Origin: Verrucomicrobiaceae bacterium
Lineage (GTDB): Bacteria; Verrucomicrobiota; Verrucomicrobiia; Verrucomicrobiales; Verrucomicrobiaceae
DNA length: 37,291 bases
Assembly: GCA_028293175.1 (NCBI GenBank)
Contig: JAQGPI010000236.1
Coordinates: 1-37,291 of the forward strand
Direction of reading: 5' to 3'
Shown one piece after another: positions 1 to 37,291 of this stretch. The notes beneath the pieces were generated by a model. It worked only from the letters and a program-made list of their open reading frames with translations, did not search any database and had not been told where the DNA came from. Both the position numbers and the translations under genes were made by a program. How positions within the stretch are numbered: position 1 is the stretch's first letter; every line of letters starts with the position of its first letter.

Positions 1-1
1 C

Positions 2-2344
2 ATGGTGGGCAGCCAGTCCGCCATAGGCACAGAGCTTTTCAAGCTGGCGAATGTGCGCACCGCCCCTTTTGCCATCAGTCAGTCGCCGCTCCCCCTTACC
101 CAAACGCTGGCCCCTGGCGCGACGGTGACTTATACGGCGGCCGCCACTGCCGTTTCCGGAGTCACGCTCACCTACCAGTGGCGCAGGAACGGCCTTGGCA
201 TTCCCGGGGCAACCAAGGCTACGTATACTTTCAAGGCGGCGGAAAACCTGGAAGGCACCTACGATCTACTGGTGCGCAGCGGTGACTTCGAACTGATCAG
301 CGGCGCGGCGCAGTTGAGCGTCACGGACCCGGCGAAAATCGCCATCACCCAGCAGCCCCTGGCACGGCTGGCCAGGGTCTTTGACCCCGTCACGTTCAAG
401 GTCAGCGTGGTGGGCCAGTCCCCCTCCTTCCAGTGGTACAAGGGTGCTGTGCCCATCCCCGGCGCCACCACCAGCGTGCTCTCGCTTCCCTTTGTCTTCA
501 ACGCCGATGCAGGCCTTTACAAGGTGAAGGTGAGCAATTCACTGGGCAGTGTCTTCTCCGCTGCCGTGCCGCTTGTCCTGGTCGGCTCCACGGACACCAA
601 TCTGCCGGTTAAAAACCTTACCACGGCCACCATGAAGGCACCGGTGATCGGCGCTGTATCAGGCCTCACTTACCAGTGGCTCTCCGGCAGCTCGGCGCTG
701 ACGAACGGCGCTTTCAACAAACGCATCAACGGGGTTACCACGCCGACGCTGACCTTCACCAAGTTCACATCGGCCGACAGGTATTTCTTCACCTGCGTTG
801 TCACGATGGGTTCGCAGTCGGTCTTGTCGGGCAGGATCTATCCCCAGGTCGCGGACATTCCCATCATCGCGGTGAAGCCTTCGCCGCCCACCTGGATCAT
901 CAGCGGCGGTGTGTTCCAGTTCGCCTCTAGCACGCTGTTCACTCAGTCGAACCTTACCGGCAAACCGTGGAACTTCCCCACCATCTACAACATCACCGGT
1001 CTGCCCCTGGGCATGACCTATGATACGAAGACGGGGCTCATTACCGGCAGGCCACAAGCGGGCGGTGGCACCTCCATCACGCTGAAGATCAAGGTCGGCA
1101 ACGTCGCGGGCACGATGACCACGGCCCTTACGGTGACGATTCCAATCGAGACCTTCCCCGCGTTGGTGAAGGGCGCCTTCCGCGGGCTGGCGGATCGCAG
1201 CACCACCACGCTGAACGACAACCTCGGCAATTATTTTCAAGCGGATGTCACCGCCCTGGGCAGCCTTTCCGGCAAGCTCTTCCGCGGCACCACCGCCTAT
1301 CCCTTCACCACCCGCTTTGTGGACACAACGACGGGAAGCCTTTTCGCCACCGCCGATGTTAAGATCTCGCGGCCCGGCACCACACCACTCACCCTCACCA
1401 TCGTATTTGATGGCAACACCGGTGCGGTCACCGGCAACCTCACGGACGGCACCGACACCACGCCCATCACCGGCGTGCGCAGCCCCTGGATCGCCACCGG
1501 CGTGGGTGCGAACCCGGCCACGGCATACGCGAAAGCTTACACCGCTGCCTTGCAGTTGCCCGACGCTCAGACGGGTGATGGGGCCTATCCACAGGGAGAT
1601 GCCTATGCTGTGGCCTCCATCACCAATGCGGGCGCTGCCTCCGGCGCAGTGCGGCTGGCGGACGGTACGAAAGTGACCTTCAGCACCTTGTTAGGTGGGG
1701 CGGGCCAGCTGCCTTTGCATGTAGGCGCTTACGCCAATACTGGCAGCCTGCACGGCTGGAGCACGATCACCAGCGGCACCGGCAACTGGGATGGCATCCC
1801 CGGCTTCTTCAAGGCCATGCAGCGCCGGGAAAGCACGACGCGCAGCTACAAAAGCGGCGTCCCCCTGCATACCCTCACGCTCATCGGGGGCACCTGGACG
1901 AAGCCCACCGCCGCTGCTTTGCTGCTGGGTGTGACGGACAGCGGCGCTACCGTGGGTGCTAATAATGCGCGGATCGAATTCACCGAGGGCGGCATCAGCA
2001 GCTCCCATCTCGCTGTGGCCGGTAAGTACGCCGTGCCTCTGCGCATCAAGGCCCCCGCCAGCGCCTTCGTCCTGCCGCCCGTCGCCGGCAATCCCGGCAA
2101 GCTCACGCTTGCCTTTGCCACCCTGCTCACAGGCGAGATCACCGGCACCTTCACCACCACGGATGCGAATCCCAACGGCGGCGCCGCCGTGCCACGCACC
2201 GTCTCTTATTACGGTGTGATAGTCCAGCGTTTGAACCGTGGCCGCGGCCACTTTAATCTTGCCAGGCTGCCCGACGACTTCGAGGTGAATCCACTGAAAA
2301 CGGGGATTATCGGCGGGCTGATGGAGCTCTCGGCCTCGCAGTGA
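2..2344 (+). CDS. Large secreted immunoglobulin-like / putative-Ig (He_PIG-like) domain protein, probably 5'-truncated by the window edge
   Basis: 780-aa ORF open from base 2. Repeated Ig-like motifs (YQWRRNGLGIPGATKATYTF, FQWYKGAVPIPGATTSVLSL) and a putative-Ig motif (GLPLGMTYDTKTGLITGRP). Confidence 0.75.
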   Translation: MVGSQSAIGTELFKLANVRTAPFAISQSPLPLTQTLAPGATVTYTAAATAVSGVTLTYQWRRNGLGIPGATKATYTFKAAENLEGTYDLLVRSGDFELISGAAQLSVTDPAKIAITQQPLARLARVFDPVTFKVSVVGQSPSFQWYKGAVPIPGATTSVLSLPFVFNADAGLYKVKVSNSLGSVFSAAVPLVLVGSTDTNLPVKNLTTATMKAPVIGAVSGLTYQWLSGSSALTNGAFNKRINGVTTPTLTFTKFTSADRYFFTCVVTMGSQSVLSGRIYPQVADIPIIAVKPSPPTWIISGGVFQFASSTLFTQSNLTGKPWNFPTIYNITGLPLGMTYDTKTGLITGRPQAGGGTSITLKIKVGNVAGTMTTALTVTIPIETFPALVKGAFRGLADRSTTTLNDNLGNYFQADVTALGSLSGKLFRGTTAYPFTTRFVDTTTGSLFATADVKISRPGTTPLTLTIVFDGNTGAVTGNLTDGTDTTPITGVRSPWIATGVGANPATAYAKAYTAALQLPDAQTGDGAYPQGDAYAVASITNAGAASGAVRLADGTKVTFSTLLGGAGQLPLHVGAYANTGSLHGWSTITSGTGNWDGIPGFFKAMQRRESTTRSYKSGVPLHTLTLIGGTWTKPTAAALLLGVTDSGATVGANNARIEFTEGGISSSHLAVAGKYAVPLRIKAPASAFVLPPVAGNPGKLTLAFATLLTGEITGTFTTTDANPNGGAAVPRTVSYYGVIVQRLNRGRGHFNLARLPDDFEVNPLKTGIIGGLMELSASQ

Positions 2345-2472
2345 GGTCATGCCATGATCGCAGGATGGGCGCAGGCCCGTCGAAGTAGCCGCCTTCGCAA
2401 GAAGGTGGGGGAGCGTTGGCGTGCTTCGCCGAGCCCAGGGCCGCACGCTTTTGCAAGCGCGGCTACTCTTCC

Positions 2473-2501
2473 GATTCGGCTGAAGCCGAAGCCACTTTCT
2501 C
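2473..2501. repeat. Family-1 palindromic repeat, single half-element
   Basis: GATTCGGCTGAAGCCGAAGCCACTTTCTC, abutting the histidine-kinase stop codon. Confidence 0.75.
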
Positions 2502-3918
2502 ACACCCGCGCCACCACGCCCGCCACGCCTGCTGTTTCCGCCACCCGCTCCGCCTGCCAGCGCGGCAGGGTGAGCGTAAAAGTGCAGCCCTGGCCCAGCG
2601 TGCTCTGGCAGTGCATGTTGCCGTTCATTGCCTGCGCCATGCGCTGCACGATCCACAGGCCCAGGCCGTTGGAATTTTCGCCCGCCGTTGGGCGCGGGGT
2701 GAGCTTGACGAACTTTTGAAACAGCTTGCCCTGGTCCTCGGCGCTGAGGCCGGGGCCTTCGTCCTTGATATCAATGTGTATCATGCCGTCCTGCTCACGG
2801 CAGGCGCAGCGGACATTGGTGCCGGGGGGTGAGTACTTCACGGCGTTGGACACCAAGTTGTCCAAGATCTGCTGCACCGCGCCTTCATCCGCCACGGCAA
2901 AGGCGGGCGCGGCGGCGGGGATGCGGCCAAGCGTGATGCTCTTGCGCTCAGCAGCGCGCGCGTGGTCCTTGAGAATGCCTTGCAGCAGGGTTTCCACGCT
3001 GCATCGCTCCTCTTTGAAACGCAGCGATCCTTCCTCGATGCGCTTCACCTCCAGCAGGTTGCGGATGATGTCGAGCATGCGCTTGGACAGTGACTGGATG
3101 CCCTGCGTCCATTGCAGGCGCTCGGCATCTGGGTGGTCGGGAAACATGAGCAGCAGCTCCGCATAGCCTAGCACGCCGCCGAGCGGATTGTTCAGATCGT
3201 GCGCGGCGATCTTCATGAACTCATCCTTCTCCTGGATCAGCTTGTTGAGATGCTGATTGGCCATCCCCAGTTCGGAAATGGCCAGCTCCATCTGGCGGAA
3301 CGCGCGGGCGCGGGTGCGCTCGAAGGTGAAGCCCAGCAGCGTCAGGAAACACACCAGCCCGGCGTAGCCCACGAGGTTGATAAAGTGGTGCCACTCGGGC
3401 GGGTAAGTACGCGCCACGTGCAGTCCGCGCATCTCGGCATAACCAAAGCCCAGCGCGATCACCAAGCACACGGCGGACCATGTTAGCGCGGCCTTCAAAT
3501 CCAGCAGCAGGAGGGCGCACAGCGGGATGGCCGCCAGCCAGGCGATGGCATGGCCCTCGATGCCGCCTTCCACCAGGCCGAGCGCGGTGAAGCCGGTGAC
3601 GAGGATGGCGGAGTAATAATGGCCGGTGAAGCGGAGGCTGGAGCGCTTCTTCAGAAACCAGGGGCCGAGCGTCCACAGCAGGCTGCACAGCAGGATGATG
3701 ACCGCGCCGATGGCATGCCCGATGCCCAGATAGAACAAGGCATAGAGCGTGCCGAAGGCCGCGCCCTGCGCACCGAAACGGATGTGCAGCCGGCTGCGCC
3801 GCAGCAGTTCCTCGTCATGCTTGAGGCTTTCGGGTACAAAGGAGTCGTCCAGCGTGGCGTCGCGTTTGAAGAAACGAGACGCCAGAGTCTTTTGAATGCT
3901 GGCGACGATGGAATTCAC
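2500..3918 (-). CDS. Membrane-bound sensor histidine kinase (HisKA + HATPase_c)
   Basis: N-terminal hydrophobic segments; H-box AAHDLNNPLGGVLGYAELL; N-box ILDNLVSNAVKYSPPG; G-boxes IKDEGPGLS and NGLGLWIVQRM. Confidence 0.92.
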   Translation of the reverse strand: MNSIVASIQKTLASRFFKRDATLDDSFVPESLKHDEELLRRSRLHIRFGAQGAAFGTLYALFYLGIGHAIGAVIILLCSLLWTLGPWFLKKRSSLRFTGHYYSAILVTGFTALGLVEGGIEGHAIAWLAAIPLCALLLLDLKAALTWSAVCLVIALGFGYAEMRGLHVARTYPPEWHHFINLVGYAGLVCFLTLLGFTFERTRARAFRQMELAISELGMANQHLNKLIQEKDEFMKIAAHDLNNPLGGVLGYAELLLMFPDHPDAERLQWTQGIQSLSKRMLDIIRNLLEVKRIEEGSLRFKEERCSVETLLQGILKDHARAAERKSITLGRIPAAAPAFAVADEGAVQQILDNLVSNAVKYSPPGTNVRCACREQDGMIHIDIKDEGPGLSAEDQGKLFQKFVKLTPRPTAGENSNGLGLWIVQRMAQAMNGNMHCQSTLGQGCTFTLTLPRWQAERVAETAGVAGVVARV

Positions 3919-3933
3919 ACAGAGCTTTAGGCG

Positions 3934-5280
3934 TCAGAACTTGAATCCAACGGTCAATGCGAGCCAGTTAGCGTCAATGCGAACTTTGCTATTATCGTAT
4001 TCCGTACCGGTAATGCCGTTGACGCCCGCGCGCTGGGAGGCACCGAGATCGCGCTGGTAAGCCAGATCCAAGTGGTAGCTGCCGCCATTGTAGCCCAGGC
4101 CGATGGCGACGGTGTGCTCAGAGATGGCCGCCGTCATGGGCAGCAGGGTGCTGTCCGGCACCGGGCTCTGGCCATAGACATAGCCCGCGCGCAGGCAAAG
4201 CTTGTCAGTGAGCGCGTACTCAGCACCGGCGCGATAGACGAAGCGGTCCTTCCACTTCAGCGCGATGGTGTCATCGATCTTGTCGGTGCCTAGCAAGCCG
4301 TTGATGGCCGGGTTGCTGCCTTTGGAAAGATGCACGTCCAGTTGGTCAAACGCCTCGCTCCAGTTGATCCAATCGACCTGAGCGGAAAGGCGCAGGCGCT
4401 CGGTGGCCTGCCATGAGGTGCCCAGGCCCACCTTTTGCGGCAGCTTGGTTTCGATGTCGGAATCGTAGCGGAACTTCGTCGGCACGCCGGTGATCCCTAA
4501 TGAACGAAGCTGCGCGCCGATATCGCCGGTGGCCTCGCCGCTAGTGTCGAATTTCGTCGGCGTGCGGTAGGCGAGGCCGAAGGTGAGGGTCTTGCTCGCC
4601 TTCCATGTCAGGCCCAGGTCACCATTGATGCCGTAGCCATCGGTTTCCATGTCGAGCAGCGTCTTCATCCCGGCCAGCGCGGGATGGCTCTGGAAGATGT
4701 AAGGGCCCTTCAATTCATTGCGCGTGTACACGCCGCCGAGGCTGGCACCGAGGCTGAGGGAATCGGTGATGCGCCAGCCAAGACCGAGCGCGGCGCGGAT
4801 ATTCAATATCTCGGAGTGGTACTCGCGAAAGCCATAGCTGGTGGCACCTCCCGCACCGCCCGCAGGATCACGGAAGTACCAATCCGCCGACCGGCTGGAA
4901 TCGGGGATCACTGAGAAACCAAGGCCGACATCCTTGCTCAAAGGCCTGCGAAACACGACATCGGGCAGGAACTTCCAGTCATCGGATAGGCGGCCTCTGT
5001 TGCCATATTGGTCCTCGTACTTGCCCGAGCCAGTCACGCCGGTGCCGGACAGCGACAAGTCCGAGCCAATAATAAAGCCCAGTGCCGAGGGATTCAAAGC
5101 CATGGAGGCGAAAGGATCCTCCGTATCCGCCATCGAAGCGCCCGCCATCGACATGCTGCGAGCGCCCACGCCATTGCGGTCCAGGCCGTTGGCCTTCACA
5201 GCGGTTGTACTGAGGGCGAGGAGACCACAGACGCAAGTAAGAGTCGTGGCAGCGGACGAGCGGAGAAGAGAGAGCTGCAT
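3934..5280 (-). CDS. FadL/OmpP1 (long-chain fatty acid/hydrocarbon transporter)-family outer-membrane protein
   Basis: Signal peptide followed by NGLDRNGVGARSMSMAGASMADTEDPFASMALNPSAL, typical of OmpP1/FadL N-termini; beta-barrel pattern ending in aromatic F (LTVGFKF). Confidence 0.88.
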   Translation of the reverse strand: MQLSLLRSSAATTLTCVCGLLALSTTAVKANGLDRNGVGARSMSMAGASMADTEDPFASMALNPSALGFIIGSDLSLSGTGVTGSGKYEDQYGNRGRLSDDWKFLPDVVFRRPLSKDVGLGFSVIPDSSRSADWYFRDPAGGAGGATSYGFREYHSEILNIRAALGLGWRITDSLSLGASLGGVYTRNELKGPYIFQSHPALAGMKTLLDMETDGYGINGDLGLTWKASKTLTFGLAYRTPTKFDTSGEATGDIGAQLRSLGITGVPTKFRYDSDIETKLPQKVGLGTSWQATERLRLSAQVDWINWSEAFDQLDVHLSKGSNPAINGLLGTDKIDDTIALKWKDRFVYRAGAEYALTDKLCLRAGYVYGQSPVPDSTLLPMTAAISEHTVAIGLGYNGGSYHLDLAYQRDLGASQRAGVNGITGTEYDNSKVRIDANWLALTVGFKF

Positions 5281-5399
5281 AAGATTGACATTCTATTATA
5301 TATTATAATCATAGTAAATCAATGAATTGGCTAGCTTTTTGGGCATGCAAAATATTCGGTTGGGGGATTTGGGGATTGAAGTTATGGAGAAGATAGATG

Positions 5400-5569
5400 T
5401 GGCGCGGCAGCGCACCAATGTGTGGCAGGCTTTCCAGCCTGCCGGGCTTTGAGCAGCCCTGGACTTTGATTCTGGCCATCGCTGTGCTGTGGAAAGCTCA
5501 ACGCGTGGCAGCTTTCAATGCGCGCCTGCAGGCTGGAAAGCCTGCAGCACATTGGGCGGAGCCGCGCCA
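5400..5569. repeat. Family-4 long inverted repeat
   Basis: TGGCGCGGCAGCGCACCAATGTGTGGCAGGCTTTCCAGCCTGC ... GCAGGCTGGAAAGCCTGCAGCACATTGGGCGGAGCCGCGCCA. Confidence 0.85.
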
Positions 5570-5572
5570 TGC

Positions 5573-6616
5573 TTATACCAACACCACAGGCAGCCCCAGA
5601 AAATCCCCATATCGCTGCGCCGCCGCTTCCACCGCTTTACCCGGCGCGTCTGCAAACGCCTTCATCGCCAGGCGTACTTCTTTGCCTTTAAGGGCGCGTC
5701 GCCAAGTCCCGATCACCTGGCCGTGCACGACCACGGTGGGTAAAAACATCCCGCCGGCGATGATGCCTGCGGCGTGCTGGGGATCGAGAACGGCGCTGCG
5801 GTCGGTGTAGCCTAAAAGGCACTCGTCGAAACAGGGCAGGAGATGGGCCGAGCGCGTGGTCTTGGCAGAAGAAGCTTCAGCGCCCATCCAGAAATCTTCC
5901 TCCTTCACCAGCTTCGAAGCCACCATCTCCAGCGCCTTACGGGCATCGGAGATCTTCAAGCCCGACCACCAGACAAAGTCGGCGAGCGTGGCGGGGCCGT
6001 GTCCTTCAAAGTAACGCAGGGCCAGCGTGCCGAGCGATGTCTCGCGGTCCATCACGGGATGGGCTGGCACCCATTGATCGAGCAGGGCGAAGGCGGGCTG
6101 CTTACCCATGTGGCTTGCGCAACAAATGAGCCCTTCCTGCGCCAAGCGCCACAGGATGTGATAGCCGCGCTGGTCATTGGTGGCGATGCCGCCGCTTTCC
6201 AGTACTTGATACAACGTATCACGAGATAATGACTGGCCGCCCTCCAGCGCCTTGATCAGAAGCTTGCGGCTGCGGGCGAAGACTTCCGCGTCCAATCCAA
6301 GCTTCCGATGCCGACCGGCGGCGCTAGCAATGATGCGCGGCGTGAGCAGGGCCAGCAGCCAGCGCACATCCGCTGCCGCGACGAAATGCAAGGTGCCGCG
6401 CATGGGCCAGGTGCGCACGATTTGGCGGTCGGCAATGGCTTCGGTGATGGTGGCCTCCGTCGCTTGGGCGGTGCGCAAACCCACGGACCACAGCGCCCCG
6501 AGATAATCCTGGGCCTGCATGGCCACGAGCGAGGCGACCACCTCCGCCGCCGTCTTGCCAGGGGCCGAGATGTGATGATGCGCGAGGCGCAGACGGGCGA
6601 TGTCGCGGGGCTTCAT
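5573..6616 (-). CDS. Winged-helix DNA-binding domain protein (HTH_42 / YcaQ-like family)
   Basis: Starts ARLRLAHHHIS...VASLVAMQAQDYLGALWSVGLR...RTWPMRGTLHFVAAADVRWLL, characteristic of this family. Confidence 0.85.
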   Translation of the reverse strand: MKPRDIARLRLAHHHISAPGKTAAEVVASLVAMQAQDYLGALWSVGLRTAQATEATITEAIADRQIVRTWPMRGTLHFVAAADVRWLLALLTPRIIASAAGRHRKLGLDAEVFARSRKLLIKALEGGQSLSRDTLYQVLESGGIATNDQRGYHILWRLAQEGLICCASHMGKQPAFALLDQWVPAHPVMDRETSLGTLALRYFEGHGPATLADFVWWSGLKISDARKALEMVASKLVKEEDFWMGAEASSAKTTRSAHLLPCFDECLLGYTDRSAVLDPQHAAGIIAGGMFLPTVVVHGQVIGTWRRALKGKEVRLAMKAFADAPGKAVEAAAQRYGDFLGLPVVLV

Positions 6617-6624
6617 GGGTGGAA

Positions 6625-6717
6625 GAAAGTGGCTGCGGCTTTAGCCGCATCAGGCAGGCATAGCACATCGCGCGCACTTTGCCCGCTCCTGATTCGGCTA
6701 AAGCCGCAACCGCTTTC
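6625..6717. repeat. Family-1 palindromic repeat, full inverted pair
   Basis: GAAAGTGGCTGCGGCTTTAGCCGCATCAGG (6625-6654) / CCTGATTCGGCTAAAGCCGCAACCGCTTTC (6688-6717). Confidence 0.9.
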
Positions 6718-6719
6718 TT

Positions 6720-7694
6720 TCACCCGAACGCCTCAATAAAGCCCACTTCCAGTGCCAGATTTTCGCTCACGTTGGTGTGCAGGTGCTGCTCCAGTTTGCG
6801 CAGCGTGCGCAGGCGCTTCGAGGCCTCATCAATAGACCAGCGATCCGCCGCCTGTTTGGTGGCGTGCGAGTACTCCAGCAGGTCGAAGAATTCAGCGCCT
6901 ACTTTGTGCCGCACGATATCGCCCATCCAGGCCAGCAAGAGGTCCAGCATGGCATCGCGCTGTTGCAAATAGGTCGCTTCGATGAGCGCCTTCATGTGCT
7001 CTTCCTTGCCCTTCAGATAGGCGGAGCTGTCGGTGGTCTTGCCGTACATCTCCTTCTCCTTTTCGAAGTCGTCTTCCGCATCGCCCTCGATGTCGTCGCG
7101 CAGCGCATCCATCACCTCCTCGAAGCCCGCTTTCAGCCCCAGCGCGATGGACATGGAGCTGCTGTTGAGCTTCGCGTGCTTCTCCAGCAGCGCGAGCAAT
7201 TTGCGCTCATGGTCGCTGTACTTGCGTGCGCCGGATTCCGGCAGCAGCGGCATCTCAATCACGCGCGAAAGGATGGTGGGCAGCAGCTCCTGCGGCTTGC
7301 CCGTGAGCAGCAATAAAACGGTGCCCGGGGGCGGCTCCTCCAGCGTCTTGAGGAAGGCGTTTTGCGCCTGGACCGTCATGCGCTCCGCATCCACGATCAC
7401 GCCGAACTTGTGGCCGCTTGGCCCGGCTTTCAGATGGATCATGCGCTCCATTTCGCGCATGGTTTCGATGGTGATGCGGCGGCTCTTGCTTTCGGGGCTG
7501 ATGATGGGGTAGCCCTGGTGCGCCCAGTCATCGAGCGAGGCGCAATTTTCGCCCGCGATGAGGTTCAGGATGCGGCTGGCGAAGTCCTCGCGGTTCGCTT
7601 CCTTCGGCCCGCTGATGAGGTAGGCGTGGGCGAGGCGGTCCAATTGGATCGCCTTCTTCATCAATTCGATTCCACGGTCAGCTTTGAAGGGCAT
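6720..7694 (-). CDS. holB: DNA polymerase III, delta prime subunit-like protein
   Basis: HAYLISGPKEANREDFA, VIVDAERMTVQAQNAFLKTLEEPPPGTVLLLLTGKPQELLPTILSR; adjacent to and overlapping tmk. Confidence 0.85.
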   Translation of the reverse strand: MPFKADRGIELMKKAIQLDRLAHAYLISGPKEANREDFASRILNLIAGENCASLDDWAHQGYPIISPESKSRRITIETMREMERMIHLKAGPSGHKFGVIVDAERMTVQAQNAFLKTLEEPPPGTVLLLLTGKPQELLPTILSRVIEMPLLPESGARKYSDHERKLLALLEKHAKLNSSSMSIALGLKAGFEEVMDALRDDIEGDAEDDFEKEKEMYGKTTDSSAYLKGKEEHMKALIEATYLQQRDAMLDLLLAWMGDIVRHKVGAEFFDLLEYSHATKQAADRWSIDEASKRLRTLRKLEQHLHTNVSENLALEVGFIEAFG

Positions 7695-8319
7695 GGCAGC
7701 GGTCTTCTACGAGTTTCCAGATCTGGGTTTCGATGGCCTCGGGCGATTGCGCGGCATCCAGGACGACCATGCGGTCGGGCTGTTCCACCGCGAGATGAAG
7801 GTAGCCCTGGCGCACCTTTTCAAAGAATTCCAGCGGTTCGCTTTCCATGCGGTCAAGCTCCCGGCCCGAGGCGCGGATGCGCTCCCAGGCCGCGCTGGCG
7901 CTCATGTCCAGCACGATGGTTAAGTGCGGCAGCGTGCCGCCCACGGCGAAGTGGTTGATGGCGTGCACGCTGTCCAAAGGCAGGCCGCGTGCGATGCCTT
8001 GATACACTGTAGTGGAATCCAGGAAGCGGTCTAGCACCACCACATTGCCAGCGTCTAAAGAAGGGCGGATTTTCTCGCGCACCAGTTGTGCGCGGCTGGC
8101 GGCGAAGAGCAGCAATTCCGCCTCGGGGGAAAGCGCCGCAGCCTCTGGCGTGTGCTGGAGCAGGGTGCGGATGTGCTCGCCAATCAGGGTGCCGCCCGGC
8201 TCGCGCAGCATGAGCACCGTGCGCCCCGCGTTTTCCAAACGGGCGCGCAGGCGCTGGATCTGCGTGGATTTCCCGCAGCCTTCAGAGCCTTCGAAAGAGA
8301 TGAGCAAGCCAGGGGTCAT
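7678..8319 (-). CDS. tmk: Thymidylate (dTMP) kinase
   Basis: P-loop ISFEGSEGCGKSTQIQRL; REPGGTLIGEHIRTLL; DRFLDSTTVYQGIARGLPLD. Confidence 0.96.
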   Translation of the reverse strand: MTPGLLISFEGSEGCGKSTQIQRLRARLENAGRTVLMLREPGGTLIGEHIRTLLQHTPEAAALSPEAELLLFAASRAQLVREKIRPSLDAGNVVVLDRFLDSTTVYQGIARGLPLDSVHAINHFAVGGTLPHLTIVLDMSASAAWERIRASGRELDRMESEPLEFFEKVRQGYLHLAVEQPDRMVVLDAAQSPEAIETQIWKLVEDRCHALQS

Positions 8320-8367
8320 GGTGGTGCGGGGCGGGAGGTGTAGCAGGGGTGGCGGATCGTTTCAAGG

Positions 8368-8455
8368 GGGATGGGAGGAATGGGAAAGATGGGAGGAATG
8401 GGCCATGATGCCGAAGGGCGAGCATTCCTCCCGTACTTCCTATCCCTCCCATCCC
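8368..8455. repeat. Imperfect 33-bp inverted repeat of purine-rich/pyrimidine-rich arms
   Basis: GGGATGGGAGGAATGGGAAAGATGGGAGGAATG (8368-8400) pairs at 28/33 positions with the reverse complement of CATTCCTCCCGTACTTCCTATCCCTCCCATCCC (8423-8455). Confidence 0.85.
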
Positions 8456-8496
8456 AATAGTTTGCATTCCCTCCCATCTTCTGGTTTCATCCTCGC

Positions 8497-9222
8497 ATGA
8501 CCCGCCTGCTTTTCTGTTCACTCGCCCTGGGACTCGCTTTTGTACTCTCCGGTTGTGAGGCGTTCGAATCGATCAACAAGAAGCCTAAGTTCACCGTCTC
8601 CTTCCATTCCGAGGCGAATGAGGCGGAGTCGCCGCGCAGCATTTTTCGCTATCAGATCCCTGGCCGCCCCGCGCCCTCCGTGTTCCACCGCGTGCCCGAG
8701 TTCACCCAGGAAAATGTCTCCGCCTTCCAATCCTTCCCCGCTGCCAATGGCAACGGCTATGGCATCACCCTGCGGCTGGATTTTCGCGGCACCAACAACC
8801 TCGATCTCATGACCCGCACCCATGTGGGCGAGGTGGCGCTCGCCGTGGTGAATGGCACCCCCGTGGATTTCCTGAGCATCGACCGCCCCGTATCTGATGG
8901 CACGGTGACCATTTGGGAAGGCGTCTCCGAGCCCGTGATCAAGCTCATGCAGGCCAAGTGGCCCGCCATCAACAAGCTCAAATCCATGTCCGCAGGCCAG
9001 GAAATGCTGCCCACCACGAAGGGCGAAAAACGCCGCTCCCGAGCCGCCATCGACGCCGAAAACCAGGCCGCCGACCGCGCCGCGAAGCTGGACGCCGCCA
9101 AGCCCAAGGCCGACCCCTCCGCCCCCCAGGCCCCGGACTCCCTGCCCAGCGCGCCGACCACGAACAAGATCCCGCTGGAAGGCAACACCCAGACGCAGCC
9201 GATGCCGCTGATTAAGAGGTGA
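8497..9222 (+). CDS. Hypothetical lipoprotein
   Basis: Signal peptide with lipobox MTRLLFCSLALGLAFVLSGC; no enzymatic motif recognised. Confidence 0.75.
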   Translation: MTRLLFCSLALGLAFVLSGCEAFESINKKPKFTVSFHSEANEAESPRSIFRYQIPGRPAPSVFHRVPEFTQENVSAFQSFPAANGNGYGITLRLDFRGTNNLDLMTRTHVGEVALAVVNGTPVDFLSIDRPVSDGTVTIWEGVSEPVIKLMQAKWPAINKLKSMSAGQEMLPTTKGEKRRSRAAIDAENQAADRAAKLDAAKPKADPSAPQAPDSLPSAPTTNKIPLEGNTQTQPMPLIKR

Positions 9223-9238
9223 AGCAGTGACTGCGGCC

Positions 9239-9685
9239 ATGGTACGGAATGCCATTTACGAACCTCTGAGGCTCGTTTCACGTGATTCGCGCTCATGGTT
9301 CGAAATCTGCCCCTGGTCGGATGACGGGGCCTTCACGGCGCTGCGTCTTTAGGCCCAGATTGATGTGGGAGGCAGCCGGTTCACCGCCTTGAACCGCTCT
9401 GTCATTCCCCTCAATCTGGCCGAGTTTCCTCCAGCCATTGACAGGTTCATCATGGATCGGAGTGTGCGTCCCAGCCTGGATGGAACAGACGATTCCTTTT
9501 TTCGTCTCACGACCCGCTCGCCGCTTCAAGTTTGCTGTCACTTCAGCATTGGAGACACCTATTGTGGCGGTCCAGGGCCACATGAAACCTATCGCCTGAC
9601 GGGCACTTTTGAGATTGATCAGGACAGGCTCCATCAGATTCACGAATACTTCCGCCGACTGGCCCTGATTCCCAGTTGGGCCTGA
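9239..9685 (+). pseudogene. ORF interrupted by one in-frame TAG; the composite resembles a WapI-type immunity-like protein
   Basis: ATG at 9239 reads MVRNAIYEPLRLVSRDSRSWFEICPWSDDGAFTALRL, then TAG (9350-9352), then AQIDVGGSRFTALNRSVIPLNLAEFPPAIDRFIM...YRLTGTFEIDQDRLHQIHEYFRRLALIPSWA in the same frame to a stop after 9682. Confidence 0.5.
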
Positions 9686-9809
9686 TTTCCTTGCAGTGAT
9701 GCAGCCCATCGCTCATTTGTTGCCCGGCCAAAGCTTCCTGGCCCATCGTATATCTTCAAACCTGAGCCTTCACCCTAGCCTGGAGCGCTCTTCGCTGTGA
9801 TCCATTTCC

Positions 9810-10931
9810 ATGCCCGCCCGCCTTCCAAGACCAGCCCTCATCGCCCTCGCGTTGAGCTTCAGCACCCCCGCGCTGCACGCCCTCGATCTCGTGCTGCCCA
9901 CGGATAACAAGGCCCTATTTGAAGGCCATCCCGAGGAGTTTTACCAGTTCGTGGACCGCACGCTGCCGAGCGGCGAGAAGACCACGCCCTGGGAGGCGGG
10001 GCAGTTTGGTTTCGTGCGCAACGAGGCGCATCTCACCAATGGCGAGACCATTTTCACCCGCTTCCATGAGGGGCTCGACATCAAGCCCATGCACCGCGAT
10101 GCGAAGGACGAGCCGACCGACGAAGTGCGCAGCATCGCCGCTGGCGAGGTCGTTTATGCCTCCCTCATTGCCGGTCACAGCAACTATGGCAAGTACGTCG
10201 TCATCCGCCATGACTGGGGCGAGGGCCCTTTCTGCTCGCTCTACGCGCACTTGAGCGAAATCAAATGCGCGGTGGGCGACAAACTGGCCGCCGGCGCGCC
10301 CTTTGCCATCATGGGCCACACCGGCGATGGGCTCGACCGCCGCCGCTCGCACGTGCATGTGGAGCTCGATCTCTTCCTCTCCAGCCGCTTCGGTGAATGG
10401 CACGATGGCACGGCCAGTTCGCCTAATTTTCACGGCAACTACAACGGCATGAACCTCGTGGGCGTGAACCTTGCTACAGTGTATCAAGCCCATGCCAAGG
10501 ACCCCAACGTCTCCCCGGCCGCGCTGGTGAAAAGCGCCGAGCCTTACTTCCGGGTCGCCGTGCCCGGTCTCGCCGAAATGGAGATCCTCAAAAGCTACCC
10601 CTGGCTCTGCGCCACGCCCATTCCGGCGGTACCACCGCAGAGCTGGCAGGTCACCTTCACTGCCTGGGGCCTGCCCATCAAGATCGAGCCCGCGAACGAG
10701 CCCGTGGCCGAACCCCAGGTGGTATGGGTGAAGCCCTCCACCAGCCCGCATTTTTCCTTGTCCCGCCACCTCCTCAACGGCCTCGGATCGACCGCCAAAC
10801 TCAGCGGCGATGGCGAAGCCTATGTGCGCCTGACCTGCGGCATGGAAAACATCCGCAAAGCCAAGCCCGTGGTTTCATCAACGAAAGACAATGCGCCAGC
10901 GCCAGCCAAGCGGAAGAAGAGGAAGGCCTAG
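9810..10931 (+). CDS. M23-family metallopeptidase (LytM/peptidoglycan endopeptidase-like)
   Basis: Signal peptide; HEGLDIKP...GEVVYASLIAGHSNYGKYVVIRHDWG...CSLYAHLSEI...GHTGDG...HVHVELDL, the M23 metal-binding layout. Confidence 0.85.
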   Translation: MPARLPRPALIALALSFSTPALHALDLVLPTDNKALFEGHPEEFYQFVDRTLPSGEKTTPWEAGQFGFVRNEAHLTNGETIFTRFHEGLDIKPMHRDAKDEPTDEVRSIAAGEVVYASLIAGHSNYGKYVVIRHDWGEGPFCSLYAHLSEIKCAVGDKLAAGAPFAIMGHTGDGLDRRRSHVHVELDLFLSSRFGEWHDGTASSPNFHGNYNGMNLVGVNLATVYQAHAKDPNVSPAALVKSAEPYFRVAVPGLAEMEILKSYPWLCATPIPAVPPQSWQVTFTAWGLPIKIEPANEPVAEPQVVWVKPSTSPHFSLSRHLLNGLGSTAKLSGDGEAYVRLTCGMENIRKAKPVVSSTKDNAPAPAKRKKRKA

Positions 10932-10961
10932 CGCGACATCACCTCACGCGGTTGGATTCAA

Positions 10962-11005
10962 GCCTTCAGCGATCAGGAAAAACGTGTCATGGGCCGTGAT
11001 GCGGA
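10962..11005. repeat. 44-nt interspersed repeat, copy 1 (see 21709-21752)
   Basis: AGCCTTCAGCGATCAGGAAAAACGTGTCATGGGCCGTGATGCGG, nearly identical to 21709-21752. Confidence 0.85.
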
Positions 11006-11039
11006 GTATGGCAAGGTGAACACCTCCCTCCGCTAACCC

Positions 11040-12254
11040 ATGGCCGACGAGCCCCGACCGCAGCCCGAATCGAAACGCATTCATTGGCGTAACATCCTCA
11101 TCGCCGCCCTGCTCATGGTGGCGACCATGCCGGGGCGCACCCAGGGCCTGGGCCTCATCACGGAGCCGCTCCTGCGCGACCTGCAACTGGACCGAGTGAC
11201 CTATGCGAACCTCAACTTGTGGGCCACCCTGCTCGGCGCGCTGATCTGCCTGCCTGCGGGCGGGTTGTTTGACAAGCTGGGCCTGCGCTGGACCAGCAGC
11301 GCGATCGTGCTGCTCTTGAGTGCGGTGGTGTGGCAGATGAGCGGCATGGCGGGCGGCGTAGTGATCCTTTTCACCTGGCTGCTGCTCACCCGTGCGCTCG
11401 GCCAGAGCGCGCTCTCCGTGGCCAGCATCAGCCTCGCGGGCAAGAGCTCCAAGGGTGGCGAAGGCATGGCCATGGGCGTGTATGCCACAGCGCTCAGCGT
11501 GCTCTTTGCCATCGCCTTCGTGGTGGTGGGGAAGAGCATCGAAACGAACGGCTGGCGCACTGCCTGGAATCAACTCGCGCTGGCGCTGGCTTTCGGCGTG
11601 GTGCCGCTCACGATCCTGTTTTTGCGCGAGCCGGAAAGGGTGGCGAAGCAAACCACCGAGCACCTGCCCGGTGCCTCCCTCGAGGCCGCGCTGCGCACCC
11701 GCGTCTTCTGGGTCTTCGCTGCTGCCACGGCCTTGTTTGGGCTCGTGTCTTCCGGCCTCGGGCTCTTCAATGAAGCCGTGCTGGCGGAGGCCGGTTTCGA
11801 TGCCGCCACCTATCACAGCTTCCTCGCCGCCACCTTCATCTTTGGCCTGCTCGGCCAGATGCTGTGCGGCTGGCTCGCCCTGCGCCGCCCCATGCCAGCG
11901 CTCATGAGCGTGGGCATGCTGCTTTATGCCGTGGGGCTGCTGGGCCTGCCGCTGGTGCATGCGCAATGGCAGCTCTGGATGCTCGCCGCGATCATGGGGG
12001 CGGCTGGCGGCTTCATCACCGTGATCTTCTTCGCCGTGTGGGGCCAGGCTTTTGGCCGTCGTCATCTGGGCCGCATCCAGGGCGCGGCGCAGATGCTCAG
12101 CGTCTTCGCCTCCGCGCTCGGTCCGCTGCTCTTCGCCGAATGCCATGCGCGCGCTGGTTCATACGCGCCGCTGCTGTATGGACTCGTGCCCGTGGTCCTC
12201 ATCACCGGCTTCCTCGCGTGGCGCACGAAGCTGCCTCGAGAGGCGAGGGGATGA
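11040..12254 (+). CDS. MFS transporter
   Basis: About 12 hydrophobic segments; LICLPAGGLFDKLGLRWTSS loop motif; LGRIQGAAQMLSVFASALGPLLFAE. Confidence 0.85.
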   Translation: MADEPRPQPESKRIHWRNILIAALLMVATMPGRTQGLGLITEPLLRDLQLDRVTYANLNLWATLLGALICLPAGGLFDKLGLRWTSSAIVLLLSAVVWQMSGMAGGVVILFTWLLLTRALGQSALSVASISLAGKSSKGGEGMAMGVYATALSVLFAIAFVVVGKSIETNGWRTAWNQLALALAFGVVPLTILFLREPERVAKQTTEHLPGASLEAALRTRVFWVFAAATALFGLVSSGLGLFNEAVLAEAGFDAATYHSFLAATFIFGLLGQMLCGWLALRRPMPALMSVGMLLYAVGLLGLPLVHAQWQLWMLAAIMGAAGGFITVIFFAVWGQAFGRRHLGRIQGAAQMLSVFASALGPLLFAECHARAGSYAPLLYGLVPVVLITGFLAWRTKLPREARG

Positions 12255-12267
12255 AGGTGTTAGCCGC

Positions 12268-12645
12268 TCAGGAAGAACGCAAATCAAGGCGGTCTTCCGA
12301 GTTCAAATCAAGCACCTGGACAGTCGTGCGGCCGCTAGTCGTAAGCCCCGCCACATGCACGCCTTTCCACTCAAAGTGCTCGTTCCAAAGGTCTTTGCGA
12401 GGATTGAAGAGTGCCGTCACAAGATCGGTGGCGGGATCAATGCCTGTCAGGTTCGAGCCTTTGCGCAAATTGCAGTCGATGCAGGCCAGACATAGGTTGT
12501 CGGGCTCGTCCGAGCCGCCATGTTTTCTTGGCCGGATGTGCTCGATATGCAAGGGCGCCAGCGGGGAGTCGCTTTGGTGCAGCAGGCAGTACTCGCAGCG
12601 ATTCTTCGCCCGATTCCTGACGAATGCTCGCACCGCCTCCTTCAC
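12268..12645 (-). CDS. HNH endonuclease
   Basis: RCEYCLLHQ...LHIEHIRPRKHGGSDEPDNLCLACIDCNLRKGSNLTG, a canonical HNH fold with CxxC pairs. Confidence 0.93.
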   Translation of the reverse strand: MKEAVRAFVRNRAKNRCEYCLLHQSDSPLAPLHIEHIRPRKHGGSDEPDNLCLACIDCNLRKGSNLTGIDPATDLVTALFNPRKDLWNEHFEWKGVHVAGLTTSGRTTVQVLDLNSEDRLDLRSS

Positions 12646-12899
12646 AATTCAGCGACACCAGCGCGATGACGTGCCTGCCGCCGCAGGATGGCGACAAATT
12701 TGTTGGCACGGATGTAGCCTTCGTACTCCTCGCGGTCCTCTTCGGAAAGCGCGCCTTCCGTGGACTTGCAGGCCAGTTCCTCAATGCGCTCCTGAACCTT
12801 TGGGTCAGCCTTCAAGGCCAGGACCTCCGCCTCCTTGCCCGGAAGCAGGAGTTGCAGCAGCGGGGCCACACCCTCTTGAAATGCAGTCTGAGCACTCAT
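12642..12899 (-). CDS. Small hypothetical protein translationally coupled to the HNH endonuclease
   Basis: 85 aa, ...RIEELACKSTEGALSEEDREEYEGYIRANKFVAILRRQARHRAGVAEL; overlaps the downstream HNH start by 4 nt. Confidence 0.75.
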   Translation of the reverse strand: MSAQTAFQEGVAPLLQLLLPGKEAEVLALKADPKVQERIEELACKSTEGALSEEDREEYEGYIRANKFVAILRRQARHRAGVAEL

Positions 12900-12990
12900 G
12901 CTCTACTGGTAATGCGACCCGGCGAATAGGCAAGGATCGCCTTTTGCCCCCGTCCTGGAACAAACCAGCCCCACCCGACGTTCTTACCCC

Positions 12991-13662
12991 ATGAGCTGGT
13001 TCCAACTTGATCCCCAAAGCCTTGCCGCGCGTGCTCGCGGGCAGGCGCTGCCATCCTTGTCCGCCTCGGTGTGGCGCGGTATCCTGGGTTTCACCGCCGT
13101 CAGCGTCGCGGGCTTCCTCCCTTGGGGCGTGTTCGGCAAGTGGTTCCGCGGCCATGGCGGTGAGCTGCCCATGTACATCGCCTGCGCCGTCGTCTTCATC
13201 GTTCTAAGCGGCCTCTTGCTTCACCGGCTCATCATCGGCACCGGCTCGCTGCCGCGCTTCTACAAGCTCTTCAGCCTCGCCTTCACCGCCTACTCCGTGG
13301 CCTGGATCATCGGCTGGATGAGCCTGCGCGGCCACCCAGGCAGCATCGCCGGATTGTTTGCGGGCACCGTCGTCATGGGCCTCATGCTCGCCTCCGCCTT
13401 TGATGCCTGGCGCGAAGTGGTGAAGGTGATCCTCGCCCTCTTCGTGTTCAATTCCATCGGCTACTTCACCGGCGGGGTGATCGAGGTTGCTCTCATCGGC
13501 ATCCCCGAGTGCTCGGTCGGCGGCGTCACCCTCGCCAAGCCCACGCAGTTGATGGTGGCCATGATGCAGTGGGGCGTCTGCTACGGCATCGGCCTTGGCG
13601 CGGGATTGGGAATCGCTTTCCACCTCTGCCAAAAGCAGGCGCGCGCCTTGCTCCATGCCTGA
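12991..13662 (+). CDS. Multi-pass membrane protein of unknown function
   Basis: Several hydrophobic helices (ILGFTAVSVAGFLPWGVFG, YIACAVVFIVLSGLLLH, IAGLFAGTVVMGLMLASAF). Confidence 0.7.
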   Translation: MSWFQLDPQSLAARARGQALPSLSASVWRGILGFTAVSVAGFLPWGVFGKWFRGHGGELPMYIACAVVFIVLSGLLLHRLIIGTGSLPRFYKLFSLAFTAYSVAWIIGWMSLRGHPGSIAGLFAGTVVMGLMLASAFDAWREVVKVILALFVFNSIGYFTGGVIEVALIGIPECSVGGVTLAKPTQLMVAMMQWGVCYGIGLGAGLGIAFHLCQKQARALLHA

Positions 13663-13690
13663 CATCCTCTTGCCATCTCCGAATCTCCCC

Positions 13691-14257
13691 ATGAAATCGC
13701 TCCGCCGCCTGCTTCCTATCCTGCTTCTACTTGTTAGCTTGTCCCATGCCCAGGTGAAGCCCCTCACGCTCCCTGCCGCCGATGGCAAGGACTACACGCC
13801 GCTCGCTCTGGGCGACAAGAAGGCCGCCGTGTTCTGCTTCGTCTCGCCCTACTGCGCCACCTCCAGCTCCTACATCCCGGAGATGAACAAAATCGTGGCG
13901 GATTACGGCGCAAAGTTCAGCTTCTTCTTCGTCCACGCCGATCCCGAGCTGAAGCTGCCCGATGTGCTTCAACACACCGAACTCATGGCGATCAAGGCCC
14001 CCGTGCTGCTCGACAAGGAGCAGACCCTAGCCAAGCTCACGCAGGCCCGGATCACGCCCGAGGTGGCCGTGCTCACCGCCGATGGCAGGACACTGTATCA
14101 GGGCCGCATCAACGACCTCTACCTCGGCCCCACGAAGAAGCAGCGCAAGGCCACCACCAAAGATTTGCGCGACGCGCTCGACGCCATCCAGGAAGGCAAG
14201 CCCGTGGCCGTGGCGAAGACGGAAGCCGTGGGCTGCAAGATCAGCGGGATGAAGTGA
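13691..14257 (+). CDS. Secreted redoxin/thioredoxin-fold domain protein
   Basis: Start MKSLRRLLPILLLLVSLSHA (signal peptide); AAVFCFVSPYCATSSSYIPEMNKIVADYGAKFSFFFVHADPEL redoxin-like pattern with single Cys PYC motif. Confidence 0.7.
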   Translation: MKSLRRLLPILLLLVSLSHAQVKPLTLPAADGKDYTPLALGDKKAAVFCFVSPYCATSSSYIPEMNKIVADYGAKFSFFFVHADPELKLPDVLQHTELMAIKAPVLLDKEQTLAKLTQARITPEVAVLTADGRTLYQGRINDLYLGPTKKQRKATTKDLRDALDAIQEGKPVAVAKTEAVGCKISGMK

Positions 14258-14285
14258 GAGGTTTGGTCCTGTTGAGCACGCCTGC

Positions 14286-14360
14286 GAAAGTGGCTGCAGC
14301 TTCAACCGCATCAGGTAAGGCTTTATCCTGACCCTGATTCGGCTGAAACCGAAACCACTT
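14286..14360. repeat. Family-1 palindromic repeat, degenerate inverted pair
   Basis: GAAAGTGGCTGCAGCTTCAACCGCATCAGG ... CCTGATTCGGCTGAAACCGAAACCACTT. Confidence 0.8.
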
Positions 14361-14380
14361 CACTCAGGGCGCGGAGCGCA

Positions 14381-14480
14381 AGTAGCCCAGTTGCGCCGCA
14401 ACTGGTTTCGCTTTGCATGGTCCACAGTTGAGCCTGGAGGCCTCACAACCCGACACCAGTTGCGGCGCAACTGGGCTACT
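14381..14480. repeat. Family-2 inverted repeat with 25-bp perfect arms
   Basis: AGTAGCCCAGTTGCGCCGCAACTGG (14381-14405) is the exact reverse complement of 14456-14480; each arm is itself a 9-bp palindrome (CCAGTTGCG-C-CGCAACTGG). Confidence 0.92.
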
Positions 14481-14547
14481 CGTTCCTCCGCATGGCATGG
14501 GGGCTCATCCGCATTAGAAAAGCTCAAAATGACCCAACATGCCTGAT

Positions 14548-14577
14548 CCTGATTCGGCTACAGCCGAAACCACTTTC
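14548..14577. repeat. Family-1 palindromic repeat, half-element
   Basis: CCTGATTCGGCTACAGCCGAAACCACTTTC. Confidence 0.8.
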
Positions 14578-14579
14578 AA

Positions 14580-14678
14580 CGCAAATGGAACCGGATGAAC
14601 GCAAATCGAACCCCACCGCAAACAAGCCTCATCTTCCCTTCAAAGGTTCCCATTTGCGTTCATCCGGATCCATTTGCG
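14580..14678. repeat. Family-3 interspersed inverted repeat, copy 1
   Basis: CGCAAATGGAACCGGATGAACGCAAAT / ATTTGCGTTCATCCGGATCCATTTGCG. Confidence 0.88.
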
Positions 14679-14695
14679 GTTAAACAAATCATCTT

Positions 14696-15136
14696 TCATG
14701 GGGCCGCCTTGCCTTGATCCCCACGCCCATCTGCATACGCGCCAAACACAGCCTTGATCTCATCACGCACGCGACGAAACACGGCCCGTTGCTCTTCCTC
14801 GGTCCCGGTGGCATGAGCGGGATCATCAAAGGGCCAGTGATGGCGGTTCACCTGGCCGGGGAACATGGGGCATGTCTGATCGGCGTTGCCACACACGGTG
14901 ATGACGGTTTCCACCTCCTGGCTGAGGAATTCATTCATGTGCTTGGAGTGATGGCTGGAGATGTCGATGCCGATTTCCGCCATCACCTGGATGGCCATGG
15001 GATGCACATAACCGGCGGGCTTGGAGCCTGCGCTGCCCACGCGCAAACGATCGCCCACGGCGGCGCGCAAGAGGCCTTCGGCAAGATGGGAGCGGCAGGA
15101 ATTGCCGGTGCAAAGAACGAGGACAAGGGGAGGCAT
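14696..15136 (-). CDS. arsC: Arsenate reductase, LMW-PTP/thioredoxin-coupled type
   Basis: [24 protein letters not shown] (CX5R phosphatase loop); [50 protein letters not shown]. Confidence 0.93.
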
Positions 15137-15148
15137 GACGAGGGAAAT

Positions 15149-15606
15149 TTAGCAGCAGCCGCCCGTCGTTGAGGTGTCGCAGCAGCCCGTGGCGGGCGTG
15201 CATAGCTCCTTCGCCAGGCAGTCCGTATGGCGCAGGCGAGTGTGCAGATACACCGCTCCTTCATCATGCGAAATGCTCTCCAGTGGGAACTGCGAGATCA
15301 GGCCTTCCTCGTACTCGATCTGCACGGACAGTGTATCATCTTCTAGCAATTCCTTGCCCTTGTGGATGATGGCCGCGAGCTTGCCCGCGTTCAGGCGATG
15401 GTCCTCGTCATTATCGGTCACCCAGGTTTGCAGCAGGCAATGGCTCTCGCTCCGGCGGGTGCCGCCGCAGTCGATGAAACGCTTGTCCACACGGCCCACT
15501 TCAGTGACATGGGCATGGAAGGGGATGAGGCCGCCGTCCGGCAATACGAAGCGCACTTCAGCATCGGGTTGCAGGCGCAGGGCGGTTTCGAGATCGTGAA
15601 TGGTCA
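15149..15606 (-). CDS. DUF6428-like small protein in the ars operon
   Basis: Likely start MTIHDLETALRLQPDAEVRFVLPDGGLIPFHAHVTEVG; C-terminus ...CTPATGCCDTSTTGGCC; located between aquaporin and arsC genes. Confidence 0.75.
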
Positions 15607-15633
15607 TAGTGAGTGGGGAATGAGAATGAAAAA

Positions 15634-16299
15634 TCAGGCGCAGTTGCCGCCGCAGCAATCGCCCTCGCGGACGCCCCGGCAGAGCGGCACGGCGACGCAG
15701 GCGCCAAGCAGCGGCGCGACAAGATACAGCCACAGATGCGTGAAGTGGCCGGAGACAAGGGCGGGTGCCAGCGAGCGCACCGGGTTCATCGAAGCACCGC
15801 TGATGGGCCCGGCAAACATCGCTTCCAGGCCGATGATGCTGCCGACCGCAATACCAGCGGTGATGCCCTTTTCCTTCGAGCCGGTGGACACGCTCAAGAT
15901 GGTAAACATCAGCATCCCCGTGAGCACGGCCTCCAGGATGAAGCTCTGCATTTCAGTGCCTGCCGGAAGAGTGGCACCGAGCGTGAGATCAGCGGGGAAG
16001 AGCACCTTCAACAAGCCGCTGGCCAGCAGCGCGCCGGTTGTTTGCGCCAGCACATAGCCGGGCACTTCGCGCCAGGGATGACGGCCCGCGACGGCGAAAG
16101 CGATGGTCACAGCCGGGTTCAAATGCGCACCGCTCACATCGCCAAAGGTGTAGATCATCACCATCACGATGAGGCCAAAAGTAAGCGCAATACCCGCATG
16201 GCCGATGGAGCCGGCACTGGCCGCATCAATGACAATCGCGCCCGTGCCGGCGAAGACCAGCGCGAAGGTGCCGAGGAGTTCTGCCAGGGCTTTTCTCAT
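15634..16299 (-). CDS. Aquaporin/MIP channel, probably As(III) (AqpS-like) efflux
   Basis: Two NPx motifs: SGAHLNPAVTIAFAVAGR and SGASMNPVRSLAPALVSG; start overlaps arsR stop. Confidence 0.88.
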   Translation of the reverse strand: MRKALAELLGTFALVFAGTGAIVIDAASAGSIGHAGIALTFGLIVMVMIYTFGDVSGAHLNPAVTIAFAVAGRHPWREVPGYVLAQTTGALLASGLLKVLFPADLTLGATLPAGTEMQSFILEAVLTGMLMFTILSVSTGSKEKGITAGIAVGSIIGLEAMFAGPISGASMNPVRSLAPALVSGHFTHLWLYLVAPLLGACVAVPLCRGVREGDCCGGNCA

Positions 16300-16679
16300 C
16301 GGCGTGCAGTGGCGGCCCTGGATGAGGTTTTAGGCGGGCAGCAGCCTTCATCGCGCTGCGCAAGGCGGTTGCGCGCCTTGCGGGCATCCCGGGCCAGGGT
16401 GGCATCGGTGAGGCTGCTGGAACCGAAGTGTTTGAACAAGCTTTTCAGCAGCGGATGAAACGCTGGGTCCACACGGTAGAACATCCACTTGCCCTGCCGC
16501 TCGCTGGCCAGCAGTCCGGCTTTTTGAATCACCTTCAACTGGCTGGAAAGCGTGGACTGCGGCAGCCCCAGCACGTCCGCAAGTTCGCAGACGCACAGCG
16601 CCTGCGCGAAGACCAGATGGATGATCCGCCAGCGGGTCTCATCGGCAAGGGCGTGGGCAAAGGTGACGGGCGCTCGCAT
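16296..16679 (-). CDS. arsR: ArsR-family metalloregulator of the ars operon
   Basis: Winged helix with AQALCVCELADVLGLPQSTLSSQLKVIQKAGLLASERQGKWMFYRV; the CVC motif corresponds to the As(III) site of classical ArsR. Confidence 0.9.
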   Translation of the reverse strand: MRAPVTFAHALADETRWRIIHLVFAQALCVCELADVLGLPQSTLSSQLKVIQKAGLLASERQGKWMFYRVDPAFHPLLKSLFKHFGSSSLTDATLARDARKARNRLAQRDEGCCPPKTSSRAATARR

Positions 16680-16710
16680 CGATATTTATCGTATCGAGTT
16701 TTTTCGATAT
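16679..16710. promoter_or_regulatory. Candidate ArsR operator/promoter
   Basis: TCGATATTTATCGTATCGA palindrome (TCGATA...TATCGA) abutting the arsR start, with a further TCGATAT just upstream. Confidence 0.5.
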
Positions 16711-16720
16711 GTCAATGATC

Positions 16721-16774
16721 GTACCGAGGGCGACCCGCCCTTGTGCAAATCAGAGGGCGGGTCGCCCTCTGTAC
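16721..16774. repeat. Strong inverted repeat between the two arsR-type genes
   Basis: GTACCGAGGGCGACCCGCCCT pairs with AGGGCGGGTCGCCCTCTGTAC (16-bp perfect core 16726-16741 / 16754-16769). Confidence 0.85.
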
Positions 16775-16793
16775 GCCGAAGAACATTATCCCC

Positions 16794-17099
16794 TCACTCT
16801 GGCAGCTTGCTGAAATCGAACTGGCAGCAGCCCAGATCCAGGATGTTGTTGTTCTCCTCCAGGTGGCTGGAGAAGTCCGAGGCCAGCGTGTAGAGCCGTT
16901 GCTGGCCCTGCTTCTCCTTGTCCAAAAGACCCGCCTCGGAGAGCACGCGCAGGTGCTTGGAGACATTGTATTGCGTGATGCCCAGCGCCTCGGCGATTTC
17001 ATTCACGCTGCACTGCTTCTTCAACAGCATGCGCAGGATGCGCAGGCGGTTTTCCTCGCCCAACGCTTTCATCGCCGTGATGCAGTCGAATTTATTCAC
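16794..17099 (-). CDS. Second ArsR-family transcriptional regulator
   Basis: MKALGEENRLRILRMLLKKQCSVNEIAEALGITQYNVSKHLRVLSEAGLLDKEKQGQQRLYTL winged helix; C-terminal DLGCCQFDFSKLPE. Confidence 0.9.
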   Translation of the reverse strand: MNKFDCITAMKALGEENRLRILRMLLKKQCSVNEIAEALGITQYNVSKHLRVLSEAGLLDKEKQGQQRLYTLASDFSSHLEENNNILDLGCCQFDFSKLPE

Positions 17100-17172
17100 A
17101 GCGTTTCTTTACAGCTAAGCCGGAATCCTGAAACAAAAAAACGACATCAAAACCGGAAGAATCCGATTTACA

Positions 17173-17190
17173 TATGCGTATTCACGCATA
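17173..17190. promoter_or_regulatory. Candidate operator in the divergent promoter region
   Basis: Perfect 7-bp dyad TATGCGT-ATTC-ACGCATA between divergent ArsR-family and permease genes. Confidence 0.5.
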
Positions 17191-17209
17191 AAAGCTCCCT
17201 CCCTGCCCG

Positions 17210-18169
17210 ATGCTGCTCATTCTTCTTGCCCTCGCCACGCTTTTCGTTGCCTATGCCACGGGAGCCAACGCCAATTTCAAGGGCGTCGCTTCGCTTTTGG
17301 GCAGCGGCACAACGAGCTACCGCACGGCTATCAACTGGGGCAGTGCCACCACGCTGGCGGGCTCAGTCGCCGCCATGTTTTTGGTCAACGGCATGATCCA
17401 GAATTTCTCCGGCAAAGGCCTGGTGCCCGATGCGCTCACAGCGAATCCCTTGTTCCTGCTGGCCGTCGCGCTCGGCGCGGGCCTCACCGTCACCCTGGCC
17501 GTGCTGCTCGGCTTCCCCGTTTCCACCACCCACGGACTCGCCGGAGCGCTCGTCGGCGTCGGCCTGGCCAATGATCCGCACACGGTGAATTTCGCCAAGC
17601 TATGGGAGGCTTTCCTGCGCCCGCTGCTGTTGAGCCCGCTCCTCGCCATCCTTGCGGGTATAGTGTGTTATTTCATCCTACGATGCCTCCGCCTTGCGCC
17701 CGATCATCGCACCAAGACGCTCGATGCCCTGCACTTCCTGAGTGCTGGTGCGGCAAGCTTTGCTCGCGGCCTGAATGACACGCCAAAGATGGCCGCGCTG
17801 CTCGCCGCTACTTCCTTACTGAACGGCAGGCCCGGCATGCTCGCCATTGGCGTCGTGATGTTCTTTGGCGGCGTGTTGAGCGCCCGCAAGGTGGCGCACA
17901 CGCTCGCGCACAAGGTCACCGATATGAACCCCGGCCAAGGCTTCAGCGCCAATCTCGCCACGGCCCTGCTGGTCACCACCGCGAGCTTCAATGCGCTGCC
18001 AGTTTCCACTACCCATGTGGCCGTCGGCTCGCTGCTCGGCATTGGTGTCGCCACACGCCAGGCCAAGTGGCGGACCGTCATCCCCATCCTGCTTTCCTGG
18101 GTCATCACCCTGCCATGCGCGGCGCTGCTCGGCGCCTTGGTATTCAAGCTCAGCCAGCTCATCGCGTGA
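17210..18169 (+). CDS. PiT-family inorganic anion (phosphate or sulfate) permease
   Basis: YATGANANFKGVASLLGSGTTSYRTAINWGSATTLAGS and FPVSTTHGLAGALVGVG / LPVSTTHVAVGSLLGIG duplicated PiT motifs; FARGLNDTPKMAA. Confidence 0.92.
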   Translation: MLLILLALATLFVAYATGANANFKGVASLLGSGTTSYRTAINWGSATTLAGSVAAMFLVNGMIQNFSGKGLVPDALTANPLFLLAVALGAGLTVTLAVLLGFPVSTTHGLAGALVGVGLANDPHTVNFAKLWEAFLRPLLLSPLLAILAGIVCYFILRCLRLAPDHRTKTLDALHFLSAGAASFARGLNDTPKMAALLAATSLLNGRPGMLAIGVVMFFGGVLSARKVAHTLAHKVTDMNPGQGFSANLATALLVTTASFNALPVSTTHVAVGSLLGIGVATRQAKWRTVIPILLSWVITLPCAALLGALVFKLSQLIA

Positions 18170-18189
18170 TCCTCCCCCTCCCATCTCTC

Positions 18190-18855
18190 ATGCACAAACA
18201 CACCCTCGCACTCGCCTCCCTGCTGCTCACCACAGCAGCGTTTGCCACCCCTAGCGGCCTCAACAACATCCCCACCGCCGATACACCGCCGCAGGGCACC
18301 GTCGTCATCCAGGGCTGGACGAACTTCGGCAACGACTACGACGCCGACTTCAACATGGGCTTCAAAACCGGCTTCGATGTCTTCGGCCAGAAGCTCGAAT
18401 TCGGCGCCGACTCCCATCTCTTTCCCGACAAGGGCGGCCCCGTCGTCGTCCAGTTCAAGTATGTGCAGAACCTGTGGAAGGGCGGCCAGCTCGCGCTCGG
18501 CATTGCCAACCTGGGCCTCACTAGCGAGCTCAACGACCGCGCCGGTGATCCCTTCAGCTACGCCCTGCTCTCGCAGGATGTCTGCGGCCTCTTCCGCGCC
18601 CATGCAGGCTTCGGCTTTCAGACCCAAAACAACAGCGTCCTGCTCGGGCTCGACAAGACGGTGAAGGTGCTGGACCGCGACCTGCAATTGCGCACCGACT
18701 TCGTCCAGATCCAGGATCAAAATCAATGGCTCGGCAGCCTCGGCTTCCTCTACGCCCTGCACAAAAACTTCGTCATCGAAGCCTGGGCCAGCCAGCCGCT
18801 CGACCACGGCGAAACCATCTACACCGCCAAGTTCAACATCGTCTTCAATTTCTAA
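18190..18855 (+). CDS. Putative outer-membrane beta-barrel protein
   Basis: Signal peptide MHKHTLALASLLLTTAAFA; alternating beta-strand pattern; terminal aromatic (FNIVFNF). Confidence 0.65.
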   Translation: MHKHTLALASLLLTTAAFATPSGLNNIPTADTPPQGTVVIQGWTNFGNDYDADFNMGFKTGFDVFGQKLEFGADSHLFPDKGGPVVVQFKYVQNLWKGGQLALGIANLGLTSELNDRAGDPFSYALLSQDVCGLFRAHAGFGFQTQNNSVLLGLDKTVKVLDRDLQLRTDFVQIQDQNQWLGSLGFLYALHKNFVIEAWASQPLDHGETIYTAKFNIVFNF

Positions 18856-18887
18856 TCCGCACCTTCAACCCCAACCCCGATTCCTCC

Positions 18888-19823
18888 ATGAAAATCCAAA
18901 CATCCCTGCTCGCCATCGCGGCCCTGTTCACGGGCCTTGCCTCCACCGTCTTCGCCGAAATCGGCACCATCACCTGCGCCGATGCCAAGGCCTTGATTGA
19001 AAACAAGGACGCCGCCCAGCGCCCCATCGTGCTGGATACGCGCGGTGGCTACAAGGACTACTTCCGTGGCCATCTGCCCACCGCCCATCACATCAATTTC
19101 GACACGCTGCGCGGCACTGATAGCGGCGTCGCCGTACAGTACCTGCCCCCTGCTCTGACCAAGGCTCTGCTCACCCGCGCCGGTGCCGACAAGGACCGCC
19201 TGCACCTCATCTACGCCACCGGCGATGTGCTGCCCAATGACGAAATCCTCAGCGCCAGCATGGTCGCTTTCGTGCTGGAAAAATACGGCATCAAGGACAT
19301 CAAAATCGTCGATGGCGGCGTGGCTGAGTGGAAGAAGCAGGGCTTCGCCGCCACCCAGGAATACTTCGGCAATCCAGCCGGCCATTTGCCAAAGAAGGGC
19401 AATCCTGAAATCGCCGCCACCGTGGCCGATGTGCAGAAGCATGTGGGCAAACCCGGCAACGTGCTCGTCGATGCGCGCCCCATTAATGAGTTCCGCGGCG
19501 AAGACGAAGTATGGCTGCGCAAGGGCCACATCCCCGGTGCCATCAGCTTCCATTGGGCCCGCCTCATGGAGAAGGACAACACGCACAAGTTCAAGCCCTT
19601 CGCTGAAGTGAAGGACCAGCTCGAAAAGGCCGGCATCACCAAGGACAAAAACATCATCTGCTACTGCGGCACCTCCCGCGAAGGCAGCCTGGTGCGCTTC
19701 TATTTGAAGTACGTCGCCGGTTTCCCCAATGTGCGCCTCTATGAAGGCGCTTGGAAAGAATACGTCTGGCTGAAAGACAAGTCCCTGCCCGCCGAACAAG
19801 GCGGCGAGCCTGCTGGTCAGTAA
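18888..19823 (+). CDS. Exported tandem-rhodanese sulfurtransferase
   Basis: Signal peptide MKIQTSLLAIAALFTGLASTVFA; two rhodanese modules (VLDTRGGYKDYFRGHLPTAHHINF; VDARPINEFRGE...GHIPGAISFHWA); active-site loop CYCGTSREGS in the second domain only. Confidence 0.9.
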   Translation: MKIQTSLLAIAALFTGLASTVFAEIGTITCADAKALIENKDAAQRPIVLDTRGGYKDYFRGHLPTAHHINFDTLRGTDSGVAVQYLPPALTKALLTRAGADKDRLHLIYATGDVLPNDEILSASMVAFVLEKYGIKDIKIVDGGVAEWKKQGFAATQEYFGNPAGHLPKKGNPEIAATVADVQKHVGKPGNVLVDARPINEFRGEDEVWLRKGHIPGAISFHWARLMEKDNTHKFKPFAEVKDQLEKAGITKDKNIICYCGTSREGSLVRFYLKYVAGFPNVRLYEGAWKEYVWLKDKSLPAEQGGEPAGQ

Positions 19824-19927
19824 GCGTCCAGTTGATAGTGGATGGTTGATTGTTGATAGCCTGAAGGCCTGCGGCAGTTGATCGTTGCCAGTTGTTAGGT
19901 TAAGTTGTTGTTGTTGTTGTTAAGTCG

Positions 19928-19964
19928 CTGCGCCGCTGTCCTCCGGGATGGCGGCGCAGTTTTC
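19928..19964 (+). terminator. Candidate intrinsic terminator downstream of the rhodanese operon
   Basis: CTGCGCCGC...GCGGCGCAG stem (19928-19936/19951-19959) followed by TTTT. Confidence 0.4.
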
Positions 19965-20000
19965 GTTGTGGCCTGAGTGGCGGAGGGGAGGCTTTTTCAA

Positions 20001-20099
20001 CCGCCAATGGACCCGGAGGCACGCCAATAAAACATCTACAAATAAGCTTTACATGCGCCTCAAAGGTTCTCATTTGCGTGCATCCGGATCCATTGGCGG
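20001..20099. repeat. Family-3 interspersed inverted repeat, copy 2
   Basis: CCGCCAATGGACCCGGAGGCACGCCAAT / ATTTGCGTGCATCCGGATCCATTGGCGG; shares AAAGGTTCYCATTTGCG with copy 1. Confidence 0.85.
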
Positions 20100-20318
20100 T
20101 TGAAACCCAATCACAGGGGCTGGCAAAACTAAAGTCTGACTCGGCCCGTATCATGCATCCCTCTGCTGAATCCCACCCAATGATCCAGACGGAACGACAA
20201 ATCATTATTTCAGTGAATCATTCCCGGCATTCAGTTCGCGGGCGTATGGAGAATTAGCCCAGGACCCTTAGGTCCCCCTGCTCCGCATTTCCGTCATGCA
20301 CCCAGCTCCTTCTCTCTC

Positions 20319-21503
20319 ATGGACAGCCTAGCCAAGGATGTCGCCCTCATTAGCAGCATTGCCGCCGTGCCCGCCATCTTGGATGTCGTCTGCCGCACCA
20401 CCGGCATGGGCTTTTCCGCCATTGCCCGGGTGACCGAGGATCGTTGGGTCGCCTGCAGCGTGCTCGACAACATTCACTTCGGTCTCAAGGCCGGCGGTGA
20501 GCTGAAGCTGGAGACCACCATTTGCAACGAGATCCGCCAGATGCGCAAGGCTGTGGTGATCGATCATGTGGATACAGACGAGCTCTATCGCGACCACCCC
20601 ACGCCGCGCATGTACGGCTTCCAGAGTTACATCTCGATGCCCATCTTCCTCGCCAGCGGCGAGTTCTACGGCACCTTGTGCGCCATTGATCCGAACCCAG
20701 GCCGGGTGAACACGCCGGAGATCACCGGCATGTTCAAGCTTTTCGCCGAGCTGCTTTCCTTCCACATCGGCGCGGCGGAAAGGCTCGCCGACCTCGAATC
20801 TCACCTGCTGCGCGAGCGCGAGACGGCGGAGCTGCGCGAGCAGTTCATCGGCGTGCTCGGGCACGATCTGCGCTCACCGCTCAACGCCGTCGCCATGGGC
20901 GCCACGCTGCTGCGCGAGGACGGCATGAATGACGAGCAATTGCTCACGCTCGATACGATCGACCGCAGCGTCGTGCGTATGTCCGATCTGATCAATGATG
21001 CGATGGACTTCACCCGCGGCCGTCTGGGCGGCGGCATCAGCCTGGAAACCAGGGCCGACCGGCCGCTCCTGCCTGTGCTGCTGCGCGTGATCGAGGAGGT
21101 GCGTATCACCCAACCGGACCGAGTGATAGAGACCGACTTCGCCCTGCTCGAGCGGGTGAATTTTGATGCCAAACGCATGGCCCAGCTTTTCACCAACCTG
21201 CTGTCCAACGCCATGACCCACGGCAGGCGCGGCACGCCCGTACGCATACGCGCCGTGAGCGCCGAGGGCACCTTTGAGCTCTCCGTCTCCAACTCCGCCG
21301 ACCCGATTCCGCCCCTGGTGCTGGAGCGTTTGTTCGAGCCCTTCGAGCGCGGCAAAGCCGGTGATTCCCGCGAAGGCCTCGGTCTCGGCCTCTACATCGC
21401 CTCGCAAATCGCAAGATCGCACGGCGGCGAGCTATCCGTATTCTCAGTACCCGCCGAAACCCGCTTCACCTTCACCATGCCCACGCTTGGCGTGGAGGAG
21501 TGA
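20319..21503 (+). CDS. GAF-domain sensor histidine kinase
   Basis: GAF-like N-terminus; LGHDLRSPLNAVAMGATLL H-box; NLLSNAMTHG; GLGLGLYIASQIARSHGG. Confidence 0.92.
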   Translation: MDSLAKDVALISSIAAVPAILDVVCRTTGMGFSAIARVTEDRWVACSVLDNIHFGLKAGGELKLETTICNEIRQMRKAVVIDHVDTDELYRDHPTPRMYGFQSYISMPIFLASGEFYGTLCAIDPNPGRVNTPEITGMFKLFAELLSFHIGAAERLADLESHLLRERETAELREQFIGVLGHDLRSPLNAVAMGATLLREDGMNDEQLLTLDTIDRSVVRMSDLINDAMDFTRGRLGGGISLETRADRPLLPVLLRVIEEVRITQPDRVIETDFALLERVNFDAKRMAQLFTNLLSNAMTHGRRGTPVRIRAVSAEGTFELSVSNSADPIPPLVLERLFEPFERGKAGDSREGLGLGLYIASQIARSHGGELSVFSVPAETRFTFTMPTLGVEE

Positions 21504-21514
21504 GAGTGCAAAAA

Positions 21515-21607
21515 GAAAGTGGCTTCGGCTTCAGCCGAATCAGGAGCGGGCATGGAATCTGCCATCGTGCTGATTCCCACCCCATGCGGCTAGCCGCAGC
21601 CGCTTTG
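21515..21607. repeat. Family-1 palindromic repeat with degenerate right arm
   Basis: GAAAGTGGCTTCGGCTTCAGCCGAATCAGG, then a diverged arm CTGATTCCCACCCCATGCGGCTAGCCGCAGCCGCTTT. Confidence 0.75.
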
Positions 21608-21708
21608 GCAAGCCTGCGGCGGAGCACGACGCCTGCTGCATTACTCCGAGAGGCCTTGGCATGCGCGAAAGCACAGGAATTTTGCCTGCCTCCAAGCCGT
21701 TAGTGTAT

Positions 21709-21752
21709 AGCCTTCAGGCGATCAGGAAAACGAGTCGTGGGCCGTGATGCGG
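21709..21752. repeat. 44-nt interspersed repeat, copy 2
   Basis: AGCCTTCAGGCGATCAGGAAAACGAGTCGTGGGCCGTGATGCGG, compare 10962-11005. Confidence 0.85.
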
Positions 21753-22033
21753 CTGAAGCCTGGACACCAACGGCGCAGGGCGATAGTAGAGAACGCATTC
21801 ATTTCCCTGCCGCAGAAAGGGGCGAGGACGCCCCTACCACTTTGGCAGGCCTGTCGATAGAGTCCGGTAACGCTCCATCCCTTCTTGCGGAAGGAGGGAT
21901 GGAGAAGCAACGCCTATCGCCAGCACCCATGCCTCCGGGTCAAAGCCCCGGGCTACAGCAGAGGCTCCGCCCGGCAGGCCTGATTCTAGGATTGTGTTAG
22001 GAAAAGTCCCCGCTAGATATAGCTCGAACGACC

Positions 22034-25000
22034 ATGCCTGAGCAGAATCAAAACGAGGGAAACCCGGCAGCAAAGACAAAAGCGCTTCCGCACAGTGAGC
22101 TGCCGCCCGGCGTGACACTGCGGCACACGCTGGCAGGGCATAAGGGGGTTGTTCGCAGCGCAGTTTTCGATCCCTGGGGCCAGACGCTGGCCAGTGCGAG
22201 TGGGGACCAAACGATCAAGTTCTGGGATGCCGCCAGCGGCGAACTGCTGCGCACCCAGGAAGGGCACCACGATAAAGTTCGGAGCGTGACCTTCGATTCC
22301 ACGGGCCGACTCCTAGCCGGCGGGAATGAAGACGGGACGATCAGTATTTGGGAGGCAGCCAGCGGCCATTGCTTGCACCGGTTGGCAGGGCACCAAGGGC
22401 GGGTCCTAAGCTTGGTCTTCGATTCCTCCGGCCAAACCCTGGCGAGTGGGAGCGAGGACAAGATGGTCCGTCTATGGGACGTGGCAAGCGGTCGACTACT
22501 ACGCACCTTGCGAGGGCATCAAGGTGAGGTCAAGAGTGTAGCGTTCGATCCCTTGGGTCGGACTTGGGCCAGCGGAAGTTGGGATGGCACGGTCAAGCTC
22601 TGGGAGGTGGCCAGCGGCAAGCTCCTTGACACTCTAGCAGCGCATCGGTCTTCGGTATGCAGCGTGGCCTTTGACCCCACGGGCCGAACCTTGGCTAGCG
22701 CGAGTGTAGACGATACGATCAAGCTATGGGATCTGACCAACGGCCGCCTGTTGCGCACGCTTGAGAGCCACACCGACACTGTTTCCCATCTGGCTTTCTC
22801 CAAGTATTCAAGGCTGCTCGCCTCGAAGAGTTTTGACGGCACGGTTCGCCTGTGGAGCTGCGAGTCATGGGAGTGTCTGGCGGTGATTCCTATACCCGGT
22901 CAACCGTACGGCGATATTGCCGCCCTGGACTTTCACCCCACCTTGCCCTGGCTGGTCACCGATGCCTCCAGCCCCGGCTCGCCATACGGCACCCTGGGCG
23001 AACTCCTCAAAATCTGGGAGCTGAACATCGACATCCTGTTTGGCAAGGCCGCAGGAGCCCGACCACTCCCTCCGGCCTCGCATCATACCACGGCGAAGGT
23101 GGTGCTGGTGGGGGATTCTGGCGTGGGCAAGACGGGGCTGGGCTGGCGGCTGGCGCATGGCGAATTCAAAGAGCATGCCTCCACCCATGGCCAGCAGTTC
23201 TGGGTGATGCCGGAACTGGGTACGCGTCGCGCTGACGGCACGGAGTGCGAGGCGATCCTGTGGGATCTGGCCGGGCAGCCGGACTACCGGCTGATCCATG
23301 CGCTGTTCCTGGATGATGCGGATCTGGCGCTGGTGCTCTTCGATCCTACGGACACGCGCGATCCGCTGCACGGGGTGGAGTTTTGGCTGAAGCAGTTCCA
23401 CACCTGCGCCACGAACGCCAAGTGCCCGGTAGTGCTGGTGGCGGCCCGCGCGGACCGTGGCGCACCCTCGCTGACGGTGGCGGAGCTGGACGCCTTCTGC
23501 CAGCAGCGGGGACTGAGCGGCTACTACCGCACCAGCGCCAAGGCGGGCGAGGGGCTGGCGGAACTGGTGGCACGGATGCAGCAACTGATCCCCTGGGAGA
23601 CGAAGCCCGCCACCACCACAACCCAGACCTTCAAGCGGGTGAAGGATTTTGTTTTGGGACTGAAGGAGCAGGCCGATGGCGGGCCCATCGCGGTGCGTTG
23701 GCCGACGCTGCGCGAGCTGCTGGCGCGCACGGATGCGGCCTGGGAATTCACCGATGCGGAGATGCAGACGGCGGTGGGGCACCTGGAAAACTACGGCTAC
23801 GTGCGGCGGCTGCACACCTCGCAGGGGGAGGAGCGCGTGCTGCTGAAGCCGGACCTGCTCAACAACCTCGCGGCCTCGTTCATCCTGGAGGCGCGGCGCA
23901 ATGACAAGGGCCTGGGCGCGCTGGAGGAGAAACGACTGCTAGCGGGCGGCTATCGGTTTCCCGAACTCACGGGGCTGGCCAAGCCGGAGCAGGACATCCT
24001 GGTGGATGCGGCGGCGCTGCTGTTCCTGGAGCGGCACGTGTGCTTCCGCGAGCAGACGCTGGACGGCCAGGGCTACTTGGTTTTCCCGGAACTGATCAAT
24101 TTGAAAATGCCGCCGGTGGCGGACACGGAGCCGGTGGTGGAGGGCGCGGCCTACACGGTGAGCGGCGCGGTGGAAAATGTGTACGCTTCGCTGGTGGTGC
24201 TGCTGGGCTATACGCAGACCTTCACCCGCACGGCACAATGGCAGGCGCAGGCGCGCTACGAGGTGGGCGGCGGCGCGGTGTGTGGCTTCCGCCAGGAGAC
24301 GGCGCGCGATGGCGGCCTGGACCTGATACTGTACTTTTGCACCAATGTGGAGAGCCCGGTGCGGATGCTGTTCCAGGGCATGTTCGAATGTTTCCTGCAA
24401 CGGCGGAACCTGACGGTCACCCGCTATGAACCTGTGGCCTGCGGCAAATGCGGCCATGCGTTGGACCGTGCGGTGGTGCGGCACCGCACGCGTGAGGGCA
24501 AGACCTTTGCCTTCTGCAACGACTGCGGCGAAAAGCTGTCGCTGCCGCAGGCGCAGGAGCCCATCCAGCTCACCCACGCGCTGCAGGAAAAGGTAGAGGC
24601 CCAGCGCCTTGTGGCCGGTCGGCGCACGCTTTTCGAGCAGGCCGTATTCCGCTTGCAGGCCTATGTGAAGGACGAGCACCTGCCCGCGCCGGAGTGTTTC
24701 ATCAGCTATGCCTGGGGCGTGCCGGAGCACGAGCGCTGGGTGGAGAAGCAACTGGCGACGGACCTGCAAAAAGCGGGGCTCAAAGTGCTGCTCGACAAGT
24801 GGGAGAACCATCGGATCGGCTCCAGCATCGCGCGGTTTGTCGAATTGATCGAGGAGTGCGACCTGATGGTTGTCGTTGGAACACCGCTTTATCGTCAGAA
24901 GGCTAAGAACGTGGTGTCCCCCAAAGGCAGTGTGGTGGCTGCGGAGTGGGATATGGCCGGCATTCGCCTGCTGTCCACGGAAGCAGCGAAGCAGACGGTG

Positions 25001-25198
25001 CTGCCTGTGCTGCGGGAGGGTGACGGGGCCAAGGCGTTCCCGCCGCTTCTACGGGGTCGCTTTTATGCCGATTTCCGCGACGACAAGACCTACTTCCTGA
25101 CGGTCTTCGACCTGATCCTGAGTCTCTACAACATCGCGCCAAACCACCCCGCCGTAGCGGACCTGCGGGAGTCCTTGAGCGGGCCGGAGATGCGGTAG
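22034..25198 (+). CDS. WD40 - Roc/Ras-like GTPase - COR-like - zinc ribbon - TIR-like multidomain protein
   Basis: Seven WD40 blades of about 42 aa (e.g. LLRTLRGHQGEVKSVAFDPLGRTWASGSWDGTVKLWEVASGK); P-loop VVLVGDSGVGKT; WDLAGQ switch; TSAKAG; CGKCG...CNDCG; ECFISYAWGVPEHERWVEKQLATDLQKAGLKVLLDKWENHRIGSSIARFVELIEECDLMVVVGTPLY. Confidence 0.9.
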   Translation: MPEQNQNEGNPAAKTKALPHSELPPGVTLRHTLAGHKGVVRSAVFDPWGQTLASASGDQTIKFWDAASGELLRTQEGHHDKVRSVTFDSTGRLLAGGNEDGTISIWEAASGHCLHRLAGHQGRVLSLVFDSSGQTLASGSEDKMVRLWDVASGRLLRTLRGHQGEVKSVAFDPLGRTWASGSWDGTVKLWEVASGKLLDTLAAHRSSVCSVAFDPTGRTLASASVDDTIKLWDLTNGRLLRTLESHTDTVSHLAFSKYSRLLASKSFDGTVRLWSCESWECLAVIPIPGQPYGDIAALDFHPTLPWLVTDASSPGSPYGTLGELLKIWELNIDILFGKAAGARPLPPASHHTTAKVVLVGDSGVGKTGLGWRLAHGEFKEHASTHGQQFWVMPELGTRRADGTECEAILWDLAGQPDYRLIHALFLDDADLALVLFDPTDTRDPLHGVEFWLKQFHTCATNAKCPVVLVAARADRGAPSLTVAELDAFCQQRGLSGYYRTSAKAGEGLAELVARMQQLIPWETKPATTTTQTFKRVKDFVLGLKEQADGGPIAVRWPTLRELLARTDAAWEFTDAEMQTAVGHLENYGYVRRLHTSQGEERVLLKPDLLNNLAASFILEARRNDKGLGALEEKRLLAGGYRFPELTGLAKPEQDILVDAAALLFLERHVCFREQTLDGQGYLVFPELINLKMPPVADTEPVVEGAAYTVSGAVENVYASLVVLLGYTQTFTRTAQWQAQARYEVGGGAVCGFRQETARDGGLDLILYFCTNVESPVRMLFQGMFECFLQRRNLTVTRYEPVACGKCGHALDRAVVRHRTREGKTFAFCNDCGEKLSLPQAQEPIQLTHALQEKVEAQRLVAGRRTLFEQAVFRLQAYVKDEHLPAPECFISYAWGVPEHERWVEKQLATDLQKAGLKVLLDKWENHRIGSSIARFVELIEECDLMVVVGTPLYRQKAKNVVSPKGSVVAAEWDMAGIRLLSTEAAKQTVLPVLREGDGAKAFPPLLRGRFYADFRDDKTYFLTVFDLILSLYNIAPNHPAVADLRESLSGPEMR

Positions 25199-25278
25199 AG
25201 GGGCGTGGCTCACGTTGCCCTCAACGTGAATCGAAAAAGGTAGCGCGCAGCGCCTGAAAATTCTCTCTAGAAGCGAAG

Positions 25279-25433
25279 AAAGGAGCGTGGACACTCCTGT
25301 CCGCAATCGAAAGGCCTGCGGCGCAGCCGCCACATTCTCAAAGAGCAGCGCAGTCACACTGCAAGCTTCGTTGAGATTCTTCGCGGCTGCGCCGCAGGAG
25401 GATGATTGCGGACAGGAGTGTCCACGCTCCTTT
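25279..25433. repeat. 155-nt MITE/REP-like inverted-repeat element
   Basis: Perfect 30-bp terminal inverted repeats AAAGGAGCGTGGACACTCCTGTCCGCAATC (25279-25308) / GATTGCGGACAGGAGTGTCCACGCTCCTTT (25404-25433), with nested arms CCTGCGGCGCAGCCG / CGGCTGCGCCGCAGG. Confidence 0.92.
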
Positions 25434-25687
25434 TTTAAGCATTGGGCACCCATCGTGCACTTTTTTCGCCATGCTGCCTCTACCCGTCCACAACACCCGG
25501 TTTAGGCGCTGCAATCAGGGGGTGAATGGCTTATAGTTCTGCCATGCCCGCTTCTTTGGATTTTCTCGCCGCAGACACCGTGTTTTGCCCGGAAATCCGA
25601 CTGGATCAAACCGGATCAAACCAAAAATTGCGGCGCGGGGTAGGGAGGGGCAAGGCTGGGCAACGCTTGTTGGACTCTCTGTGGACG

Positions 25688-26599
25688 TTACACACCCGTG
25701 GTCCGCTCCAGGCCGACGTCGTGCCAGGAGACGGGGTCTTCCACGGGCTCGAGATGGGTGACGACCACGAGGCCGGTGATGAGCTTGCGCAGGTCGTTTT
25801 CGATCTGTTCGGAAACGTCGTGGCCGTGGGCGATGGTCCAGGCGCCGGGCATGAGCAGATGCACGGACATGAACTTGAGCGAGCCGGCGCGGCGGGTGCG
25901 CAGCGCATGGTATTGCACGCCGCCCTGGCTGTACTGGTCGAGGGCGCTGCGGATGGATTCGAGCTCTTCCGTGGGCAGGGCGCTGTCCATGAGGCCGTGC
26001 ATGGATTCGGTGACGAGCTTCACGCCGGTGAAGACGATGTGGAAGGCGAGCGCGACGCCGATGAGGGGATCGAGCCAGGCCCAGCCGGTGAGGGCGACGA
26101 GGGCGACGGCGACGAGCACGGCGACGGAGGTCCACACATCGGTGAAGAGGTGCCGGGCATCGGCTTCCAGGGCGATGGAGCGGCGTCGTTTGCCCACGCG
26201 CATGAGCACGCGGGCGACGAACAGGTTGATCAAGGAAGCGCCGACGGAAACGGCGAGGCCCATGGCGGGCTGGGTGATCTCATGGGGGGAGAAAAGGCGG
26301 TCCACGGCGGTCCAGCCAATGGCCACGGCGGCCACCACGATGAGCGCGCCTTCCACACCGGCGGCGAAGTACTCGGCCTTCGAGTGGCCGTGCGAGTGCT
26401 CGTCGTCCTCGGGCTTCATGGCGACGGATAGCGAGGCAAAGGCGACGAGCGCGGCAGCGACATTGGCCAGGGATTCCAGCGCATCGGAAAGCAGGCCCAC
26501 GGAGCCGGTGAGACGCCAGGCCACCAGCTTGAGGAAGAAGGTAACCACCGCGGCCGCAAGCGACAGCATGGCATAGTGGGTGAGGGGGCGTTCAGGCAT
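25688..26599 (-). CDS. Cation diffusion facilitator (CDF) metal efflux transporter
   Basis: Likely start MPERPLTHYAMLSLAAAVVTFFLKLVAWRLTGSVGLLSDALESLANV; His-rich loop EDDEHSHGHSKAEY; ALEADARHLFTDVWTS. Confidence 0.92.
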   Translation of the reverse strand: MPERPLTHYAMLSLAAAVVTFFLKLVAWRLTGSVGLLSDALESLANVAAALVAFASLSVAMKPEDDEHSHGHSKAEYFAAGVEGALIVVAAVAIGWTAVDRLFSPHEITQPAMGLAVSVGASLINLFVARVLMRVGKRRRSIALEADARHLFTDVWTSVAVLVAVALVALTGWAWLDPLIGVALAFHIVFTGVKLVTESMHGLMDSALPTEELESIRSALDQYSQGGVQYHALRTRRAGSLKFMSVHLLMPGAWTIAHGHDVSEQIENDLRKLITGLVVVTHLEPVEDPVSWHDVGLERTTGV

Positions 26600-26733
26600 G
26601 AGCGGCCCGGAATTAAGCACGGAACGGCGAGTGAGTCGTCGGGAAACCAGCAGGGTAGGAAGTGCGAAGGGGATCGGGGCACCCTTGTGGCTCCCTTTGC
26701 TCAATATACCAGCGCAACAAACTTCTGGTAATT

Positions 26734-29700
26734 ATGGAAAAAGCCTCTAAATTAAGGCTGAACAAACATTTAATGCCCCATAACCGACACCCTGTACCCA
26801 AGGAGCCGAGCGCTCCTGTTGCGTGCTTCCTAGCCTTCCGGCGAGGGGGCCGCGCAGTACTGGGCATGGTTGCGGGGCTGCTGGCTCTCAGTGCGCAGGC
26901 TCACAATCTGGACATGCGCACGGATTACCTGGGCTACGACAAGGCCACGCTCGATCTGTTCCAGGCGCGCGCTGCCTTGGGCCAGACCTTGATCCAGGTA
27001 GGCGATACCATCGGGCTGCTAATGAAGGCGACGCCTAATCTTGGCACGCCAACGGGCGCGGGCGGCTACTCCACCTTCTTCATCCCGGTGGGCTCGCAGT
27101 TGCAGAAAGCCGAGTACGGCCGCCTCGATGCCACCGGCGCGTTTGTTGCCTCCGCCGTGAAAGGCCAGTCCATCCTCGCCCTGGGCGATGGCGCATGGGG
27201 CTCCCGACTCACCACCGGCCTCATCGGACTGCAACTGGGCCCCAACATCAATGGCCAGACGGCGAATGCGGTGAGCAGCACCGGCCTCAACAACGGCACG
27301 ATGGTCGGCGTGTACTCCGATACCGGCATCTTCTATTCCACCGATCCCAAGACCGCCTGGCAGAGCTGGGTGAACACCGGTGGCCTGGATAACAATCAAG
27401 GCACCCCGGCAGACAACTCCGTGCTCACCAGTTCCGGCAGCGCGGTGGTCCCCTCCACCCGCTGGGATGCGGAGCAATTGCTTGCCTTTGGCGTGCTCTC
27501 CCCCACGCTCGCTTTTCTCGATCCGGCAGATGCCCGCGGCAATGCTCCGTGGGGCATGGCTAGCGCCGTCGCCGGGCCGGAAAGCGGCTACGCCTGGGCC
27601 TTCAACAAGACCTACTGGGACTCGCACGCCTCAGACCCCAGCCGCGCGAAGAACTCCATCGCCGTGGGCCCTTGGAAACGCCTCAAGTACGATGGCAGCC
27701 AGTCATCCAAGGACACGCCAGGCTTGAAGAGCACCGCCACCGGCTACTCGGCGGCAGACGCGGGCGACATCGGTTACGACCTCAGCGCGGCTCATCCTCT
27801 GCCTGAAACCAAGAGCTGGACCGACAACAGCAGCCCCAAGGCCGTGCGCATCGCCTGGGGCAATACCGAGCTTTACCGTCCCGAGTACGCGCGCATTCAG
27901 ATCAAGATCATCAAGGGCCCGGGCGAGCTCAAGTCGCCCTTCGATTCCGCCGGATTCCTGCAAGCCTATGCCGATACCTTTGGCGGCGATGCCGGCGGTG
28001 AGTACAACAACTTCGACCACCTCTGGCACTACTACAAGCCCACCACCGCCCAGCTCGCGGGCAGGCCCTTCATCTTCAAGCAAGTGTCCAAGCCGCTGGT
28101 CATGCCCAATGAAGTCTTCTCCTACAGCCTGTGGGTGATCAATTTCGGTTCTCAAACCCTCACTAACGTGCAGGTGACAGACAACCTGCCCGCCGGCGAG
28201 CAGTTCCTCAGCGCCGTGCCCGCCGCCTCCAGCGGGCCGAATCCACTGGTGTGGAATTTTGGTTCCCTGGCACCGCAGGCGATCAGGCAGATTACCGTCA
28301 ATGTGAAGGCCGTGGGCACCGGCGTGATGACCAACGTGGCCACTTCCAAGAGCGACCAGTTCCCGCCGGAGACCACCACCGACACCACCGTGGGAGCCTC
28401 CCAGGCCCTGCTGTATGCGGACAAGATGGTCACACCCACCACCGCGCAGCCGGGTGGGACCGTGAATTACACCATGATCATTTCCAATGAAGGCACCGCC
28501 TCCAGCGCCGTGCCTTTGGTGATCACGGAAAACCTGCCCTCCGGCTTCTCCTACAACGGCTTCATCTCCGCCGATATCAATGGCGCTCCCGCCGCGCCCG
28601 GGGCCATCTCCATCGCCGTGCCGAGTTCCCAGCACCCGGTGTTTACCGTCAATACCGCCATCGAGGCGCGGAAGTCCGTGGTGATTACCTTCAGGGCAAA
28701 GATCAGCGCCGTGAAGCTGCCGGGCAGCTACTGCAACAGCTACAGTTTCGCTTACAGCGGCAAGGTGAACTCCACCGGCGCGCTCGCCTGCGTGACGGTG
28801 CAGGATGTGCAGCTCGGCATCGGCAACCTGGTCTTCTTTGACGAGAATGGCGACGGCCTTGCCAATCCAGGTGAAGGCGTGCCGGGCGTGAATGTGGAGC
28901 TGTACAAGGAAGACATGACGGCGGGCGTGGATGCGCCGCTGGCCAGCACCGTCACCAATGCCAGCGGCCAGTACCTTTTCGATACGCTGGATGCCGGCAT
29001 CTATTACGTCCACATCCCGAAGACCATGTTCCAGTCCAGCGGCCCCTTGTTTGCCAAGGTGGCGGTGGCGGCCACACTCTTCGGCGATGATGACGTGGGC
29101 CAGGACGGGCTCAACAACAGCGATCCGCCCAGCGATGGCGTGGACAGCAATCTCGTCTACCTCTTCCCCGGTCAGGCACCCACGGATGACAATGGCGAGA
29201 CCGGCGTGGGCAGCGGTTCTGACAATGACAACGACGCCTCGGTGGACCTCACCGTGGACTTCGGTTTCCAGATCCCGGTGGGCATTGGCAACCTCGTGTT
29301 CGTGGATGCCAATCACAATAGCCATGCCGATCCTGGTGAAGGGGTGGGCGGTGTGACGGTGGAAATCTATGATTCCTCCGCACCCGTGAGCACGGGCCAG
29401 TACGTGTTCTCCGCCACGACCACTTCCACCGGCCACTACCTCTTCGATCACCTCAGCACCGGCGATTACTACGTGCACATTCCGGCGCTGAATTTCCAGC
29501 CCGGTCATCCGCTTTCAGGCCTGCTGTCGCTGCCGGATGTCGGCGCTGCGGTTCACTCCGATGACAACGTGGGCGAGAACGGTATCGACGCGATTTCACC
29601 CATCTACACCGGCATCACTTCCGATATGGTCCATCTGGAGCCGGGCCTCGCCCCAGTGGATGCGGGCGGCGGCTCGACCAATGGTGAAACGGGCTTCATG

Positions 29701-32700
29701 GCCAGTGAAGACAACGCCAATGACAACAAGATCGACCTAACCATCGACTTTGGTTTCACCGACAGCCCTTCGCCCGTCTGTGGCGTGGGCAATCTCGTTT
29801 TCAAGGAGGACGATGACAACTTCTTCTATGAGGACGGTGAAGGCGTGGACGGCGTGACGGTGCAGTTGTTCACCGCCTCGGTGAGCAATCCGCTTGCCAC
29901 TCCGCCACTGCGCACAGTCATCACGGCCAATGGCGGTGAGTACTACTTTGGCAACCTCCTGCCCGGCAATTACTACGTCTTCATTCCGCCTTCCAACTTC
30001 TCCGCCAGCGGCGTGCTGAAGAACAGTCTTTCCATTCCTGGCCAGGGCGGTGACGACGGGCAGGACGATGATCAGGATGAGAATGGCGATGATCCCTTTG
30101 ATCCGTCCATTTCCGGCGTGAAGTCGAACGTCTTCAACCTCGCCGTGGGCGCGGAACCAACCGGCAACACCTCGGAATTCGGCTTCAATTCCTACGTCGA
30201 TGACGGCTCCGACACCAACAACGACCTCACCATTGACTTGGGTTTCTATGAACCCGTGGGCGTGGGCAATGTGGTGTTCAAGGATCTCAACGGCAACGGC
30301 CGCTATGATGACGGTGAAGGTGTGGACGGCGTGACCTTGCAGTTGTTCACTCCAGGCCTTGATCCGCAGACGCAACTGCCGGTGGCCGCCACTGTCAGCG
30401 CCAATGGCGGCCGCTACAGCTTCACTCGCTTGCGGCCGGGCAGCTATTTCGTTTACATTCCAGGCGTGAATTTCGGCATCGGCGGCCCGCTCAACGGCCT
30501 GCTTTCCGTGGCTGATACCAACACGAGCTGGGCGGGCGATGACAACCAGGGCGAGGACGGCATCGATTCGCCCAATCCGCTTTCCAACGGCGTCTCCAGC
30601 CGCGAGTTCACCTCGCTGACCGGCGCTGCGCCTACGGATGCGACTACCGAACAAGGAGTGGGTGCGGCCGATGACAACAGCACGGAAGGGGACTTCGATG
30701 CCACCATCGACTTCGGCTTCTACGACAACAACACCCCTATCCTGGGCATTGGCAACGTGGTCTTCAACGACCTCAATCACAACGGCCACTACGAAGCTGG
30801 CGAAGGTGTGCCCGGCGTGCATGTGCGGCTCTTCCCCGCCAATGCCAATCCGCAGAGTGACACGCCCGCTTCCATCTCCATCACCGATGCGGATGGCAGC
30901 TACTTGTTAAGAACAAACGTGCCGGGCGATTACATCGTCTTCATCCCTTACACCGAGTTTGATGTGGGCGGTGCGCTGTTCGGCCTGATGTCGATTCCCA
31001 GCAACGGCACGGATGACGGCGTGGATGATAATGCCGATGAGAACGGTATTGATGCGGTGCATCCGAACATCACCGGCATTAGCTCCGCCGTCGTGCATCT
31101 CGCCCTCGGTACCGAACCCTTGGACGGCACGGCTGAAAGCGGTTTCAACGCGGACAGCGACAATGACGCTGACAGCAATTTCGACCTCACGATCGACTTC
31201 GGTTTCGACCACATTTGCCCCACCATGGTCATCAGCCCGGCGACTCTGCCCGGTGTGACCAAGGAGGAAGGCTATCCGCAAGTGCTGAGCACCACCAGCG
31301 GCTACGGCCCCTACACCTGGGAGATCACCGGCGGTGCTCCGCCGGAGGGTCTCGTACTCAGTCCTACCGGCCAGTTCCTTGGCACCGCCACGGATGTGGG
31401 CGTGTACAACTTCAGCGTGCAGGTGACGGATGCCACCGGCTGTACCGGCACGGCGAACTATCAGGTGACCGTCTCGCCCATCCCCACCGTGGGCCTGGGC
31501 AACTGCGTCTATCTGGATGTGAACCACAACGGCGTGAACGATGGCAATGAAGGCCTCGCGGATGTGGAGTTGGAGCTTTTCCGTGCTGGTCAGGACCCGC
31601 TCATCGACGGCCCGCTCGCTGAAGTGGATACCGATGCCACCGGCCGCTACAGCTTTGAAGGGCTCACCCCCGGCGATTACTTCCTCTACATCCCGCCCAC
31701 CGAATTCGCCGTCGGCAGGCCGCTCTATGGCTGCCTCTCCGTGCCCGGTGCCGCTGCTGACAACGGCGTTGATGACAACCTGCCGGGCAATGACAATGGC
31801 ATCGACAACGCTCAACCGGAACTTAACGGCCTCTTCTCCAATGCCATGCATCTGGCACTCGGCACCGAGCCCACGGACGGCTCCACGGAAACCGGTTTTG
31901 ACGTCACGCATGACAATGCCAATGGCAACGATTCGAACTTCGATGCCACCATTGATTTCGGCTTCCAGGCCTCCTGCCCCACCATGGTCGTCACTCCCTC
32001 CACGCTGCCCTCGGCCACGGAAGGCAACGCTTACAACCAGGCGCTCCAGGCCACCGGCGGCGTGGCCCCGGTCACCTTCTCCGTCACCAACGGCATCCTG
32101 CCTTCCGGCATCTCCGTTTCCACCCTGGGAGTGATCGCCGGCACACCGGAAAACCAGGGCGCGTACGCCTTCACCATCCGCGCCACCGATGCCAATGGCT
32201 GCTCCACCGATGTGCCCTCATCGCTCGTTGTCGGGGCCCGGCTCGCGGTCGGTAACCTGGTCTTCTTTGATGCCAATGCCAACGGCCACGCCGATGCGGG
32301 CGAAGGCATCGACGGCGTCACCGTGCAACTCTACCGCAGCACTGATACGCCCGGCACCAGCACGCCGCTGGCCACCGCCACCACGGCGAATGGCGGCCGC
32401 TACCTGATCGATGGACTCGGCTCAGGGCAGTACATCCTGTTCATCCCCAAGGCCATGTTCGCCACGGGTGCACCGCTGGTTAACATGAAGTCCGTGCCCG
32501 GTGCCATGAGCTCGGGTGATGATAACGCCGGGGAGCGCGGTGTGGACAATGCGGTGCCCGCGACCAATGGCATCGCCACGGCTGTCTTCAGCCTCGCCAC
32601 CGGCAGCGCTCCGACCATTGACGACAGTGAAACCGGCACCGATGAAGCCAGCGATGATGCCCGTGATTCCGACATCGATCTCACTCAGGACTTCGGCTTT

Positions 32701-34134
32701 GTGGATGTGAATGCACGGCCCGCCACCTTCACCGCCTGGGCCGGTATCAAAGGCCTCTCCGGCGGCAACGCCCAGCCCACGGCGAATCCGGACGGCGATG
32801 CGTATAACAACCTGATCGAATACTCCCTGGGCCTCAGCCCCACCAGCGGGGCGGATGACATCGGCGCGGTGTTCAGTGTGATACACAATGTGAGCGGTGG
32901 TGTGGACGTGCGCCTGCGCCGCCGTCACGGCAGCCAGGCTGATCTGACCTACACCATCGAGCTGCTGCCGAAGCTGCTCAACGCCACCTGGAGCACGACT
33001 TCCACCTCGCCCTCGATCACCAATAACGCCGACGGCAGCGAGACGCTCAACTTCGCCAGCATCAGCAATGATCTCGCGCTGGCAGGCGGTACTGATGGCT
33101 TTGTGCGCATCCGCGTTTCGCTTGATGCCAATCACGACACCATTGCCGAAGCCACCGCCACCTCCATCATCCTGGGCTGGCAGCGCCGCGCGCTCGGCTT
33201 GCAAAACCAGACCTATGCCGTGCCCTATGCCGCCACCGCTGTCTTCACCGGCACGATCGGCACCGTCACCGGCAACACCATCGACCTCACCGCTGCTGCT
33301 GGCGGCACTAACCTAACAACTCTCTTCGTTACCGGTAAGGAGTACTACATCGAGGCCATGAACGGCACCCAGCAGGGCCACCGCTGGGAGATCAGCGAAG
33401 CCTCCAGCACCGCCACCACTCTTGTGCTTGATCCCACACAGGCCCGCAGCACCCGCACCACCGTTCCCGCCAGCCTCGCGGGCACCCTCGTCGCCCTGCG
33501 CCGCCACTGGTGCGTATCCGATCTCTTCCCGCCCGCCGACTATCACGCCACCAACAGCGCCACCACCGCCGACCAAGTGCTCCTCTGGGACCCTGCCACC
33601 AGCGGCTACGTCACTCTTTGGCTGGCCAATTACTTCGGCCAGTCGCACTGGCATCAGGTCGGCGTCGCCGCACTCAATACCACCGAAGACAACCGCGTTC
33701 TCACGCCCGTGGACGGCTTCTTTGCCCGGCCCCGCGTCGGTGCCGTCACTGCCTTTGCCACCGGCCAGTTGCGCACCTGGCAGTTCGCCATGCCCTTGCA
33801 ACTCGGCACCAATTTTGTCGGCAATCCCTTTCCCATTGCGCAGAGTCCGGTCGAGCGCGTGATGACCACCGCCAACACCTTCACCGGCAAGACCAATCCC
33901 GGGCTGTCTGACCGCATCTACTTCTGGAACGGCGATACCGACAGCACCGCCACTGGCTACACCACTTACCATCTGCTGAAGTCCAGCACCCTGGAGATTT
34001 GGAAGGTCGTCGGCAGCACCGATCTGAGCACCAATCTGGGCCTGCAAAAGCTCTTCCTCAACGCCCGCGCCGGCTTCATCAACAGCATCATCGGCCAGCC
34101 TGATTGGATGATCCCGGCTCCTGCGGTGCCGTAG
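26734..34134 (+). CDS. Giant secreted protein (~2466 aa) with DUF11-like and seven SdrD B/Cna-B-like domains plus two putative-Ig modules
   Basis: Likely start MEKASKLRLNKH; DUF11-like SLWVINFGSQTLTNVQVTDNLPAGEQFL; repeated [IVL]GN[LVC]V[FY]xDxNxNGxxDxGEGVxGVxVxL...DLTIDFGF units; He_PIG-like GGAPPEGLVLSPTGQFLGTA and NGILPSGISVSTLGVIAGTP. Confidence 0.9.
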   Translation: MEKASKLRLNKHLMPHNRHPVPKEPSAPVACFLAFRRGGRAVLGMVAGLLALSAQAHNLDMRTDYLGYDKATLDLFQARAALGQTLIQVGDTIGLLMKATPNLGTPTGAGGYSTFFIPVGSQLQKAEYGRLDATGAFVASAVKGQSILALGDGAWGSRLTTGLIGLQLGPNINGQTANAVSSTGLNNGTMVGVYSDTGIFYSTDPKTAWQSWVNTGGLDNNQGTPADNSVLTSSGSAVVPSTRWDAEQLLAFGVLSPTLAFLDPADARGNAPWGMASAVAGPESGYAWAFNKTYWDSHASDPSRAKNSIAVGPWKRLKYDGSQSSKDTPGLKSTATGYSAADAGDIGYDLSAAHPLPETKSWTDNSSPKAVRIAWGNTELYRPEYARIQIKIIKGPGELKSPFDSAGFLQAYADTFGGDAGGEYNNFDHLWHYYKPTTAQLAGRPFIFKQVSKPLVMPNEVFSYSLWVINFGSQTLTNVQVTDNLPAGEQFLSAVPAASSGPNPLVWNFGSLAPQAIRQITVNVKAVGTGVMTNVATSKSDQFPPETTTDTTVGASQALLYADKMVTPTTAQPGGTVNYTMIISNEGTASSAVPLVITENLPSGFSYNGFISADINGAPAAPGAISIAVPSSQHPVFTVNTAIEARKSVVITFRAKISAVKLPGSYCNSYSFAYSGKVNSTGALACVTVQDVQLGIGNLVFFDENGDGLANPGEGVPGVNVELYKEDMTAGVDAPLASTVTNASGQYLFDTLDAGIYYVHIPKTMFQSSGPLFAKVAVAATLFGDDDVGQDGLNNSDPPSDGVDSNLVYLFPGQAPTDDNGETGVGSGSDNDNDASVDLTVDFGFQIPVGIGNLVFVDANHNSHADPGEGVGGVTVEIYDSSAPVSTGQYVFSATTTSTGHYLFDHLSTGDYYVHIPALNFQPGHPLSGLLSLPDVGAAVHSDDNVGENGIDAISPIYTGITSDMVHLEPGLAPVDAGGGSTNGETGFMASEDNANDNKIDLTIDFGFTDSPSPVCGVGNLVFKEDDDNFFYEDGEGVDGVTVQLFTASVSNPLATPPLRTVITANGGEYYFGNLLPGNYYVFIPPSNFSASGVLKNSLSIPGQGGDDGQDDDQDENGDDPFDPSISGVKSNVFNLAVGAEPTGNTSEFGFNSYVDDGSDTNNDLTIDLGFYEPVGVGNVVFKDLNGNGRYDDGEGVDGVTLQLFTPGLDPQTQLPVAATVSANGGRYSFTRLRPGSYFVYIPGVNFGIGGPLNGLLSVADTNTSWAGDDNQGEDGIDSPNPLSNGVSSREFTSLTGAAPTDATTEQGVGAADDNSTEGDFDATIDFGFYDNNTPILGIGNVVFNDLNHNGHYEAGEGVPGVHVRLFPANANPQSDTPASISITDADGSYLLRTNVPGDYIVFIPYTEFDVGGALFGLMSIPSNGTDDGVDDNADENGIDAVHPNITGISSAVVHLALGTEPLDGTAESGFNADSDNDADSNFDLTIDFGFDHICPTMVISPATLPGVTKEEGYPQVLSTTSGYGPYTWEITGGAPPEGLVLSPTGQFLGTATDVGVYNFSVQVTDATGCTGTANYQVTVSPIPTVGLGNCVYLDVNHNGVNDGNEGLADVELELFRAGQDPLIDGPLAEVDTDATGRYSFEGLTPGDYFLYIPPTEFAVGRPLYGCLSVPGAAADNGVDDNLPGNDNGIDNAQPELNGLFSNAMHLALGTEPTDGSTETGFDVTHDNANGNDSNFDATIDFGFQASCPTMVVTPSTLPSATEGNAYNQALQATGGVAPVTFSVTNGILPSGISVSTLGVIAGTPENQGAYAFTIRATDANGCSTDVPSSLVVGARLAVGNLVFFDANANGHADAGEGIDGVTVQLYRSTDTPGTSTPLATATTANGGRYLIDGLGSGQYILFIPKAMFATGAPLVNMKSVPGAMSSGDDNAGERGVDNAVPATNGIATAVFSLATGSAPTIDDSETGTDEASDDARDSDIDLTQDFGFVDVNARPATFTAWAGIKGLSGGNAQPTANPDGDAYNNLIEYSLGLSPTSGADDIGAVFSVIHNVSGGVDVRLRRRHGSQADLTYTIELLPKLLNATWSTTSTSPSITNNADGSETLNFASISNDLALAGGTDGFVRIRVSLDANHDTIAEATATSIILGWQRRALGLQNQTYAVPYAATAVFTGTIGTVTGNTIDLTAAAGGTNLTTLFVTGKEYYIEAMNGTQQGHRWEISEASSTATTLVLDPTQARSTRTTVPASLAGTLVALRRHWCVSDLFPPADYHATNSATTADQVLLWDPATSGYVTLWLANYFGQSHWHQVGVAALNTTEDNRVLTPVDGFFARPRVGAVTAFATGQLRTWQFAMPLQLGTNFVGNPFPIAQSPVERVMTTANTFTGKTNPGLSDRIYFWNGDTDSTATGYTTYHLLKSSTLEIWKVVGSTDLSTNLGLQKLFLNARAGFINSIIGQPDWMIPAPAVP
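28813..32705 (+). repeat. Seven SdrD/Cna-B-like coding repeats, starting near 28813, 29278, 29782, 30256, 30742, 31489 and 32245
   Basis: Each unit begins with an xGNxVFxDxNxNG-type motif and ends with a D-rich loop plus (D)LTxDFGF; He_PIG-like spacers separate units 5/6 and 6/7. Confidence 0.88.
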
Positions 34135-34137
34135 AAA

Positions 34138-34215
34138 GAAAGTGGCTGCGGCTTTAGCCGCATCAGGCAAGGCTCCATGCCTGATCCTGATTCGGCTAAA
34201 GCCGAAACCACTTTC
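34138..34215. repeat. Family-1 palindromic repeat, full inverted pair
   Basis: GAAAGTGGCTGCGGCTTTAGCCGCATCAGG (34138-34167) / CCTGATTCGGCTAAAGCCGAAACCACTTTC (34186-34215). Confidence 0.92.
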
Positions 34216-35469
34216 TCAATGATGATGCCCGCCGGAAGCCAAGGCCGACCATCCCTGCCAGCCCATGAACACTGCCAGCACGGCCATCAGAGCGCATGAG
34301 ACATAGGGCGCGCGGCGCAGCTTGTCGCCGAGGCCGCTGAACCTCTTCTGCGCGTGCCCCAGGCTCCAGGCGGCGGCGGCACCGACCGACACCATGGTGA
34401 GCGCGAGGCCGAAGCTGAAGGCTCCCACGACGGCGAAGCCCAGGGCGGCGCGCTTCAGTTGCAAACACAGCAGCAGGATGGTGAAGGCGGCGGGGCAGGG
34501 CATCAGCCCGCCTGTGATACCAAATAGGACGATTTGGGATGTCGTCACCGTGCGGTTGGTGAAGCGCCGGGCGATGTCTTCGGCGTGGTAGCGCTCGTGC
34601 GCATCCTGGTACTCCACGGATGCCGCGGCGGCCGCGACTTCCGCCGTTTCCACGGGCTTGGGCACCTGGGCTTCATCGCCGAAGGGAACCCGGAACACAT
34701 GCGCGTGATCGGCATGGCCCATGGTGACGACGGCGAGGAAATGATGCGGCTCGGGCAGGATGGCGGTGGCCTCCCAAAAGGTGTCGCGGGCCTCGAATTG
34801 AAAGAGCTGGCTGGCACCGTCGAGACGCACCGTTTCAATGGTGAGGCGGGTGCGTTTCGCGAGCGACGTGGGCGTTCCGCCGGCGGTGCACGGGAAGATG
34901 CGGAACCGCGCATCGCCTTCCTTGGCCACGGCGATTTCCAGCCAGCCGTGACCGGTATCCAGCAAGGTGCCGCCATGCGGACCTCGCGGAGGCCCAGCGG
35001 CTTTGCGGGCGAAACGGGCAGGCACGATGAGGCCCTGCGGCAGCTCGATCTCATGCATGGTCGCATCGGAGGGCGGCGCTGCGGGCTCATCGTGGGAATG
35101 ATGCTCGTGATGATGGTCTTCGGCCTCGCGCACCTCGCGGCGCGTGCGCATGAACATCCATGCGGACAGCCCCAGGATCAGCACGGCGGACCCGATTTGC
35201 AGATAAGGCTCCACCGTTTCCGCATCGAACCGGTTGCCATAATGCAGGGCCACGGCGGCGAGAATCCAGATGATAAGCGAGTGCGAGAGCGCGGCGGACA
35301 AACCCAGCAGCACGGCCTGCGCCACGGTCCCGCGCACGGCGATGATGAAGGCGGCCATCATGGTCTTCGAATGCCCCGGCTCCAGCCCATGCAGCGCGCC
35401 TACCAGGATGGCAACGGGCACATAAAGCCAGGCGTGGCCGCTGTCGAGGTACTGGGTGAAGGAGGTCAT
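34216..35469 (-). CDS. RcnA/NicO-type nickel/cobalt transporter
   Basis: ILVGALHGLEPGHSKTMMAAFIIAVRGTVAQAVLLGLSAALSHSLIIW; His-rich EDHHHEHHSHDE; ITGGLMPCPAAFTILLLCLQL; C-terminal GGHHH. Confidence 0.88.
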   Translation of the reverse strand: MTSFTQYLDSGHAWLYVPVAILVGALHGLEPGHSKTMMAAFIIAVRGTVAQAVLLGLSAALSHSLIIWILAAVALHYGNRFDAETVEPYLQIGSAVLILGLSAWMFMRTRREVREAEDHHHEHHSHDEPAAPPSDATMHEIELPQGLIVPARFARKAAGPPRGPHGGTLLDTGHGWLEIAVAKEGDARFRIFPCTAGGTPTSLAKRTRLTIETVRLDGASQLFQFEARDTFWEATAILPEPHHFLAVVTMGHADHAHVFRVPFGDEAQVPKPVETAEVAAAAASVEYQDAHERYHAEDIARRFTNRTVTTSQIVLFGITGGLMPCPAAFTILLLCLQLKRAALGFAVVGAFSFGLALTMVSVGAAAAWSLGHAQKRFSGLGDKLRRAPYVSCALMAVLAVFMGWQGWSALASGGHHH

Positions 35470-35565
35470 GTGATGAAGGTAGGCGGCATCTGCCGTTCAA
35501 TGTACGCACGCTAGGCAGGGCATGGTTCATGGCAATGACCATGCGCGAGTTCTCGATGGCGGCGG

Positions 35566-37291
35566 GTGGCGCGCCCTTTGTCCGCAAGACAACGATTGCC
35601 TTCCTTGCCCGTCAGGGCTCTGTTGGTCGCCGCCGTGCCCATCCTGCCTGCCCTCCCTGTCGATTCGCCCTTGCACCGTCCCCTTTCCGGGGTGCCGGGG
35701 CTGCTGCCAGCGGCACTGAAAAACCTCACCAAAGAGGGGGTGGAAACCGTGGCCGATGTGCTTTCCATGCTGCCGTTTCGTCACGAAGACCGGCAGCGCA
35801 TGGAGGGCCAGACCTTCCAGCCTTCGGAGGTGCCGAGCTGCCACCGCGTGCTGGTCACGAAGACCGGCGTACGCTACTTCGGCAGCCGACGCGGCGGGGG
35901 CAATTTCGAGGCCGCCGTGCAGCACATTGACGCCAATGCTTTGGGCCAATCGCTCACGCTTCGCTGGTGGAACATGCCCTTCATGGCACGCGCCATCGCC
36001 GAGGGCCAGGAGCTGATCATTCACGGCAAGATCAAGGAGTTTAAGGGCAAGCTCTCCATGGATCACCCGGAATACGAGGTGCTGAAGGGCGGCGATGACG
36101 ACGAGGCGGTGACCATTCACGCCGGGCGCATCACGCCCATCTACCGGTTGCGCGGCGGGCTCACGCAAAAGGCGGTGCGCGCGGCAGCATGGCATTCGTT
36201 GCAGGCCATGCCGGAGCCCATGGTGGCGGACATTCTGCCTGCGCCGAAAGCCGAGGGTGAATTCGCCGGATGGGCAAGGTCGAAGGCGCTGCGCGAGGCG
36301 CATTTCCCCACCTCGATGGAGACCCTGGAGCAGGCGCGGCGCTATCTCGCGCTGGAGGAGTTTTATCTTTACCAACTGCGCGTGGTGCGGCGCAGGCGCG
36401 ATGTGCTGGCCAGTGGTGGCCGCGTGTTGAAAGGCGACGGGCGGCTGGTGGCTTCCTTCCTCAAGGAGCTGCCCTTTGCCCTTACCGAAGCGCAGCGCCG
36501 TTGCGTGGCGGAGATCGCCAAAGACATGTCGCTCGGCTCGCCAATGAACCGCCTGCTGCACGGCGATGTGGGCAGCGGCAAGACGGTGGTGGCCTTCGCC
36601 GCCATGCTCACCGCCGTGGAAGCAGGCACGCAGGCCGCTCTGATGGCGCCCACCCAAATCCTGGCCGAGCAGCACGCGCGCAATGCCCGTCGCTGGCTTG
36701 AACCGCTAGGCCTGCGCGTGGCGCTGCTCACCGGCTCGAAGAAAGAAGACGGCAGCGGCATGGAGCTCTTCGATGCAGCGGGCAATGGTGTCTCACAGCG
36801 CGATGACGGAACGAAACCGCACATTCTTATCGGTACTCATGCGCTGCTGCATGATGCCTCGCTGGTGCACGACCTGGGGCTGGCGGTGATCGATGAACAG
36901 CACAAATTTGGCGTGGCCCAGCGCGCGAAATTGATCCAGCAAGGCACCATGCCGGATGTGCTGGTGATGACCGCCACGCCCATCCCGCGCACGCTCACAC
37001 TTACCATTTACGGTGACCTAGACGTCTCCACCATTGATCAAAGGCCGCAGCAAGGTGTTAAAATCGTCACCAAGGTGCGGCCCAAGGGCAAGCTCGAAGA
37101 TGCGGCGAAATTCCTCAAGGAACAGATCGAAGCGGGCCGCCAGGGCTACCTCGTTTTCCCCCTCATCGAGGAGAGCGACAAGCTGGATGCGGCGGGCGCG
37201 GTGAAGGGTCACAAGGAATGGACCAAGCTGCTCGCCCCGCACTCCGTGGGCCTGCTGCATGGCCGCATGAGCGCCGATGAAAAGGACGCGG
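35566..37291 (+). CDS. recG: ATP-dependent DNA helicase RecG (3'-truncated by the window end; start codon uncertain)
   Basis: Translation of the +1 frame: LPAALKNLTKEGVETVADVLSMLPFRHEDR...RLLHGDVGSGKTVVAFAAML...LIGTHALL...LAVIDEQHKFGVAQRAKL...MTATPIPRTLTLTIYGDLDVSTIDQ. Confidence 0.93.
   Translation, partial: MARPLSARQRLPSLPVRALLVAAVPILPALPVDSPLHRPLSGVPGLLPAALKNLTKEGVETVADVLSMLPFRHEDRQRMEGQTFQPSEVPSCHRVLVTKTGVRYFGSRRGGGNFEAAVQHIDANALGQSLTLRWWNMPFMARAIAEGQELIIHGKIKEFKGKLSMDHPEYEVLKGGDDDEAVTIHAGRITPIYRLRGGLTQKAVRAAAWHSLQAMPEPMVADILPAPKAEGEFAGWARSKALREAHFPTSMETLEQARRYLALEEFYLYQLRVVRRRRDVLASGGRVLKGDGRLVASFLKELPFALTEAQRRCVAEIAKDMSLGSPMNRLLHGDVGSGKTVVAFAAMLTAVEAGTQAALMAPTQILAEQHARNARRWLEPLGLRVALLTGSKKEDGSGMELFDAAGNGVSQRDDGTKPHILIGTHALLHDASLVHDLGLAVIDEQHKFGVAQRAKLIQQGTMPDVLVMTATPIPRTLTLTIYGDLDVSTIDQRPQQGVKIVTKVRPKGKLEDAAKFLKEQIEAGRQGYLVFPLIEESDKLDAAGAVKGHKEWTKLLAPHSVGLLHGRMSADEKDA

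Follow-up and report, generated by a model that had tools for sequence, protein, structure and literature searches.

A WD40-Roc-COR-TIR gene from a Verrucomicrobiaceae bacterium encodes a putative single-protein immune receptor with a Roco-type switch

The gene and its genomic setting

The window, meaning the whole stretch of 37,291 nucleotides analysed here, is one entire contig of a fragmented Verrucomicrobiaceae genome that is 76% complete. It carries a complete gene whose product combines five domains in the following arrangement.

22034..25198, + strand: complete gene, WD40-Roc-COR-zinc ribbon-TIR(SEFIR); intact open reading frame with ATG start, 1,054 aa
22118..23026, + strand: WD40 beta-propeller, presumed sensor (about residues 29-331; PF00400, E 1.7e-64)
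23090..23584, + strand: Roc GTPase (residues 353-517; PF08477 Roc, E 2e-20; PF00071 Ras, E 4e-21)
23111..23134, + strand: P-loop GDSGVGKT (residues 360-367)
23585..24436, + strand: divergent COR domain (residues 518-801; hhalign and Foldseek)
24440..24526, + strand: zinc ribbon CxxC...CxxC (residues 803-831)
24575..24673, + strand: long helix between the zinc ribbon and the effector (residues 848-880; predicted structure)
24689..25135, + strand: TIR domain of SEFIR type, predicted effector (residues 886-1034; profile matches over about residues 879-1034)
24944..24946, + strand: codon for E971, a candidate catalytic glutamate within the TIR fold, by extension from other TIR NADases

A gene for a GAF histidine kinase lies upstream, and downstream an open reading frame without assignment is followed by a gene for a 2,490-aa SdrD_B/DUF11 surface protein. 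This large predicted surface protein (26662-34134) contains seven SdrD_B-like stretches together with DUF11, SpaA and Ig-like domains. None of the genes flanking 22034-25198 resembles a partner, and an all-against-all BLAST of 778 ORFs neighbouring family members found no conserved partner; the matches formed small clusters of no more than two to five loci, and several of these consist of close relatives or of fragments of the gene. The absence of an adjacent partner gene, claimed in a preliminary description made from the sequence alone, is borne out by both comparisons. Elsewhere in the same genome lies a gene for a canonical LRR-Roc-COR Roco with a PF16095 COR domain (G000:C654:12853-13278; L121, L122), a protein distinct from the WD40 family.

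A Roc GTPase followed by a divergent COR domain

Relatives were collected by scanning 85,462 species genomes, which yielded 341 pattern matches; 250 of these are relatives, and the best 80 of the 250 were analysed. The P-loop GTPase with GDSGVGKT, WDLAGQ and TSAKAG reported in the preliminary description is present with all three motifs in place and matches both PF00071 and PF08477 over residues 355-517. Residues K366, W410, D411, A413, G414, Q415 and D474 are invariant in 43/43 close relatives. As judged from sequence, the PF08477 match and the invariant P-loop and switch II place the GTPase among the Roc domains of the Roco proteins.

The segment behind the GTPase was less readily assigned. 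The Pfam scan of the protein gave no match to a COR domain (PF16095), and PF16095 searches of the genomes returned other genes, none of them of the WD40-Roc-COR-TIR family. A PDB sequence search with the COR segment returned mainly zinc-finger chance matches, so that a comparison of folds was needed. For profile comparison, one profile was built from the middle segment of 73 relatives and the other from 26 bacterial COR domains of the canonical kind, identified with PF16095; the latter recognises the COR domain of CtRoco (E 3e-71) and LRRK2 (E 6e-17). The two profiles were aligned by hhalign collinearly over 297 columns with a probability of 95.1, as against 0.2 for the control in which the canonical COR profile was compared with the TIR profile. 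The COR-zinc ribbon part modelled alone, without the GTPase, reached a pLDDT of 89 and a pTM of 0.85 and gave TM-scores of about 0.53–0.64 against isolated CtRoco COR chains; when residues 518-869 alone were compared with the PDB by Foldseek, the best 25 matches were all Roco proteins. The predicted structure of residues 353-1054 (pLDDT 87) likewise matches Roco structures. Since hhalign joins the profiles and the best 25 fold matches obtained without the GTPase are all Roco, the middle segment is, on profile comparison and predicted structure, a true but divergent COR domain and the protein a Roc–COR protein. The segment had earlier been described as COR-like; Pfam is silent on it, and profile-profile and fold comparison identify it as COR.

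The zinc ribbon spans the CxxC...CxxC motif as first described. Three of its cysteines (C803, C828 and C831) are 97-100% conserved and C806 only 65%, and the ribbon is collinear with the cysteine-bearing tail that follows COR in many canonical bacterial Rocos.

The SEFIR-type effector domain

The TIR-like domain that had been placed from near 24692 is supported by three profiles, which refine it to the SEFIR type: PF13676 TIR_2 (E 2e-16), PF08357 SEFIR (E 2e-6) and PADLOC bSEFIR (E 2e-24). Its best solved relatives are bacterial SEFIR domains (PDB 5y8e/5y8f). Every one of the SEFIR-type relatives compared (43/43) retains E971. The TIR fold and this conserved glutamate place the domain in the TIR/SEFIR superfamily, with the glutamate as a candidate catalytic residue.

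Divergence and exchange of the presumed sensor

Seven tandem WD40 blades had been proposed for residues about 29-331. The range and the WD40 assignment hold; blade positions indicate six regular 42-residue blades and one degenerate blade, the seventh. A PADLOC match to 'HEAT-ARM_XIII' was dismissed as generic WD40 similarity. Mean pairwise identity over 406 pairs is 64% for Roc, 58% for COR, 50% for TIR and 39% for WD40, the last from an alignment of repeats, which is prone to error. WD40 identity is lower than COR identity in 385 of the 406 pairs, and the sensor is the fastest-diverging domain, again with the reservation that repeats are easily misaligned. The sensor differs altogether in one relative (L028), in which an AAA_35 ATPase replaces WD40. 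Another, a member from an archaeal bin (L027:7011-8000), has an N-terminal region without any Pfam match where WD40 would sit.

Two relatives on one contig (L010 and L012, G013 contig 143) are tandem paralogues whose effectors are a SEFIR-type TIR and a guanylate cyclase. Their cores are only about 33% identical, yet the two genes share 84% identity over some 150 bases at the starts of their open reading frames and are close in the last regular WD40 blade too. This pattern suggests that sensor parts may have been exchanged between the paralogues.

Exchange of effectors and added modules

The effectors of 73 members comprise TIR_2 (60), DUF4365 (7), guanylate cyclase (4) and metallophosphoesterase (2); the three DUF4365 forms that were checked (L011, L081, L084) contain an N-terminal TIR as well. 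Both SEFIR-type and classical TIRs are among the effectors exchanged between relatives. One member (L176) has guanylate cyclase and TIR within one chain, and in another (L074) a metallophosphoesterase and a NACHT module are fused to a related core. In the Streptomyces members, L061 and L175, the motifs usual for the SEFIR domain are missing from it, and when L050, L061 and L175 were scanned alone Pfam detected only the following, different TIR_2. Such a degenerate SEFIR domain with a different TIR_2 appended occurs in L050-L054, L056, L057, L059, L061 and L175. Because the appended TIRs differ from lineage to lineage, independent additions are suggested.

The preliminary description proposed that a Roc GTPase stands in place of the STAND ATPase. 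This is correct for the window protein, in which the domain scan found no NACHT or NB-ARC, but not for the family, since one relative (L089:4947-9992) carries NNH7, NACHT, WD40, Roc-COR and TIR in a single protein, which joins a STAND module to a Roco switch. Replacement of STAND modules by the GTPase was accordingly dropped as a rule.

Distribution and transfer

The named phyla that contain relatives number at least 13, two archaeal ones included; the archaeal members derive from metagenome bins, in which binning error is possible. Isolates among the hosts include Nitrosomonas, Bradyrhizobium, Phytohabitans, Pedobacter, Niastella and Streptomyces. A tree of the core resolves two strong clades, one of 53 rows with the SEFIR-type effector, the window gene included, and one of 22 rows with varied effectors. 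It requires at least 30 phylum changes for 13 phyla, where 12 would be enough were the phyla kept apart, and 5–6 effector changes; 24 of its 72 inner branches are weak, which makes these counts approximate. The 30 phylum changes indicate that gene transfer has been rampant.

The gene is also rare. In three phyla, less than 1% of the genomes sampled carry it: 1/291 in Verrucomicrobiota, the one being the window's own genome, and 2/293 and 2/296 in the phyla to which Adonisia and Pirellulaceae belong, with the seed genome counted in each. With a Roc–COR–TIR query the count was 3 of 95 relatives. Among 72,556 plasmid records three members were found, on cyanobacterial conjugative or mobilisable plasmids, two of the three being conjugative. 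One member (L178) has a phage-type integrase and a transposase nearby.

Defence context

The preliminary description had proposed to look for enrichment near defence genes; no such enrichment was seen when PADLOC was applied to four genes either side of 20 members and to control regions of the same contigs. The PADLOC models that gave a match numbered 23 among 143 neighbour proteins versus 52 among 141 control proteins, a null result limited by the small sample of 20 members and by the 2023 library. Searches of phage records and viral contigs found no family member.

Comparison with known systems

Like the Roco proteins CtRoco, MbRoco2 and LRRK1/2, the window protein places a full COR-A/COR-B fold directly after its Roc GTPase; it differs in carrying WD40 instead of LRRs and TIR instead of a kinase, and in a COR domain too divergent for PF16095. 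All prokaryotic Rocos identified by 2019 were LRR-Roc-COR proteins, according to a review of that year (PMC6337361). Proteins of the form LRR-AP-GTPase-COR with at least 24 interchangeable C-terminal domains, TIR included, were predicted in 2021 to be conflict systems (PMC8195603, Figure 6D). The window protein shares their logic of repeat sensor, Roc-COR switch and interchangeable effector, whereas its sensor is WD40 and not LRR; the portion of that paper considered here makes no mention of a WD40 form, a divergent-COR clade or a SEFIR-type effector. No description of the WD40-Roc-COR-TIR family was found in the parts of the literature searched. To that extent, the general concept of LRR–Roc–COR with variable effectors is already known, and the WD40 form with a COR domain outside the Pfam model appears to be a new variant.

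The antiphage protein bSEFIR (PADLOC PDLC03957) shares the SEFIR-type TIR, but only profile positions 36-183 of 412 match and the remainder finds nothing in the window protein, which is thus not a full-length bSEFIR. STAND/NLR proteins (APAF-1 with WD40; bacterial NACHT/Avs) likewise join a repeat sensor, an NTPase switch and an effector in one chain, whereas the switch of the window protein is a Ras-like GTPase of another fold and not a STAND ATPase. Thoeris (ThsB TIR and ThsA) offers a similar TIR effector logic; unlike it, the window gene has no ThsA-like partner adjoining it.

Interpretation

We infer, at a probability of roughly 0.58, that the gene encodes a GTP-switched, one-protein NLR-like receptor of immunity or abortive infection built on a Roco switch. 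This reading draws on the architecture, the intact motifs, the Roco-like model, the fast sensor, the exchanged effectors, transfer, patchiness, the plasmid members, the single gene and the precedents. Swapped sensors and effectors in relatives scattered by transfer are the usual look of immune receptors. The earlier proposal of sensor, switch and effector in one chain finds backing in the domain scans, the folds, the fast sensor, the exchanged effectors and the patchy transfer.

In the mechanism we propose, the propeller would recognise an invader-derived or damage signal, and binding would open the propeller-Roc interface and promote GTP loading. The COR dimer would then rearrange, as in CtRoco, in which GTP drives a large opening and monomerisation (PMC11052575); the direction of switching and the oligomeric state are taken from that protein. 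The rearrangement could free or cluster the TIR domains, which would consume NAD+ or make an NAD-derived signal, and growth stop or cell death might follow in time to forestall the spread of a phage or another invader. The switch would be reset by GTP hydrolysis.

The lack of defence-gene enrichment and of phage or viral members counts against an immune function, and the same lack of enrichment speaks for a general signalling Roco, serving for instance stress or developmental control unrelated to invaders. Eukaryotic Rocos do regulate the cytoskeleton and development (PMC4104024), and with guanylate cyclase in some related cores signalling fits as well as killing. A rare, patchy and rampantly transferred gene with a fast sensor and swapped, toxin-like effectors is nevertheless a rare look among conserved physiological regulators, and we regard this explanation as quite improbable. 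The cyclases bear also on the effector itself. The protein may be an invader-sensing receptor whose SEFIR-type TIR provides a platform for assembly or produces a signal nucleotide and does not deplete NAD+. The closest solved relatives are SEFIR domains and not characterised NADase TIRs, and in related cores the effector position is occupied by guanylate cyclase, which stands alongside TIR in L176; yet the invariance of E971 suggests catalysis, and no separate target protein is encoded nearby, which leaves this version unlikely, if deserving of attention.

We see very little likelihood that the family responds to plasmids or to mobile elements of another kind, or that it is a mobile element's own competition gene, in place of phage defence. 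The three plasmid members and the integrase and transposase near L178 would agree with it, but nearly all members lie on ordinary contigs and so few of the plasmid records carry one.

A wider proposal, which we hold tentatively and at somewhat less than even odds, is that the relatives form a superfamily of one-gene immune receptors in bacteria and archaea, widely transferred and as yet uncatalogued, with a WD40 sensor, an LRRK2-like Roc-COR switch and exchangeable effectors. The physiological functions of prokaryotic Rocos, which are relatives of the Parkinson's-disease protein LRRK2, have been reported as largely unknown (PMC6337361), and the superfamily, if real, would provide a first such function and a phage-based assay. 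Were the window protein an immune receptor, Roco switching could be tested by way of a phenotype in growth or in phage infection, and the STAND ATPases would be joined by a Ras-type GTPase as a switch of single-protein immunity.

Further arrangements among the relatives

On the conjugative Nostoc plasmid p057_H (L177), a gene for a WD40-Roc-core-metallophosphoesterase protein is immediately followed by a NACHT gene. In L017 the core ends before the effector and a related fragment lies in the next open reading frame (243-2522 and 2607-3503), an arrangement that may represent a split gene or a frameshift; L023 and L066 are similar.
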